A stretch of DNA of 64,000 nucleotides from an uncultured Bacteroidales bacterium (GTDB taxonomy: Bacteria > Bacteroidota > Bacteroidia > Bacteroidales > Bacteroidaceae): contig CADCDP010000012.1 in assembly GCA_902800305.1 (NCBI GenBank), positions 1-64,000 on the forward strand. The letters are read 5' to 3'. A program made the position numbers and the translations under genes. Positions 1 through 64,000 of the stretch are shown in pieces. Numbering within the stretch: position 1 is the stretch's first letter; every line of letters starts with the position of its first letter. The notes beneath the pieces were generated by a model. That model searched no databases. It saw only the letters and a list, made by a program, of their open reading frames with translations, and was not told the DNA's origin.

Positions 1-19
1 GGGAGAGTAGGTCGCCGCC
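1..19 (+). rRNA. rrf: 5S rRNA, 3' end only
   Basis: The first 19 bases match the conserved 3' end of bacterial 5S rRNA (GGGAGAGTAGGTCGCCGCC). The rest of the gene and presumably the rRNA operon lie to the left of the window. The following strong terminator supports this reading. Only the tail is visible, so the call rests on that short match and the terminator. Confidence 0.75.
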
Positions 20-32
20 CCCTTTTTGAGGA

Positions 33-82
33 GAGGGACGCCTTGAGGAGAAGATCCTGGGGCGTCCCTCCCCCTGTTTTTG
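33..82 (+). terminator. rRNA operon terminator
   Basis: A perfect 10-bp stem, GAGGGACGCC (33-42) with GGCGTCCCTC (61-70), is followed by a T-run at 76-81. It lies directly after the 5S end, as expected for rRNA operon termination. Confidence 0.85.
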
Positions 83-333
83 TGTGTTTGTGTGTGCGTG
101 TGTGTGTGCTTTCCCGTGGTCCTGCTTCTCCCTTCAGGACTGAGCTTCAGTTCCGGGTTCTGCGGAAGGGGCGTGGAGGGTTGCGGCGGAGCCGCAACAG
201 ACAGAACGAGGTAAGGTGTTCTTGTACGTGGTGGTGTAGTGGTATGGTGGCGTGCGAGGAGGGTGGAAAGGAAAGGGGGCGGCAACGCAGTTGCCGCATA
301 GAGGACCCCTTGGGGCAAAACGGTTGTAGTTCT
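83..333. other. Non-coding stretch after the rRNA terminator
   Basis: No convincing gene is seen. It holds a GT-rich tract (about 83-110) and two short GC-rich hairpins with 3-base loops: TTGCGGC/GCCGCAA at 181-197 and GCGGCAAC/GTTGCCGC at 279-297. An open frame of 120 codons crosses it, but its composition is low-complexity and it overlaps the terminator, so it is not called. Confidence 0.5.
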
Positions 334-1245
334 TTAATGGTTCTTGTAGGGAAGGCTGTAATTGGTGGTATAGTAGTTGGGGCGAATGTCGGGGAAATGA
401 CGTAGCTCGTAGTCTTCTTCCGTTCGATAGATAATGGCGATACTGTCTATTTGATAGTCCATGTTGAAAAGATGGCGGCGGTAGCGGTATTCGTGGATGG
501 CCTTGGTTATGTGTCTCATTTTCTTTTTGTCAATAGCCAATTGAGGCTCGCCGTGCTTGTCGGATGAGCGTGTCTTCACTTCTATGAAATGCAGCTTGTT
601 GTCTTTCATAGCAATGATGTCCAGTTCGCATCCTTTGTGGAGGTTCCAGTTTCGGTCAAGGATGTGAAAGCCTGCTCGAATGAGGTAAAGTCCGGCGAGT
701 TCTTCTCCTGTCTGTCCGATTTTGATGGCTTTATCCTTATTATATTTTCTTTTCAAATTGTTTTCATTGATTCGGTGTTCCAATTCTTCTTGAGAGATTT
801 TTCCTCCGTTTAGATAGATGTGGAGCACGTGGCATGTGTCTTTCAAGAAATGTCCTATTAACGTGAAACGTGTGCTTTTGCTGGTGTTCTGTTTGTCATC
901 AATGATACAAATGGCGAACCCTTTTTTGATGCCATTGCGGATTCGTTCTATGCCTTTTAAAAAAGAATCTGTTTTTATCGCTTTTTCATAGACGATGTTA
1001 CCCCTCTTGTCGGTTACGACTTGTGGGAAGTGACCGAAATGGTCGTGAAAATTGAGATAGAAAATGTTGTGGCATTTCAGTATTTTTTGCAAATCCATGG
1101 ATGATGCGTTGGTGCCCATAGGTGTGTTTGTTGCAGGTCGGCAGTCTACCACACAATTGATGCCGTATGGCACAAGCAGACGGATGAGTTCGTCCGTTCT
1201 CATCCACTCATTTCCGTAGGTGTAGATTGTGCTCTTCTGTTCCAT
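334..1245 (-). CDS. DUF488-YraN (UPF0102) fusion protein
   Basis: 303 residues with two family signatures. Residues about 5-150 resemble DUF488: an IYTYGNEWMRTDELIRLL start, a VVDCRPATNTP segment, and an STRFTLIGHFLKD segment corresponding to the family's CHRSLIA motif. Residues about 175-290 are YraN/UPF0102, a PD-(D/E)XK endonuclease-like fold: GQTGEELAGLYLIRAGF, then GCELDIIA and HFIEVKTRSS, which supply the E/D-ExK residues. YraN is normally a stand-alone protein of about 120 residues, so the N-terminal DUF488 part is an addition. The gene is monocistronic, facing the rRNA operon, with a TAATTTTG box upstream. A nucleic-acid or DNA-repair role is inferred from the nuclease-like residues only. 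Confidence 0.85.
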   Translation of the reverse strand: MEQKSTIYTYGNEWMRTDELIRLLVPYGINCVVDCRPATNTPMGTNASSMDLQKILKCHNIFYLNFHDHFGHFPQVVTDKRGNIVYEKAIKTDSFLKGIERIRNGIKKGFAICIIDDKQNTSKSTRFTLIGHFLKDTCHVLHIYLNGGKISQEELEHRINENNLKRKYNKDKAIKIGQTGEELAGLYLIRAGFHILDRNWNLHKGCELDIIAMKDNKLHFIEVKTRSSDKHGEPQLAIDKKKMRHITKAIHEYRYRRHLFNMDYQIDSIAIIYRTEEDYELRHFPDIRPNYYTTNYSLPYKNH

Positions 1246-1285
1246 TTTCCGTCATCAATTCGTTTCTCTTTCTCCTTTTTGTTGG

Positions 1286-1293
1286 CAAAATTA
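1286..1293 (-). promoter_or_regulatory. -7 box for the DUF488-YraN gene
   Basis: On the minus strand this reads TAATTTTG, a match to the Bacteroidetes TAnnTTTG -7 element, about 41 bases before the ATG. No clear -33 TTTG was matched. Confidence 0.5.
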
Positions 1294-1476
1294 CCGAAAA
1301 AACGGAATATTTCGGACCTTTTACTCATTATTCTTTTGATTAGTGACGAAGATTTCTTGATTTTTTGTTGTTTTTCAACGTTTTTCTGTGAAAAGAATGA
1401 TTGGTGTCCGCTAAAGTAAAAGTGTAGCAGACACCAATAGTTTGTTATCTTCTTTGGACTTTCCCCTTCTTCCGCA

Positions 1477-1559
1477 ACCCCTAAAACGACCACGTCGTAG
1501 TCGGCACATCGACCACGACGTGGTCGGTCTGGTGACCACGACGTGGTCGATTTAGGGGT
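1477..1559. repeat. Triple-palindrome element, 83 nt (copy C)
   Basis: Layout: 10-nt end ACCCCTAAAA, three 17-nt palindromic units (1487-1503, 1510-1526, 1533-1549) separated by 6-nt spacers, and a 10-nt end ATTTAGGGGT. The middle unit is CGACCACGACGTGGTCG. Unit 1 has T at its centre and units 2 and 3 have A, so unit 1 plus the left end pairs with unit 3 plus the right end in a 27-bp imperfect stem, with unit 2 as an apical hairpin. The element at 49300-49382 has the same layout with different arm sequences. It fills part of the 445-bp gap between the DUF488-YraN gene and the histidine kinase; nothing else was recognised in that gap apart from the promoter. Confidence 0.85.
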
Positions 1560-1690
1560 GAAGAAAGGACTTCTTTGGACATGTCGTCATACGGGAGACA
1601 GTGGGAGAATGTTGGTGTGTGTTGGGGAGAAAACGCATAATGTCGGGCGTAGAATACAATATTGGGGTAGGGGTGTTCGTTATTGGTGAT

Positions 1691-2872
1691 ATGCAGATGT
1701 TTGATAGGATACGTAATATTAAATATGTGTTGGTGCTGTTGGCGATTGTGATAGCCATCGGCTCGCTGCTGACTTCGAATTATCTGATTTCGGACCTCGA
1801 ACAGGAGGAACGGAATAAGATGGAGGTGTGGGCAGAGGCGATGCGGTCGTTGAACACGGCGGACGAAAACACGGACTTGAATCTGGTGTTGAAGGTGATA
1901 AATGGAAATCACACGATTCCTGTGATTGTGGTGGATGAGGAGGGTCAGGTGCTTTCGTCGCGCAACATCGGGAAGTCGTTTTCGGAAGGGGAGGACTCGT
2001 TGCGGTATTTGTCGATTTTGGCGAAAGACTATCGGGCGAAGGGACGGTTTATTCGGATTGACTTACCGCAGGAGTTTGATTCCGACGAGGGCATCAGCAT
2101 TTGTTATGACGAGTCGTTGATGCTGAAGCGGTTGGCCATGTATCCTTATCTTCAATTGGGAGTGGTGGTGCTGTTTGTGCTCATTGCCATCTTTGCGCTG
2201 TTTTCGGCCATGCGTGCTGAACAGAACAAGGTGTGGGTGGGGTTGTCGAAGGAGACGGCTCATCAGCTGGGCACTCCGATTTCGAGCCTGATTGCTTGGC
2301 ATGAGGTGCTGAAAGAATCGTACCCCGACGATATGCTTCTGCCCGAAATGGAGAAGGACATCAAACGGTTGGAGCGCATTGCGGAGCGTTTTTCGAAGAT
2401 TGGCTCTATCCCAGAACCGCAACCAGAGGATGTGATAGAAGTGCTGCAAAGGGTGGTCGCTTATATGGACAAACGGACATCGAGCAAGGTGGTCATTCGG
2501 ACACATTTCCCCGATGAGCCTGTGATTGTGAGTCTGATTTCGAGCCTGTTCGAGTGGGTGGCAGAGAATTTGTGCAAGAATGCTGTTGATGCGATGGGGG
2601 GAGCTGGCACGATAGACCTCTACATCGAAGAGGATGCCAAGTTTGTTTATGTGGAGGTGAAGGATTCCGGCAAGGGCATTCCGAATTCTAAGTTTAACTC
2701 CGTGTTTAAGCCTGGATTCACGACGAAGGAGCGTGGTTGGGGGCTTGGCCTTTCGTTGGCGAAGAGGATTGTAGAAGAGTATCATGGTGGTAAGATATAT
2801 GTGAAAGATTCGGTGGTGGGGGTTGGTACGACTTTTAGAATCGAATTGCCAAAAGACTCGTCCATCGTGTAA
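1691..2872 (+). CDS. Membrane sensor histidine kinase (orphan)
   Basis: 393 residues from the ATG at 1691, chosen because the first transmembrane segment (VLVLLAIVIAIGSLLT) follows it directly; an earlier in-frame ATG at 1601 would add an unlikely 30-residue lead. A second membrane segment (about residues 153-172, LGVVVLFVLIAIFALFSAM) brackets a periplasmic sensor loop. The kinase core has the H-box with phospho-acceptor His near residue 191 (KETAHQLGTPISSLIAW), the N-box (LCKNAVDAM), and ATP-binding glycine motifs (DSGKGI, GWGLGLSLAKRIVEEYHGG). It is expected to autophosphorylate and pass phosphate to a response regulator, but none is adjacent. The sensed signal is unknown. The downstream gene has its own promoter. 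Confidence 0.9.
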   Translation: MQMFDRIRNIKYVLVLLAIVIAIGSLLTSNYLISDLEQEERNKMEVWAEAMRSLNTADENTDLNLVLKVINGNHTIPVIVVDEEGQVLSSRNIGKSFSEGEDSLRYLSILAKDYRAKGRFIRIDLPQEFDSDEGISICYDESLMLKRLAMYPYLQLGVVVLFVLIAIFALFSAMRAEQNKVWVGLSKETAHQLGTPISSLIAWHEVLKESYPDDMLLPEMEKDIKRLERIAERFSKIGSIPEPQPEDVIEVLQRVVAYMDKRTSSKVVIRTHFPDEPVIVSLISSLFEWVAENLCKNAVDAMGGAGTIDLYIEEDAKFVYVEVKDSGKGIPNSKFNSVFKPGFTTKERGWGLGLSLAKRIVEEYHGGKIYVKDSVVGVGTTFRIELPKDSSIV

Positions 2873-2953
2873 AAAAATCTCTGTAAAGCGGTGATTTTAT
2901 GCTTCTGACAGAAAAAGTTGTGAGATTTTATTAGGAGTTAGAAAAAAAATGTG

Positions 2954-2961
2954 TAACTTTG
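2954..2961 (+). promoter_or_regulatory. -7 box before DUF177-rpmF-fabH
   Basis: TAACTTTG matches the TAnnTTTG -7 element. It ends only 8 bases before the first possible ATG (2970), so transcription would start almost at the start codon. Confidence 0.65.
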
Positions 2962-2969
2962 CATTCTGA

Positions 2970-3554
2970 ATGGGTATGATGGATACTTATAAGATTGATT
3001 TGTTGAGTCCACGGCTTGAAGGGCGTACCTTTGAGTATGAGATTGGCGATAGTTTTTTCGCTGCGATTGGTGGACTGATTCAGCGAGGCGACATCCACAC
3101 GAGTGTGGAGTGTGTGAGTGCTGGGACAATCTTTAAGTTCTTGATACACAGCGTCGGTACGGTCACCGTTCCTTGCGACCGCTGTCTGGCAGACCTCAAA
3201 TTGCGGATTGAGACGACGGACGAACTGAGCGTGAAGCTGGGCGATGAGTTTTCCGACGAAGGTGATTGTGTGATTGTTCCTGAGGCAGAAGGTTATCTTG
3301 ACCTTGCACAATTCATCTACGAGTTTATTGTGCTCGCCATGCCTGTCACGTGTTGTCACGAACCTGGAGAATGTGATGACACGATGATGCACGAACTCAG
3401 CCGGCATCTATCCACCCGAAGTGGAGACGAGGATGGGGAGCAAGCGGACTCAAGCGATGGTGAAGACACGGCGATGGGTGAAGATTCTGACGAGTCAGAG
3501 CCTGTGGATAGCCGTTGGGCTGCACTGAAAGAATTGAAAAAACAACTAAAATAA
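2970..3554 (+). CDS. yceD: DUF177 (YceD-like) protein
   Basis: 194 residues. The family lies next to rpmF in many bacteria and is linked to 23S rRNA/ribosome biogenesis. Visible features: a TVPCDRCL segment (the conserved C-x2-C pair of the family) near the middle, a conserved YLDLAQFIYEFIVLAMP segment, and a strongly acidic tail (GDEDGEQADSSDGEDTAMGEDSDESE) ending in a basic ALKELKKQLK. The start could be the ATG at 2970, 2976 or 2979; the later ones fit the promoter position better. rpmF follows after 9 bases, so the two are co-transcribed. Confidence 0.85.
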   Translation: MGMMDTYKIDLLSPRLEGRTFEYEIGDSFFAAIGGLIQRGDIHTSVECVSAGTIFKFLIHSVGTVTVPCDRCLADLKLRIETTDELSVKLGDEFSDEGDCVIVPEAEGYLDLAQFIYEFIVLAMPVTCCHEPGECDDTMMHELSRHLSTRSGDEDGEQADSSDGEDTAMGEDSDESEPVDSRWAALKELKKQLK

Positions 3555-3563
3555 TAGAAAAAA

Positions 3564-3749
3564 ATGGCACATCCGAAAAGAAGACAGTCAAAGACTCGTA
3601 CAAGAAAAAGAAGAACTCACGACGTAGCAGTAGCTCCAACATTGGCCGTATGTCCAAACTGCGGTGAGTATTATGTGTACCATACAGTATGCCCTGCTTG
3701 TGGCTACTATCGTGGTAAGGTCGCTATCGAAAAGCAAGCTGCAATCTAA
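3564..3749 (+). CDS. rpmF: Ribosomal protein bL32
   Basis: 61 residues, the usual length. It begins MAHPKRRQSKTRTRKRRTHD, the typical basic bL32 start. The four-cysteine zinc ribbon is intact (CPNCGEYY then CPACGYY). It is a structural protein of the large ribosomal subunit, placed between DUF177 and fabH in one transcription unit. Confidence 0.97.
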   Translation: MAHPKRRQSKTRTRKRRTHDVAVAPTLAVCPNCGEYYVYHTVCPACGYYRGKVAIEKQAAI

Positions 3750-3764
3750 AAATAGCACTCTCTC

Positions 3765-4847
3765 ATGGGAAAGATAAACGCTGTTATCACTGGCATAGGC
3801 GGATGGGTTCCAACCTACATCCTTGACAACGAGGAGATGTCCACCATCGTTGACACAAGCGATGAGTGGATTATGGAACGCATCGGCGTGAAGACACGTC
3901 ACATTCTGAAGCCAGAAGAAGGTGTAGGCACATCGTTCATGATGACCAAGGCTGTCCAGCAACTGCTTGACAAGACTGGTGCCGACCCCGATTCGATTGA
4001 GGCTGTGATTGTGGCCACCACCACTCCCGACTACCATTTCCCTTCGACCGCTTCGCTCATCATTGGCAATCTTGATTTGAAAAATGCTTTTGGCTTCGAC
4101 ATGGAGGCTGCTTGTGCAGGTTTCCTCTATGCAATGGAGACAGGAGCGAACTTCGTCCGTAGTGGACGCTACAAGAGAATCATCGTTTGTGGCGGCGACC
4201 ACATGTCATCGATGACAAACTATCAAGACCGTAACACTTGCCCTATTTTTGGCGATGGTGCGGCGTGTGTGATGATGGAGGCAACCGAAGAAGAGTATGG
4301 TTTGATGGACAGTTATCTTCGTGTGGATGGCAAGGGCTATGACAACCTCCACATGGCAGCAGGTGGTTCGGCTAACATGCCCAGCCATGAGACTGTAGAC
4401 CAACGACTTCACTTCGTCTATCAGGAAGGTCGTGCGGTGTTCAAGCACGCTGTGACCGATATGTCAGACGCTGTGGAGTTGGTAGCAAAGCGTAACAACC
4501 TTACGAAGAATGATATTGCGTGGATTGTTCCCCATCAGGCAAACGTGCGCATCGAAAGCGCTGTGGCACGTCGCATCGGTGTGGAGGAAGACCACGTGAT
4601 GATTAACATTGACCACATGGCCAACACTTCTGGCGGTACCCTTCCATTGTGTCTGTGGGAGTATGAACCACAGCTGAAGAAGGGCGATAAGCTCATCTTC
4701 ACAGCATTTGGTGCAGGCTTCACATGGGGCGCAAGCTACATGATTTGGGGTTACGATGGCAGCAAGTTTGCCGACACTCCAGCCGAGTTCTACAAGGAAG
4801 GAACTATCAGCCGAGAGGAGTGGTACGCCAAGAGAGGCAAGAAGTAA
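3765..4847 (+). CDS. fabH: Beta-ketoacyl-ACP synthase III
   Basis: 360 residues, slightly longer than the usual 320-330. It catalyses the first condensation of type II fatty-acid synthesis, acyl-CoA with malonyl-ACP. The nucleophile Cys is at about residue 117 ([13 protein letters not shown]); the catalytic His is in VPHQANVRI and the Asn in NTSGGTLP. It follows rpmF by 15 bases; the frequent neighbour plsX is absent here. A hairpin repeat separates it from era. Confidence 0.95.
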
Positions 4848-4857
4848 TATCTGAAGT

Positions 4858-4951
4858 AAAAAGTGAAGAGTGAAAAGTGAAAAATCCAAGTTACTCCTGT
4901 CCGAGTGGCTGGTAAGAGGGATTTTTCACTTTTTACTCTTCACTTTTCGTT
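4858..4951. repeat. Intergenic hairpin of GTGAA-type heptamers
   Basis: A left arm (4858-4887), built of AAGTGAAGAG/AAAAGTGAAAAATCC, pairs with a right arm (4919-4948) across a 31-nt loop. Two further elements of this kind lie at 24921-25009 and 50756-50855. It may act as an attenuator or terminator between fabH and era, or be a dispersed repeat; sequence alone does not decide. Confidence 0.75.
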
Positions 4952-4969
4952 TTTTATTTAGAATAGAGT

Positions 4970-5851
4970 ATGCATAAATCAGGTTTTGTAAACATCGTAG
5001 GTAATCCGAATGTGGGCAAGTCCACATTGATGAATCAGTTGGTTGGCGAGAAAATCTCCATAGCCACCTTTAAGGCGCAGACGACACGGCATCGTATTAT
5101 GGGCATCATCAACGATGAGGATGCGCAGATTGTGTTTTCTGACACTCCAGGTGTACTCAAACCGAACTATAAACTGCAAGAGTCCATGCTCGCTTTTTCA
5201 GAAAGCGCGTTGGTGGATGCCGATGTGTTGCTGTACGTGACAGACCCCCTGGAGAAGATAGACAAGAACGCTGATTTTTTGGGAAAGGTTGCCAAGATGG
5301 AAGTACCTGTTTTGGTGCTCATCAACAAAATAGACCTGACGAACGAAAAAGACCTTGTAGGCTTGGTGGAGCAGTGGCATGAGGTGCTGCCTAAAGCTGA
5401 GATACTGCCTATTTCAGCATTGCATCGGTTTAATGTTCAGCCTGTTTTGAATCGCATCAAAGAGTTGCTCCCTGAATGCCCTCCCTATTTTGATAAGGAT
5501 CAGTTGACCGACAAACCCGCCAAATTCTTCGTTACCGAGATAATCCGTGAGAAGATACTTCTCTATTACGACAAGGAAATACCTTACTCCGTCGAAGTCG
5601 GTGTGGAGAGTTTTAAGGAAGACAAGACCCACATCCACATCAATGCCGTCATTTACGTGGAGCGCGATTCGCAGAAGGGCATCATTATCGGACATCAGGG
5701 CAAGGCTCTAAAAAAAGTGGCGACCGAAGCTCGCAAGAGTCTCGAAAAGTTCTTTGGCAAGAATATCTATTTGGAGACTTTCGTGAAAGTGGATAAGGAC
5801 TGGCGCAACTCAACCAAGGAACTGAATTTGTTTGGGTATAATCCCGAGTGA
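4970..5851 (+). CDS. era: GTPase Era
   Basis: 293 residues, normal for Era, an essential GTPase that binds 16S rRNA and helps 30S subunit maturation. The G domain shows G1 GNPNVGKS (about residues 11-18), G3 DTPG and G4 NKID. The C-terminal KH domain shows IIIGHQGKALKKVATEARKSLE. It is followed by a convergent gene, so era probably ends the rpmF-fabH-era unit. Confidence 0.97.
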   Translation: MHKSGFVNIVGNPNVGKSTLMNQLVGEKISIATFKAQTTRHRIMGIINDEDAQIVFSDTPGVLKPNYKLQESMLAFSESALVDADVLLYVTDPLEKIDKNADFLGKVAKMEVPVLVLINKIDLTNEKDLVGLVEQWHEVLPKAEILPISALHRFNVQPVLNRIKELLPECPPYFDKDQLTDKPAKFFVTEIIREKILLYYDKEIPYSVEVGVESFKEDKTHIHINAVIYVERDSQKGIIIGHQGKALKKVATEARKSLEKFFGKNIYLETFVKVDKDWRNSTKELNLFGYNPE

Positions 5852-5881
5852 TGAAGTAGAGATGAAGTGGAGCATTTCTCT

Positions 5882-7024
5882 CTACTTCTTCATTTCTTTA
5901 GCAATCCACAACACCCATTCGTCGATATTATCGGTCAGTCGTTCGGGATAGGCTAATGGTATATGAACATCTGGCTCTATACCAATCTTCCCGAAGGATG
6001 AGTCTTTCAGAAATTCGAAGATCTTGATGCAGGTAGGATAGACCAAATAGATGTCTGCATGAGGGAGTTTCGTGTAAAAGACGTTGCCCGTGAGTTCAGC
6101 CCCATAAGTACGTTCTTTTCCATAGAATTTTGTACGATTGCTGTTACCTTTGGCGTAAATCTGGATCAGACCTTCGGCGGCACTGGCAGATTGGTTATCG
6201 GCGATGATGGCTACACATTTGGGTGGCAAGGTGGGGTTGATGTCGCTTGCGTCCCATACGCTCCAACGCTCAAATTCGTTCTTGCCCAAGCTCTGCTTGC
6301 ATTGTTCCAAGAATTGCAGCGAACGAACAGAATCGCCCATTTGCTGCTCTAACAAAAATTCCCAGTACTTCTGATTATGCGGCGTGTTGCGAAAGAAGTT
6401 TTCAAGCGGTCTTTCGCGTTGATGGTCAATAATCAATTGGAGAAACGGCCACCAAATGCCATCGTTGCCTCCTCCATTTCCGCGCACGTCGATTATCAGG
6501 TTTTCACATCCCGATTCTTCATATTGTTTGGCTGCCTGTTGTACCCACTCCGCTGTAGGGTTCTCTCCTGTACACGATGGAACACGCACCAGCCATGTCT
6601 GTTCATCGACCTTGCATGAAACGGGCTGAGGATTGTATTCCATAACCTTTGTATAGTCCGTGTGGATAGATTGCACGTAGCTGTCCCACAACGTCGTGTT
6701 TTCGATAGAATAATGTGTGTCGAAATTCCGATGAAACCAGATGGCATAATCACATACGGCTTGTTCGATGTCCTTCTTCCCCTTAACGACTTGCTTTCTA
6801 AGTCGCTTCTTCAATGTCTCATATTTTTTCTTGTAACCCATCTCCATGATAGCTGGGAAGGCTGCGTAGTTTTCCTCCGTGAAGCTGGTTAGGAAATCGT
6901 AGTCCTCCAGATTCCTTGTGATACTGTCTGGAACGGTGGCAAAGGAACAATGTGGAGCGAGGATGAACAGGATGGCAATGATGACGGATGCGTATGGATT
7001 GAGAGGTTGCTTAGATGTTGTCAT
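5882..7024 (-). CDS. Secreted S41-family peptidase-like protein
   Basis: 380 residues from the ATG at 7024. A longer frame opens at 7135, but a TACCTTTG promoter box lies inside that extension (7082-7089), and 7024 puts a signal peptide (YASVIIAILFILAPHCSFA) at the N-terminus. Tail-specific-protease features: LIIDVRGNGGGND and IADNQSASAAEGLI, where the Ser of SASAAE matches the S41 nucleophile position; a Lys four residues later in the usual place is not obvious. No PDZ domain was recognised. It probably acts in the periplasm or on the surface; substrate unknown. Confidence 0.85.
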   Translation of the reverse strand: MTTSKQPLNPYASVIIAILFILAPHCSFATVPDSITRNLEDYDFLTSFTEENYAAFPAIMEMGYKKKYETLKKRLRKQVVKGKKDIEQAVCDYAIWFHRNFDTHYSIENTTLWDSYVQSIHTDYTKVMEYNPQPVSCKVDEQTWLVRVPSCTGENPTAEWVQQAAKQYEESGCENLIIDVRGNGGGNDGIWWPFLQLIIDHQRERPLENFFRNTPHNQKYWEFLLEQQMGDSVRSLQFLEQCKQSLGKNEFERWSVWDASDINPTLPPKCVAIIADNQSASAAEGLIQIYAKGNSNRTKFYGKERTYGAELTGNVFYTKLPHADIYLVYPTCIKIFEFLKDSSFGKIGIEPDVHIPLAYPERLTDNIDEWVLWIAKEMKK

Positions 7025-7081
7025 GTGGTTGTTTGTTTGGGGTGATGAATGATGCTTTACCTTTTGTGTAGAAATATGTTG

Positions 7082-7089
7082 CAAAGGTA
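7082..7089 (-). promoter_or_regulatory. -7 box for the S41 peptidase gene
   Basis: Reads TACCTTTG on the minus strand, 57 bases before the chosen start codon. It also supports the shorter start of that gene. Confidence 0.65.
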
Positions 7090-7250
7090 TATATAAATAT
7101 TGAATTGTAAGCTTACCTTGATAAAAAACTTCCAATTATTTTGGGAGGTTTACCGATGATAGACACAAATTTTTTATGGTTTTGTCAAGGCTTTCGGCTA
7201 CTTTTGTTAGATATTTCTTGTTTTACACCTCGTATGTCGCTCTTTTTGTG

Positions 7251-7378
7251 TACCTTTGCACCCGATTTGGAGCCGTCATAGCCTTATCCGAAGGATAGGG
7301 AAAGCCATCTGTGACGGTGAGTAAGAACCCGAAAAAGGTGATAATGGCTATCAGTTCGAAAGAAATACTGAAAAGATT
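7251..7378 (+). promoter_or_regulatory. der promoter and structured leader
   Basis: The -7 box TACCTTTG is at 7251-7258 and leaves a leader of about 110 nt before der. The leader holds nested complementarity: CCGTCA (about 7272) with TGACGG (about 7312), enclosing a hairpin built from CCTTATCC and GGATAGG around GAA. No known riboswitch or ribosomal-protein leader was recognised. Nothing else was seen in the gap. Confidence 0.5.
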
Positions 7379-8692
7379 ATGGCAAATTTAGTAGCAATCG
7401 TAGGTCGCCCGAACGTGGGTAAATCTACGCTTTTCAACAGATTGACCAAGACCCGTCACGCCATTGTGAGCGACGAGGCTGGTACGACGCGCGACCGTCA
7501 GTATGGTAAGTGCGAGTGGGGTAACAAAGAGTTTTCGGTGGTCGATACTGGAGGATGGGTGGTCAACTCGGACGACGTGTTCGAGGAAGAGATTCGTCGT
7601 CAAGTGCTCATCGCCATCGAGGAATGCGATGTCATTCTCTTTATGGTGGATGTGCGCACAGGCGTGACAGACCTTGATATGGAGGTGGCCGATATACTTC
7701 GTCGCAGCAAACTCCCCGTTTTCGTTGTGGCGAACAAGGTGGATAGTAACGAACATCGGTATGATGCTGCCGAATTCTATAGTTTAGGATTGGGCGACCC
7801 CATTTGTGTCAGTTCCTTGACGGGTAGTGGTACGGGCGATTTGCTCGACACCGTAGTGGGCAGTTTTACGAAGGAGATGAAGGAGGTGATAGAAGAAGAT
7901 ATCCCTCGCATCGCTGTCGTTGGCCGTCCAAATGCAGGTAAATCCTCGCTCATCAACGCTTTCTTGGATGACAATCGCAACGTGGTGACCGACATTGCTG
8001 GCACGACGCGCGACTCCATCTACACAAAATACGAGAAGTTCGGCTTCAATTTCTATTTGGTGGATACGGCTGGCATCCGCAAGAAGAACAAGGTGACGGA
8101 AGACCTTGAATACTATTCGGTCATGCGCAGCATCCGTGCCATCGAGAACTCCGACGTGTGTGTGCTCATGGTGGATGCCACACGAGGCATCGAAGGGCAA
8201 GACATCAACATCTTCCAGTTGGTGCAGAAGAACCAGAAAGGACTGGTGGTGGTGGTCAACAAGTGGGACTTGGTGGAGGACAAAAGCAATGAAGCGATTC
8301 GCCATTTCGAAAGAGCCATCCGTGACCGTTTTGCTCCGTTTGTCGATTTCACCATCATTTTTGTGTCGGCAGTCACTAAACAGCGCATTTTCCGTGTGCT
8401 CGAGGAAGCAAAGAAAGTCTATCAGGCTCGCACCAACAAGGTGCCTACCGCAAAACTGAACGAGGTAATGCTACCCATTATCGAGGCTACACCCCCTCCA
8501 TCGCTGAAGGGCAAGTACATCAAAATCAAGTATGTGATGCAGATTCCCGACACACGGGTTCCGTCTTTTGTGTTCTATGCCAATTTGCCCCAGTACGTCA
8601 AGGAACCTTACAAACGTTTCCTTGAGAATCAGATTCGTGAACATTGGAACTTTAAGGGAACTCCTATCAATGTGTATATCAGACAGAAATAG
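7379..8692 (+). CDS. der: Ribosome biogenesis GTPase Der (EngA)
   Basis: 437 residues with the tandem G domains unique to this family: G1 GRPNVGKS (residues about 8-15) with DTGG and NKVD, and a second G1 GRPNAGKS (about 181-188) with DTAGI and NKWD. A C-terminal KH-like domain follows ([17 protein letters not shown]...[15 protein letters not shown]). Der works in 50S subunit assembly. The following lipoprotein gene overlaps its end. Confidence 0.97.
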
Positions 8693-9104
8693 GCAGGACA
8701 CGAACAGGCTTCACGCCGTGGCTTGTGTCTTGTTGCTGATGTTTCTTGCGGCGTGTCATGGAGCCATACATGGTCCCGAAGATGCGCCCAAAGAAGCATT
8801 GCAAGAAGCGTTGGACGCATTGCACGAGGAGAATTATGATGCGTATTTGCAGCATGTAGATTGGGGTATGGAGATGGACTCTGTGCAGCAATCCTATATG
8901 AAGATGCTTTTGCGGCAACATCAAGATTGGAAACGGGCAGAGCGAACTGCCATCGTTTCCATCGATGTGATAGACGGAAAGATGAACGCAGATAGCATCT
9001 GTACGGTTTATTATCAATATACTTTTGCCGACAGCACCCACGAAGTGGTGTCGCAAAAGATGGTGCGTCGCGGTAAGGATTGGAAAATCCGACTGAGAAA
9101 TTGA
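8670..9104 (+). CDS. Small lipoprotein, DUF4878-like
   Basis: 144 residues from the ATG at 8670, which overlaps der by 23 bases. The start is chosen because it gives a lipoprotein signal ([13 protein letters not shown], lipid-modified Cys at about residue 28). The mature part, an [18 protein letters not shown] helix and a final [14 protein letters not shown] strand, resembles DUF4878/SnoaL-like lipoproteins of Bacteroidetes. Function unknown; envelope-located by inference. Confidence 0.8.
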
Positions 9105-9155
9105 ATCATAGCACAAACAAACGAGAACGATAAGGTTCTGATTCCTATAAGAACG

Positions 9156-10541
9156 ATGAGCACGACGAAGAATAAAAACATGTTTGCATCGAAAGTGGGT
9201 GCCATTCTCGCAGCGGCTGGCAGTGCCGTTGGATTGGGTAATGTGTGGCGTTTCCCCACAGAAACAGGCACCAACGGTGGTGCGGCTTTCATCCTCATTT
9301 ATGTGTTTTTCATGCTTCTGCTCGCTATGCCCATCATGGTGGCAGAATTTGCCATTGGCCGTCATGGTGGCAGTACCGTCTTCCAAGCTTTTGAGAAAAT
9401 GAGTGGTGGTCGCCGAGGATGGCGATGGATGGGTTTGCTGCCCGTCATTAGTGGTTTTCTTGTGCTCAGCTACTACGCTGTGGTGGCAGGATGGACGCTC
9501 TACTACGCTTTCGAGGCGTTGATGGATGGCTTTGCTGGCAAAACTGCTGAAGACTTTACGGCAGATTTTGGTGCTTTTTCCTCCGACTCCCTGCTGCCCG
9601 TCTTCTGGACAGCCGTCATTTTGGCGATGACGTGTGGCATTGTCGCGCTTGGTGTGCGGCGTGGCATCGAACGAGGTTCCAAACTGATGATGCCCCTGCT
9701 TTTCGTCTTCATCTTGGTGCTCGTTGTCTGTTCGCTCACATTGCCCAATGCCAGTTTGGGTTTGAAGTTCCTTTTCTACCCCGACTTCTCTTGCGTGACG
9801 GGTTCCGTCATCCTCAGTGCGATGGGACAAGCCTTCTTTTCCCTCAGCGTAGGTTTGGGATGCCTTTGCACCTACGCTTGCTATTTCCGCAAAGACGTTG
9901 ACCTGATGAAGGACGGCATCAGTGTCGCCACCATCGACACGTTGGTAGCCTTGCTCAGTGGCCTCATCATCTTCCCTGCTGTCTATTCCATTCCAGGCCT
10001 TCAACCCGATGCTGGCCCTTCGTTGGTGTTCGTCACCTTGCCTAATGTATTCCAACAGGTATTTGGTTCAATACCCCTGCTGGCCTACTTCTTCTCCTTG
10101 ATTTTCTATCTGTTGCTTGTCATGGCGGCACTTACCAGCAGTATCTCCATGCTCGAAATGGTAACAGCTTATTTCCATGCCAATTTCCGTCTGCCTCGTC
10201 CTCTCGCAGCCATCCTCGTCACCGTCGTGTGCATGGTGCTCGCCAACTTCTGTTCGTGGTCGTTTGGTGATTGGGCAGACGTGAAGCTCTTCGATATGAC
10301 GATTTTCGACTTTTTCGATTTCCTTGTCGCCAAATTCTTCATGCCCATCGGTGGCTTCCTCATGTGCATCTTCCTCGGATGGGTGGTCGATGAGCGTGTG
10401 CTTCGTGCCGAAATGACCAACAACGGCACTCTCCGTTCCCCCCTCTATCCCACCTATCGCTTCATCATCCGCTACCTCGCCCCCCTTGGCATCCTCCTTA
10501 TCTTTGCCAACGAATTGGGCTGGTTCCGCTTCTTGAAGTGA
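9156..10541 (+). CDS. Sodium-dependent transporter, NSS/SNF family
   Basis: 461 residues, about 11-12 hydrophobic segments. The N-terminal signature KVGAILAAAGSAVGLGNVWRFP, including the unwound TM1 that binds sodium and substrate in this family, is intact, followed by GGAAFILIY and MVAEFAIGRHG. Likely imports an amino acid or similar small molecule with sodium; substrate not predictable. Its final codons (LIFANELGWFRFLK) and following bases recur twice downstream, at 11829-11880 and 12604-12660. Confidence 0.93.
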   Translation: MSTTKNKNMFASKVGAILAAAGSAVGLGNVWRFPTETGTNGGAAFILIYVFFMLLLAMPIMVAEFAIGRHGGSTVFQAFEKMSGGRRGWRWMGLLPVISGFLVLSYYAVVAGWTLYYAFEALMDGFAGKTAEDFTADFGAFSSDSLLPVFWTAVILAMTCGIVALGVRRGIERGSKLMMPLLFVFILVLVVCSLTLPNASLGLKFLFYPDFSCVTGSVILSAMGQAFFSLSVGLGCLCTYACYFRKDVDLMKDGISVATIDTLVALLSGLIIFPAVYSIPGLQPDAGPSLVFVTLPNVFQQVFGSIPLLAYFFSLIFYLLLVMAALTSSISMLEMVTAYFHANFRLPRPLAAILVTVVCMVLANFCSWSFGDWADVKLFDMTIFDFFDFLVAKFFMPIGGFLMCIFLGWVVDERVLRAEMTNNGTLRSPLYPTYRFIIRYLAPLGILLIFANELGWFRFLK

Positions 10542-10555
10542 CATACCTCACTCAA
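10485..10555 (+). repeat. Transporter-tail repeat, copy 1 (in the intact gene)
   Basis: This segment encodes the transporter C-terminus plus the post-stop sequence ACATACCTCACTCAA. Copies 2 and 3 share GCCAACGAATTGGGCTGG or its one-base variant. It marks the left boundary of the accessory island. Confidence 0.85.
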
Positions 10556-10816
10556 TAAATACAAGTTTCGGAAGTTGCTGAATTCTTTTCAACACAGAGT
10601 TTTCACAAGAGCACAAAGGAACACAGAGGAACACTTTTTGCATAATGAGGTGGAGATGGTCAGAGGAGCCTAAAGGCTCTTACGCAGAGAGGCTGCGCGA
10701 CCTTCTTCGCCGAATGGCTCTGTGAAAAACCTTTAGGTTTCTCTCTGTTTTCTTTGTGGTGAAAAGATACAAGCGAAAGTTGAATCAATATATATCACAG
10801 GAAAGGCCACGTAGTC
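10556..10816. other. Intergenic imperfect inverted repeat
   Basis: No gene. A purine-rich left part (about 10587-10635, CACAGAG and ACAAAGGAACACAGAGG) is loosely complementary to the right part (about 10718-10765, TTTCTCTCTGTTTTCTTTG). A small hairpin AGCCTAAAGGCT lies between them (about 10667-10678). This style of sequence resembles other dispersed Bacteroidales intergenic repeats. Confidence 0.5.
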
Positions 10817-11305
10817 CTAATATGGCATTTTACAAAGCCATTTGCCATATTTGATTCTATCTACCACCCACGCTGGGGGAAACACACTACCATATTCACT
10901 AATTGACGAATAATCGCCTAATTTTTTTCCGATGTAATGTGAATCCACATCTCCTAAATGCCATATATACCAGCCGACTGGTGTATCATCAGGAAACCAT
11001 TCTTGATATGACCTAAAAATGATGGAATCCAAACACCCCACGTCGCTGCTTTTACCCACTTTCTGCCACAAACCATCCTGAATGCCGAACTTCAGCACGG
11101 TATGTGAGTAAAATTCGACTTCATCGGACACGATTTCGTCCATGCTGGGTTTGCTGTCCAGCGGATAACTTGACTTAAACACTCTGATGGTGGAGCTGTT
11201 CAGTTGGTGCCAGTCGTTCGCGATATACTGAAAGTATCGTTTATGCTCACCGTCTATTTCCACGCAGAAAATGTCTCCAATCTTTGTAACGATTCTTTTT
11301 GCCAT
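10817..11305 (-). CDS. Cytoplasmic protein, possibly Imm26-like immunity protein
   Basis: 162 residues, no signal peptide. It begins with RIVTKIGDIFCVEIDGEHKRYFQYIANDWHQLNSS, a beta-rich start resembling immunity proteins of the Imm26 type that guard against polymorphic toxins. No partner toxin lies nearby, so it would be an orphan. The gene has its own TAACTTTG promoter box just upstream. It sits between transporter-tail copies 1 and 2, which fits acquired cargo. The gene itself is well supported; the family is from memory and uncertain. Confidence 0.8.
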   Translation of the reverse strand: MAKRIVTKIGDIFCVEIDGEHKRYFQYIANDWHQLNSSTIRVFKSSYPLDSKPSMDEIVSDEVEFYSHTVLKFGIQDGLWQKVGKSSDVGCLDSIIFRSYQEWFPDDTPVGWYIWHLGDVDSHYIGKKLGDYSSISEYGSVFPPAWVVDRIKYGKWLCKMPY

Positions 11306-11312
11306 AGTGTTG

Positions 11313-11320
11313 CAAAGTTA
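11313..11320 (-). promoter_or_regulatory. -7 box for the 10817-11305 gene
   Basis: Reads TAACTTTG on the minus strand. It ends only seven bases before the ATG, implying a very short leader. Confidence 0.6.
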
Positions 11321-11484
11321 CGAAAAATGCTTGTAAAAAGAAAGCGATTTTGGAAGATTAACGCAATTTGGCCTGAAATAAAGGCAAGACGGGGAAGAAC
11401 GAGGAAGGTCAATTGGGGGCTACCCACTTGGCTATCAACCCATCTCTGGATAACTTTTCCACAATGGCTCATTTTCCCAATTTT

Positions 11485-11604
11485 TTAACTTACTTCGCCC
11501 AAAGTTTTCCTTGCCTTGCCCTCGTCAGCAATAATTAGACCAAGCGACCTGAGTTTGGCAATCTGGTCATCAATGCTCAGTGGCTGTTTGGTATAGATAT
11601 TCAT
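11485..11604 (-). pseudogene. Abi_2 (AbiD/F) N-terminal remnant
   Basis: A 39-codon frame begins MNIYTKQPLSIDDQIAKL and continues RSLGLIIADEGKARKTL. This matches the N-terminus of Abi_2 abortive-infection proteins (KPALTIEEQIELLKSRGLIIDDEEKA type), which are normally around 300 residues. It stops at TAA at 11485-11487, exactly where the family continues with a YYRLSGY motif, and the rest is absent. A TATCTTTG box on the minus strand (about 11672-11679) could be its old promoter. It is a decayed phage-defence gene. Confidence 0.7.
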
Positions 11605-11828
11605 AACATAATAAATAAAAGACCCGCCCTGGTTCGCTGTTCTACGGGAAGCGTGGCGGATTCTGTCGGTACAAAGATAGGCATATTTTCTGAAAGCTCC
11701 AAGAAAAACGCTAAGATTTTATTATTTTTTCTCAAACAGAACCTTTTTCTTACCCATGATTTGATGATTGTTAATGTTTGAAAGCTGCAAAGATAACCAA
11801 AAGGGGCTGAATCTCATGCAAGACTCGG

Positions 11829-11880
11829 TCCCCTTGACATCCTTCTTATCTTTGCCAACGAATTGGGCTGGTTCCGTTTC
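11829..11880 (+). repeat. Transporter-tail repeat, copy 2
   Basis: Nearly identical to the end of the NSS transporter (codons for LIFANELGWFRF, then TAA), with no transporter gene in front of it. About 1.3 kb after copy 1. The sequences around it (11605-11962) hold no gene apart from weak promoter-like boxes. Confidence 0.85.
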
Positions 11881-11962
11881 TAAAAAAGAACAATGTCTTT
11901 CCCCCTTTGCCGCAAGTGTATTCTTCTTGTTCTGTGGCTTAAATACCTCCCATTGTGCGGAA

Positions 11963-12025
11963 TATCCGCGAAGAACATACATGGGTATCTACGAAGAACA
12001 TATAGGGGTATCCGCTTTAAACATA
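11963..12025. repeat. Tandem 23-nt repeat, 2.7 copies
   Basis: Unit TATCYRCGAAGAACATAYAK plus GGG occurs at 11963-11985 and 11986-12008, with a partial third at 12009-12025. No coding role is evident. Confidence 0.6.
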
Positions 12026-12063
12026 TCGGAATCACCACCTCATCCTCTCTCCTTTCTTTACTT

Positions 12064-12148
12064 ACAAACACAGGCTGAGTTTGTACAGACTTAGACTGCG
12101 TTTGTATAGACACAGCCTGTGTCTGTACAAACTTGGCCTGTGTCTGTA
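12064..12148. repeat. Tandem 21-nt repeat, four copies
   Basis: Read on the minus strand, four 21-nt units give the heptads QTQAKFV, QTQAVSI, QTQSKSV and QTQPVFV. The open frame around them is short and unconvincing, so this is listed as a repeat and not a gene. Confidence 0.6.
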
Positions 12149-12325
12149 GGTGGATACGGGCAGATGTACACACTCGATGTGGGCAAAGGTATCAAGTGGA
12201 TATGAGCCACAAGCGGAATTATTTATTCCGTTGTGTAAGCGTTATACATGAGCCACTAACGGCGGCCAAACGTATCGAAACCTTGTGTCTTTTTTTACAA
12301 AAGGTGAGACCTTTTTGCCAACATT

Positions 12326-12428
12326 TTCCCTATAGGCAACGTCGTTGTCCCGCGTGACTCTTCGTCGTTGAGTCTCGTGACTCTACGTCGTTGCCCCTTG
12401 AGACTCTTCGACGAAGACTCATCGGAAG
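12326..12428 (+). repeat. Multi-palindrome element, 103 nt (copy A)
   Basis: Begins TTCCCTATAGGCAACG and ends ATCGGAAG. It contains several palindromic units centred on CGTCG/CGACG, for example CAACGTCGTTG and GACTC-N9-GAGTC. It aligns without gaps over its length, with roughly 85% identity by eye, to the reverse complement of 59513-59615. It lies in a gene-free stretch of the island (12149-12600). Confidence 0.8.
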
Positions 12429-12513
12429 TTTTGCAACTCGCGGACTCAGGTTGTCACTTTTCCTGCTGAGATTTGTTTCAAGTTGACAGGCTTTCCTTCT
12501 CTAAACTTTCTCC

Positions 12514-12600
12514 GATTGAGCTAATCGGTCTATATCAAGCAACCCTTTTATGCCAGCTCACACATTTTTCTTTCTAAAAGTTTGGCTGTTTCTTCGTCTT
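12514..12600 (+). repeat. Direct repeat R2, left copy
   Basis: ATTGAGCTAATCGGTC, then CTCACACATTTTTC and AAAAGTTTGGCTGTTTCTT, all recur in order at 13575-13661. The two copies flank the transporter-tail copy 3 and the PIN/antitoxin pair. Confidence 0.8.
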
Positions 12601-12603
12601 TTT

Positions 12604-12660
12604 TGACTTTGCCGACGAATTGGGCTGGTTTCGTTTCTTGAAGTGACATACCTCACTCAA
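12604..12660 (+). repeat. Transporter-tail repeat, copy 3
   Basis: Encodes DFADELGWFRFLK-stop and keeps the post-stop bases ACATACCTCACTCAA seen after the intact gene. It runs straight into the terminator at 12666, so it may mark the original downstream end of the transporter gene. Confidence 0.85.
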
Positions 12661-12665
12661 CGGAA

Positions 12666-12706
12666 CCGCCGAAACATCTTGCGGATGTTTCGGCGGATAT
12701 TTTTTT
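12666..12706 (+). terminator. Strong rho-independent terminator
   Basis: A perfect 13-bp stem, CCGCCGAAACATC (12666-12678) with GATGTTTCGGCGG (12684-12696), is followed by a 7-T run. It is oriented to stop plus-strand transcription, as from the NSS transporter, yet no plus-strand gene precedes it now. Confidence 0.9.
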
Positions 12707-12730
12707 CTGTGCGGGAATGCGAGTCTGGAA

Positions 12731-13150
12731 CTACTGTTCCTGAATGAGTCTCGTCGCAAGGAACTCGTCGAGCGTGACGAGGTTCAGCTGCGGGAAAGGC
12801 GTATCGTGGAGCACTTGGAAGTGGCTGTCCTCCGACACCAGATAGTCGGCACCGGCAGCAAAGGCGCAATCCACGAATTTGTTGTCGTCGGGGTCAGCAG
12901 TGATGATGCCCATGCGGAAGTGCGGGTCAACGAGCTGCACGTTCTCTTGGTTCAGTATCAGCATCACAACGTTCTCTGCCACCGTCTGCGAAATCTGCTG
13001 CTCCAGAATCTCTTAGTACTCGTCCAGAATCTCGTTCGATGCACAGAGCGTGTAGCGCCCGGCAAGAAAAGCGTCCCATATCGGGCGATAGGGACTCTTG
13101 CGCGAGATAATCTGCAGTAGGCAGTTCGTGTCAATCACTACGGGGTTCAT
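12731..13150 (-). pseudogene. PIN-domain toxin with a premature stop
   Basis: From the ATG at 13150 the frame reads MNPVVIDTNCLLQIISRK and on to NEILDEY, then a TAA at 13015-13013 (codon 46), then EILEQQISQTVAENVV and on through TADPDDNKFVDCAFAAGADYLVSED to the natural stop at 12731. Removing the single stop restores a 139-residue PIN-family ribonuclease of the putative toxin type (COG1569-like), with the acidic residues D7 (VIDTN), E40, D92 and D110 region visible. TAA could come from GAA by one base change. It follows its antitoxin by 3 bases. Confidence 0.85.
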
Positions 13151-13153
13151 CCT

Positions 13154-13375
13154 TTACTTATTATAAGGTGTGCGGAAATGCGAGCCTCGCAACTCCTTCA
13201 TGCGCTTCTCGTCGAACTGGCCGTTCTCCCAAAGCGCGTCCATCTCGTCGTCAATCTGCTTGGCGTAGAACGCTGCCAACTGCTTACGCAGCTGTTCCAG
13301 TCCTGCGGCGGTCTTGATGTGAGAAACCAAGTTGAACACCTGTACTTGTGCTGGTGTGAAAGTGATTGCTTCCAT
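13154..13375 (-). CDS. Antitoxin of the PIN toxin pair
   Basis: 73 residues, intact. It begins MEAITFTPAQVQVFNLVSHI and ends in a charged tail with GSHFRTPYNK. Small, directly upstream of the PIN frame and behind its own promoter, it fits the antitoxin of the pair. It would bind and block the toxin and probably repress its own promoter. No family name is firmly recognised. Confidence 0.8.
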   Translation of the reverse strand: MEAITFTPAQVQVFNLVSHIKTAAGLEQLRKQLAAFYAKQIDDEMDALWENGQFDEKRMKELRGSHFRTPYNK

Positions 13376-13403
13376 AATCGTACCATTTTACGTTTTCTGC
13401 GTA

Positions 13404-13411
13404 CAAAGGTA
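13404..13411 (-). promoter_or_regulatory. -7 box for the antitoxin/PIN pair
   Basis: Reads TACCTTTG on the minus strand, about 29 bases before the antitoxin ATG. The flanking TTGTACC...GGTACAA is self-complementary and could be an operator for antitoxin binding. Confidence 0.6.
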
Positions 13412-13574
13412 CAACAAATTTCCGAGATTCCTTTCTTATTTCACACGAATTATCATTAATTGCCCACGAATTGTTCATATAATATTTATTTATGGTATTT
13501 CTTGGATAATTCGCGATTACAGTTGCTATTTCGGTAATCCTAGCTACTGCCGAAAACAGAAGTTTCCTTTCTCC

Positions 13575-13661
13575 TATTGAGCTAATCGGTCAATATCAAG
13601 CACCCCTTTTGTGCCTGCTCACACATTTTTCCTCCCAAAAGTTTGGCTGTTTCTTTGTTTT
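13575..13661 (+). repeat. Direct repeat R2, right copy
   Basis: Second copy of the 12514-12600 sequence, about 85% identical by eye. It is the only structure seen in the 13412-13746 gap besides short T-rich runs. Confidence 0.8.
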
Positions 13662-13746
13662 TTATTTACTTTGTCCCCGAAAGGGCATCTTGTATGCCTT
13701 TGTGCGGTGCTTCGGTGTTGTGCTTTATTAGTTAAAAAGAAGCGGT

Positions 13747-14016
13747 ATGGAAGTAGAAGAGCCAACATTTGTATATCATTCCCAGCTAACGATTGCTCGG
13801 CTAAGGGGACAAATCATTAAAAGTGTGGAACATGAAGAAGACATTCATGCTCTACGTTATTTGTGGCTTACGATTGAGCAAATGAAAAAGGCGGAAGAGC
13901 CATCCAAATCTCCCAAAAGCCTGGCAACACTTCGTGGCATCTTGAAGACTGGTAAGACTTCCAAAACATACAAAGAGATGCGTAACGAACACATGTTAAG
14001 GAAATACGGACTATGA
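13747..14016 (+). CDS. Putative antitoxin upstream of a broken PIN gene
   Basis: 89 residues. An N-terminal segment (MEVEEPTFVYHSQLTIARLRG) precedes a helical charged region (RYLWLTIEQMKKAEEPSK) and a SLATLRGILKTGKT segment of a kind seen in small Bacteroidetes antitoxins. Its stop codon overlaps the next ATG by four bases (ATGA, 14013-14016), the usual coupling of antitoxin to toxin. The partner that follows is a truncated PIN domain. No exact family name is claimed. Confidence 0.75.
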   Translation: MEVEEPTFVYHSQLTIARLRGQIIKSVEHEEDIHALRYLWLTIEQMKKAEEPSKSPKSLATLRGILKTGKTSKTYKEMRNEHMLRKYGL

Positions 14017-14235
14017 GGATATTTCTTGATACAAACGTCGTTTTGGATTATCTCACTTCTCGTGGCGACGAAAAAGCAACGGGAAAGTTTTTTTGAAAGA
14101 AAGGTGCCTCAAAAATTATGCAAAATATTACAGTTTAATGCTGATGTCTATATCTTGCCAGAAATTGCTTGCTCGGCTCAAGTGCGACTACCAGAAGAGA
14201 CAAGTGATTATGTGGCACAAGCAATAACAATATAA
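14013..14235 (+). pseudogene. PIN-domain toxin remnant
   Basis: From the ATG at 14013, coupled to the antitoxin, the frame reads MRIFLDTNVVLDYLTSRGD and on to ATGKFF. This is a textbook PIN start with the first catalytic Asp in FLDTN. A TGA at 14094-14096 stops it after 27 codons. The following bases up to a stop at 14235 stay open in a shifted frame (ending LPEETSDYVAQAITI), but no later PIN motifs are recognisable, so sequence has probably been lost as well as the frame. Confidence 0.8.
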
Positions 14236-14250
14236 TTCGGACATAAGAAT

Positions 14251-17034
14251 ATGGAAACAATACATGTACAACAACACGGCGATGTTTATTCCTGTGACAT
14301 AGATATCAGCAAGGAAGAGTGGTTGGAAGTATTGAAGGACGATAAAACGCCCCAAACATATAAGGAAACTGTATTGCAATTCTACTATTACCCTGCTCAC
14401 AGAGGCTCTTGCACGGCTGTGAGCAATACGATGGGAGGAAATGCTCAAAAGATAAATGCCAATATTAGGGAATTAGGCAAGTATGTGCAAAAACGGTTAG
14501 GCCGATTTCAGGTCGCCCGACCCGATGGTACTCCTTGTTTTTGGATTATCCCTATGTGTGAGGGTAAAGTTTTACCCACGGGAAGTGAAGGCTCGTTTGA
14601 ATGGGAACTTCGTCCAGAATTGGTCGAAGCCGTCAAGATTTATCTGTATTGGTATCTGGTAGAGACGTATAAAGAGGTTAGGAAAGAATTCCCCATTGAT
14701 GGCAAGGAATGGACAGAGATTTACAAATGGGAACTGATAACGGCAAGTAAGGGTAAAACTCCTTTCGAAATAGTTCGTGACCATGTAGCAAATCCTAGAA
14801 AGTCGGAGTTGGGCGGTTTCGATAATCTTATTGACGCGGCTCGTGACAACAAGACACTGAAACATCTTGTGGAGAATAATCCAGAAGGACTGAGTGCCGC
14901 TCTTGAAAAACTGACCAATGAGGATGTCACTCTGAGAGACCGACTGGCAAATTATAAAGCAGCAATGGCCAGTCTGCTTCCTGCATCAAGATTCAACAGC
15001 AAGGCAAACGACGAACGAATGGCTTCGGTTATTCTCACATGCATCAATCCTCAGAAGTACACCATCTACAAATATGATGTCTATACGCTCTTCTGCAAAT
15101 ATCTGGGAGTAGATCTAAAAGAAACAGGATGCTGTTATGAGCACTTCTTAGACTTACTGAAGCCGCTATGTGAATTGGCTCAGGATGAAACTCTCCAGCA
15201 GATGATTTCTTCATCGTTGCAGGGACAGGAGAGAAGCGGCTTGCTTCTTGCACAAGATATTCTCTGGATGTTGTTTGCTGAATTTCAAGAAAAGTTAGGT
15301 TACATTCGTTCTATTATGCATCCTAACAAACAGCGTGTGTGGCTGTGGAGTATCAACTTTTTCAAGAGTGAACAAGATTACTTGGAATGTGGCTCATCGG
15401 CCAAAACCATCAAGGACTTTAGGCCGTACAAATCGCGAAACGCTTTGCGAAAGGCCTATCAGCAGGATGTGGGTAATAGTGATTTGAAGATACCTGATGC
15501 CTATTGGTCTTTCCTTAATGAAGTCTCTGTCGGAGACATCGTTGTAGTTTTCGACCCAAAGAAAGGAAATGGCAAGCAATACCACCTATTGCACGGATGG
15601 GGAATCATCACTTCTGATTGTATCATTGACGAGATAAATGAGAATCCAATGAGACGTGAAGTGCAATGGTATTATTTCTTCGAAATCCCCAAACAAAATG
15701 AAGAAATGGGAAACAGCCTGTTCTTCCAAGGCACAACGGACAAACAGGCATTGCATATCAGAGAACTATTGAATATAAACACAGATATGATTATGGAATC
15801 GAAATATCAGAAGTACATCGACCTGTTGGATACTAACAAGAACTTGATTCTGACGGGGGCACCAGGAACAGGAAAGACCTTTATAGCGAAAGCAATTGCT
15901 GAAGAGATGGGAGCAGAAGTGGGCTTTGTTCAGTTCCACCCGTCGTATGACTATACCGACTTTGTGGAGGGATTGCGACCTATTGAGTCACAAGGAAACG
16001 TTGGGTTTGAAAGAAAAGACGGGGTCTTCAAGGCTTTTTGTAGAAAAGCGATGATTAATGGACGGGAAAGCACTAATGTCGTGGAAATATCAAATACTTG
16101 TAGTTCTATTGAAAAAGCTTATGGGCAATTTGTTAATGACTTAAAAAATAGCGGAGAGACTATTTCGTTTCAAACCCCAACGGGGATGCCTTTTGGTGTA
16201 AAGGTAGATAGCGATTCGAGGCTTGTCATAGCAGATGGCAAATATGCAGGTGCCCATCTTTCACAAAAACTGGTAGTAGGTTATTATAATGGCACTCAAT
16301 CGGGGGCATATTACAAGAGCCATTGTAATGAGATAATTAAGTATTTACAGAAGAAATATATCATGTCTAATGAAAGGGAAGATTGTATTTCAGATATAGG
16401 TTCAGAAACGTCAGCTGATAAACCTTATGTATTCATCATCGATGAAATAAACCGTGGTGAAATATCCAAGATATTCGGGGAACTCTTCTTCTCTATTGAT
16501 CCTGGCTATAGAGGAGAAAAGGGTAAGGTGAATACGCAGTACCAAAATATGATAGAGGAAGGTGACGTGTTCAAGGATGGCTTCTATGTTCCAGAAAACG
16601 TCTATATTATCGGCACGATGAACGATATTGACCGTAGTGTGGAGAGTATGGACTTTGCTATGCGTCGCCGCTTTGCATGGCAGGAAGTGACGGCAGAAGA
16701 AAGCTATGCCAACATGATTGAGAATGACGCTGAATTTGCAGGAGTCAAGGATGAAATCAAAGCCAGAATGTTCAACCTCAATGATGCTATTGCCAATACA
16801 GAGGGATTGAACGAAGCATATCAAATAGGTGCTGCCTATTTTAGGAAGTATTTGGACTATCAAGATAAAGAAAAACCGTTTGAATGTCTTTGGAACAATC
16901 ATCTGAAGGGGCTGCTATTTGAATATCTGCGCGGCAACCGCAAGGCAAAGGAACTATTGGAGAAATTACACAAGGCATATAACAAGACGAGCATTGATGA
17001 GCAACCAGTCCATACAAACGAAGGACAACTCTGA
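14251..17034 (+). CDS. mcrB: McrB-type AAA+ GTPase of a type IV restriction system
   Basis: 927 residues, longer than E. coli McrB because of a large N-terminal part. The AAA+ GTPase domain shows Walker A GAPGTGKT (about residues 537-544), Walker B PYVFIIDEINRGEISKIFGELF, and the McrB signature GTMNDIDRSVESMDFAMRRRFAW. Upstream, about residues 390-480, is a possible EVE/PUA-like base-recognition region (SFLNEVSVGDIVVVFD...LLHGWGIIT), which could read modified DNA. The first 380 residues are not recognised. McrB and McrC together translocate on and cut modified foreign DNA. mcrC overlaps its end by 38 bases. Confidence 0.92.
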   Translation: METIHVQQHGDVYSCDIDISKEEWLEVLKDDKTPQTYKETVLQFYYYPAHRGSCTAVSNTMGGNAQKINANIRELGKYVQKRLGRFQVARPDGTPCFWIIPMCEGKVLPTGSEGSFEWELRPELVEAVKIYLYWYLVETYKEVRKEFPIDGKEWTEIYKWELITASKGKTPFEIVRDHVANPRKSELGGFDNLIDAARDNKTLKHLVENNPEGLSAALEKLTNEDVTLRDRLANYKAAMASLLPASRFNSKANDERMASVILTCINPQKYTIYKYDVYTLFCKYLGVDLKETGCCYEHFLDLLKPLCELAQDETLQQMISSSLQGQERSGLLLAQDILWMLFAEFQEKLGYIRSIMHPNKQRVWLWSINFFKSEQDYLECGSSAKTIKDFRPYKSRNALRKAYQQDVGNSDLKIPDAYWSFLNEVSVGDIVVVFDPKKGNGKQYHLLHGWGIITSDCIIDEINENPMRREVQWYYFFEIPKQNEEMGNSLFFQGTTDKQALHIRELLNINTDMIMESKYQKYIDLLDTNKNLILTGAPGTGKTFIAKAIAEEMGAEVGFVQFHPSYDYTDFVEGLRPIESQGNVGFERKDGVFKAFCRKAMINGRESTNVVEISNTCSSIEKAYGQFVNDLKNSGETISFQTPTGMPFGVKVDSDSRLVIADGKYAGAHLSQKLVVGYYNGTQSGAYYKSHCNEIIKYLQKKYIMSNEREDCISDIGSETSADKPYVFIIDEINRGEISKIFGELFFSIDPGYRGEKGKVNTQYQNMIEEGDVFKDGFYVPENVYIIGTMNDIDRSVESMDFAMRRRFAWQEVTAEESYANMIENDAEFAGVKDEIKARMFNLNDAIANTEGLNEAYQIGAAYFRKYLDYQDKEKPFECLWNNHLKGLLFEYLRGNRKAKELLEKLHKAYNKTSIDEQPVHTNEGQL

Positions 17035-18307
17035 ATGGTGTTTGCAGGAGAGTGAACTCTGTCATTTTGAAACGCTGAAAAAGCTGGCAGAGCCAACCAT
17101 TGCAAAGCTGAGCCTTGAAGACCATCCTAATCTGCTGATATTCCCACAAGACCTTGATGTCTATGGGGATAAGATAGGTGATGACCACATCTTTGAGGTG
17201 AAGGGCAACAAGGTCGTAACGGGCAATATCATGGGCTTTATCGGTTGTGGCAATACCAAGGTGAGTATCAGTTCCCGCTTTGCCCACGATAATAACGACT
17301 ATTTTCTTCATTACATGTTGCGGAAGGTGTTTGCCATCAATCTGTTTGACTTGCAGTTCAACTCTGATGAAGAAAGCATCTTCGACTTCCTCATCTACAT
17401 GTTCCCAGCATTTCTGAAACGTGCCATGCAGCAGGGCATCTATAAGGAATACCAGACAAGGAAATACAATGATGCTAACGTGAAAGGTCGTATAGACGTT
17501 TCGTGGCATATCCGACAGAACATTCCGTTTGCTGGCAATATTGCCTATACGACCCGTGAGTATGCCTTGGACAATCACCTTACCCAACTGATTCGGCACA
17601 CCATAGAGTATATAGCCCAGCACAAATTTGCAGGGAATATCCTTAGTAACGATGAAAATACTACGGAAGCCGTTAATGTGATATGTTCCGCAACGCCTAC
17701 ATATCAGCGCAATGAGCGACAGCGCGTGATGAATCAGAATCTGCGTCCCGTCAGTCATCCTTATTACGGGGAGTATCGCCCATTGCAGCAACTATGCCTA
17801 CAGATACTGCGTCAGGAAGAAATGATATACGGGCATGATGATGACGACATCTACGGAATACTTTTTGATGGTGCCTGGCTGTGGGAAGAGTATCTGAATA
17901 CATTCCTTTCGGACATTGGCTTCGAACACCCAAGAAACAAAGAGGGCAAAGGGCGCAAATGTTTGTTTGCTGACCATACAGGATGGTGTTATCCTGATTT
18001 CCTTAGTCAGCAAATGGTACTCGATGCAAAATATAAATGGTATGACGACTGGACTAAAGTACAGACAAAAGACTTGTATCAAGTCATTTCATACATGCAT
18101 GTGCTTAATAGAGATAAAGGTGGATATATAGTTCCTGTGGACTGGTTTTCAAACGTTATGCCTTCTAAAATACTTAATGGCAAAGGTGGCTCCATGTCAA
18201 TATACGGCATGAACGTTAATTTCAAAGTGAATTCTTTTGACGATTATATGAAGCAGATGGCTTCCGCCGAAAAGAAAATAACAAGTGTAATTATTGTGGA
18301 CACATGA
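16997..18307 (+). CDS. mcrC: McrC-type nuclease subunit
   Basis: 436 residues from the ATG at 16997, which overlaps mcrB in another frame; an earlier in-frame ATG at 16919 would lie deeper inside mcrB. The PD-(D/E)XK core is visible near residues 333-350: YPDFLSQQMVLDAKYKW, with D...DAK. The N-terminal part with QDLDVYGDKIG resembles the region that contacts the McrB ring. It forms an operon with mcrB. Its stop overlaps the next ATG (ATGA at 18304-18307), now the start of a pseudogene. Confidence 0.92.
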   Translation: MSNQSIQTKDNSEWCLQESELCHFETLKKLAEPTIAKLSLEDHPNLLIFPQDLDVYGDKIGDDHIFEVKGNKVVTGNIMGFIGCGNTKVSISSRFAHDNNDYFLHYMLRKVFAINLFDLQFNSDEESIFDFLIYMFPAFLKRAMQQGIYKEYQTRKYNDANVKGRIDVSWHIRQNIPFAGNIAYTTREYALDNHLTQLIRHTIEYIAQHKFAGNILSNDENTTEAVNVICSATPTYQRNERQRVMNQNLRPVSHPYYGEYRPLQQLCLQILRQEEMIYGHDDDDIYGILFDGAWLWEEYLNTFLSDIGFEHPRNKEGKGRKCLFADHTGWCYPDFLSQQMVLDAKYKWYDDWTKVQTKDLYQVISYMHVLNRDKGGYIVPVDWFSNVMPSKILNGKGGSMSIYGMNVNFKVNSFDDYMKQMASAEKKITSVIIVDT

Positions 18308-18711
18308 AACCGGCAAAGATTTTCCAACAATATAATTGGATTGTGAACACCCTGTAACAATACAAGAAGTTACTTGGGGAACAAATTCGAAATGACATAT
18401 TCTCAATAGGTTGGGGCCATCATAAAGTGCTAATAGACAAATATTCCAAGCAACCAGAAAAGGCTTTGTTCTTTGTCAATCAGATGGTGGACTCAGAGAC
18501 CATACAAAAGGGTCTTGAGACCATACAAGAGGATGCAAAGATCATACAAAAGAGCATACAAAAGGATTCAGAGACCATACAAAAGGTCATACAAAAGGCT
18601 CTTTCAAAAGTCGCGAAAAAAACAGAAAGCACGCAGAAAGATATAGTTTTTGAGCTAAGAGAACAAGATTTTTGGTGTTTTGTTGTTCTAAAATTGCTCA
18701 ATCCAAAATAA
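18304..18711 (+). pseudogene. DUF1016/YhcG-type nuclease remnant
   Basis: From the ATG at 18304, coupled to mcrC, the frame reads MKPAKIFQQYNWIVNTL, then TAA at 18355-18357, then QYKKLLGEQIRNDIFS followed by IGWGHHKVLIDKYSKQPEKA. The second part matches the DUF1016 N-terminal domain (PWxHH..LI.K..., EALFY). The first part may instead come from another gene start, such as a WYL-type regulator. After about 18490 the frame turns into a degenerate TIQK/IIQK repeat and ends at 18711 without the PD-(D/E)XK nuclease half. A third component of the McrBC locus appears to have been lost. Confidence 0.65.
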
Positions 18712-18724
18712 AGTGCTACCTTTG
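18694..18724 (+). promoter_or_regulatory. tig promoter
   Basis: TTG at 18694-18696, a 20-base spacer, then TACCTTTG at 18717-18724, matching the Bacteroidetes consensus. It lies at the right edge of the accessory island. Confidence 0.8.
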
Positions 18725-18763
18725 CAGCCGATTTTGTAGAAAACTCATTATTAAAGAAGTAAT

Positions 18764-20098
18764 ATGAATATTTCAGTAGAGAACATTGACAAGGTGAACG
18801 CGGTGATGACAGCCGTGATGGAACCTGCCGACTATACGGAGAAGTATGAGAAGGCTATCAAGGACGCTAAGAAGAAAATGAATATGCCGGGTTTCCGTCC
18901 GGGTATGGTGCCTACGGGGCTGATTAAGAAGCAGTTTGGCGTGAGCATCTTGGCCGACGAGGTGAACAAACTTTTGCAGGACGGACTGTTTGGCTATATC
19001 CGTGAGAATAAAATCAATATGCTGGGTGAGCCTCTGCCTACGGAGGATAATAATAAGGTGGAACTGAAGGAAGGCGAGTCTTTCACGTTCAAGTTTGACT
19101 TGGCCATCGCACCTGAGTTTGATGTGAATCTGTCGAAGGACGATAAGATTGTTTACTACAATGTGGACGTGACTGACCAGATGGTGGAGAATCAGGTGGA
19201 CATGTATCGTCAGCGTGGTGGCAACTATGAGAAGGTCGATTCTTACGAGGATAACGATATGGTGAAGGGTGTCATCACGGAGCTGGATGTGGAGAATCCT
19301 GTTACGGCTGAAGGTGTGGTGATGCTGCCTAAGTACTTCAAGAATGACGACCAAAAGAAACTCTTTGACGGTGTGAAGGCAAACGACATCGTGACGTTCA
19401 ATCCATCGGTGGCATACGACAACAACGAGGCTGAACTGACTTCTCTGCTGAAGGTGGAGAAGGAGGATGCGCTGAACCACAAGGGCGAGTTTAACTTCCA
19501 GATTACAGAGATTACTCGTTTCGTGCCAGGCCCCTTCAATCAGGAGTTGTTCGACACGGTGTTCCCTGGTGGTGAAGTGAAGACAGAAGAAGAATTCCGT
19601 GCTAAGGTGAAGGCTCTCATCGCGTCTCAGTTTAAGAAGGATAGCGATTATAAGTTCATCCTCGATGTGCGCAAGTACGTGACTGAGAAGGTGGGTAAGC
19701 TGGAGTTCCCCGAGGAGAAATTGAAGAAGATTCTGTTGGCCAACAACAATGGTGACGAGGAGAAGGTGGATGCTCAGTTTGACAAGAGCCTCGAAGAGTT
19801 GACTTGGCACCTTATCAAGGAGAAGCTTGTGGAACAGAATGCCATCAAGGTGGAAGATGAGGATGTGAGGAACATGGCTAAGGAAGTGACTCGTATGCAG
19901 TTTGCTCAGTATGGCATGTTGAACATCCCTGATGAGTATCTGGAAAGCTCTGTGAAGGAAATGTTGAAGAAGCGCGAGACAGTGGATAATCTGATTGACC
20001 GTTGTATCGAAGTGAAGTTGGGTGCTGCCTTGAAAGAAAAGGTGACGCTGGACGAGAAGACTGTCAGCACAGAGGAGTTCAACAAGATGTTTCAGTAA
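18764..20098 (+). CDS. tig: Trigger factor
   Basis: 444 residues. The N-terminal ribosome-binding domain has the conserved loop GFRPGMVPTGLIKKQFG (about residues 42-60). A long helical C-terminal chaperone domain follows. The central PPIase region is present but divergent, as usual in Bacteroidetes. It is a co-translational folding chaperone, upstream of clpP and clpX in the standard order, but separated from clpP by a terminator. Confidence 0.95.
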   Translation: MNISVENIDKVNAVMTAVMEPADYTEKYEKAIKDAKKKMNMPGFRPGMVPTGLIKKQFGVSILADEVNKLLQDGLFGYIRENKINMLGEPLPTEDNNKVELKEGESFTFKFDLAIAPEFDVNLSKDDKIVYYNVDVTDQMVENQVDMYRQRGGNYEKVDSYEDNDMVKGVITELDVENPVTAEGVVMLPKYFKNDDQKKLFDGVKANDIVTFNPSVAYDNNEAELTSLLKVEKEDALNHKGEFNFQITEITRFVPGPFNQELFDTVFPGGEVKTEEEFRAKVKALIASQFKKDSDYKFILDVRKYVTEKVGKLEFPEEKLKKILLANNNGDEEKVDAQFDKSLEELTWHLIKEKLVEQNAIKVEDEDVRNMAKEVTRMQFAQYGMLNIPDEYLESSVKEMLKKRETVDNLIDRCIEVKLGAALKEKVTLDEKTVSTEEFNKMFQ

Positions 20099-20118
20099 AA
20101 AAACATAAAAAAGTAAAA

Positions 20119-20157
20119 AAAGGTGGTAAGAATTTTTTGTTCTTACCACTTTTTTTA
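20119..20157 (+). terminator. tig terminator
   Basis: AGGTGGTAAGAA (20121-20132) pairs with TTCTTACCACTT (20140-20151), followed by a T-run. The loop and right arm overlap the clpP promoter region. Confidence 0.85.
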
Positions 20158-20165
20158 TACCTTTG
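20136..20165 (+). promoter_or_regulatory. clpP promoter
   Basis: TTTG at 20136-20139, an 18-base spacer, then TACCTTTG at 20158-20165. The -33 element is inside the loop of the tig terminator. Confidence 0.75.
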
Positions 20166-20206
20166 TGGCTCGAAATGTATAAACAGTGACTAATTTGACT
20201 CAATTT

Positions 20207-20881
20207 ATGATGAATGATTTTCAGAAGTATGCTACTAAGCATTTGGGAATGAACAGTATGGTGCTTGACGATGTTATGAGAGCACAGGCAGGTTATTTGA
20301 ACCCCTATATATTGGAGGAAAGGCAACTGAATGTCACCCAACTTGACGTTTTCTCTCGTTTGATGATGGATAGAATCATCTTCTTGGGTACGGAGGTGAA
20401 TGACTATACGGCGAATGTGCTGCAAGCGCAGATGCTCTATCTGGATAGTGTGGACAGCGCGAAGGACATTAGCATCTATATCAACTCTCCTGGTGGCAGT
20501 GTGTATGCAGGTCTGGGTATCTACGACACGATGCAGTTCATCAACAGCGATGTGCAGACCATCTGCACGGGTATGGCTGCCTCGATGGCCGCTGTGTTGC
20601 TTGTGGCTGGCAAGGAGGGCAAGCGTAGTGCGTTGCCTCATAGTCGCATTATGATTCACCAACCGATGGGTGGTGCGCAGGGTCAGGCCAGCGACATTGA
20701 GATTACGGCACGAGAGATTCAGAAGTTGAAGAAAGAATTATATACCATCATCAGCGAGCACAGCCATCAGCCTTTCGACAAGGTGTGGGCAGACAGCGAC
20801 CGCGATTACTGGATGACTGCCGAAGAGGCTAAGGAGTATGGCATGGTCGATGAGGTGCTGGTAAGAAAGAAAGGTGAGTGA
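20207..20881 (+). CDS. clpP: ATP-dependent Clp protease, proteolytic subunit
   Basis: 224 residues from the ATG at 20207; a GTG seven codons earlier and an ATG one codon later are also possible. The mature region begins near MNDFQKYATKHLGM as in Bacteroides ClpP. The catalytic Ser is in GMAASMAAV and His in IHQPMGG; the Asp lies further on. It forms a double-heptamer protease fed by ClpX, encoded 83 bases downstream. Confidence 0.95.
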   Translation: MMNDFQKYATKHLGMNSMVLDDVMRAQAGYLNPYILEERQLNVTQLDVFSRLMMDRIIFLGTEVNDYTANVLQAQMLYLDSVDSAKDISIYINSPGGSVYAGLGIYDTMQFINSDVQTICTGMAASMAAVLLVAGKEGKRSALPHSRIMIHQPMGGAQGQASDIEITAREIQKLKKELYTIISEHSHQPFDKVWADSDRDYWMTAEEAKEYGMVDEVLVRKKGE

Positions 20882-20964
20882 TAGGGCTTGGGGCTTGTAG
20901 GATTTATTGTACCTATAGAATCTATAGGATATATACACATTATATATAATATAAGGAATAGAAA

Positions 20965-22197
20965 GTGGCAAAAATGAATAAATGCTCGTTCTGTGGTCGT
21001 CGGGAAAATGAGGTCAAGATGCTTGTTTATGGCATCGAAGGCTATATTTGTGATGACTGTATAGAACAGGCCAATGAGATACTGAAAGAGCATCGGTTGG
21101 GTGCAGGCAAGGTGCCAAAACTGGAGAACCTGCCGAAGCCTAAAGAGATAAAGGAATATCTGGACAGGTATGTGATTGGGCAGGATGCGGCGAAAATGAC
21201 GCTTTCGGTGGCTGTCTATAACCACTATAAGCGGCTTAATCACCCTGGCGAGACGGACGATGTGGAACTGGAAAAGTCGAACATCATCATGGTGGGAAGC
21301 ACGGGCACAGGAAAGACGTTGTTGGCGAGAACGATTGCCAAGATGCTGGTGGTGCCGTTTGCTATGGTTGATGCTACAGTGCTGACGGAAGCTGGCTATG
21401 TGGGTGAAGATGTGGAAAGTCTTTTGGCTCGTTTGCTTCAAGCTGCCGACGGCGATGTAAAGCAGGCAGAACGAGGCATCGTCTTTATCGACGAGATAGA
21501 CAAAATCGCTCGTAAGGGCGACAATCCCAGCATCACACGTGATGTGAGCGGAGAAGGTGTGCAACAGGGACTGCTCAAGTTGTTGGAAGGGAGTATCGTG
21601 AATGTGCCGCCGCAGGGTGGACGCAAACACCCTGAACAGCAGTTCATTCAGGTAGATACGAGAAACATTCTCTTCATCTGTGGTGGTGCTTTCGATGGCA
21701 TCGAGAAGCGCATCGCACAGCGTCTGAACACGCATGTGGTGGGCTTTGATGCAGCTCGCAATGTGGCCAAGATTGATAAGTCGAACATGATGCAGTATAT
21801 TGCTCCGATGGACTTGAAGTCTTTCGGATTGATTCCCGAGATTATCGGTCGTCTGCCCATCTTGACACACCTCGAACCGCTTGACCGAAAGGCACTGCGC
21901 TCCATTTTGACCGAACCGAAGAACTCCATCGTGAGGCAATACATCAAAATGTTCGAGATAGATGGTGTGAAGTTGGTCTTCGAGGAAGAAGTGCTGGACT
22001 ATGTGGTGGACAAGGCTATCGAATTCAAATTGGGTGCGCGTGGCTTACGATCGCTCATCGAAACCATCATGATGGAACCGATGTTTGAGGTGCCTTCCAC
22101 CAAAGTCAAGAAATATGTTGTCACTCTCGATTTTGCAAAACAAAAAGTGGAGAATGCTAACATGACGGTGCTAAAAGAAAGCATTGAGGATAAATAA
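20965..22197 (+). CDS. clpX: ATP-dependent Clp protease, ATPase subunit ClpX
   Basis: 410 residues. The N-terminal zinc-binding domain (CSFCGRR... then CDDC) recognises substrates and adaptors. The AAA+ domain has Walker A GSTGTGKT and Walker [11 protein letters not shown], and the ClpP-contact loop lies around LLEGS...[12 protein letters not shown]. The first codon could be GTG at 20965 or ATG at 20974. Co-transcription with clpP is likely, as no terminator is seen between them. Confidence 0.95.
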
Positions 22198-22239
22198 AGG
22201 AATATTTTTGTGATTTAGTTATACTTTTTTCTTTTTTTC

Positions 22240-22270
22240 TTTGTAATTTAAAAACAGATTTATAACTTTG
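22240..22270 (+). promoter_or_regulatory. recQ promoter
   Basis: TTTG (22240-22243), 19-base spacer, TAACTTTG (22263-22270): an ideal match to the Bacteroidetes consensus, 50 bases before the ATG. Confidence 0.85.
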
Positions 22271-22320
22271 TTGATGAAAAGCATTTGATGTCTTCCGATA
22301 ACACACACTCTCTATAGTAC

Positions 22321-24909
22321 ATGAAAAAACCTGCAACATTACAACAATCGCTGAAATACTATTTCGGTTTCGACACATTCAAGGGCGACCAAGAGGCAAT
22401 CATCCAGAATTTGCTTGCTGGCAACGACACGTTTGTGTTGATGCCAACAGGTGGTGGCAAGTCGTTATGCTACCAGTTGCCGGCTTTGCTTATGGAGGGT
22501 ACGGCTATTGTTATCTCTCCGCTGATTGCTTTGATGAAGAACCAAGTGGATGCCATTAAGTATATCAGTGAGGAAGACTGTGTGGCGCATTTTATTAACT
22601 CGTCGCTCAGCAAGGCTAATATCGAACAGGTGAAAGCCGACATCATGGCGGGGAAGACCAAGATGCTTTATGTGGCTCCCGAATCCTTGATGAAGGAAGA
22701 CAATGTGGAATTTCTGCGGCAAGTCAAGATTTCTTTTTTTGCGATAGATGAGGCTCACTGCATCTCCGAATGGGGACATGACTTCCGCCCCGAATATCGG
22801 AAAATCCGTCCTGTCATCAACTGGATTGCCATGGCTCCGATTATCGAATTGTTCCTGCCTCGCGACAAGGTGGCTGTCTTTAGGGCATTGACAGATGCTT
22901 ATAGGGAGCATAAGGTTCGCCTTGAAGCCATCAACAAGGATCTAAAGCAGTTTCCAGACCGGACGAAGAAGAAGGCTTTCGATGTGCTTTCGAAGCAAGT
23001 GCAAGGTTTGGCAGACATCATTGGTTTTATCTCGGAGATGCGGGAACAGATTAAGGATAAGTCGGACAAGTGTTATCGATTGGATTCCAAATTCAGTGAT
23101 GCGCTCATTGGCATGATGCCATCCTTCCGCAAGAATTATATGGCACTAAAGGAAAAAGTGGCGGGGATTCCAGCGGTAGATGCCTTGCCCGAATTGCCAT
23201 CCGACGAGGACATCCAGAAGGCGTCTTTGAAAATATATAATGCTCCTGTCATTGCCTTGACGGCTACAGCGACGGACAAGGTGCGTACTGACATTAAGAG
23301 AAATTTGGGAATTATAGAGGCGAAAGACTATAAGTCATCCTTCAATCGCCCGAACCTCTATTATGAAGTTCGACAGAAAACAGCCAATGTCCATAAAGAT
23401 ATTATCAAGTTTATTAAGCAGAATGAAGGTAAGAGTGGCATCATTTACTGTTTGAGTCGAAAGAAAGTGGAGGATTTGGCAGAAGTGCTGAAAGCCAACG
23501 ACATCAAGGCTGCTGCCTATCACGCTGGCATGGATTCCAAAGACCGCAGCGACACACAAGACGACTTCATCATGGAGCGCGTTGATGTGATTGTGGCTAC
23601 GATTGCTTTCGGCATGGGCATCGATAAGCCAGATGTACGTTTCGTTATCCATTATGACATCCCCAAGAGCTTGGAGGGCTACTATCAGGAAACGGGTCGT
23701 GCTGGTCGTGATGGCGGTGAAGGCCAGTGCATCACTTTCTATTGCCATAAAGACCTTGAGAAGTTGGAGCGGTTTATGAAGGACAAAACTCCAGCCGAAA
23801 AGGACATTGGTAGTCACCTGTTGGGTGAAACTGCTGCATATTGCGAGTCTTCTGTTTGTCGAAGAAAAATGCTTCTCCACTATTTTGGTGAAGAATATCA
23901 ACAAGAAAATTGTGGAAATTGTGATAATTGTTTACATCCGAAAATGAAGATAGAAGCAATGGAAAATTTACTGCTTGCTTTGCAGACCATTCAAGCAGTA
24001 AAGGAAAATTTCAGACAAGAATATATCATCAATATACTTCGTGGCGAAGAGAATGAGACGATTCTCAGTCATCACCACGACCAGTTGGAACAGTTTGGTG
24101 CGGGAGCCGATGTGGAGGAGTCCATGTGGGATGCCATTATCAATCAAGCTTGTTTGGATGGGTATATGACTAAGGAAGTGGAGTCGTATGGTGTGCTCAA
24201 ACTGACCAAGGAAGGAAAGAAGTTTATGAAGAAACCTGTTTCGTTCCAGATTGTTGAGAACAACGATTTCGATGATGATTTCGATGATAGTAACGAACAA
24301 GGCGGTACTGGAGTGGCTGATGAGGCGCTTTATAAGATGCTGATTGATTTACGAAAGAAAATCGCTAAACGTTACGATGTCCCTCCATACGTGGTCTTCC
24401 AAGATGCGTCGCTTGAATCCATGTCAACGTTGTACCCCATCAACGAGGAGGAACTCCAGAATATTCCAGGAGTTGGAGCCGGCAAGGCAAAACGCTATGG
24501 TGAAGAGTTCTGCAAACTCATCAAGCGGCATTGCGAGGACAACGACATCGTTCGCCCAACAGACATGCGTGTACGAACGGTTGCCAATAAGTCGAAAGTC
24601 AAGGTGAAGATTATTCAAGCCATTGACCGAAAGGTGGACCTTGAAGACATCGCTAAAGGCAATGGACTTGATTTCGATGAACTTCTCGATGAGATGGAGG
24701 CTATCGTCTATAGTGGTACCAAATTGAATATCGATTATTATTTCAAAGACATCGATATGGACGAAGACGTTATAGAGGATATCTATGACTATTTCCGCCG
24801 GAGCGAAACCGACGACCTTGATACTGCCCTTGACAATCTCGATGGCGACATCTATGAGGAAGATGTTCGTTTGGTACGTATCAAGTTTATTAGCGAAATG
24901 GCTAATTAA
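22321..24909 (+). CDS. recQ: RecQ DNA helicase with a large internal insertion
   Basis: 862 residues; RecQ is usually 590-730. Order: Walker [10 protein letters not shown] (about 40-48), DEAH box [20 protein letters not shown] (141-160), then an unexpected segment of about 136 residues (173-308), then motif III ([10 protein letters not shown]). Motifs IV-VI follow ([38 protein letters not shown]), then the zinc cluster (CGNCDNC), RQC region and HRDC ([30 protein letters not shown]). An acidic C-terminal extension ends the protein. The insertion is mostly helical and charged; in other RecQ proteins only about ten residues join these motifs. Role: 3'-5' unwinding of repair and recombination intermediates. 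Confidence 0.93.
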
Positions 24910-24920
24910 GGTAAAAAAGA

Positions 24921-25009
24921 AAAAATGAAAAGTGAAAAATTTGCTACCGCAGCAGTTCGCCAATCGTTGACGTGCAAGTGCGGTAGCAAATTTTTCACTT
25001 TTCATTTTT
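24921..25009. repeat. Intergenic hairpin with perfect 31-bp stem
   Basis: Left arm 24921-24951 and right arm 24979-25009 are perfectly complementary over 31 bp. The arms contain ATGAAAAGTGAAAAATTTGC and continue to CTACCGCA. It belongs to the same class as 4858-4951. It may also terminate recQ, since T-rich sequence follows to 25034. Confidence 0.85.
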
Positions 25010-25035
25010 ACCTTTTACCTTTTTTTACTTTTTCT

Positions 25036-25066
25036 TTTGCCATGTCGTAAAAAGTCCTTACCTTTG
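25036..25066 (+). promoter_or_regulatory. guaB promoter
   Basis: TTTG (25036-25039), 19-base spacer, TACCTTTG (25059-25066), 22 bases before the ATG. Confidence 0.85.
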
Positions 25067-25076
25067 CACGCAATAA

Positions 25077-26567
<1,491 letters not shown>

Positions 26568-26574
26568 ACGGCGT

Positions 26575-26663
26575 AGGCTTTATGTCCAGGCGATAGGACG
26601 CCATAAGGCGCATCGGGCTTGCATGATAACTCATGTGCCCGTTGGTAATTTTGACATAAGCCC
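26575..26663 (+). other. Possible structured RNA between guaB and the PPIase gene
   Basis: An outer stem pairs GGCTTTATGTC (26576-26586) with GACATAAGCC (26653-26662), one base bulged. Inside are a GGCG/CGCC hairpin (about 26590-26603) and a hairpin of GGGCTTGCATGA with TCATGTGCCC (about 26615-26640). This would fold as a three-way junction in the guaB 3' region. No known family is recognised. It is a proposal from complementarity only. Confidence 0.35.
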
Positions 26664-26730
26664 GTTATTGAAGTACTTGTGTCGAGAACGTCTAAATTGT
26701 ACTTGGAATTGTTAAAAAACTATTATAGGA

Positions 26731-26762
26731 GCGATTACCACTAACGTGGTAGTCGCTTTTTT
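26731..26762 (+). terminator. Terminator upstream of the PPIase operon
   Basis: GCGATTACCAC (26731-26741) pairs with GTGGTAGTCGC (26746-26756) with one G-T pair, loop TAAC, followed by T6. Confidence 0.9.
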
Positions 26763-26775
26763 CGTTTGTTTTTCG

Positions 26776-26783
26776 TACCTTTG
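26776..26783 (+). promoter_or_regulatory. -7 box for the PPIase-surA-ostA operon
   Basis: TACCTTTG, 30 bases before the ATG at 26814. A clear -33 at the standard distance was not found. Confidence 0.65.
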
Positions 26784-26813
26784 CACTCAAATATGTAAAA
26801 AAGAGAACAAAAG

Positions 26814-28250
26814 ATGAAAAAGATAGCATTAGCGGTGGCGACATTCGCAATGGGGCTGACGGCTGTGGCGCAGACGGCAGACCCCGTCATCATGAAAATC
26901 AATGGTAAGAATATCACGAGAAGTGAGTTTGAGTATTCGTTCAACAAGAATAACTCCGACGGTGTGCTTGACAAGAAGTCTGTAGAGGAGTATGTGCCTT
27001 TGTTTGTCGATTTCAAGCTGAAGGTGGCGGAGGCAGAATATCAGAAAATCGACACGATTGCAAGCATTCGCAAAGAACTGGACGGTTATAAGGAGCAGAT
27101 GGTGATACCTACGATAGTGGATTCTGCTTTCATTGAGCGTGAGGCCAGAAAGACTTACGACAATACGGCGGCTCGTTTCGATGGACAAGACCTTTTGACT
27201 GCCAGCCACATTCTGGTGCTCTTGCGTCAGGATGCTACGGAAGAACAGCAACAGGCAGGAAAAGCTCGCATTGACTCCATCTACGATGTGCTGAAGGCCG
27301 TGCCGAAAGACCAACTGGCTGCGAAGTTTGCTGAAGTGGCGCAGGCAACCAGTGACGACAAGGGGAGTGCCCAGCGTGGTGGTGCCCTTGGCCAGTTTGG
27401 AAAGGGCATGATGATTCCTGATTTCGAGAATGCAGCCTACGCGTTGAAAGTAGGTGAAATGTCTGCTCCAGTCAAGTCAACGGTAGGTTATCACATCATC
27501 TATATGACAGAACGCCATCCGTTTGAGCCATACGAGTTCCATCACGATAACATTATTAAGTTCCTGGAACAGCGAGGCATTCGTGAAGCTTCAGCCAATG
27601 CTTACATCGACTCTATTGCCCAGCAAAGGGGTGTCGCTCGTGCAGAAGTGATAGAGGAACTGCACCAGAAGTTGATGGAAGAGGATGCCGAACAGAAATA
27701 CCTTTCTCAAGAATACTACGATGGCACCTTGATGTATGAGGTGACAAAGAAGGATGTTTGGGATAAAGCACAGAATGACACGGACGGTCAGGCTGCCTAT
27801 TTCAAGGCACATAAAAAGGATTATGCTTGGGACTCTCCACGTTTCTGTGGCATCATTATTCATGCCAAGGATGCTGCTACTGTAGCCAAGGCAAAGACAC
27901 TGCTGAAAGGTGTGGCAGAGGAGGACTATGCGAAGACGGTCACTTCGGGTTTGAACAACGACTCTGTGAAGGTGGTTCGTGTTGAACGAGGCATTTTTAA
28001 GCAAGGTGACAATGCTAACGTGGACAGTCTGGTGTTTAAGCAGAAGACGACCCTGAAACCGATGAAGGATTATCCCGAAACAGATGTGTACGGAAAAATA
28101 GCCAAGGCACCTCGTAGCTACAAGGATGTGAAGGGACAGGTGACGACTGACTATCAAAACATGATGGAGAAGCAGTGGGTGGATGAACTTCGGAAGAAAT
28201 TTTCGGTAGAAGTGTATGATGAAGTTGTCAAGACGGTAAACAAACATTGA
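26814..28250 (+). CDS. Periplasmic parvulin-type peptidyl-prolyl isomerase
   Basis: 478 residues with a signal peptide (MKKIALAVATFAMGLTAVAQ). The parvulin domain is near residues 123-228: LTASHILVLLRQ, GGALGQFGKGMMIPDFENAAYAL, STVGYHIIYMTERHP. The rest is helical chaperone-like sequence. It likely helps outer-membrane protein folding, as with PpiD/SurA proteins. The next gene starts one base after its stop, so translation is coupled. Confidence 0.9.
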   Translation: MKKIALAVATFAMGLTAVAQTADPVIMKINGKNITRSEFEYSFNKNNSDGVLDKKSVEEYVPLFVDFKLKVAEAEYQKIDTIASIRKELDGYKEQMVIPTIVDSAFIEREARKTYDNTAARFDGQDLLTASHILVLLRQDATEEQQQAGKARIDSIYDVLKAVPKDQLAAKFAEVAQATSDDKGSAQRGGALGQFGKGMMIPDFENAAYALKVGEMSAPVKSTVGYHIIYMTERHPFEPYEFHHDNIIKFLEQRGIREASANAYIDSIAQQRGVARAEVIEELHQKLMEEDAEQKYLSQEYYDGTLMYEVTKKDVWDKAQNDTDGQAAYFKAHKKDYAWDSPRFCGIIIHAKDAATVAKAKTLLKGVAEEDYAKTVTSGLNNDSVKVVRVERGIFKQGDNANVDSLVFKQKTTLKPMKDYPETDVYGKIAKAPRSYKDVKGQVTTDYQNMMEKQWVDELRKKFSVEVYDEVVKTVNKH

Positions 28251-28251
28251 C

Positions 28252-29604
28252 ATGAAGATGCGTAAGATTCTATGGGGCTTGTTCTCTGTGCTTTCTCTTG
28301 GCGTTTTGGCTCAGAGCCAAGACAATGTGATAGATGAAGTTGTCTGGGTGGTGGGCGATGAAGCTATCCTCAAGTCGGATGTGGAGAATGCCCGTATTGA
28401 AGCGTTGCAGGAAGGTCAACGTTGGGAAGGTGACCCTTATTGTGTGATTCCTGAACAGCTGGCTATCCAGAAGCTGTTTCTTCATCAGGCCGCCATCGAC
28501 TCGGTGGAGGTGTCGGATGCCGATGTCTTTCAACGTGTGGATCAAGACATTAATTTTGCTATCTTGAATGTTGGTTCGAAAGAGAAACTGGAAGAGTATG
28601 TGGGAATGTCGCTCTCGCAATACCGTGAACGTCGTTTTGACATGACACGTGACCGCGAGAAAGTAAGTACAGTACAACGCAATTTGGTGAAGGACATTAA
28701 AGTGACCCCAGCCCAAGTGCGTCGCTATTTCAAGGAAGTGCCAGAAGACAGTGTGCCGTTTGTCCCCACAAGAGTTGAATGTCAAATTATTACGAGAGAT
28801 CCCCAAATTCCTTTGGAAGAGATTGACCGCGTGAAAGATGAGCTTCGTAGCTATACGGAACGTGTGAACAATGGCAGCACGCAATTCTCTACGCTCGCAT
28901 TGCTCTATTCGGAAGACAAGGAGTCTGCAAAGATGGGAGGTGAGATGGGTTTCCAGCCACGCTCGGCGTTTGTTCCGGAATTTGCTAATGCGGCATTTAA
29001 CCTGACTGACCCTAATGCTATTTCGAAAGTGGTGGAAACGGAATTTGGATTCCATATCATCCAGTTGATAGAGAAACGTGGTGACATGGTGAACTGCCGC
29101 CACATTCTCCGAAAACCACGGGTTACGATGGAGGCTTTGCAGCAGTGTATTAACGATTTGGATTCCATCACGGCAGAGATTAACAAAGAACTTTACACCT
29201 TTGATGAATGTGTGTCGGTAGTTTCATACGACAAAGACACTCGTAATAACTATGGTTTGTTGTTCGATAAAAACAGCGGAACGTCGAAGTTTGAGATGAA
29301 AGATTTGCCTCCAGAAGTGGCTCGTGCTGTGGCAGGCTTGAATGTCGGAGATATTTCTAAACCTTTCATCATGGTGAATAATAAAGGTAAGGAGGTCGTG
29401 GCTATTGTGAAGTTGAAGAGCCGCGTGAATGGGCATCGGGCTACGATGGCCGATGACTATCAGGAATTGCAAGATGTTTTGGTGGAAAAATTGAGTCAGG
29501 AGAAAATCGAGAAGTGGATTCGAGAGAAGCAGCAAACTACCTACATTCACATCAACGACGAATGGAAAAACTGTGAGTTCCAGTATCCAGGATGGATTAA
29601 GTGA
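28252..29604 (+). CDS. surA: SurA-like periplasmic chaperone/PPIase
   Basis: 450 residues with a signal peptide (ILWGLFSVLSLGVLAQSQ). A SurA-type N-terminal part starts DNVIDEVVWVVGDEAILKSDVE and one parvulin domain is clear (VECQIITR...GGEMGFQPRSAFVPEFANAAFNL...FGFHIIQLIEKRG). A second, weaker parvulin-like region follows. It lies between the PPIase and ostA genes, fitting outer-membrane assembly. Confidence 0.9.
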   Translation: MKMRKILWGLFSVLSLGVLAQSQDNVIDEVVWVVGDEAILKSDVENARIEALQEGQRWEGDPYCVIPEQLAIQKLFLHQAAIDSVEVSDADVFQRVDQDINFAILNVGSKEKLEEYVGMSLSQYRERRFDMTRDREKVSTVQRNLVKDIKVTPAQVRRYFKEVPEDSVPFVPTRVECQIITRDPQIPLEEIDRVKDELRSYTERVNNGSTQFSTLALLYSEDKESAKMGGEMGFQPRSAFVPEFANAAFNLTDPNAISKVVETEFGFHIIQLIEKRGDMVNCRHILRKPRVTMEALQQCINDLDSITAEINKELYTFDECVSVVSYDKDTRNNYGLLFDKNSGTSKFEMKDLPPEVARAVAGLNVGDISKPFIMVNNKGKEVVAIVKLKSRVNGHRATMADDYQELQDVLVEKLSQEKIEKWIREKQQTTYIHINDEWKNCEFQYPGWIK

Positions 29605-29639
29605 AATTCTGTCAGGGAATACAAATGGGTGTTTAATCC

Positions 29640-31286
29640 ATGCGAAAGAGTAAGAATAACATACGAGGAAGACTGTTGATAGGCACGATGTGTCTATCTG
29701 TCTTTTGTATGCTATGCGCTTCAACGCCAGATGACAAACAGCGTCGCCAGTCAAGCGAAGAAGTAAAACTCATCCATAGTGATGTGCTGTATAAAACTCC
29801 GATGGATGTACGAGCCGATGTGTTGGTGGGGCATGTGAAGCTTTACCATGATGGTATGTATCTGGATTGTGACAGTGCCAGATTCTATAAGGCTGAAAAC
29901 ACCTTTAACGCTTACGGGCACGTGAAGATGGTGCAGGGTGATACACTGACCCTGACGAGCGACACATTGTTATATAATGGCCCCATGATGCAGGCTCACG
30001 CGATGGGAAATGCTGTGCTCATCCATCGAAAGACCAAACTGACCACTTCGTTAATAGACTATGACCGTTTGGAGGGAGTGGGGTTCTATCCTCGACATGG
30101 TATCTTGTATGACGAGGACAATGTGCTGAACTCTGATTATGGGCAATATACTCCAGCTTTGAACGAAGCTATTTTTAAGGACAATGTGGTGCTTGAGAAT
30201 CCGAAGTTCAATCTGAAAACCAATGAACTGTACTATTATTCGAACACGAAGGTCGCTAAGATTGTGTCGGAAACTAACATCGTTTCAACAGATAGTACAT
30301 TTGTTTATGCTATCCGTGGTGACTACAACACCCAGACTGGACAGGCAAGCTTAATGGAACGCTCGCATGTGTATAAGGATATGCGAGACATCGTGGGTGA
30401 TAGCTTGTATTGCGATGATGAGGCAGGGGTGAGCGAGGCGTTTGGCAACGTGATTCTGACGGACGTGGAGAATAAGTGTATGTTGACGGGAAACTATTGT
30501 CGCTATGAGGATTTGACAGGGGTGGCTGTGGCTACTGATAGCGCTGTGTGCTACGAGTTTTCTGGCCCTGATACGTTATATGTGCATGGTGATACACTGA
30601 GAATGGTGACGTATAACCAAAAGACGGATTCGGTGTATAGGGACTTGTTTGCCTATCACAAAGTGAGAATGTTCAGAAACGATTTCCAAGGTGTGTGCGA
30701 CTCTCTGGTGTCGCATGAGCTGGATTCTTGTACCTATATGTATGGTCAGCCCATTTTGTGGAACGAGGGTCAACAGGTATTCGGAGAGGAAATCCGTGTG
30801 TACAACAATGATAGCACGGTGGACTGGATACACATTATCAACCAAGCCATGACCATCGAACGGTTGGATTCGTTGTCGTATAATCAGGTGTCGGCCAAGG
30901 AGATGTTTTGCTATTTTGTCAATGGAGAAATGGAACATAACAATGCGAAAGGCAATGTGTATGTGTGCTACTTCATGGACGAGAGTGATGGCAACCGCAT
31001 CGGCATGAACTATACGGAAACACCGGAAATGAACCTCTATCTGCAGAATAAGAAGGTGTATAAAATATGGATGTCCACACCTTCTGGGACGATGTTCCCT
31101 CCTTTTGCTATCCCTGAAGACAAACGTTATTTGGCAGGGTTTGCATGGTTTGACTATATCCGTCCGAAAAGCAAAGATGACATTTTTGATTGGAGGTCGA
31201 AAAAGAAGGAACAGGAGTTGAAGAAGACGGAGCAAAAGGTGGTTCCGAAGCAACGGCTGGACGAGATAGGAGGAATGGAAAGATAA
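29640..31286 (+). CDS. OstA/LptA-like envelope protein
   Basis: 548 residues. The N-terminal signal (LLIGTMCLSVFCMLCAS) may be a lipoprotein type. Repeated beta-strand phrases (VRADVLVGHVKLYHDGMYLDCDSARFY, AYGHVKMVQGDTLTLTSDTLLYNG) are typical of the OstA domain that forms the LPS bridge. It is much longer than E. coli LptA, as in other Bacteroidetes OstA-like proteins. Likely carries LPS across the periplasm; the C-terminal 200 residues are not assigned. Confidence 0.85.
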   Translation: MRKSKNNIRGRLLIGTMCLSVFCMLCASTPDDKQRRQSSEEVKLIHSDVLYKTPMDVRADVLVGHVKLYHDGMYLDCDSARFYKAENTFNAYGHVKMVQGDTLTLTSDTLLYNGPMMQAHAMGNAVLIHRKTKLTTSLIDYDRLEGVGFYPRHGILYDEDNVLNSDYGQYTPALNEAIFKDNVVLENPKFNLKTNELYYYSNTKVAKIVSETNIVSTDSTFVYAIRGDYNTQTGQASLMERSHVYKDMRDIVGDSLYCDDEAGVSEAFGNVILTDVENKCMLTGNYCRYEDLTGVAVATDSAVCYEFSGPDTLYVHGDTLRMVTYNQKTDSVYRDLFAYHKVRMFRNDFQGVCDSLVSHELDSCTYMYGQPILWNEGQQVFGEEIRVYNNDSTVDWIHIINQAMTIERLDSLSYNQVSAKEMFCYFVNGEMEHNNAKGNVYVCYFMDESDGNRIGMNYTETPEMNLYLQNKKVYKIWMSTPSGTMFPPFAIPEDKRYLAGFAWFDYIRPKSKDDIFDWRSKKKEQELKKTEQKVVPKQRLDEIGGMER

Positions 31287-31332
31287 AGGCTCAAAGAAGA
31301 GTGTATAAATAAATGTATAGGAGATAAAGCGT

Positions 31333-31629
31333 ATGGCATTGTTTTCAGCGAGGAAGCCACGGGGCTTCAAGCATAATTATATTTATTACGACCCTCGTAA
31401 GGAAAGGCTGAAGGAGATAGACGAACGTGCAAAGCGTGAACTGGGGCTTCTTCCCCCCAAGGAGTTCTCTCCAGAGGACATTCGTGGAAAGTTTGTTCAG
31501 GCAACCACGCATCTGAAGCGTCGTAAGGAAAGTGGTAAAAAGCCTGTTTCATACGGTGTGCTCATTATCACCATCGTGCTGTTATTGCTTTTGATGCGTT
31601 ATCTCTATACGGGACAATTGTTTTTTTGA
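31333..31629 (+). CDS. Small single-pass membrane protein
   Basis: 98 residues. A basic, polar N-terminal part (KPRGFKHNYIYYDPRKERLKEIDERAKRELG) is followed by one membrane helix (VLIITIVLLLLLMRYLY, about residues 74-91). It sits between ostA and mutL, a placement kept in Bacteroidales. Function unknown. Confidence 0.85.
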   Translation: MALFSARKPRGFKHNYIYYDPRKERLKEIDERAKRELGLLPPKEFSPEDIRGKFVQATTHLKRRKESGKKPVSYGVLIITIVLLLLLMRYLYTGQLFF

Positions 31630-31647
31630 ATTAAAAGAGATTATACT

Positions 31648-33546
31648 TTGGACGACATTATTCATCTTCTTCCCGATTCTGTGGCCAACCAAATTGCGGC
31701 TGGCGAAGTAGTTCAGCGTCCTTCTTCCATTATCAAGGAGATGGTAGAAAACTCTATCGATGCTGAGGCGGAAAACATACAGGTGTTAGTGACGGATGGC
31801 GGTAAAACGAATGTGCAGGTGATTGACGACGGAAAGGGAATGTCGGAAACGGATGCACGACTTTCGTTTGAACGTCATGCCACGTCTAAAATTCTAAAGG
31901 CTTCCGACCTTTTCAATTTGACGACGATGGGGTTTCGTGGGGAAGCTTTGGCAAGTATCGCTGCTGTGGCTCAAGTGGAGTTGAAAACCCGCAGAAAAGA
32001 GGATGAACTGGGTACACTCATTCAGATTTCAGGCTCAAAAATAGAACGCCAAGAGCCTGTGGTGTGTCCCGTGGGAAGTAATTTCTCGGTGAATAATCTG
32101 TTTTTCAATGTTCCAGCCCGAAGGAAATTCTTAAAGTCGAATCAGACAGAACTGACAAATGTCGTGGCGGACTTTCAACGTATTGTGTTGGTTCATCCTG
32201 AAATCTCGTTCACATTATACAATAATGGGGTAGAAATGTACCGTTTGCCCAAAGCTTCTGTGCGTCAGAGAATACTAGATGTTTTTGGAAAGAAAATCAA
32301 TGCAGACCTTTTACCCGTAGAGGTGGAGACTTCTCTTGTCAACATCTCGGGATATGTCGGAAAACCAGAATCCTCAAAGAAAAAGGGAGTGCATCAATAT
32401 TTCTTTGTGAATGGTCGCTATATGCGCCATCCCTATTTCCATAGCGCGGTGATGAAGGCATACGAAAATCTCATACCCGTGGGAGAACATGTCTCGTACT
32501 TTATTTATCTGTCTGTAGATGCGTCATCTATCGACGTGAATGTGCATCCTACCAAGACAGAAATAAAGTTCGATAATGAACAGCCAATATGGCAAGTGCT
32601 TTCTGCTGTTGTGAAAGAGACCCTCGGACAATTTTGTAATGTTCCGATGATTGATTTTGATGTAGAGGGTCGGCCAGACATCCCTGTGATGGGAACGACG
32701 ACATCCATACCTCATCAGCCGAAACCTCTTGTCTCTACCTATAACCCTTTTAAGGAAGGAAAAGAGCAGGGCTACTCTCGGTCGGCAGGATGGGAAAAAC
32801 TGTTTGAGAAGTCGTTGATTCCTAAAGGAGAAATGCTCTTGTCTGATGTTGAAAAGGGTTCTTCTTCATGGCATGGTGGATTGACTCCCCAAGATATTCA
32901 AATAGGGGCAGAAGTGCCAGAAGAACAGCATTTGCAAAAGTCGTTATGGAATGATTGTTTAGACATTTCAGCTCCCCTGTTTGATGTGTCAGTCCCGAAG
33001 TTCCAATATAAAGGAAAGTATATTGTCCTTCCTTGCGCTAATGGAATTATGGTTGTCAATCAACATCGAGCACATGTACGAGTCCTTTTTGACCAGTACA
33101 TGTCATACATTAGCTCTCATAATCGTCCTTCGCAGAAGGAAATATTTCCCAATATCATCCAGTTTGACAAGGAAGATGAATTGATATTGGAAGATATGAT
33201 GGAAGATATTTGTAGTTTGGGCTTTGAATTGTCGAATCTTGGTGGTGGCGCATATTCTATCAATGGTGTGCCAGCTGGCATTGAAGGCGTGAACGTTGAT
33301 AGTCTTCTTCGTGAGATGGTTGTCTCTGCAAAAGAGAGAACCAGTAATATAAAAAAAGACGCACAAGAGGCTTTGGCATTGACTATGGCGGAGAACGCGG
33401 CGATAGTTTATGGCCAAGTATTATCTACGATGGAGATGGAGCGATTGTTGCAAGATTTGTTTGTTTCGGCGGCACCGGCTCGAACCCCTGACGGAAAAAT
33501 GGTTTATACAATACTGGAAGATAAGGTTCTGGCTGATTTGTGTTGA
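31648..33546 (+). CDS. mutL: DNA mismatch repair protein MutL
   Basis: 632 residues, starting at TTG (31648); no ATG or GTG in frame fits the conserved start DIIHLLPDSVANQIAAGEVV. The GHKL ATPase motifs are intact (ENSIDA, DDGKGM, TMGFRGEALASI). The C-terminal part has NQHRAHVRVLF where endonuclease MutLs have DQHAxxE, and ends without the ACxxA and CPHGRP zinc motifs. By reading, this MutL lacks the nuclease activity. It works as the linker between MutS and downstream repair steps. Confidence 0.95.
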   Translation: MDDIIHLLPDSVANQIAAGEVVQRPSSIIKEMVENSIDAEAENIQVLVTDGGKTNVQVIDDGKGMSETDARLSFERHATSKILKASDLFNLTTMGFRGEALASIAAVAQVELKTRRKEDELGTLIQISGSKIERQEPVVCPVGSNFSVNNLFFNVPARRKFLKSNQTELTNVVADFQRIVLVHPEISFTLYNNGVEMYRLPKASVRQRILDVFGKKINADLLPVEVETSLVNISGYVGKPESSKKKGVHQYFFVNGRYMRHPYFHSAVMKAYENLIPVGEHVSYFIYLSVDASSIDVNVHPTKTEIKFDNEQPIWQVLSAVVKETLGQFCNVPMIDFDVEGRPDIPVMGTTTSIPHQPKPLVSTYNPFKEGKEQGYSRSAGWEKLFEKSLIPKGEMLLSDVEKGSSSWHGGLTPQDIQIGAEVPEEQHLQKSLWNDCLDISAPLFDVSVPKFQYKGKYIVLPCANGIMVVNQHRAHVRVLFDQYMSYISSHNRPSQKEIFPNIIQFDKEDELILEDMMEDICSLGFELSNLGGGAYSINGVPAGIEGVNVDSLLREMVVSAKERTSNIKKDAQEALALTMAENAAIVYGQVLSTMEMERLLQDLFVSAAPARTPDGKMVYTILEDKVLADLC

Positions 33547-33662
33547 TGCATATTTGTGTTTTTAATGACATGTTGAGTGTACGAAAATGCAGTAATGGCA
33601 ATTATTTTGTTGTTTTTTTTATGTTTTTTTGTTTTATATGATGAAGTCTTAATTTTATTTGC

Positions 33663-33670
33663 TACCTTTG
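33663..33670 (+). promoter_or_regulatory. -7 box for the first OmpA-like gene
   Basis: TACCTTTG, giving a leader of about 65 nt before the ATG at 33743. Confidence 0.65.
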
Positions 33671-33742
33671 TACTCGAAATGTGGCATGAGGTTTAGGTTA
33701 GTTATGCCTTCTATTTTGAAAAGTAACAAATTAAATATAAAT

Positions 33743-34933
33743 ATGATGAAAAAGTTTTTGGCTGTATTGTTGGTGATGGTTTTCCATCTCATTGATGCAA
33801 ATGCACAGTGTGATGAATTTCCGATTCCTGAGACGAATAAGTATAGCGTCGCTACAAAGTCTTTTTGGTCAAATTGGTATGTACAAGCAGGCGTAAATGT
33901 TGCTATCCAAAATCCGTATGGTACGGATTTCTTTACAGAAAATTGGCACGATGGTCGTACGTATGGACTTGAGTTAGCTGTTGGAAAGTGGTTTACTCCT
34001 GGTTTTGGAGTTGCAGTAAAAGGTCTATGGAACAATGGCCTCTTATATCATGCTTTTCGTAACACGGACCATTTAGCTGATTATACGCCTAATTGTGAGA
34101 TGGGCGGTTTCTATAGTTTTGTCTTGGAGCCTCGTTTCAACATCGTTAACATGATTGGTGGTTATAGCGAGACACGTACATGGAATCTCATTCTGATAAC
34201 ACGTGCTGGTTGGCTTCATCGTTATGATAATACGGCTGATGGTCCATTGATTGGTGCTGGTTTTGGATCCACATGGAAGCTTTCTCCTCGTTGTAATGTG
34301 TATGTAGAAGCTTTATATAATTGTGCGGCTAAAAATTATTGGGGATTTACCTCGGCTGATAGTGATGATCGTTGGGATGTGTGGAACGGATTTGTTAATG
34401 CAAGTGTTGGCCTTCAGTTCGATTTAGGGAAAAAAGAGAATCTTGGATGGGCAAAGGCAGTGAAATTGGAAGATTATGAGGCTCTTGCAGATGAGGCTTG
34501 TGACAAACTTGCTAAGCTTCGTAAACAATTGAAGGATGAACAAGATGAAAATGCGCGTCTGCGTGATTTGTTGGCAAAACAGCCCAAGAAGCCAGCAGCA
34601 GCAGGTTCTGTCATGGCTTCTATCGCTGTATCGGTATTCTTTGACTTGAACTCTTCTGAAATTCGTTCACAAAAAGACCATATTAATATAGAAGCGATTG
34701 CTGAAGCCGCTAAGAAGTCTGGGTGTAAGATTCTTATATCAGGTTCGGCGGATAGTGACACGGGTTCTTCTGTTTGGAACCAGAAATTGTCAGAGTCACG
34801 TTGTAACTCTGTAGCAGACGAACTTGTGAAGCTTGGAGTGGAGCGCTCAAATATAGAGATTAGAGCAAAAGGCGGTGTCCATGAAATTGATCCGTATGTT
34901 CTAAATCGTCGAGTTGTGCTTGAACTGAAATGA
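33743..34933 (+). CDS. OmpA-family outer-membrane protein (paralogue 1)
   Basis: 396 residues from the ATG at 33743, chosen for its signal peptide (FLAVLLVMVFHLIDANAQ); an upstream in-frame ATG falls before the leader ends. The N-terminal part is a membrane beta-barrel-like region with WYVQAGVNVAIQNPYGTDF and GKWFTPGFG. A coiled-coil linker (LAKLRKQLKDEQDENARLRDLL) precedes the OmpA peptidoglycan-binding domain (VFFDLNSSEIRSQKDH...NIEIRAKGGV...NRRVVLELK). It is clearly homologous along its length to the next gene. Likely anchors outer membrane to cell wall. Confidence 0.92.
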   Translation: MMKKFLAVLLVMVFHLIDANAQCDEFPIPETNKYSVATKSFWSNWYVQAGVNVAIQNPYGTDFFTENWHDGRTYGLELAVGKWFTPGFGVAVKGLWNNGLLYHAFRNTDHLADYTPNCEMGGFYSFVLEPRFNIVNMIGGYSETRTWNLILITRAGWLHRYDNTADGPLIGAGFGSTWKLSPRCNVYVEALYNCAAKNYWGFTSADSDDRWDVWNGFVNASVGLQFDLGKKENLGWAKAVKLEDYEALADEACDKLAKLRKQLKDEQDENARLRDLLAKQPKKPAAAGSVMASIAVSVFFDLNSSEIRSQKDHINIEAIAEAAKKSGCKILISGSADSDTGSSVWNQKLSESRCNSVADELVKLGVERSNIEIRAKGGVHEIDPYVLNRRVVLELK

Positions 34934-34963
34934 ATAATGTGGAAAAATGAAAAACATAAGAAG

Positions 34964-35003
34964 GGAAAGGCTATCGTTGCTAAATGATAGCCTTTCCTTT
35001 TTT
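34964..35003 (+). terminator. Terminator between the OmpA paralogues
   Basis: GGAAAGGCTATC and GATAGCCTTTCC form a 12-bp stem around GTTGCTAAAT, followed by T6. Confidence 0.92.
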
Positions 35004-35126
35004 ATTATGGAGTTAGTCTTTTCGTGTAAAATATTGACTTGGGGAGTCTCTTTTTACACAAAAAGCATAAAAAAAGAGGCTAAAACTCGAAATCTGTGCT
35101 TTTTTTGACATTTTTTTAGTTTTTTA

Positions 35127-35159
35127 TTGTGTGTGAATGAAGTAAAATTATTAACTTTG
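35127..35159 (+). promoter_or_regulatory. Promoter of the second OmpA-like gene
   Basis: TTG at 35127-35129 and TAACTTTG at 35152-35159, with a slightly long 22-base spacer. The leader to the ATG at 35308 is about 140 nt and AT-rich near the start codon. Confidence 0.65.
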
Positions 35160-35307
35160 TACCGAGTTTAGTGAGAAAAGTGCTTTGAGCGTGTATGTCT
35201 TGTTGTGGCATGACCTCTGTAAAAGTGATTTGAGCTATCTCTATAATACATATTTGTATTTAGTTAAGAAGAAAATTTTAATTATTGTTTTATTAAAAAT
35301 TGTATTT

Positions 35308-36504
35308 ATGAAAAAGTTAATGATGGCGTTGGCCTTTGTAGGTCTTGGCACTGTTGCTGCTAATGCACAGTGCGACGAATTCGCAACACCTGCGACTTCA
35401 AAGTACAGTGTAGCAACCAACTCTTTCTGGTCTAACTGGTACATTCAGGTAGGTGTAGATGCAACTGTTCAGAACCCTTATGGGGCAAACTTCCTTGGCG
35501 ACATGTGGCATGATGGCCGTACTTACGGTTTAGATCTGGCTATTGGTAAGTGGTTTACTCCAGGTATCGGTGTTCGTCTGAAGGGCAATTGGGAGAATGG
35601 TGCATTCCCACATGCATTCCGTAATCAGGATCATTTGAAGGGTCGCTCTAATAAGGGTGCTTTGTTTGTTCCTGATTGTGAAAAGGGTGGTGCTATTTCT
35701 CTGTATTTTGACACTCAGTTCAATTTGAGCAACCTTTTCTGTGGTTACAATGAAAATCGTGTTTGGAACTTGATTATGTTCCCACGTATGGGTATTGTAC
35801 ACCGTTATGATGGTCAGCGTCCTTATGCTCCAATTGTTGGTGCCGGTATTCACTCTACTTGGAAAATTTCTAAGTTGATGAGTGTATATTTGGAAGGTGC
35901 TTACAACTTTACTGTTCCTTCTTATTGTTCATATGTGACAGGTCACAAGGACAATGGTTCAAGCAATGGTATCGTAACTGCTGACCTCGGTTTGACTTTC
36001 AACCTCGGTAAAGGTGGATGGTCTAAGGCCGTTTCTCTTGAGGACTATGAGGCTCTTTCTGCAGAGGCATGTGCTAAACTCGCTGCTCTTCGTGCACAGC
36101 TTAAGGCAGAGCAGGATGAGAATGCTCGTCTCCGCGACCTCCTTGCTAAGCAACCAAAGCCAGGTCCAGCTGCTGAGAAGGTTGTGACAGCTAACGCTGC
36201 TTCTGTATTCTTCGATCTTAACTCTGCAAAGATCAACTCTAAGAAGGATCTTATCAACATTGAAGCCGTTGCAACTGCTGTTAAGAACACTGGTGCAAAA
36301 GTTCTTGTAACAGGTTCTGCTGATAGCAAGACAGGTTCTTCTGCTTACAACCAGAAGCTTTCTGAGGCTCGTGCTCAGGCTGTTGCTGACGAGCTTGTAA
36401 ACCTTGGTGTTGACCGTTCGAAGATTGAAGTTAAGGGTATTGGTGGTGTTAATGATATTACTCCATACACTCTCAACCGTCGTGCAGTTCTTGAACTCAA
36501 GTAA
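35308..36504 (+). CDS. OmpA-family outer-membrane protein (paralogue 2, likely abundant)
   Basis: 398 residues from the ATG at 35308 with signal peptide MKKLMMALAFVGLGTVAANAQ. The layout matches paralogue 1: CDEFATPATSKYSVATNSFWSNWYIQ, coiled coil (LAALRAQLKAEQDENARLRDLL), OmpA domain (VFFDLNSAKINSKKDL...LNRRAVLELK). Codon use is strongly biased to GGT, GCT, CGT and AAG, unlike its neighbour, which suggests high expression as a major outer-membrane protein. It has its own promoter and terminator. Confidence 0.93.
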   Translation: MKKLMMALAFVGLGTVAANAQCDEFATPATSKYSVATNSFWSNWYIQVGVDATVQNPYGANFLGDMWHDGRTYGLDLAIGKWFTPGIGVRLKGNWENGAFPHAFRNQDHLKGRSNKGALFVPDCEKGGAISLYFDTQFNLSNLFCGYNENRVWNLIMFPRMGIVHRYDGQRPYAPIVGAGIHSTWKISKLMSVYLEGAYNFTVPSYCSYVTGHKDNGSSNGIVTADLGLTFNLGKGGWSKAVSLEDYEALSAEACAKLAALRAQLKAEQDENARLRDLLAKQPKPGPAAEKVVTANAASVFFDLNSAKINSKKDLINIEAVATAVKNTGAKVLVTGSADSKTGSSAYNQKLSEARAQAVADELVNLGVDRSKIEVKGIGGVNDITPYTLNRRAVLELK

Positions 36505-36531
36505 TAAGAACATTTATCAATAGTAAAATGT

Positions 36532-36561
36532 AAGGTCATCTCTATGAGGTGACCTTTTTTT
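36532..36561 (+). terminator. Terminator after the second OmpA-like gene
   Basis: AAGGTCATCTC and GAGGTGACCTT form an 11-bp stem with one G-T pair around TAT, followed by a T-run. Confidence 0.9.
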
Positions 36562-36602
36562 GTCCCTTTTTATCTCAAAGGATAAAAAAGATTCCATTTT
36601 AT

Positions 36603-36633
36603 TTTGTCAGTTCGGAAAAAAGCAGTAACTTTG
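36603..36633 (+). promoter_or_regulatory. tRNA operon promoter
   Basis: TTTG (36603-36606), 19-base spacer, TAACTTTG (36626-36633), about 50 bases before the first tRNA. Confidence 0.8.
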
Positions 36634-36682
36634 CACTGCTTTTAGGAAGAGAAGGTTTCAAGAACTTGTTTTTCAAAAGTAT

Positions 36683-36755
36683 CGGGATGTAGTACAGTTG
36701 GTAGTATACTTGGTTTGGGACCAAGGGGTCGCACGTTCGAGTCGTGTCATCCCGA
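36683..36755 (+). tRNA. tRNA-Pro (anticodon TGG)
   Basis: A cloverleaf is visible: acceptor CGGGATG with CATCCCG, D-arm, anticodon stem CTTGG/CCAAG around loop TTTGGGA (anticodon TGG), and T-arm CACG-TTCGAGT-CGTG. No CCA is encoded. It reads proline codons. Confidence 0.93.
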
Positions 36756-36763
36756 CTAACAAA

Positions 36764-36838
36764 GGGCGCTTAGCTCAGCTGGTTCAGAGCGTCTGCCTTA
36801 CAAGCAGAGGGTCGGCGGTTCGAATCCGTCAGCGCCCA
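36764..36838 (+). tRNA. tRNA-Val (anticodon TAC)
   Basis: Acceptor GGGCGCT with AGCGCCC, anticodon arm TCTGC/GCAGA around CTTACAA (anticodon TAC), and T-arm with GGTTCGAATCC. No CCA is encoded. It lies 8 bases after tRNA-Pro and is co-transcribed. Confidence 0.95.
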
Positions 36839-36881
36839 CAATAAAGGAACTACAATATGTTTCTGTTCATTAACAAGATAC

Positions 36882-36917
36882 AAAAGGAAGATTTACGAAT
36901 CTTCCTTTTCTTATTTT
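36882..36917 (+). terminator. tRNA operon terminator
   Basis: A perfect 12-bp stem, AAAAGGAAGATT with AATCTTCCTTTT, loop TACG, followed by T-rich sequence. The remainder of the gap to parA (36918-37040) shows nothing further. Confidence 0.88.
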
Positions 36918-37049
36918 GGGAAGAATGTAAATTTTAGGATAAAGCGGTTAAGGCGATCTTTCCATAGGGGTGCATCTTCGTTAAAGCTATATAGTGGTTC
37001 TGCTTAGAATAAGGCAAGGATATACTACAAAAAATGTGAAATCTTTGAA

Positions 37050-37098
37050 TGTTCCACGCTGTTTGTTGTGCTCGTTCCACATAAAATGTGTATCTTTG
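37050..37098 (+). promoter_or_regulatory. parA promoter with two parS-like half-sites
   Basis: TATCTTTG at 37091-37098 is the -7 box. TGTTCCACG (37050-37058) and CGTTCCAC (37073-37080) each resemble one half of a parS palindrome of the TGTTCCACGTGGAACA type, as direct and not inverted copies. The second lies just upstream of the -7 box, where a bound protein would block transcription. Confidence 0.5.
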
Positions 37099-37137
37099 CA
37101 TCAAGAATTGAATGAATAATACAAAAGGATTTAAAAT

Positions 37138-37917
37138 ATGGGAAAAATTATTGCATTAGCTAATCAAAAAGGGGGAGTTGGTAAAACCACGACAGCAATA
37201 AATCTTGCGGCTACTCTTGCTGCTCTCGAAAAGAAAGTGCTTGTTGTTGATGCAGATCCACAGGCAAATGCGTCTTCGGGCTTGGGCGTTGATATTCAAC
37301 AAGTAGATACCTCAATCTATGATTGTATTATCAATTCGACCGACCCGCATGAAGCTGTGTATTCAACGGATATTGATGGACTTGACATCATTCCCAGCCA
37401 TATTGATCTGGTGGGTGCTGAAATAGAAATGTTGAACGTCAGTCAGCGTGAGACTGTTCTGAAACGCATGCTTGATCCGTTGCGACCAGAGTACGATTAT
37501 ATTCTTATTGACTGCTCTCCTTCTTTGGGTATTATAACTGTCAATTCTCTTACTGCAGCGGATTCGGTTATCATTCCTGTTCAATGTGAGTACTTTGCGC
37601 TGGAAGGAATCAGTAAATTACTGAATACCATTAAGATTATTAAGTCCAAGTTGAACACGCGTCTTGAAATAGAAGGATTCTTGTTGACCATGTACGATTC
37701 TCGTCTTCGTTTAGCCAATCAAATATACGAAGAGGTGAAACGTCATTTCCAGGAACTGGTCTTCAAGACGGTTATACAGCGTAATGTGAAGCTTTCCGAA
37801 GCTCCCAGTCATGGTATTCCGTGCATTCTGTATGATGCGACATCCAATGGGGCGAAAAATTATATCGCTTTAGCCAAAGAGATTGTAGCTCGTGAGGTCT
37901 CAAAAACTATTAAGTAA
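37138..37917 (+). CDS. parA: Chromosome partitioning ATPase ParA (Soj)
   Basis: 259 residues. The deviant Walker A motif [14 protein letters not shown] (about residues 11-24) and Walker [14 protein letters not shown] mark a ParA-type ATPase. It binds DNA in the ATP state and, with ParB on parS sites, drives origin segregation. parB follows after 52 bases. Confidence 0.96.
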
Positions 37918-37969
37918 GAGGTAGGTAATTTAAATCTTTTAATCGATTTCCACACATTATATAATATAT

Positions 37970-38857
37970 ATGGCAGTACGAAAAAAGTTTGGACCGGCTC
38001 TCGGAAGAGGATTGGATGCCTTGATTTCAACAGAAGACGTCCGTCCGGAAGGTTCTTCTACCATCAATGAGATTGATGTCAATCTTATTGAACGTAACCC
38101 CAATCAGCCTCGCCGTGAGTTTGAAGAAGAAGCTCTGCAAGAATTGGCGGATTCGATTTCTGAAATCGGGATTATACAGCCAATTACACTTCGTGAATTG
38201 GACAATGGACGTTATCAGATTATCGCGGGTGAACGTCGGTGGCGTGCATCTCAGATAGCGGGACTTTCGACGATACCTGCCTACATCCGTACAGCGAGTG
38301 ACGAGAATGTGATGGAGATGGCACTCGTCGAGAATATTCAGCGTCAAGACCTTAACTCCATCGAAATAGCATTAGCTTATCAGCATCTGATTGATGCATA
38401 CGGACTTACCCAAGAGAAGTTGAGTGAACGTGTGGGCAAAAAACGTGCCACCGTCGCTAATTATCTGCGACTGCTGAAATTACCGGCTCCTGTGCAGGTG
38501 GCCATTCAGAATCATCAGATAGATACTGGTCATGCCCGTGCTTTGCTTGCTATTGAAGACCCTAAAGAGCAAGTTCGTCTCTTTAAGGATATACAAAGCA
38601 AAGGCTATTCAGTGCGTCAGGTGGAGGAAATCATCAAAAATATGAATGAGGGTGCCAACGTAGTGGAGGCAAAGGCTAAGGCCGAGTCTCCAAAGACGTT
38701 GACAATGGAGTTTGAGGATTTGCGTCATCAGTTCTCTCAGTTGATAGGTGCAGATGTGAAAATTTCATGCTCTGCTAAAGGAAGTGGGAAGCTTTCTTTC
38801 TCTTTCAAAGACACCGACGACCTTCGCCGTATTATCTCTCTTATACAAAAGAACTAA
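37970..38857 (+). CDS. parB: Chromosome partitioning protein ParB
   Basis: 295 residues. The CTPase/spreading box is clear (GERRWRASQIAGL near residue 87, ENIQRQDLN). The HTH that binds parS follows (LTQEKLSERVGKKRATVANYLRLL), then the C-terminal dimer domain (GSGKLSFSFKDTDDLRRII). It forms an operon with parA and probably the next two genes. Confidence 0.96.
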   Translation: MAVRKKFGPALGRGLDALISTEDVRPEGSSTINEIDVNLIERNPNQPRREFEEEALQELADSISEIGIIQPITLRELDNGRYQIIAGERRWRASQIAGLSTIPAYIRTASDENVMEMALVENIQRQDLNSIEIALAYQHLIDAYGLTQEKLSERVGKKRATVANYLRLLKLPAPVQVAIQNHQIDTGHARALLAIEDPKEQVRLFKDIQSKGYSVRQVEEIIKNMNEGANVVEAKAKAESPKTLTMEFEDLRHQFSQLIGADVKISCSAKGSGKLSFSFKDTDDLRRIISLIQKN

Positions 38858-38860
38858 ATC

Positions 38861-39697
38861 TTGGGTTCTCATCCTCAAACATATCGTTTTTGGGGCATCT
38901 TTATTGGATTGATGCTTGTTGTCCTTTCTGTAGAGGCTCAAGAAAGGATGACGGAGAAGTCTGTGCCTCATGCTTTTCTTCGTAGAGAGGGGAATGTGCG
39001 GACATTGTCCGATTCATTGTCCGTGGATAGCGTGATGCCTACGAAAACTTTAGAAACAGGAGAGATTGATTCCATTCAACCCAAACAGGAAATCTTCATT
39101 CTCTCTGATGTTGATACCGTCACCCAGAAGATTTTCTATACTACTGACTCTTTAATCAATTTAGGAAGCGGAAAGCCTCAAGAGCGTTTCGTTCCAAATC
39201 CCAAGAAAGCTTTGTGGTTGTCTATCGTTTTCCCTGGTGGGGGACAGATTTATAACCGTAAATATTGGAAACTTCCTCTTGTCTATGGAGGATTCTTAGG
39301 TTGTGTATATGCCATGACCTGGAATAATACAATGTATCGTGATTATTCTCAGGCTTATATAGACATTATGGACAGTGATGACACAACCAAAAGTTATGAG
39401 AATTTCCTTCCTCCCAACTACGATGCCAATGCCAATAAGACTCGTCTTCAGGAAGTATTCAAACGTAAAAAGAATTATTACCGTCGGTATCGTGATTTGA
39501 GCATGTTTTGCATGATTGGTGTTTATGCCTTGTCTATCATTGATGCATACGTCGATGCCGAACTCTCAAGTTTCGATATTAGTGACGACCTTTCTATGAG
39601 GGTTCGTCCAGCTGTCATCAAGGAGCAATATTCGACGATGAAGAACCAAGGTCTGAATACTTGCTCATACGGCTTGCAATGCAGCCTCAATTTTTAG
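38861..39697 (+). CDS. DUF5683 membrane protein
   Basis: 278 residues starting at TTG (38861), three bases after the parB stop. An in-frame stop lies directly before it, and the next ATG (38912) would cut the signal-like segment (FWGIFIGLMLVVLSVEAQ). The DUF5683 core is KALWLSIVFPGGGQIYNRKYWKLPLVYGGFLGCVYAMTW, two hydrophobic segments around a conserved GGGQIYN. The position after parB is kept in Bacteroidales. Function unknown. Confidence 0.85.
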   Translation: MGSHPQTYRFWGIFIGLMLVVLSVEAQERMTEKSVPHAFLRREGNVRTLSDSLSVDSVMPTKTLETGEIDSIQPKQEIFILSDVDTVTQKIFYTTDSLINLGSGKPQERFVPNPKKALWLSIVFPGGGQIYNRKYWKLPLVYGGFLGCVYAMTWNNTMYRDYSQAYIDIMDSDDTTKSYENFLPPNYDANANKTRLQEVFKRKKNYYRRYRDLSMFCMIGVYALSIIDAYVDAELSSFDISDDLSMRVRPAVIKEQYSTMKNQGLNTCSYGLQCSLNF

Positions 39698-39718
39698 TAA
39701 CGAAAAAACATTTTATTT

Positions 39719-41044
39719 ATGGATAAGAAAACCATCATAACAAGTCTTTTTATCGTTGCTGCATCCTATAGCGATGCACAGAACGTAATTACAGTCGTCG
39801 AAGATAGTGGTAAAACCGAAGTCTTCGATATGCCTGAAGGTATGCTTATTAGCGAAGAAGAGCTGATGCAAGACTACACAAACACAACCAATCTGAGTGA
39901 AGGGACTGGTACCAGTCGCACACTATCCTACAGCGACTCCATTCTCGTTAGTCGTTTGTCTCGTATTCCCACCACGATAGAGATGCCTCTTAACGATGTC
40001 ACTCGCAAGTTTATCGACACTTATAGCACACGCATGAAAGGCTCCGTTTCTGTCATGTTGGGCGCTTCCAATTTTTACAATCCCATTTTCGAGGAGGCTC
40101 TTGAGCGCTATGGATTGCCTTTGGAACTGAAATATCTCCCTGTCATCGAGTCCGCTCTTCGTCCTTCTGCTACATCGCGAGCAGGAGCCGCTGGACTTTG
40201 GCAGTTTATGATAACGACAGGCAAACGTTATGGGCTTGAAGTCAATACGTTGGTCGATGAACGCCGTGACCCCATCAAATCCAGTGAAGCCGCTGCTCAT
40301 TATCTGAGTGATCTTTATGACATGTTTGGCGATTGGGGGCTTGCCATAGCTGCATACAATTGTGGAGAAGGTGGCATACAGAAAGCCATTGCTCGTGCTG
40401 GAAACCAAGAAGGTGCCGACTTTTGGACCGTCTATAACAAATTGCCACGTGAAACTCGTGGCTATGTTCCTGCATTCATTGCCGCCACCTACATCATGAA
40501 TTATTATTGTGACCATGGCATCGTTCCACGCGAAGCCTCCCTTCCTTTAGAGTCCGATACGGTGGTAGTGCAGAAGGAAGTGACTTTTGCCCAAATCGCT
40601 TCAAAATGTCATGTCACGGTGGAGGAACTCCGTGCCATCAATCCCCAGTATCGTAAGGATATCGTGCCTGCTGACTATGTGCTTCGTTTGCCAGCAGCTT
40701 CCGTGGAAGACTTTATCCTTCAAGAAGATAGTATCTACGGACTCAATCCCAACAGCGTTTCCTTATCCAGCATACGACGTGCTGTGACCGATGATGTGGA
40801 AACGGCGAAGGCTGAAGAGAATACGGCAAGTCAAAATCGCTATTCACGTTCAAGCAGACGCAACACCCGTTCTACCCGTAATACTCGCAATCGCCGTCAA
40901 ACTTCTCAGTCTGTAACAGTTAAGAGTGGTGATACACTTTCTTCCATCGCAAAGCGCAATGGAACAACGGTTGCCAAACTTCGCCAGAAGAACAACATCA
41001 AAGGCGACATGATTCGTCCTGGCCAGAAGGTGCGCGTGAAGTAG
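39719..41044 (+). CDS. mltD: Membrane-bound lytic transglycosylase, MltD type, with LysM repeats
   Basis: 441 residues. The SLT catalytic domain contains the Glu of VIESALRPSATSRAGAAGLWQFM (about residues 143-165) and the AAYNCGEGGIQKAI motif. Two LysM peptidoglycan-binding repeats follow (FAQIASKCHVTVEELRAINP and SGDTLSSIAKRNGTTVAKL), joined by a basic Ser/Arg/Asn/Thr linker. The N-terminus has a short signal-like segment. It cleaves glycan strands of the cell wall. Confidence 0.93.
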   Translation: MDKKTIITSLFIVAASYSDAQNVITVVEDSGKTEVFDMPEGMLISEEELMQDYTNTTNLSEGTGTSRTLSYSDSILVSRLSRIPTTIEMPLNDVTRKFIDTYSTRMKGSVSVMLGASNFYNPIFEEALERYGLPLELKYLPVIESALRPSATSRAGAAGLWQFMITTGKRYGLEVNTLVDERRDPIKSSEAAAHYLSDLYDMFGDWGLAIAAYNCGEGGIQKAIARAGNQEGADFWTVYNKLPRETRGYVPAFIAATYIMNYYCDHGIVPREASLPLESDTVVVQKEVTFAQIASKCHVTVEELRAINPQYRKDIVPADYVLRLPAASVEDFILQEDSIYGLNPNSVSLSSIRRAVTDDVETAKAEENTASQNRYSRSSRRNTRSTRNTRNRRQTSQSVTVKSGDTLSSIAKRNGTTVAKLRQKNNIKGDMIRPGQKVRVK

Positions 41045-41099
41045 AAGCGTGGTCTTCTTGTCGTATAGAGTGTCTAACCCGTTTAAACAATAGTGACTT

Positions 41100-43343
41100 A
41101 TGGATACGGTACTTACCAATGTCGAGCTTGAAGAGCAGATGGTCAACGATGCGTTTCAGCATTTGATAGATTGTTACCTTGCCAGCAAACACCGCAAGAA
41201 AGTTGACATCATTACCAAGGCATTCAATTTTGCCAAACACGCTCACAAGGGGGTGCGTCGATTGTCGGGCGAGCCATACATCATGCACCCAATCGCTGTG
41301 GCTCAGATTGTCTGTTCCGAGATAGGTCTTGGTTCTACTTCGATATGTTCCGCCCTTCTTCACGATGTGGTGGAAGACACGGATTATACGGTGGAAGACA
41401 TAGAGAACATGTTTGGCGCGAAGATTGCCCAAATTGTGGACGGATTGACCAAAATCTCGGGTGGAATCTTTGGCGACCACGCATCGGCACAGGCGGAAAA
41501 CTTCAAGAAGCTCCTGCTCACCATGAGTGACGACATCCGCGTCATCATCATCAAGATTGCCGACCGTCTGCACAATATGCGCACTTTGGGCAGTCAGGCT
41601 GTCAACAAGCAGTATAAGATTGCGGGCGAGACCCTCTACATCTATGCGCCCCTTGCCAACCGCTTAGGTTTGAACTCTATCAAGACAGAATTGGAAGATT
41701 TGAGTTTCAAGTTCGAGCACCCAGAAGAGTATGCCAATATTTCGAAGAAGTTGGAAGCAACAAAGATAGAACGTGACACTGTGTTCGACGAGTTTGCCGC
41801 TCCCATCCGTACACAGCTCGATGACCTTGGCATCAGCTACGAAATCAAGCAGCGCATTAAGTCGCCTTATTCCATTTGGCACAAGATGCAGACGAAACAG
41901 ATTCCTTTCGAGGAAATCTATGACATTCTGGCTGTCCGCATCATTTTCGACCCCGTCGAGATTGACACCGAATTGAATGACTGTTTCGACATCTACGTCA
42001 AGCTTTGCAAGATTTACAAGTCGCATCCCAATCGTACACGCGACTGGGTGAGCCACCCGAAAGCCAATGGCTATCAGGCACTTCACGTCACGCTCATGTC
42101 GAAGCAGGGCGAGTGGATAGAGGTGCAGATACGTTCAAGGCGCATGAACGACATCGCCGAGAAGGGCTTTGCTGCACACTGGAAGTACAAGGATGGTGAA
42201 AAGACTGAAACTGCCTCCGAACAGGAACTTGACAAGTGGCTTTCCACCATCAAGGAGATACTCGACGACCCACAGCCCGATGCGATGGACTTTCTCGACA
42301 CCATCAAGTTAAACCTCTTTGCGTCAGAGATTTTTGTCTTCACTCCCAAAGGCGAAATTCGTACCATGCCAGCTGGCAGCACAACGCTCGACTTCGCCTT
42401 CAGCATCCACACCTTTGTGGGTAGCCATTGCATCGGCGCGAAAGTCAACCACAAACTTGTTCCCATCAATCATAAGCTGAATAGTGGTGACCAAGTGGAA
42501 ATCCTGACATCCAAATCTGCCCATCCCACTCGCGAGTGGCTCAGCATCGCCACCACGGCGAAAGCCACTACAAAGATACTCTCCATTCTTCGGAAAGAAG
42601 AGCGGGAGTCACGCAAGAAGGGTGAAGAGATGTTGGATGAGTTCTTACGGAAGAACGAGATCGAGAAGAACACGCTCATCATCGAAAAGCTCTGCAATCT
42701 CTACGACATCTCGAAGTCAGACGCCCTGTATGTTGCTATTGCAGAAGGCAGCGTGAAGCTCACCCAAGCCGATGCCAACGCCTTGAAAGATAAAGAGGAA
42801 TTGGCTGGTTGGAAGAAACTCTTCTCCTTCGGACGCAAAGTGATGAAGCAAGACAAGAAGAAAGGTAAAGAAGTGGTGGGGCAGGGCTTCGACCGCAAGA
42901 AAGCTCTCGTGTTAACCGAAGACTCCGTACAGAACAAGTACACCCTTTGCGAGTGTTGTAAGCCCATTCCAGGCGATTCCGTCATGGGTTATATCGATGA
43001 CGATAAACACATAGTCATCCACAAGTTGCAATGCCCCAATGCCGAGAAGTTGAAGGCCAACCACGGCAACAGAGTCCTTGCCGCCCAATGGTCTATGGGG
43101 CGCATCCTTCTCTTCCCCGTGTCCATCCGTGTGAAAGGCTTCGACAAGTTAGGTCTTCTTCACGACATGACACAAGTCATCTCTCAGATTCACAGCACCA
43201 ACATCAACAAGTTGGAGGTAGAGTGCAACAACGGCATCTTCGAATGCAAGATTCAGATGTACGTCCACGATGCCAAAGAGGTACAAGACATTATAGCCAG
43301 TCTTCGGGACATTCCCGACGTAAAAGAGGCTTCCCGCATTTAA
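41100..43343 (+). CDS. Bifunctional (p)ppGpp synthetase/hydrolase, RelA/SpoT family
   Basis: 747 residues. The HD hydrolase domain keeps its metal site (ALLHDVVEDTDY, HD at about 88-89; KIADRLHNMRTL). The synthetase domain follows (YDILAVRIIF, RDWVSHPKANGYQALHVTL), then TGS (IFVFTPKGEIRTMPAGSTTLDFAF), a helical/zinc-finger region (CECCKPIPGD) and ACT. With both catalytic halves intact it should make and degrade the alarmone. It ends in a terminator shared with the convergent tex gene. Confidence 0.95.
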   Translation: MDTVLTNVELEEQMVNDAFQHLIDCYLASKHRKKVDIITKAFNFAKHAHKGVRRLSGEPYIMHPIAVAQIVCSEIGLGSTSICSALLHDVVEDTDYTVEDIENMFGAKIAQIVDGLTKISGGIFGDHASAQAENFKKLLLTMSDDIRVIIIKIADRLHNMRTLGSQAVNKQYKIAGETLYIYAPLANRLGLNSIKTELEDLSFKFEHPEEYANISKKLEATKIERDTVFDEFAAPIRTQLDDLGISYEIKQRIKSPYSIWHKMQTKQIPFEEIYDILAVRIIFDPVEIDTELNDCFDIYVKLCKIYKSHPNRTRDWVSHPKANGYQALHVTLMSKQGEWIEVQIRSRRMNDIAEKGFAAHWKYKDGEKTETASEQELDKWLSTIKEILDDPQPDAMDFLDTIKLNLFASEIFVFTPKGEIRTMPAGSTTLDFAFSIHTFVGSHCIGAKVNHKLVPINHKLNSGDQVEILTSKSAHPTREWLSIATTAKATTKILSILRKEERESRKKGEEMLDEFLRKNEIEKNTLIIEKLCNLYDISKSDALYVAIAEGSVKLTQADANALKDKEELAGWKKLFSFGRKVMKQDKKKGKEVVGQGFDRKKALVLTEDSVQNKYTLCECCKPIPGDSVMGYIDDDKHIVIHKLQCPNAEKLKANHGNRVLAAQWSMGRILLFPVSIRVKGFDKLGLLHDMTQVISQIHSTNINKLEVECNNGIFECKIQMYVHDAKEVQDIIASLRDIPDVKEASRI

Positions 43344-43360
43344 GGGAAGCCTCTTTTTTT
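43324..43360 (+). terminator. Terminator of the rel gene, overlapping its last codons
   Basis: GAGGCTTCCC and GGGAAGCCTC form a 10-bp stem around GCATTTAA, followed by T7. The left arm contains the final codons and the loop the stop codon. Confidence 0.9.
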
Positions 43361-43450
43361 GTACCCATTTTTGTACCTCGCTATTTTCCCCAAGATGATG
43401 TTTCAGAGTGTGGTCGCACCGTGGTAAAAAACACCTTGGCTCCAAAGAGG

Positions 43451-45616
43451 TTAATGTGTGGAATCCATCCCCTTCATGCTCAGCTGCATGCGGCCACGCT
43501 GGAGGTCTATTCCGATGACGCGGACGGTGACATGCTGGTGGAGCTGCACTTCTTCGGAGGGGTCTTTCACGAAGTGGTCGGCGAGTTCGCTGATGTGGAC
43601 GAGACCTTTGGTGTGGACTCCTACATCGACGAAGCAGCCGAACTGGGTAATGTTGGTGATGATGCCTGGAAGCACCATGCCCACCTGCACGTCTTCGAGT
43701 TCCTTCACGTCTTTGGAGAACTCGAATACGGTGAGCTGCTGACGGGGGTCACGTCCAGGCTTATCGAGTTCCTGCATGATGTCCTGAAGGGTGGGGAGTC
43801 CCACTTTGTCGGTCACATACTTTTGAATGTCAATCTTTTGTCGAAGCTCTTTGTTGGCCATCAGCTCAGCCACGGTGCAGTGCTGGTCTTTGGCCATCCG
43901 CTCTACGATGGGATAGCTCTCGGGATGGACGGCGCTGTTGTCGAGGGGTTGCTTGCCACCGCTCACTCGCAAGAATCCAGCGGCTTGCTCGAAGGCTTTA
44001 GGCCCCAGTTTGGGCACTTTCAGCAGGTCACGTCGGGAGGCGAAGGCTCCGTGTTCAGCTCGGTAGGTGACGATGTTCTGTGCAATGGCGGGGCCGAGAC
44101 CAGAGATGTAGGTGAGGAGGTGCTTGCTGGCGGTGTTCACGTTCACGCCCACCTTGTTCACGCACATCTCCACGGTCTGGTCGAGCGAGTGCTTCAGCTC
44201 CTTCTGGTCAACATCCTTCTGATACTGCCCCACGCCGATGGAGTTGGGGTCTATCTTCACTAGTTCGGCCAAGGGATCCATCAGTCGGCGTCCGATGCTG
44301 ACGGCTCCACGTACGGTCACGTCGTAGTCGGGAAATTCGTCTCTGGCCACCTTCGAGGCGGAGTAGATGCTGGCTCCGTCCTCACTAACCACGAAGATTT
44401 GAATATCCTTGGGCAGCCCCAAGGAACGCACAAACTCTTCGGTCTCGCGGCTGGCGGTGCCGTTGCCGATGGAGATGGCTTCAATCTTGTATTGCTTGGT
44501 CAGTGTCCACAGCTTGTCGGCTGCGGCACGTCGTTCGTTCTTGGGCGGATGGGGGTAGATGGCTTCGTTGTGCAGCAGGTTTCCTTCGGCATCGAGACAC
44601 ACCACCTTGCAGCCTGTGCGGAAACCAGGGTCGAGTGCGAGGACACGCTTCTGACCGAGGGGTGGCGACATGAGCAGCTGCTCCAGGTTCTTCACGAAGA
44701 TGCGGATGGCCTCCTTGTCGGCTTGTTCCTTCGAGAGGTTGGCGAATTCGGTCTCGATGCTGGGTTTGAGAAGACGCTTGAAGCCGTCCTCGATGGCATC
44801 CCACACGAGTTCGGCACTCTTGCTGGAGTTGCGCAGGAACTGGCGGTCGAGGCGGTCGAGGCATCGCTCATCGTCGCCGTTGATGCTCACACGTAAGATG
44901 CCCTCTGCCTCGCCACGGCGCATGGCGAGCAAGCGATGGGAGGCGCATCTGGAGAGTTTCTCGGAGAAATCGAAGTAGTCGCGGAACTTCTGTGCCTTCT
45001 GCTCCCACTCGTCCGTTTTCTCTTTCGGCTTGATGGCCTTGCTGCTGATGGTGGCATCCTTCTTGAAGTTGAACCTCACGATATTTCGGGCTTCTTCGCT
45101 TTCACTCACTTGCTCGGCGATGATGTCTTGTGCGCCTTGGATGGCTTCTTCGGCGGTCTTCACGCCTTTTTCCTCGTTGATGAACTCCTTCACCTTCTTG
45201 TCGATGTCAGCGTTCGGATTCTGTAGCATGAGGAAGGTGGCCAAGGGTTCCAGGCCCTTTTGTCGTGCCACCTCCGCACGTGTCTTCCGTTTGGGCTTGT
45301 AGGGCAGGTAGATGTCTTCCAGTTCGGTGCTGTCCCACGAACCATCGATGCGCCCTTTCAGCTCGGCAGTCAGCTTGCCTTGCTCTTCGATGGTTTTCAG
45401 GATGGTCTCTTTCCGTTTCTCCAGTTCCTTCAGTTTGTCCAGTTGGTCGCTGATGCCCGCCACCTGCACCTCGTCGAGTGTACCTGTCACTTCCTTACGG
45501 TATCGGCTGATGAAGGGGATGGTACACCCTTCCTCCAACAGTCCAATGGTGCCTTGCACCTGTCGTTCGCTGATGCCCGTCGCTTTGGCGATGAGCTTTG
45601 AAAATATAGGATTCAT
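43451..45616 (-). CDS. tex: Tex-family RNA-binding protein
   Basis: 721 residues. N-terminal Tex helical region (GTIGLLEEGCTIPFISRYRKEVTGTLDE), YqgF/RNase H-like domain (RVLALDPGFRTGCKVVCLD), helix-hairpin-helix region (NTASKHLLTYISGLGPAIAQNIV) and a C-terminal S1 domain (GMVLPGIITNITQFGCFVDVG...GLVHISEL). Tex is a conserved transcription accessory protein that binds RNA. A separate gene on the opposite strand was considered here and rejected. Confidence 0.95.
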   Translation of the reverse strand: MNPIFSKLIAKATGISERQVQGTIGLLEEGCTIPFISRYRKEVTGTLDEVQVAGISDQLDKLKELEKRKETILKTIEEQGKLTAELKGRIDGSWDSTELEDIYLPYKPKRKTRAEVARQKGLEPLATFLMLQNPNADIDKKVKEFINEEKGVKTAEEAIQGAQDIIAEQVSESEEARNIVRFNFKKDATISSKAIKPKEKTDEWEQKAQKFRDYFDFSEKLSRCASHRLLAMRRGEAEGILRVSINGDDERCLDRLDRQFLRNSSKSAELVWDAIEDGFKRLLKPSIETEFANLSKEQADKEAIRIFVKNLEQLLMSPPLGQKRVLALDPGFRTGCKVVCLDAEGNLLHNEAIYPHPPKNERRAAADKLWTLTKQYKIEAISIGNGTASRETEEFVRSLGLPKDIQIFVVSEDGASIYSASKVARDEFPDYDVTVRGAVSIGRRLMDPLAELVKIDPNSIGVGQYQKDVDQKELKHSLDQTVEMCVNKVGVNVNTASKHLLTYISGLGPAIAQNIVTYRAEHGAFASRRDLLKVPKLGPKAFEQAAGFLRVSGGKQPLDNSAVHPESYPIVERMAKDQHCTVAELMANKELRQKIDIQKYVTDKVGLPTLQDIMQELDKPGRDPRQQLTVFEFSKDVKELEDVQVGMVLPGIITNITQFGCFVDVGVHTKGLVHISELADHFVKDPSEEVQLHQHVTVRVIGIDLQRGRMQLSMKGMDSTH

Positions 45617-45629
45617 TCGGTATTGTTTT

Positions 45630-46988
45630 TTATTGTTTGATTTCTAATTCGTAGATGTCCACGCAGTTTCCACCGCTGTTGCCACGACCTTGCGAAGTGG
45701 TGAAGACGTAGCGGCCATCGTGGGAGATGTCAAGCCCCACGGGATAGCTATCGACGGGAATGGAGGTGAGGACAGTCATGGTTTGGGCATCGACCACATA
45801 GAGGGCGCTGCTGTTGTTGCAGGCGACGAAGAGGAAACGGCCATCGGGGGTTGTCTCGATGGTGCGTGCGCCGGTGCCGACCTTGCAGGTTTGCCAGTTG
45901 GTGATGGTGATGACTTTGTTGGGTGATGCGGAGAGACGTGGGATGGCTTCGAGAAATTGTTCGAGCGGCATTTTCTGTACGTAGCCGTCGCGGTTGATGC
46001 TGAGGTAGAGGTGGCCGTCGCGGATGATGAGGTGGCGCAGATTGGGCATCATGCCTGTGATGCGCCCGAGATATTGAGGTTGTGGTGTTTGAAGGTCAAC
46101 CACAGCGATGCCGCCAGTGCCAGCCATGCAGCCGACGAGCAGGTAGCGGTTGTCGGGGGTGAAGGCGGTGCCACGCAGACAATGGCCGCTGTTGTTATCG
46201 CGGTCAATCTGCTGGGTGAGGCTAAAGTTCAGTTTCAGTTGCTGGTCGATGATGGCGAGCGAGGTGTAGTGCCAGTCGAAGGGATTGGGGCTGCTAATGT
46301 CGATGATGCCCACGGTGTTGTCGCCCCAGTGGGTGATGGCGATGAGTTTGCCGTCGGGCGAGGTGGCCACCATCTTCGGCAGGGGGCCAGTGTCCATGAG
46401 TCGGATGATGGAGTCAGTTTCCGTGTCGATGATGGCAACTGCCGAAGGGTCTTGGGCGTTGATGTCGTAGGAACGGCGATAGTAGGGCACCCATAGGTAG
46501 CGGCCTCCGTGGGAGAAGGTGCTTTCGACGGGTTTGCCGTAGAACGCTCCCCAACCTCCGAAGGGGGAGGCTGGATGCTTGTCGTCGGGTGTGTAGTGGG
46601 TGAATTTATAGAAAGGCTGGAAGTGGCTGCCCAACAGCATGGTGTCTGCATCGGTGAAGTTGTGGCGAATGACTTTCAGTTTCCGATGGGTGAGAAAGTC
46701 ATAGACAACGGTAGTGGCTCCTTCGAGAGAGTTGACGTAATATTTAGTGCCGTTGGGGTGCATGTTCACTGACTTAGGCGAATGGATGTCGGTGTCGGCA
46801 GTGAGGGTGTCGGCTGGCTCGAAGTATTGCTTTTTGGCAATGAGCGTGAGGCTGAACGAGCTGTCGGCAGCATAGACTTTCGTGCCTATCTCAGGATGCA
46901 CTGTTTTTGTCACTTGGGCATAGCTCTCCCGTCCCCAAAGGGACAGAATCAGCACCATGATTGCGGTAGCAAATTGTTTACTTTCCAT
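45630..46988 (-). CDS. YncE-like beta-propeller protein (paralogue 1)
   Basis: 452 residues with a signal peptide (FATAIMVLILSLWGRESYAQ). Propeller-blade phrases recur: VAIIDTETDSIIRLMDTGPLPKMVATSPDGKLIAITHWGDNTVGIIDI and VDAQTMTVLTSIPVDSYPVGLDISHDGRYVFTTSQG. The gene downstream of its promoter-side neighbour overlaps it by 11 bases (46978-46988). The two are highly similar even at DNA level, a tandem duplication. Periplasmic or surface location inferred; ligand unknown. Confidence 0.88.
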   Translation of the reverse strand: MESKQFATAIMVLILSLWGRESYAQVTKTVHPEIGTKVYAADSSFSLTLIAKKQYFEPADTLTADTDIHSPKSVNMHPNGTKYYVNSLEGATTVVYDFLTHRKLKVIRHNFTDADTMLLGSHFQPFYKFTHYTPDDKHPASPFGGWGAFYGKPVESTFSHGGRYLWVPYYRRSYDINAQDPSAVAIIDTETDSIIRLMDTGPLPKMVATSPDGKLIAITHWGDNTVGIIDISSPNPFDWHYTSLAIIDQQLKLNFSLTQQIDRDNNSGHCLRGTAFTPDNRYLLVGCMAGTGGIAVVDLQTPQPQYLGRITGMMPNLRHLIIRDGHLYLSINRDGYVQKMPLEQFLEAIPRLSASPNKVITITNWQTCKVGTGARTIETTPDGRFLFVACNNSSALYVVDAQTMTVLTSIPVDSYPVGLDISHDGRYVFTTSQGRGNSGGNCVDIYELEIKQ

Positions 46989-48291
46989 TTTTCCCTTTAT
47001 TATAAGTGACTTGGTAAATGTTCACGGCATTGCCGCCATTGCCCGACTTGCCTTGGGAGGTGACAAACACATGCTTGCCGTCTTTCGACACATCCAACCC
47101 AACGGGATAGCTATCGACGGGGATGGAGGTGAGCACGGTCATGGTTTGGGCATCCACCACATAGAGTGCGCTGCTGTTGTTGCAAGCGGCAAAGATGTAT
47201 TTGCCCGTTGGCGACAGTTCGATGGTGCGTGCTCCTGCACCCACCTTGCAGTTTTGCCAGCCCGTCACGGTGACGTGTTTGTTCTTCATCTTCGGGATGG
47301 CATCGAGAAGGGTGGTGAGTGCAATCTTCTGTACGTAACCGGCCATGTTGATGCTTAGGTAGAGGAATCCGTTCTTCAGGACGAGGTGGCGCACGTTGCC
47401 CATCATGCCAGTGATGCGTCCGAGGTACTGGGATTTCTGGAGGTCTATCACGGCAATGCCTCCACCGCCGCCCATGCAACCCACCAGCAGATAGTGGTTG
47501 TCGGGGGTGAACACGGTGCCACGCAGAGCATAGCCGCTTCCGTTGTCGCGGTCAACCGATTGAGTGAGGCTGAAATCCAGCTTCAGTTGATAGTCCACCA
47601 CATGACAAGCCTTGTGCTTCCACTGCTTCGGGTCGGCACTGCTGATGTCGATGATGCCCACGGTGTTGTTGCCCCAATGGGCAATGGCGATGAGCTTACC
47701 GTCGGGCGAAGTGGCTATCATCTTGGGCAGAGGCCCCGTCTCCATGAGTCGGATGATGGAGTCGTTGCGTGTGTCGATGATGGCGACAGCCGAAGGGTCT
47801 TGGGCGTTGATGTCGTAAGAACGGCGATAGTAGGGCACCCACAGATAGCGTCCGCCATGGGAGAAGGTGCTTTCGACGGGCTTACCGTAGAAGGTGTTCA
47901 GAGCAATATCCTTCGCACTATAATGGGTAAACGGGTACAGCTCGGAAGGTTTGCTCCACAGACGTGCATCTTTCTTGTCGAAAAAGCGATGGGTGATGAC
48001 CTTCAGTTTCTTGTTGGTCAGCACATCGTAAACCACAGTCTTGGAACCTTCGAGGGAGTTGACGTAGTATTTTCGTCCGTTGGGATGGACGTTGATGGAC
48101 TTGGGCGAGTAGATGTCCGTGTCGCGATAGTCGGCTTCGCAACCAGGGAAGTTTCCCTTCTTGCCCACCAACGTGATGCTGATTCTCCCGTCGGCTGATT
48201 GTGCCTTTTCGCCTATCTTGGGATGCACCACTTGTGCCTGGATGGTAGTGGTGGTGGTAAGGGCAAGGATAAGTAAGAAATGTTTGAACAT
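46978..48291 (-). CDS. YncE-like beta-propeller protein (paralogue 2)
   Basis: 437 residues with a signal peptide (FLLILALTTTTTIQAQ). Same blade layout as paralogue 1, including VVHPKIGEKAQSADGRISITL, YVNSLEGSKTVVYDVLTNKKLKVI and the shared end VDAQTMTVLTSIPVDSYPVGLD. It is first in the two-gene operon, behind the box at 48323. Confidence 0.88.
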   Translation of the reverse strand: MFKHFLLILALTTTTTIQAQVVHPKIGEKAQSADGRISITLVGKKGNFPGCEADYRDTDIYSPKSINVHPNGRKYYVNSLEGSKTVVYDVLTNKKLKVITHRFFDKKDARLWSKPSELYPFTHYSAKDIALNTFYGKPVESTFSHGGRYLWVPYYRRSYDINAQDPSAVAIIDTRNDSIIRLMETGPLPKMIATSPDGKLIAIAHWGNNTVGIIDISSADPKQWKHKACHVVDYQLKLDFSLTQSVDRDNGSGYALRGTVFTPDNHYLLVGCMGGGGGIAVIDLQKSQYLGRITGMMGNVRHLVLKNGFLYLSINMAGYVQKIALTTLLDAIPKMKNKHVTVTGWQNCKVGAGARTIELSPTGKYIFAACNNSSALYVVDAQTMTVLTSIPVDSYPVGLDVSKDGKHVFVTSQGKSGNGGNAVNIYQVTYNKGKNGK

Positions 48292-48322
48292 GTTTTTTGT
48301 TGTTTATAACGCTTTTGGGGCA

Positions 48323-48330
48323 CAAAATTA
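48323..48330 (-). promoter_or_regulatory. -7 box for the beta-propeller operon
   Basis: Reads TAATTTTG on the minus strand, 31 bases before the ATG of paralogue 2. Confidence 0.55.
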
Positions 48331-48454
48331 CAAAAAAGGTTTGTGCTTTGATGCCGAAAGGACAAAATCTTGCTGTTTCAGTGCGTGAAAAAACGTGAAA
48401 CGCTTGGCTTTGTCACAGAAAATGCGTTACTTTGTAACAAGAAAAGAAGAAAAG

Positions 48455-49261
48455 ATGACGATTATGAAGTATCTTTTGACGGTGATGGCCTTCGTTTGTT
48501 GTGTGTTGTGCCATGCGCAGGACATGGTGAAAGCGTATCGGAAGACTGTCCCCGACAGCTATAATTTTTGGTTCTACCGTCCCGAAGAGGATGAGGGTGA
48601 TGGGGTTCACCGTCCCCTGCTCATTTTCTTGCATGGAGCAAGTCTCTGTGGCAACAATCTCGACAAAGTGAAACGTTATGGCCCGATGGATGCCCTGAAG
48701 CGTGGGCGTGCCATCGACTGCTACATCCTCGCTCCGCAGAATCCTGGCGGTTCGTGGAGTCCGCAGAAAATCATGCGTCTCGTGGAGTGGGCGGAGAAGA
48801 ACTTCAATGTGGATAGCGACCGCATCTACTGCTACGGCATGAGTTTGGGTGGCTACGGAACCCTCGATATGTGTGCCACCTATCCCGACCGCATTGCCGC
48901 AGGGATGGCGATGTGTGGAGGTGCAACGGTGAAAGACCTCAGCGGCTTGTCGCGCATTCCGATGTGGATTGTACATGGCACGGCTGACAGGGCTGTGCCC
49001 GTGTCGGCCTCCGACCGTGTGGTGGAGGCCATCAAGGCTACGGGTGACGACTCACGGCTCATCTATACGCGGATGCCAGGCATCGACCATGGTCGCCCTG
49101 CCCGTGTATTCTATATGTATCAGACCTACGACTGGATGTTCTCTCACTCGTTGAAGGACGAAGGTCGCCCCATCAACAGAGATTTCGAAATAACGCCTGA
49201 TTTGTTGAAGAACGCTTACCAGGACTTGGGACGCAATGCCAACATGGGCGTGTATGACTGA
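48455..49261 (+). CDS. Secreted alpha/beta-hydrolase, esterase type (CE1/PHB-depolymerase-like)
   Basis: 268 residues from the ATG at 48455 (48464 also fits); upstream in-frame ATGs would add residues before the signal peptide (YLLTVMAFVCCVLCHAQ). Catalytic features: oxyanion/early strand RPLLIFLHGASLCG, nucleophile elbow GMSLGGYG, an acid in HGTADRAVPV, and a late His in PGIDHGRP. The family includes feruloyl and acetyl-xylan esterases and peptidase-like hydrolases; substrate not assigned. Purine-rich AAGAAAAGAAGAAAAG precedes the start. Confidence 0.87.
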   Translation: MTIMKYLLTVMAFVCCVLCHAQDMVKAYRKTVPDSYNFWFYRPEEDEGDGVHRPLLIFLHGASLCGNNLDKVKRYGPMDALKRGRAIDCYILAPQNPGGSWSPQKIMRLVEWAEKNFNVDSDRIYCYGMSLGGYGTLDMCATYPDRIAAGMAMCGGATVKDLSGLSRIPMWIVHGTADRAVPVSASDRVVEAIKATGDDSRLIYTRMPGIDHGRPARVFYMYQTYDWMFSHSLKDEGRPINRDFEITPDLLKNAYQDLGRNANMGVYD

Positions 49262-49299
49262 TGGACACAAAAGGCACCCTATAGAGAGGTGAGCCGCAT

Positions 49300-49382
49300 A
49301 CCTCTAAAGCGCACCCGTCGGGTGCGACGTGCCGTACCCGACGGGTACGATGAACCGTACCCGACGGGTGCGATTTGGAGGT
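49300..49382. repeat. Triple-palindrome element, 83 nt (copy D)
   Basis: Same layout as 1477-1559: ends ACCTCTAAAG and ATTTGGAGGT, 17-nt units at 49310-49326, 49333-49349 and 49356-49372, 6-nt spacers. Unit 1 is CGCACCCGTCGGGTGCG; unit 2 is CGTACCCGACGGGTACG. Unit 1 has T and units 2-3 have A at the centre, as in copy C. The arms differ from copy C but remain palindromic. It fills the gap between the esterase and phosphatase genes, with only a minus-strand TACCTTTG box (about 49432-49439) besides. Confidence 0.85.
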
Positions 49383-49457
49383 GTAAGGGGTAACGTCTGA
49401 ACGCTGTGCCTTGGGTAATGATTCCGTACAAAGGTAAAACCAAAAAACTATTATAAA

Positions 49458-50750
49458 ATGAAGAAAATCTTTTTGCTTACTTCACTCATTCTTTCCTTTG
49501 CTGCTGCTTCGGCACAGACAGCCAAGGAGGAAATTTACGCTGACATCCTTAAGTCGGCTTCTAACCACATGGCCTACCAAGCTCCCACGAAACCCTTGAC
49601 CAAGGCTCCTAAGGGCTATGAACCTTTCTACATGTCTCACTACGGTCGTCACGGTTCCCGTTGGTTGCTGGGCGATGGCGACTACATGAACATCATCAGG
49701 ACGCTTCGACGTGCCAAAGACCAAGGTGTGCTTTCCGCGGTGGGACAGGACGCTTTGGAGAAACTGGAACGTTTCTATCCCTGCACCAAAGGGCGTTTGG
49801 GAGACCTCTCAGACATCGGCGAACAGCAGCACCACGGCATCGGCAAACGTATGACCGAGCATTTCCCCGAAATCTTCAGTGGCAAGAATGCTCAGGTGGA
49901 TGCCCGAAGCACGGTGGTGATTCGCTGTATCCTCAGTATGACCGCGGAGTGTGAAGAGATTACGGCTTTCAACCCGCAGTTGGCTATGCATAACGATGTG
50001 AGCGATGCCTTCCAGTGGTATCTCAATGCCGACTGGAGCCGCCGTCTCCGTGATGCCAGCCGTGACCGTGGCCGCATCGTCAGCCATTATAACAAGAAGT
50101 ACACCCATCCCGAACGCTTCTGTCGTGCCCTCTTCACCGACGATTCTTTCTGGAACGACGAAGACTTCCGTCCGCGTTCCTTCATGCGTTCGGTGTTCTA
50201 CGTGGTCACCAACATGCAGAGTCACGGATGCGGTGAGGATATGTGGAACCTCTTCACCAAGGAGGAATGTTACGACCTTTGGAAGGCTTGGAACATCGAT
50301 TGGTATTTGGGCTATGGTCCTGCTCCTCAGACGGGTAGCATCATGCAGTACAGTCAAGCTAACTTGCTGCGCAATATGATAGAGACCACCGACACGGTGC
50401 TGACCTCGAAGACTTACAAGAACGGTGCCACGCTCCGTTTCGGCCACGAAGTTTGTGTCATGCCATTGGCTTGTCTCATGGAGTTAGACAGTTGTGGTCG
50501 TGCCGTCGAAGACCTCGACCATCTGGAAGACCAGTGGGTGAACTTCCGTATCTATCCGATGGGTTGTAACATCCAGTGGGTGTTCTATCGTCCGAAGAAG
50601 GGCACGGGAGATATTCTCGTAAAAGCACTCCTCAACGAGAAGGAGGCTACGCTTCCCATCCAAACCGACCAGTTCCCCTATTACAAATGGGAAGACCTTC
50701 GTGCCTACTATCTGAAGAAACTTGATGACTTCGAGAAATCGGAAAAGTGA
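49458..50750 (+). CDS. Histidine acid phosphatase, MINPP/phytase-like
   Basis: 430 residues with signal peptide (KKIFLLTSLILSFAAASAQ). The catalytic RHGSRW motif is at residues 64-69, and a late GHE (LRFGHEVCVMPL, about residue 330) takes the place of the HD/HAE proton donor. This resembles Bacteroides multiple inositol polyphosphate phosphatase. It likely removes phosphate from phytate or similar compounds in the periplasm or outer-membrane vesicles. Confidence 0.88.
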   Translation: MKKIFLLTSLILSFAAASAQTAKEEIYADILKSASNHMAYQAPTKPLTKAPKGYEPFYMSHYGRHGSRWLLGDGDYMNIIRTLRRAKDQGVLSAVGQDALEKLERFYPCTKGRLGDLSDIGEQQHHGIGKRMTEHFPEIFSGKNAQVDARSTVVIRCILSMTAECEEITAFNPQLAMHNDVSDAFQWYLNADWSRRLRDASRDRGRIVSHYNKKYTHPERFCRALFTDDSFWNDEDFRPRSFMRSVFYVVTNMQSHGCGEDMWNLFTKEECYDLWKAWNIDWYLGYGPAPQTGSIMQYSQANLLRNMIETTDTVLTSKTYKNGATLRFGHEVCVMPLACLMELDSCGRAVEDLDHLEDQWVNFRIYPMGCNIQWVFYRPKKGTGDILVKALLNEKEATLPIQTDQFPYYKWEDLRAYYLKKLDDFEKSEK

Positions 50751-50755
50751 AAAAT

Positions 50756-50855
50756 AAAGTTTAAAGTTTAGAGTTTAATGTTTAAAAACCATGCGGCTCG
50801 TTTGCCAACACCGCGTTAGCCTCTTTAAACATTAAACTGTAACCTTTAAACTTTA
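50756..50855. repeat. Intergenic hairpin of GTTTAAA-type heptamers
   Basis: Left AAAGTTTAAAGTTTAGAG plus TTTAATGTTTAAA (50756-50786) is complementary to TTTAAACATTAAAC and CCTTTAAACTTTA (50824-50855), with a GC-rich loop. Third member of the hairpin class at 4858 and 24921, with a different heptamer. Confidence 0.75.
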
Positions 50856-50875
50856 CAAAACATAAAGAAAACAAT

Positions 50876-51448
50876 ATGATACAAGTCATTGACACCGCGA
50901 TTGAAGGTGTGAAAATTATTGAGCCCAAACTGTTTGGCGATGCGCGAGGCTACTTTTTCGAGTCGTTTTCGCAGCGTGAGTTTGAAGAGAAAGTTTGTAA
51001 GACTGTGTTTGTGCAGGACAACGAGAGCCAGTCGGTGGCTGGTGTGGTGCGTGGTTTGCACTTCCAGAAGCCACCGTTCACGCAGTCGAAGTTAGTGCGT
51101 GTGGTGAAGGGTGCCGTGCTGGATGTGGCTGTTGACATCCGCAAGGGGAGTCCGACGTTCGGTCAGCATGTTTCTGTGATGCTGACTGCCGACAACCATC
51201 GTCAGTTCTTCGTGCCACGTGGTTTCGCCCATGGCTTTGCCGTACTGAGCGATGAGGCTGTGTTCCAGTACAAATGCGACAACTACTATGCTCCCCAGAG
51301 TGAGGGTGCCATTGCATGGGACGACCCCGACTTGGGTATCGACTGGCAAGTGCCCACAGAAAACCGCATCCTTTCAGAGAAGGATGCTCATCACCCACGT
51401 CTGAAGGATGCGGAATTGGTGTTTGACATCAATGTGCCGCTGTACTAA
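50876..51448 (+). CDS. rfbC: dTDP-4-dehydrorhamnose 3,5-epimerase
   Basis: 190 residues, normal length. Cupin enzyme of dTDP-L-rhamnose synthesis. Family landmarks are visible: DARGYFFESFSQREF, VVRGLHFQKPP (catalytic His), VVKGAVLDVAVDIRKGSPTFG, FVPRGFAHGFAVLS, YKCDNYYAPQSEGAIAWDDPDLGIDW. The other rml genes are not in the window. Its 3' end overlaps the convergent GH53 gene by 20 bases. Confidence 0.96.
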   Translation: MIQVIDTAIEGVKIIEPKLFGDARGYFFESFSQREFEEKVCKTVFVQDNESQSVAGVVRGLHFQKPPFTQSKLVRVVKGAVLDVAVDIRKGSPTFGQHVSVMLTADNHRQFFVPRGFAHGFAVLSDEAVFQYKCDNYYAPQSEGAIAWDDPDLGIDWQVPTENRILSEKDAHHPRLKDAELVFDINVPLY

Positions 51449-52715
51449 TTAAGTATTTCTTCTTTCCCCTAATATAAATGCCAGGGGATGACATGGAAGT
51501 GACGCGCTGACCGCTGAGTGTGTAGGTGGGTGCGTCACTTTCGTTGTCGTCTGTCTGTACACCGTCGATGCTGAGGGCTTCCTTTTGAGTGAGGAAGTTC
51601 TGGAGTTTCAAAAGTGCAGGATTGATTTTGTGGCTGTTGTTGTCCCAAAGGCCACGGTTAATCCAGTGTTGCAGCACCACATTGTTGGCATTCCATGTAG
51701 CACCTCCGCTACCGTTTTCCTCGGGAAACCAATAGTAGAGTCCTGTCACGTTCGTATGCTTGGCCAGTTCGGTACAGAGGTCTTCGATGAAGGCTTGCTG
51801 ACCTGCTGGTGTGGCTGCCCATACGGAAGTGGTGTTGTCGTATTGATCGGGATAGTCGGAGGGGAAATACTGGTAATAGTAAGCTGTTTCCACAATCTGA
51901 ACGGGCTTGTTGGGAAACTTTGTCGCCAGCGTGTTCAGCGTTGTGTTGAGCGAGGGGAGCAGTTTGTGCCAGAAGGGGTAGTAGGACAATCCGATGATGT
52001 CGTAATCCACACCATTCGCTTCCATCTTGTTGAAGAAATCCACGCAGCTGTTGGCATCGCCTGTACGCTCAACGTGCAGGATGATTTTGGCATCGGGAGT
52101 CACCTCTCTCACAGCCTTTGCCCCAGCACTGAGGAAGTCCGTCAGCCGCTTCCATGTAGCAGCAGTAGCGTTCGAGTAGCAGCGGTCGGAGTAGTTGCGC
52201 CACAACATTCCGTAGCTAATCTCGTTACCTATTTGTACGAAGTCGGGAGTGGCATCGTTCTCCTTCAGATATTCCAGACAACGCCTTGTGTAGGTGTACA
52301 TGGAGTCGGTCAGCACCGCATTCGTCGTGTTTGTCTTCCAAGTGGAAGGAATGTTCTGGTTCGACGGGTCTGCCCACGTGTCGCTGTATTGGAAGTCGAG
52401 CATGAAGTCCATCCCCTCAGCCTTGATGCGCTTGCCGAGGTTCTTCACATACTCCAAGTCCTGCACCACACCGTCTTTCGCCTCGTTAGCGTTGGGAGTC
52501 ACAAACAGACGCACACGCATGGAATTCATCTTGCACGTTTGCTTCATGTAGGTCAGCACGTTTGGAATCTTGCCGCCCACGCTGGTGTAGTAAGGAGTGT
52601 TGACGCTTTCATACTGCGGCAGCATCGAGATGTCGCCACCAAGGTTCAACGCATTTTGAGCATAGCCGCTGCTCATGGCCAGTCCCATCGCCATCGTTAG
52701 TAAAAGTTTCTTCAT
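51429..52715 (-). CDS. Glycoside hydrolase family 53 endo-beta-1,4-galactanase
   Basis: 428 residues with signal peptide (LLLTMAMGLAMSSGYAQ). GH53 features: GGDISMLPQYE start, MRVRLF, acid/base Glu in FVQIGNEISYGMLW, nucleophile Glu in KPVQIVETAYYY. It cuts beta-1,4-galactan of plant pectin side chains. The C-terminus (TYTLSGQRVTSMSSPGIYIR, then GKKKYLIS) is the short domain seen at the end of many Prevotella secreted proteins and may be a sorting signal. The regulator gene upstream on the same strand may control it. Confidence 0.93.
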   Translation of the reverse strand: MKKLLLTMAMGLAMSSGYAQNALNLGGDISMLPQYESVNTPYYTSVGGKIPNVLTYMKQTCKMNSMRVRLFVTPNANEAKDGVVQDLEYVKNLGKRIKAEGMDFMLDFQYSDTWADPSNQNIPSTWKTNTTNAVLTDSMYTYTRRCLEYLKENDATPDFVQIGNEISYGMLWRNYSDRCYSNATAATWKRLTDFLSAGAKAVREVTPDAKIILHVERTGDANSCVDFFNKMEANGVDYDIIGLSYYPFWHKLLPSLNTTLNTLATKFPNKPVQIVETAYYYQYFPSDYPDQYDNTTSVWAATPAGQQAFIEDLCTELAKHTNVTGLYYWFPEENGSGGATWNANNVVLQHWINRGLWDNNSHKINPALLKLQNFLTQKEALSIDGVQTDDNESDAPTYTLSGQRVTSMSSPGIYIRGKKKYLISTAAH

Positions 52716-52747
52716 ATATATAAATAATGTATATTAGTTAGTGGGTG

Positions 52748-52755
52748 CAAAGGTA
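52748..52755 (-). promoter_or_regulatory. -7 box for the GH53 gene
   Basis: Reads TACCTTTG on the minus strand, 32 bases before the ATG. It gives GH53 its own transcription start separate from the regulator gene. Confidence 0.65.
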
Positions 52756-52766
52756 GGATTTTTTTC

Positions 52767-54392
52767 TCACAGTTCCATCAATTTCGTGTCAAATTCTTCT
52801 TTGCTGTAGATGGATTTGCTGCGGATGCGTGAACGATAGTTGTAAATAGTGGGCATCGAGTAGTCGAGGAACTGGGCGATTTGTGCCGTGTCGGTCACAC
52901 CGAGCCGGATGAGGGCAAAGATGCGCAATTCGGTGTTGAGACGTTCGTGCCGTTTGGGGGTGATACGCTCTTCGGGACGAAGCAGGGCGTTGAACTTCTC
53001 CACGAAACGGGGATGGAGGTCGAGGAAAGCCTCGTCGAAGTCGTCGTAGAGCTTCTGTTGCTCTTCTTCAATGAGGGTGTCGTCTTTCAGCTTCTTCATC
53101 AACTCCGTGCTTTGATTGCTCTTGGCCAGTTTCAAGAGCGATTTTCGATACGCCTCCAGTGCGCTCAGGTATTTTCGGCAACGGTCGAGGAAGAGAGCGA
53201 TGTAATCTTCTTTCACACGATCCATCTGTTGCAGCATGGTGTTCGACTCTTGCAGCGAGTCGTTCCGTTGTCCCAACAGTCGGTTGGCCTCTTCCAGTTG
53301 GTCGTTGGCGACAGACAACTGCTGACGGGTCTGGCTGAGCTTGTGCATTTGGCTTCGCAGGTTGAGCACCGCCAGCACGAGCATGATAGCCAGCACACTC
53401 ACTCCCAATAGGAGCGCCCGTTCGGTTTGCCTTGCCATGCGTTCCTTTTGCTTGTACGACTTCTCGATGATGGGGAATACCTCACTCACTTCCATCGAAC
53501 GTAGTTTGGCGTTGCAAAAATTGGCATCTTCCAAGCTGCAAAACAAGTAGTTGTAGGCTCTTTCCACATCGTCTCGCTCCATCAGTTTGGAGGCCAATAG
53601 GGGTAAGGCGGCATATTCCGTCACACCCCGTCGCAGGTCTTCGATAGCTGCCAACGTGAGGTAGTGTATTTGTTCCTTCGTGTCGTTTTGTTGACGGTAA
53701 ATCTCTGAGAGTATAAAATAGACGTATGACTTTTGTTCCCTCTCCGCATGGTCAATGTGCTTGTCAATCAACCGTTTCGCCTCGCTCACCTTCCCATTGG
53801 CCAGCAGACGGTCAGCCTTCACGATGTCACGGCTCAGCGGGTCTGTTTCGTTGCTGATGATGGAGTCACGGTAGAGGCGTGTTTTGTCCAACAACTCTTT
53901 CGATAGGGTGGGGGTGCTTCTCATGTAGTCAGCCATCCATCCATAGATGGTGCGGCATACGTGGTAGTATCGAGTACGCTCCTTATCCCCCATCTGGTTG
54001 GCATTCAAGCCCGTCACGATATCCTCCGCATCGCTGTAGGCACCCATGATGGCCAGTTGTTCCGCCCTGTCCAACTCCACTTGCGTATGCTTTTGGGGGT
54101 ATTCCTTCGTCTCGGGCAAACGGCTCATGCCGTCCAGATAGAACAGAGCCGAGTCGGTACAGAAATGTGAATAACTCTGATACAGTGCCTCATACACACC
54201 ATACAATCCCTCCCCTTTCTCCGCCTGGAGTCGCTGTTTCAAACTGTCAATGCGTTGCAACCGTGGTGTCCTGTATCGCTCCTTCTGCTCCACACATTTA
54301 TCCAGTTCCACCAGCAGCGACCGCAGTTCCTGTGCCCTTATGGATAGACACCCAAAGCAGCTAAATATGAAGATGAAAATGAACGTTCTCAT
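52767..54392 (-). CDS. DUF6377-type membrane regulator with TPR-like and HTH regions
   Basis: 541 residues from the ATG at 54392 (MRTFIFIFIFSCFGCLSIRAQ signal); a start 10 codons earlier is less likely. A periplasmic helical, TPR-like region is followed by one membrane helix (ALLLGVSVLAIMLVLAVLNL, about residue 335), a coiled coil (QQLSVANDQLEEANRLLGQRN) and a C-terminal HTH (LRIFALIRLGVTDTAQIAQFLDYSMPTIYNYRSRIRSKS). This layout belongs to Bacteroidetes regulators that sense outside the membrane and bind DNA inside. The adjacent GH53 gene is the likely target; the divergent FISUMP gene is another. A TAGATTTG box lies at 54444-54451 on the minus strand. Confidence 0.88.
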   Translation of the reverse strand: MRTFIFIFIFSCFGCLSIRAQELRSLLVELDKCVEQKERYRTPRLQRIDSLKQRLQAEKGEGLYGVYEALYQSYSHFCTDSALFYLDGMSRLPETKEYPQKHTQVELDRAEQLAIMGAYSDAEDIVTGLNANQMGDKERTRYYHVCRTIYGWMADYMRSTPTLSKELLDKTRLYRDSIISNETDPLSRDIVKADRLLANGKVSEAKRLIDKHIDHAEREQKSYVYFILSEIYRQQNDTKEQIHYLTLAAIEDLRRGVTEYAALPLLASKLMERDDVERAYNYLFCSLEDANFCNAKLRSMEVSEVFPIIEKSYKQKERMARQTERALLLGVSVLAIMLVLAVLNLRSQMHKLSQTRQQLSVANDQLEEANRLLGQRNDSLQESNTMLQQMDRVKEDYIALFLDRCRKYLSALEAYRKSLLKLAKSNQSTELMKKLKDDTLIEEEQQKLYDDFDEAFLDLHPRFVEKFNALLRPEERITPKRHERLNTELRIFALIRLGVTDTAQIAQFLDYSMPTIYNYRSRIRSKSIYSKEEFDTKLMEL

Positions 54393-54558
54393 GGTGATGC
54401 AGTTAAAGGAGTTTTTTATCAATGTTCTATTGCATTTAGGCTACAAATCTACGTAAAAAATATTGTTTTATAACCATGTTGCAATAAAAACCTTATCTTA
54501 TTGGAGCTAATTATTAATTTTTTTTATGGCGATAGGCTTCTAAATCAATATTTTTATG

Positions 54559-54566
54559 TACATTTG
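54559..54566 (+). promoter_or_regulatory. -7 box for the large surface protein gene
   Basis: TACATTTG, about 78 bases before the ATG at 54644. Confidence 0.55.
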
Positions 54567-54643
54567 TGCCTTGATAACATTCTAAATACCAAAACTCCCG
54601 CACCAGCAACAGCTGCAAGGTGCCCTCAAAAACATTTTTAACC

Positions 54644-57600
54644 ATGAAGTGTATAAGAACCATATTGCTGACCATTTTGGGGTTGTCAGCGTTTGCAAAC
54701 AGCTTTGCACAGAGCACGAACGACGAAGACACGCTCTTTGTCTATACCAAGAAGTACCAAGACCCAGCCTTGTATGAGCTGAATGAACTCAACAAGATTA
54801 CCTTCAGCACGAAAGGCGTCCAATTCTGGAACACCGATTGGCCGACCGAATACCCTTACGCGAATGTCAGCGTCCTCTCGTTCAAGAAGCGAGCCACCCT
54901 TCCGAAGCATCTGCGTGGCGATGTGAACAGCGATGGGACGGTGGATATTTCCGACGTGACGGCACTCGTCAACCTGATTCTAAGTTCTACCAACAGCAAC
55001 CCGTATGGGGATGTGAACGGCGACGGCGATGTGAACATCAGCGATGTGACCGAACTCGTCAACATCATCCTCGGCAAAACATTCAAGAAAAGCCCCCAAA
55101 AGCCCAGAAAGGAACCGTCCGAAGGCAACAGACAGGCCACCGCACACCAGTACCTCAACTTCTACCAAGACAAAGTGGTGCTCAAGCAGATTTCCACCGA
55201 AGAGATAGACAGCATGAGCGTGACGGAGACAGAACCGCGCACCATCAACTTGTGGCACAATGGCGAAGTCTTCCTCTCTTACCTTTCCGTTGACATAGAC
55301 AGCATCACGGTCACCAACCAGGGCGGCTATCCCCTCTCCTACATCGGAATCGTCGGCTTCAACGACCAGCTCTACCCCAAAGGCATCGGCATCCTCTCCA
55401 CATACACCGCTAGCCAGTACAAATCCTTCGTGAACAACTTGCCCAGCAAATACGGAACGCTGCTCTATTATGCCGTGGATAACGCGCTCGATATGCTTGA
55501 CAACGCGAACATCCCGACACCGCTGAAGAACGCCACGCTCATCACCTTCACCGACGGATTGGACCAAGGCTCCCTGATGATGACCGACCAGTACGGCTCG
55601 TCGGTGGATTACCTCACGGCCATGAGCCGCCGCATCGCCCAAACCAAGGTGCGCGACCTCCCCGTCACCGCCTATACTGTGGGCTTGCGCGGCAAGGATG
55701 TCTCCAACGAGTCCTTGTTCCAGCAGAACCTGCAGCGGCTGGCAACTTCCCCCAACAATGTGTATGAGCTGAGCAACATATCGGGCCTTCGCTCCAAGCT
55801 GCAAGAAATAGCCAGCCAAATAATCTGTGTGAGCAACCGCCAGACGATGAGTGCCAGGATTCCAGGTATTGACAACGGCACCTTGGTCCGCTTTGTCTTC
55901 GACGGGAAGCCCGCCGCTAGCAGCGAACTGTACATTGAAGGCACCTTCAATCTGCAAGACCGCTCCCTCCACGATGTCACCTACCACGGCCTCAAAGCCA
56001 CCTCCGGCGCCATGGTGCAGGGCACACAGACAGGCATCTTCGTCACCTACACCTTCACGGGTATGCGTCCGTTGTCTGGCAACGGGCTGATTCCCACCTC
56101 GTCGGTCAAGCATTATTACCGTATGCCATCCTCCACCTCATGGCAAATCAACTCCGAGTTTTCCCCCGAAGGCAACACCCAGCGCAGCGTTTCCCACTCG
56201 GGAGCATCCATCTTCCTGATACTCGACTGCTCCAGTTCTCTCGGCAGCGATTTCAGCAAGATGCAGCAATATGCCAACGAATTTATCGACCTTGTCGCTG
56301 GCAATGCAGAACCGTTTAATGTAGTGGCTCCCACAAATGTGTCGGCAGCATTGGCCGAAACCGACTTGGTTATCAATGTCTCTTGGAATGCAGTAAACTA
56401 TGCACAAAGCTATAACGTCTATCGCAGCAGCAGCTCCAGTGGCACTTACGAACTGGTGGCAGAGAATATCACCTCAACCGATTGGACGGACAACGCCCCA
56501 CTAAGCGGCTACAACTATTACAAAGTTTGTGCCGTCAATCGGAACACCTTCAGTTCTCGAAGCTCCTACGCATCTGCGAACGTCACGCTTGATGCTCCCA
56601 CCAATGTTACAGCAGGATTGGATGTCCAGAATAACAATCTGGTCATCAATGTCTCTTGGGATGCTGTGCCATTCGCTCAAAGCTATCAAATCTACCGCAG
56701 TAGCAGCTCTAATGGCACTTATTCATTAGTCGCTGAAAATATCACTTCAACCGATTGGACGGACGAAAGCCCACAAAGCGGCAGCAACTATTACAAAGTC
56801 TGTGCTGTCAATCGCAATGTCATCAGTTCTCGAAGCTCCTACGCATACTTGTATTACAATCTTAGTGCTCCGGCAAACGTCGTGGCAGGATTGGATGTTC
56901 AGAATGACAATTTAGTGGTCAAGGTCTCTTGGGATGCCGTGCAACATGCACAAAGCTACAATGTCTATCGTAGTAGCAGCTCCAGTGGCACTTACGCTCT
57001 GGTTGCAGAGAATGTCACTTCAAATAGTTGGACGGACGACAGCTCGTTAAGCGGCAGTTACTATTACAAAGTATGCGCCGTGGGTTATGGCTTCACCAGC
57101 TCTCAAAGCTCTTACGCATCCGTGAATGTCAAACTGAGTGTTCCCACGAATGTAACGGTGGCAGTGGCCGAGAATGACCTTGTCATCAATCTCTCTTGGG
57201 ATGCCATACAACATGCACAAACTTATCAAATCTACCGCAGTAGCAGTTCCAGTGGCACTTACGAGCTGGTCGCTGAGAATGTCACCTCAAACCAATGGAC
57301 AGACGAAAGCCCCCTTAGCGGCAGCAACTATTACAAAGTCTGTGCCACTGGTTACGGCTTTGCCAGTGCTCAAAGTTCATACACGTCTGTAAATGTCACA
57401 CTTGATGCCCCTACGAACATCAAGGCAGAGGTAGCTGAGAACGACCTTGTTGTCAATGTTTCTTGGGATGCCGTACAGCGTACACAAAGCTATAATGTCT
57501 ATCGTGGTAGCAGCTCCAGTGGCACTTATACATTAGTAGCTGAGAATGTCTCCTCAGCTAATTGGACAGACGAAAGCCCCCTTAGTGGCGGCAACTATTA

Positions 57601-59317
57601 CAAAGTGTGCGCTGTTAATCGGAATGTCAAGAGTTCCCAAAGCTCATACATATCTGTCAGTGTCTCGCTCAATACCCCAACGAACCTCAAAGCAGAAGTG
57701 GCCGAGAACGACCTTGTCGTTAATGTCTCTTGGGATGCCGTACAGCGTACACAAAGCTATAACGTCTATCGCAGTAGCAGCTCTAATGACACTTATACGT
57801 TAATTGCCGAAAATGTCACTTCAACCGATTGGACAGACGAAAGTCCATTAAGTGGCAGTAACTATTACAAAGTGTGCGCTGTTAATCGGAATGTCAAGAG
57901 TTCCCAAAGTTCTTACGTATCTGTGAATGTCACACTTGATGCTCCCACAAATGTTGTGGCGGGAGTGGAGTTTAAGAATAACACATTTGTTGTCAATGTG
58001 TCATGGGATGCTGTACAGCGTACACAAAGCTACAATATCTACCGTAGCAGTAGCTCCAGTGGCACTTACGAACTGGTAGCTGAGAATGTCCTCTTAGCTA
58101 ATTGGACGGACGAAAGCCCATTGGGCGGCAACAATTATTACAAAGTGTGTGCTGTCAATCGGAATGTCAAGAGTTCCCAAAGTTCATACGCATCTGTGAA
58201 TGTCACACTTGATGCTCCCACCAATGTTGTGGCAGAATTGGAATTTAAGAATAACACATTTGTTGTCAATGTGTCATGGGGTGCTGTACAGCGTACACAA
58301 AACTACAATATCTACCGTAGTAGTAGCTCCAGTGACACTTACGAACTGGTGGCTGAGAATGTCCCCTTAGCTAATTGGACGGACGAAAACCCTCTAAGCG
58401 GCAGCAACTATTACAAGGTGTGTGCCGTCAATCGGAATGTCAAGAGTTCTCAAAGTTCATACACATCGGTGAGTGTCACGCTCAATGCTCCCACAAACGT
58501 CGTGGCAGGCCTTGATGTTCAAGATAACAATAGGGTAATCAATGTCTCTTGGAATGCTGTGCAATATGCCCAAAGCTACAAAGTCTATCGTTGTGGTAGC
58601 TCCAGTGGCAGTTATACGTTAGTGGCTGAGAATGTCAGTTCTACCAGTTGGACGGACAACAGCCCATTAGGTGGCAATAACTATTATAAAGTGTGTGCCG
58701 TCAATCGGAACATTTTCAGCTCTCAAAGTTCATCTTCTAATGTTGTTTTTGTAAGTAGTTGTCCTGATGCCAACCACCCCCATGCGATTGACCTCGGTTT
58801 GCCCTCTGGCACGAAGTGGGCCTGCTGTAACGTGGGTGCATCGTCTCCAGAGGATTACGGCGGCTATTACGCTTGGGGCGAGACACAGACGAAGAGTGTG
58901 TATAATTGGGACACGTATCAATATGGCAGTAGTTCAAGCAATGTGGTGAACATCGGTTCCAATATTGCCGGCACCAAATATGATGCGGCCACGGCCAACT
59001 GGGGTGCTTCTTGGTGTATGCCATCAAAGGAGCAGATTATTGAACTCGTCTACAACTGCTCCTATCAATGGACACAGCAGAACGGCGTAAATGGTGGTCT
59101 GTTCACCGGTCCTAACGGCTATAGCGTTTTCCTGCCCGCTGCTGGCGGCTGCTGGACTGGTGAGCTGCACAAAGAGGGTTCCCACGGCTACTACTGGTCG
59201 TCTTCGCTTGTGATCTACCCGCAAAACGCTTTCTACTTCTGCTTCTTCTCGGACTACGCGCGCTGGGACTACTACTACCGCGACGACGGTTTCTCCGTGC
59301 GTCCAGTCTCAAAATAA
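54644..59317 (+). CDS. Large surface protein: dockerin, vWA-like, nine FN3, FISUMP
   Basis: 1557 residues from the ATG at 54644 with signal peptide (CIRTILLTILGLSAFANSFAQ). Order: dockerin type I pair of Ca-loops near residues 88-146 (GDVNSDGTVDISDVTALVNLIL and GDVNGDGDVNISDVTELVNIIL); a vWA-like region near 226-396 with GTLLYYAVDNAL and TFTDGLDQGS; an isolated DxSxS-type strand-helix near 522-550 (IFLILDCSSSLGSDF); nine FN3 repeats (about 560-1370); a C-terminal FISUMP domain (AIDLGLPSGTKWACCNVGAS ... GASWCMPSKEQI ... YYWSSS). It is probably an adhesin or carbohydrate-binding surface protein. No cohesin partner is in the window. Confidence 0.9.
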   Translation: MKCIRTILLTILGLSAFANSFAQSTNDEDTLFVYTKKYQDPALYELNELNKITFSTKGVQFWNTDWPTEYPYANVSVLSFKKRATLPKHLRGDVNSDGTVDISDVTALVNLILSSTNSNPYGDVNGDGDVNISDVTELVNIILGKTFKKSPQKPRKEPSEGNRQATAHQYLNFYQDKVVLKQISTEEIDSMSVTETEPRTINLWHNGEVFLSYLSVDIDSITVTNQGGYPLSYIGIVGFNDQLYPKGIGILSTYTASQYKSFVNNLPSKYGTLLYYAVDNALDMLDNANIPTPLKNATLITFTDGLDQGSLMMTDQYGSSVDYLTAMSRRIAQTKVRDLPVTAYTVGLRGKDVSNESLFQQNLQRLATSPNNVYELSNISGLRSKLQEIASQIICVSNRQTMSARIPGIDNGTLVRFVFDGKPAASSELYIEGTFNLQDRSLHDVTYHGLKATSGAMVQGTQTGIFVTYTFTGMRPLSGNGLIPTSSVKHYYRMPSSTSWQINSEFSPEGNTQRSVSHSGASIFLILDCSSSLGSDFSKMQQYANEFIDLVAGNAEPFNVVAPTNVSAALAETDLVINVSWNAVNYAQSYNVYRSSSSSGTYELVAENITSTDWTDNAPLSGYNYYKVCAVNRNTFSSRSSYASANVTLDAPTNVTAGLDVQNNNLVINVSWDAVPFAQSYQIYRSSSSNGTYSLVAENITSTDWTDESPQSGSNYYKVCAVNRNVISSRSSYAYLYYNLSAPANVVAGLDVQNDNLVVKVSWDAVQHAQSYNVYRSSSSSGTYALVAENVTSNSWTDDSSLSGSYYYKVCAVGYGFTSSQSSYASVNVKLSVPTNVTVAVAENDLVINLSWDAIQHAQTYQIYRSSSSSGTYELVAENVTSNQWTDESPLSGSNYYKVCATGYGFASAQSSYTSVNVTLDAPTNIKAEVAENDLVVNVSWDAVQRTQSYNVYRGSSSSGTYTLVAENVSSANWTDESPLSGGNYYKVCAVNRNVKSSQSSYISVSVSLNTPTNLKAEVAENDLVVNVSWDAVQRTQSYNVYRSSSSNDTYTLIAENVTSTDWTDESPLSGSNYYKVCAVNRNVKSSQSSYVSVNVTLDAPTNVVAGVEFKNNTFVVNVSWDAVQRTQSYNIYRSSSSSGTYELVAENVLLANWTDESPLGGNNYYKVCAVNRNVKSSQSSYASVNVTLDAPTNVVAELEFKNNTFVVNVSWGAVQRTQNYNIYRSSSSSDTYELVAENVPLANWTDENPLSGSNYYKVCAVNRNVKSSQSSYTSVSVTLNAPTNVVAGLDVQDNNRVINVSWNAVQYAQSYKVYRCGSSSGSYTLVAENVSSTSWTDNSPLGGNNYYKVCAVNRNIFSSQSSSSNVVFVSSCPDANHPHAIDLGLPSGTKWACCNVGASSPEDYGGYYAWGETQTKSVYNWDTYQYGSSSSNVVNIGSNIAGTKYDAATANWGASWCMPSKEQIIELVYNCSYQWTQQNGVNGGLFTGPNGYSVFLPAAGGCWTGELHKEGSHGYYWSSSLVIYPQNAFYFCFFSDYARWDYYYRDDGFSVRPVSK
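56326..58755 (+). repeat. Nine tandem FN3-coding repeats of 264-273 nt
   Basis: Each unit encodes about 88-91 residues of the form APTNV...LVINVSWDAVQ...YRSSSSSGTYELVAEN...WTDESPLSGSNYYKVCAVNRN. Central units (about 57400-58480) are near identical over long stretches, for example the codons for AVNRNVKSSQSSY. This suggests recent unit duplication or gene conversion. Confidence 0.9.
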
Positions 59318-59353
59318 TTTTATTTAATTCATTTAATTTATTTGTTTAATTTT

Positions 59354-59401
59354 GGATGCGGCCAATAAAAGCCGCATCCCCTAATACCGGCGTAAGCCGG
59401 T
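59354..59401 (+). terminator. Two stem-loops after the surface protein gene
   Basis: GGATGCGGC/GCCGCATCC (59354-59379) and ACCGGC-GTAA-GCCGGT (59386-59401). The first is 37 bases after the stop codon and may end transcription, although no T-run follows it. Confidence 0.5.
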
Positions 59402-59419
59402 CGAAAAATATTTTCAAGC

Positions 59420-59536
59420 ATGGCAGACATCAGACAAATCATCACAAGAGAGCATGAAGAACGAGCGTTCATCCACCTCTACCACGAAGGGGTGTCGCCA
59501 TATCACGAAAAGCTTCCGCTGACTCTCCGTCGTTGA
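59420..59536 (+). pseudogene. Small ORF cut by the multi-palindrome element
   Basis: The frame reads MADIRQIITREHEERAFIHL, then YHEGVSPYHEKLPLTLRR and stop. Its last eight codons lie inside the repeat element at 59513-59615, and the stop is in the element. The preceding 31 codons look like a genuine protein start (acidic/basic helix) that lost the rest. Family not recognised. Confidence 0.4.
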
Positions 59537-59615
59537 GTCACGAGGGGCAACGACGGAGAGTCACGTGACTCAACGACGAAGAGTCATGCGAGGCAACGTC
59601 GTTGCCTATAGGGAA
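59513..59615 (-). repeat. Multi-palindrome element, 103 nt (copy B)
   Basis: Reverse-complement partner of 12326-12428, about 85% identical by eye. It contains GGCAACGACGTTGCC (minus strand) and TGACTC-N9-GAGTCA units centred on CGTCG/CGACG, plus a 16-bp stem formed by the unit near 59521-59563. The rest of the gap (59616-59745) shows nothing recognisable. Confidence 0.8.
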
Positions 59616-59745
59616 GACACAGTTGGGTTTCTTCCCAAGTAAACACGAGCCTCTGAGATAAGTGATGACGGGCTACAGTGATAAGTGTTAACGAGCCTGA
59701 GAGTGATGATATAACGGGCACGGAACCGCTTTTTCCCCCTTTTTC

Positions 59746-59776
59746 TTTGTCGATTCACCATGATTTGTTATCTTTG
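59746..59776 (+). promoter_or_regulatory. Promoter of the YoeB-type module
   Basis: TTTG (59746-59749), 19-base spacer, TATCTTTG (59769-59776), 29 bases before the antitoxin ATG. Confidence 0.8.
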
Positions 59777-59805
59777 CAACGTAAAACTTAAAAATTGTAG
59801 AAGTT

Positions 59806-60072
59806 ATGACAGCAGTACAATTGAATGCGATGAATACCCAGCTTTGGCAGGGAATCGGTGCCATTGCCGACAGCGAGCCGCTGATGAGACGGCTGACGAA
59901 GTATGTCTCCAAATTGGTGAAAGAGAAGACTGACCCCACATTGATGACTAAGGAGGAGTTCTATGCGAAGATAGAACGTGGTGAGGAAGCGTATAGACGT
60001 GGTGAATGTACCCGTCTGCGGAAAGGCGAATCGGTGACTGAGATGTTAAGGAGAAGTGGGTATGACATTTGA
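59806..60072 (+). CDS. Antitoxin of the YoeB-type toxin
   Basis: 88 residues: MTAVQLNAMNTQLWQGIGAI, a central helical region, and a charged C-terminal region (TKEEFYAKIERGEEAYRRGE) of the type that wraps the toxin. It overlaps the toxin start by 11 bases. Likely also represses its own promoter. The family is related to RelB/Phd-type antitoxins by position; sequence alone does not fix it. Confidence 0.85.
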   Translation: MTAVQLNAMNTQLWQGIGAIADSEPLMRRLTKYVSKLVKEKTDPTLMTKEEFYAKIERGEEAYRRGECTRLRKGESVTEMLRRSGYDI

Positions 60073-60337
60073 TATAGATTTCACACCCGATGCCAAGGCC
60101 GATATGGCAAAACTAGCGAGAAGTGAACCTAAGGTTTACAAGAAGGCTTTACGTTTCATTGATGAACTGATGGAACACCCCAAAACGGGCACGGGGCATC
60201 CTGAGCCGCTGAAGGGTAAGCCTGAAGATCGTTGGAGCCGTGAACTCACCAAGAAGCACCGCATGGTCTATCGTATTTACGAAACCGAGGTTGTAGTGCT
60301 GGTCATCTCTGCATACGGTCATTACAACGACAAATAG
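60062..60337 (+). CDS. yoeB: Txe/YoeB-family toxin (mRNA interferase)
   Basis: 91 residues from the ATG at 60062 (a GTG at 60056 is the alternative). Family signature is complete: HPKTGTGHPEPLKGKPEDRWSRELTKKHRMVYRI, then a final ISAYGHY with catalytic-type His/Tyr. The toxin cleaves mRNA at the ribosome when free. This pair appears intact, unlike the two PIN pairs near 13-14 kb. Confidence 0.92.
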   Translation: MTFDIDFTPDAKADMAKLARSEPKVYKKALRFIDELMEHPKTGTGHPEPLKGKPEDRWSRELTKKHRMVYRIYETEVVVLVISAYGHYNDK

Positions 60338-60368
60338 AATTTTTTTGTGTCAAAACAGACGGAAATAT

Positions 60369-61042
60369 ATGAAATACCCGATTGGAATACAGAATTTCGA
60401 GAAGTTGCGCAGGGAGGGCTTTGCGTATGTGGATAAGACGGCTCTGATGTACAAATTGGTGCAGGAGGGAACCTATTACTTTCTTTCCCGTCCCCGTCGT
60501 TTTGGCAAGTCGCTCTTTTTGTCCACCCTGGAAGCGTATTTTGATGGTCAGAAGGAACTCTTCGAGGGATTGGCCGTGAGCGAGCTGGAGAAGGAATGGA
60601 TCAAGTACCCCATCCTGCACATGGATTTGAACTCGCGGAAATACGACACTTTGGATGCGCTGATGAGCGAATTGAACCGCCACTTGGAGATGTGGGAAAA
60701 AGAGTATGGCGACGAGTTTAGCAACCGTGTCCCAGAAGAACGTTTCCTTCAGGTTATCAAGAAGGCTTTTGAACAGACGGGGCGTCGTGTTGTCATCCTG
60801 ATTGACGAATACGACAAGCCCATGCTTCAAGCCATCGGCAACGAGCCATTGCAAGCCGACTACCGCAATACATCTATATTCTGGAACTGAAACTCGACCA
60901 GTCGGCTGATGTGGCTCTTGCCCAGATAGACGAGAAGGGTTATGCCAAGCCCTTCACAGGTGACAGCCGTCAGCTTTTTAAGATAGGTGTCAACTTCTCC
61001 ACTACCAAACGTTTGATAGATGATTGGAAAATAGTGGAGTGA
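60369..61042 (+). pseudogene. AAA-ATPase/PD-(D/E)XK protein with an internal deletion
   Basis: The N-terminal part matches the AAA-ATPase-like family common in Bacteroidetes: PIGIQNFEKLRREGFAYVDKT, Walker A RPRRFGKSLFLSTL, Walker B VVILIDEYDKPML. After QADYRNT (about 60870) the frame ends at a TGA (60888-60890). In another frame the sequence continues YIYILELKLDQSADVALAQI and DEKGYAKPFTGDSRQLFKIG to a stop at 61042, which is the C-terminal nuclease domain (ExK in ELKLD). The middle, about 300 residues in full-length members, is missing. The gap to the next gene (61043-61299) is AT-rich with nothing but its promoter. Confidence 0.85.
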
Positions 61043-61236
61043 GATGATGTTGTAGGTTTTGGGGGGTGGGCTGAACATAATAGTGTCAGTCTATCCCTCT
61101 TTTTGTTGCAATCTTTGTTGTTCTATATTGCCTTTTGTCTATAAATACATTTACTTTTTTTAGGCTATTGTTGTTGCTTTTTCTATTGTTTTACAATGTT
61201 TTAATACTTTTCATTATTTATATTTTTTTTATTCTT

Positions 61237-61268
61237 TTTGGAACGTATTAAGATTTGTTGTAATTTTG
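61237..61268 (+). promoter_or_regulatory. Promoter of the GH13 gene
   Basis: TTTG (61237-61240), 20-base spacer, TAATTTTG (61261-61268), 31 bases before the ATG. Confidence 0.75.
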
Positions 61269-61299
61269 CCAGCGAAAACTTAAAAAATGTGACTAACCT

Positions 61300-63165
61300 A
61301 TGAAACGTAGAATCGGACTTGTTATGATGCTGTTCAATCTGCTGAGTTTTCTCGGACTGAAAGCTGCTACACCAACGGTGGAACATGTACACCCCCTGAA
61401 CTGGTGGGCTGGTATGGTGAATCCAGAGTTGCAAATCATGCTGCATGGTGAAGGTATTGGTGCCTTCGATGTGGAACTGAAGGATGCACAAGGCATCGCT
61501 GTGAAGAACGTGGTGAAGTTCGACAATAAGAACTACATTATTATATATATAGACACGAAAGGTGCGCCAGCACAGCGGTTCTCCATCCTGCTGAAGTCGG
61601 GAAAGAAGACGGTGAAGACACTGCCCTACGAACTGAAGGAGCGGCAGCAGGTGGCTCGCAAGAGTTTTGATGCCAGCGATGTGGTCTATCTGCTGATGCC
61701 CGACCGCTTTGCCACGGGTACGACGGACAAGCAGAAGACGCAGATGTATAAGGGCATGAAGGAGCATACGTGGGATAGGGCAGTGGATATGGCTCGCCAT
61801 GGTGGTGACTTGGCAGGTATGACCCAACACCTTGATTATCTGCAAGAATTGGGTATCACTGCCATTTGGCCTACACCGACGTTGGAGAATAACATGGCGG
61901 AAATGTCGTATCATGGTTATGCCATCACCGATTATTACAGGACAGACCCACGTTTTGGTACGAACGAGGAATATTGTACTTTTGTGGACGAAGCGCACAA
62001 GCGTGGCATCAAGGTCATCAAGGACATCGTTTTCAACCATTGCGGCGTGTCAAACTTCCTGTTTGCAGACCGTCCAGCCGACGACTGGTTCAACTACAAC
62101 AGTCAGTTCACGCAGACAGGCTATAAGACCATCGCAACGAGCGATAGTCACGTTTCCCAGTTAGACCGCAAATTGACCATAGATGGTTGGTTCACAGAGC
62201 AGATGCCTGATGTGAACGGACAAAACAAACTCTTTGCCGACTATCTTATTCAGGCTTCCATTTGGTGGATAGAGTATGCTGGCATCGACGGTATCCGTCA
62301 GGACACCTATCCCTACAACGATTTCGACTTCATGCGTCGTTGGTGCCAAGAAGTGGAGGCACAATACCCAGGTTTCAACATTGTGGGCGAGACGTGGGTA
62401 AACAACAATGTGAGTGTAAGCTATTGGCAGAAAGACAGCAAGTTAGCTGCTCCGAAGAACAGCGAACTGAAGACCGTGATGGACTTCCCACTCATGTATA
62501 TCCTCGACTCCTTCTACGACGAAGAGACCGACGAATGGAATCATGGTTTGGCTCGGGTGTATGAGTATATTTGCCAAGACATGGTGTATGCCGACGTTGA
62601 CCATCTGCTCACCTTCCTGGCCAACCACGACACTGACCGTTTCCAACCCACAGCGGAGAAAGCCAAGGACGTGTCGCGCTATAAGCAAGCACTGACGTTG
62701 CTGCTCACGTTGCGTGGTATTCCGCAGCTCTATGTGGGTGATGAAATCGGCATGTATGCCAACAAGAGCGTGAACGACGGTGCGCTTCGTCAGGACTTCC
62801 CTGGTGGTTTCCCCGGCGACAAGAACAATGCTTTCACGGCCGAGGGGCGAACCACGTTGCAAAATGAGTATTTCAACTTTACGAAGAAACTGCTCAACTG
62901 GCGCAAGGGTAACGATGTGGTGGCGTTCGGCAAATTGACGCACTATGCCATCCGGAACGGTTGCTATGTCTATGCTCGTCAGAAGAGTGGAAAGACCGTG
63001 ACCGTGGTGATGAACGGGACGAGTGAGCCACAGACACTTGACCTAAGCATTTATCGTGAAGTGATGCCGACAAACAAGGCTTACGATGTCATTTCGGGAC
63101 GCGAGGTTGAATTGAAAGACCGTCTGGACGTGCCAAGTCGAGGCATCTACATTTTGAACTTCTGA
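61300..63165 (+). CDS. susA: GH13 neopullulanase/cyclomaltodextrinase, SusA-like
   Basis: 621 residues with a signal peptide (GLVMMLFNLLSFLGLKA). An N-terminal beta domain (VEHVHPLNWWAGMVNPELQIMLHG) is typical of Bacteroidetes SusA-like enzymes. The catalytic barrel has D335 (GIDGIRQDTY), E364 (IVGETWV) and D444 (FLANHDTDR). It cleaves alpha-1,4 bonds of maltodextrins in the periplasm. It precedes a GH97 gene, as in the susAB arrangement; susC/D/R are not in view. Confidence 0.93.
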   Translation: MKRRIGLVMMLFNLLSFLGLKAATPTVEHVHPLNWWAGMVNPELQIMLHGEGIGAFDVELKDAQGIAVKNVVKFDNKNYIIIYIDTKGAPAQRFSILLKSGKKTVKTLPYELKERQQVARKSFDASDVVYLLMPDRFATGTTDKQKTQMYKGMKEHTWDRAVDMARHGGDLAGMTQHLDYLQELGITAIWPTPTLENNMAEMSYHGYAITDYYRTDPRFGTNEEYCTFVDEAHKRGIKVIKDIVFNHCGVSNFLFADRPADDWFNYNSQFTQTGYKTIATSDSHVSQLDRKLTIDGWFTEQMPDVNGQNKLFADYLIQASIWWIEYAGIDGIRQDTYPYNDFDFMRRWCQEVEAQYPGFNIVGETWVNNNVSVSYWQKDSKLAAPKNSELKTVMDFPLMYILDSFYDEETDEWNHGLARVYEYICQDMVYADVDHLLTFLANHDTDRFQPTAEKAKDVSRYKQALTLLLTLRGIPQLYVGDEIGMYANKSVNDGALRQDFPGGFPGDKNNAFTAEGRTTLQNEYFNFTKKLLNWRKGNDVVAFGKLTHYAIRNGCYVYARQKSGKTVTVVMNGTSEPQTLDLSIYREVMPTNKAYDVISGREVELKDRLDVPSRGIYILNF

Positions 63166-63248
63166 CTGTGAAAATGGGAAAAAGACAACGGATTACACAG
63201 ATTTTACGGATTTAAGTGTCTCTTTTTATCAAAAAAGTACTCATAAAG

Positions 63249-63280
63249 TTTGATTCATTCAAAAAAATGGTATAAATTTG
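63249..63280 (+). promoter_or_regulatory. Promoter of the GH97 gene
   Basis: TTTG (63249-63252), 20-base spacer, TAAATTTG (63273-63280), 19 bases before the ATG. GH97 can thus be expressed apart from GH13. Confidence 0.7.
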
Positions 63281-63290
63281 CAATAATTAA

Positions 63291-64000
<710 letters not shown>

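Follow-up and report, generated by a model that had tools for sequence, protein, structure and literature searches.

Closest described repeat families

Dispersed palindromes are usually explained as REPs made by RAYT transposases or as dead MITEs. The elements analysed here lie in a 64,000-nucleotide (nt) stretch of DNA, hereafter the window, from a rumen-type Bacteroidaceae genome (3.67 Mb in 70 contigs). Like the repeats of REP/BIME–RAYT systems, they are short, palindromic, dispersed and extragenic, and they are enriched at gene ends. CGTC-tagged REPs, some without a known dedicated transposase, have been reported from Bacteroidetes among other phyla (PMC3733652). Unlike REPs and CGTC-REPs, our elements are trimers at a 23-bp pitch in a fixed 83-nt frame, occur without a RAYT, carry genome-specific arms that switch at inherited sites, and have CGTCG at the centre of each unit rather than a CGTC tag at its end.

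Four further families invite comparison. Rickettsia palindromic elements (RPEs) are palindromic, measure roughly 100–150 nt and lie in frame within protein genes (reviewed in PMC10969869). In-frame insertion is also seen here, in a glycerate kinase and a prmC-like gene, but RPEs belong to another phylum and have another layout, and that review describes neither fixed-pitch arrays nor arm switching for them. The BrickBuilt MITE of Porphyromonas gingivalis carries a tandem 23-nt unit, AGAYCATARTATCCTCTCRTRTG, between a leader and a tail, with IS5-family-like terminal inverted repeats (TIRs); it is intergenic, has small inverted ends, is found as filled and empty sites between strains, and reaches 18 repeats in one copy (PMC4596501). 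It shares with our elements the order Bacteroidales, an intergenic location, a 23-nt pitch (in both families described here, A and B), apparently inverted ends and filled or empty sites. However, its unit has no CG-bounded palindrome, its consensus and TIRs, compared by eye, are unlike our units and ends, its repeat number can be large, and arm switching is not described for it (PMC4596501). DNA uptake sequence (DUS) dialects of the Neisseriaceae, species-conserved dispersed repeats with inverted pairs near terminators and a cognate DNA-binding protein, ComP (PMC3630211), resemble our elements as species dialects of a dispersed repeat, but DUS are short, non-palindromic, present in thousands of copies and without a 23-bp trimer frame. 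Finally, PINSR of Prevotella intermedia is a 188-bp, amplified, intergenic repeat of conserved sequence that lacks terminal inverted repeats (PMC4755523); it too is specific to a Prevotella lineage, amplified and intergenic, yet it is a different element.

Two elements in the window and their family

A sequence-only reading of the window had described two 83-nt elements, at 1477–1559 and 49300–49382, with a common 10-17-6-17-6-17-10 layout. Coordinates and layout are both correct, and the two sequences align without gaps over all 83 nt; no strand is assigned to either. Element 1 is a trimer of a rarer arm type, CGACCACGWCGTGGTCG, that is also seen in a relative (G020). Its left end ACCCCTAAAA (1477–1486) is complementary, except for the inner base, to its right end ATTTAGGGGT (1550–1559), and between them lie unit 1, CGACCACGTCGTAGTCG (1487–1503, with T at the centre), unit 2, CGACCACGACGTGGTCG (1510–1526), and unit 3, TGACCACGACGTGGTCG (1533–1549). 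Element 2 is a trimer of the dominant arm type of its genome, CGnACCCGWCGGGTnCG, made up of CGCACCCGTCGGGTGCG (49310–49326), CGTACCCGACGGGTACG (49333–49349) and CGTACCCGACGGGTGCG (49356–49372); it lies between two tandem genes, 38 nt downstream of the first and 75 nt upstream of the second.

The arms quoted in the sequence-only reading are the middle units of the two elements. Its description of all 17-mers as palindromes is exact, apart from the central base, for three of the six, the other three each having one mismatch. Its rule for the unit centres, T in the first unit and A in the others, stands for the outer units of most copies in the genome (T and A in 36 of 44, A and T in three, T and T in three, A and A in two), whereas the A of unit 2 is a coincidence (25 A, 21 T). 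An 11-nt direct repeat, CTTCTTTGGAC, is present at 1449–1459 and 1570–1580, 17 nt and 10 nt off the ends of element 1; seen around this copy only, it is possibly the target-site duplication of a longer element.

BLAST and pattern searches of the whole genome gave further copies, and the first 13 three-unit copies read were all exactly 83 nt long. A covariance model built on these 13 copies, themselves pattern matches, returned 106 strand-wise matches, equivalent to about 53 elements, in an inventory based on searches and on the sequence stretches around the matches. The exact layout recurs in 46 of the roughly 53 copies; three variants consist of one or two units. A reversed layout pattern, used as a control, has no match in the genome, so the family is not a product of chance.

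Each element is built from a 17-bp recognition palindrome, CG-nnnn-core-nnnn-CG, with CGWCG at its dyad centre and CG at both ends; copies of this unit, usually three, follow one another at a strict 23-bp pitch and are enclosed by short inverted ends. Only 11 of 1848 arm positions deviate in the genome, the two n positions and the central W being left out. Spacers keep only their purine/pyrimidine pattern and the ends drift; the latter follow ACCYCTAAA/TTTAGRGGT, with a complementarity just slightly above that of shuffles. The elements are directional, spacer 1 ending in GC and spacer 2 resembling ATGCGT. Arm conservation is fairly judged on two sets only, the copies found by the covariance model and those fetched by protein: in a third set, of flank clusters, a substitution rate of zero was obtained for the fixed arm positions, but the loci of this set were fetched by arm pattern, which biases the rate, and it is not used as proof. 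The protein-fetched set, from glycerate kinase genes, does have a few arm deviations (G010 in unit 1, CAACGTCG..., and G018 in units 1–3).

Folding, gene context and a possible RNA-level explanation

All four RNA strands of the two window elements are predicted to fold stably (−54 to −61 kcal/mol, z −7.6 to −9.9, with 0 of 200 shuffles as good). The predicted fold is one long hairpin that pairs unit 1 with unit 3, not three separate hairpins. Columns 13 and 71 are paired in 13 of 13 copies, with three double changes, whereas the local alternative, 13 with 25, is paired in 4 of 13, and a model of three local hairpins was rejected on this comparison. The sequence-only reading named two findings that would count against a covarying element, a restriction to two sites and unpaired changes in the arms; at columns 13/71, in the outer half of the middle helix, neither was seen. 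Its stronger claim, that paired changes prove structural selection, is not supported as it stands: columns 25 and 59 are paired in just 16 of 46 own-genome copies and the basal stem is only slightly above shuffles. Across 134 elements from many genomes, basal stem pairing is modestly above shuffles, and G–T mismatches are about as common as A–C mismatches. Most of the apparent covariation reflects one arm type being exchanged wholesale for another; the arm sequence itself is almost invariant. The outer units of 178 arrays take the '+ −' orientation in 136 cases and '− +' in 9, a polarity bias beyond what pairing alone requires. Taken together, pairing and polarity indicate that symmetry matters, yet the arm sequence is the most conserved feature.

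Eleven of 35 clean intergenic copies in the genome lie between convergent genes (P ~ 2 × 10−6 against the intergenic make-up of the window, a base rate that comes from one 64-kb stretch with few intergenic regions and a simple ORF caller). Many copies lie 20–60 nt past a stop codon. Four copies are between divergent genes, some are inside genes, and in tandem gene pairs the elements are oriented sense in seven cases and antisense in nine, with no gene-strand bias. The folding energies, the positions between convergent genes and after stop codons, and the A-run and T-run ends of copies in some relatives, which resemble a bidirectional terminator, would all suit an RNA hairpin of 3′ untranslated regions that is selected for pairing and serves as a terminator, stability element or RNase III target. 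We nevertheless consider such a hairpin improbable, as most own-genome copies have no U-tract after them, the copies between divergent genes or within genes are misplaced for it, there is no strand bias, G–T is no commoner than A–C, basal pairing is weak, and sequence is better conserved than pairing. The lack of gene-strand bias and the similar frequencies of G–T and A–C point to a DNA-like rather than a single-strand RNA-like character.

Distribution and arm types

The elements recur in relatives with the same layout and exchangeable arms. A layout pattern with free arms matched 19 of 45 genomes of the genus, with 1 to 113 copies each, and the reversed-pattern control gave zero for most; the compared genomes are draft assemblies, mostly metagenome-assembled genomes (MAGs). 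When 60 relatives were sampled, the family was present in 16 genomes of the genus and in none of the 24 genomes from other families of the order. Among the matches listed in a GTDB-wide pattern scan, almost all are in rumen Bacteroidaceae or Prevotellaceae MAGs, the others being a few GC-rich actinobacteria and one haloarchaeon, apparently by chance. The small order-level sample and the listed GTDB matches suggest that the family is confined to its own rumen lineage, where it could provide natural markers for rumen Bacteroidaceae genomes.

Arms are nearly invariant within a genome and differ between genomes, with five or more types on the one layout: type i is CGAYNTCGWCGANRTCG, type ii CGnACCCCTCGGGTnCG, type iii CGAYGTCCCCGACRTCG and type iv CGnnGTGCCCCACnnCG, type v is the dominant type of the window's own genome, and type vi is that of element 1. 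Several unrelated types can also coexist in one genome, as in G014, which weakens the case for a coupling of the arms to a single protein. The same genome holds two copies, at C67:984–1046 and C80:37878–37940, of a further type, CGCACTCGACGACTGCG / CGCGTTCGTCGAACGCG, possibly a young or foreign dialect.

Different arms at the same site

Comparison of flanks yielded 21 orthologous clusters, 8 of which contain more than one arm type, although at some of the mixed clusters the flanks align on one side only. In the clearest intergenic case, L079 (G000) and L194 (G020), the sequences on either side can be aligned right up to the element, and the arms are of different types.

The strongest case lies within a coding gene. 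An in-frame element occupies one position of a glycerate kinase gene in at least 11 species (G000, G003, G007, G010, G011, G013, G014, G017, G018 and two or more further MAGs) and makes up a loop of the protein (L086 3001–3084 in G000:C26; also L160–L168). Four arm types (i, iii, iv and v) are represented among these copies. The element is absent in G002, G008, G022 and others, and in species without it the loop is ordinary or shortened. In a protein tree computed with the insert left out, the carriers group together with support (97/97), two non-carriers falling among them, a pattern that fits one old insertion plus losses; a type i and a type iii allele are sisters with moderate support (91/81). 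The simplest reading of these sequences is one old insertion, losses and several arm switches; insertion time and again at one precise hot spot would be a less simple alternative.

Could arms be switched by mutation alone? Hairpin-templated (quasipalindrome) correction would keep the arms complementary and ectopic gene conversion would homogenise the copies, without a binding protein or selection. This would explain why a half-arm and its complementary partner switch together, for example CGTACCCCTCGACTACG with CGTAGTCGAGGGGTACG in L051, and conversion anchored in the common ends could yield fused trimers of the kind described below. This artefact is quite unlikely, however: in the copies concerned neither spacers nor ends have been homogenised, columns 25/59 stay unpaired, and the arms hold even in a coding gene whose flanks have diverged.

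Gained, empty and fused sites

The sites in G003 and G017 that correspond to locus L025 of the own genome are empty: their intergenic gaps are about 73 and about 112 nt, respectively, against 199 nt, and the covariance model finds no match there. Comparison of filled with empty sites established no consistent target-site duplication. The prmC-like gene of the own genome contains an in-frame element that is absent from this gene in the relatives read; what G020 carries at that point is a simple repeat unrelated to the element. This loop of the gene (L130–L144) is occupied by various short repeats in other species, for example by CAACTCTCAAC-type runs in G016 and AAAACTCAAAAACT runs in G020, which makes it a permissive insertion spot.

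Six-unit arrays are present in four genomes. In G013, a type iii trimer is joined to a type i trimer in 23-bp register; at the same site G036, whose left flank is 94% identical, has a type i trimer alone, with the same middle unit as the G013 array and a near-identical tail. The six-unit array of G020 joins a type iv to a type ii trimer. These fused two-type arrays look like intermediates of in-place replacement.

Gained and fused sites bear on a further alternative, in which the elements are immobile binding sites of a host protein with a genome-wide role, used in chromosome organisation or in DUS-like recognition of self DNA, and their arms change by point mutation and selection. Near-invariant arms, genome-specific types and the retention of sites across species, even in a coding gene, are what such sites would show, and DUS dialects, species-specific repeats with inverted pairs near terminators, set a precedent (PMC3630211). 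On the other hand, presence and absence of the element, multiple types per genome and in-register fusions require block-wise gain of DNA, and the copy number is far below that of DUS. We regard immobile sites as unlikely.

Search for a partner protein

The REP/BIME comparison made in the sequence-only reading predicts a RAYT gene, and on this main test it failed. The absence of a RAYT that had been remarked on for the window extends to the genome: Y1_Tnp (PF01797) has no match in it (92.7% complete), the same search being positive in five control genomes. Neither of two element-rich relatives, G033 (113 copies) and G062 (84 copies), has a strong Y1 match, most other element-rich genomes likewise lack one, and strong matches in the genus are mostly in genomes without elements. 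No units at 23-nt pitch were found around eight fetched Y1 loci. The unpaired GTAG/CGTC tag at one end of a palindrome is not present either, CGWCG being central and the ends CG, and units come in arrays rather than singly, lying within elements among the unit matches listed. Membership of REP/BIME–RAYT was rejected on these grounds: no Y1 protein, no repeat-flanked transposase, no end tag, and fixed spacing. Mobilisation by a RAYT (a Y1 HUH transposase) keeps in its favour that our elements are dispersed extragenic palindromes favouring gene ends and that some CGTC-tagged REPs have no dedicated transposase (PMC3733652), but we consider it highly implausible.

Nor did gene neighbourhoods single out a trans-acting factor: gene families recurring beside elements were only orthologous or generic genes, and no neighbour common to the long arrays, as expected of a factor's operator, was found, the fused trimers coming to light instead. 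No Rfam family matched the elements at gathering threshold or by E-value. Within the window Rfam reported two tRNAs only, and weak, below-threshold matches to miRNA models fell at other loci. In the core site of a tyrosine recombinase, a spacer of 6–8 bp separates two inverted arms, each about 11 bp long. Two neighbouring half-units and their spacer, CGWCGnnnnCG-RYNNRY-CGnnnnCGWCG, form an 11-6-11 arrangement that fits such a site by layout only.

Proposed explanation

For the observed layout, near-invariant arms, filled and empty sites, mixed-type orthologous sites and in-register two-type arrays, we tentatively favour, with confidence a little short of even, a modular, non-coding, dispersed DNA element whose arms are read by a sequence-specific protein and whose arm types are overwritten in place. 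The arms would be recognised in trans by a sequence-specific DNA-binding protein, which may be a recombinase or a transposase, and the element would move occasionally. When the specificity of this protein changed, or another such protein took over, trimers of the new type could enter existing elements in register, by block insertion or by conversion anchored in the common ends. Loss of the old arm type would then leave species 'dialects' at inherited positions. We infer the binding protein, the block insertion or rewriting and any benefit to the host.

A more doubtful possibility is a chromosomal family of fixed-pitch palindrome arrays in which the recognition sequence is overwritten in place, at dozens of inherited sites, while a candidate DNA-binding or recombining protein shifts its specificity; such a 'dialect' system, if real, would have no described counterpart in Bacteroidota. 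In the elements described here, the recognition sequence switches at positions that are themselves inherited, even within a coding gene, and the fused arrays are apparent intermediates. This makes the co-evolution of a repeat family with its binding protein testable, and predicts a sequence-specific protein.

A sister family in the window

A second family, B, has four CGWCG cores at a 23-nt pitch with unrelated arms. The window holds two copies of it, at 12326–12432 on the minus strand and 59509–59615 on the plus strand, that are 87% identical to each other, and the genome about 31 substantial copies (81–94% identical). Cores are spaced by exactly 23 nt in 79 of 80 spacings, and the common pitch and core suggest that families A and B form one superfamily. 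A different kind of repeat occupies 56327–58831 of the window, where nine tandem copies of a 267/273-nt unit, 61–78% identical to a reference copy, probably encode a protein with repeated domains.
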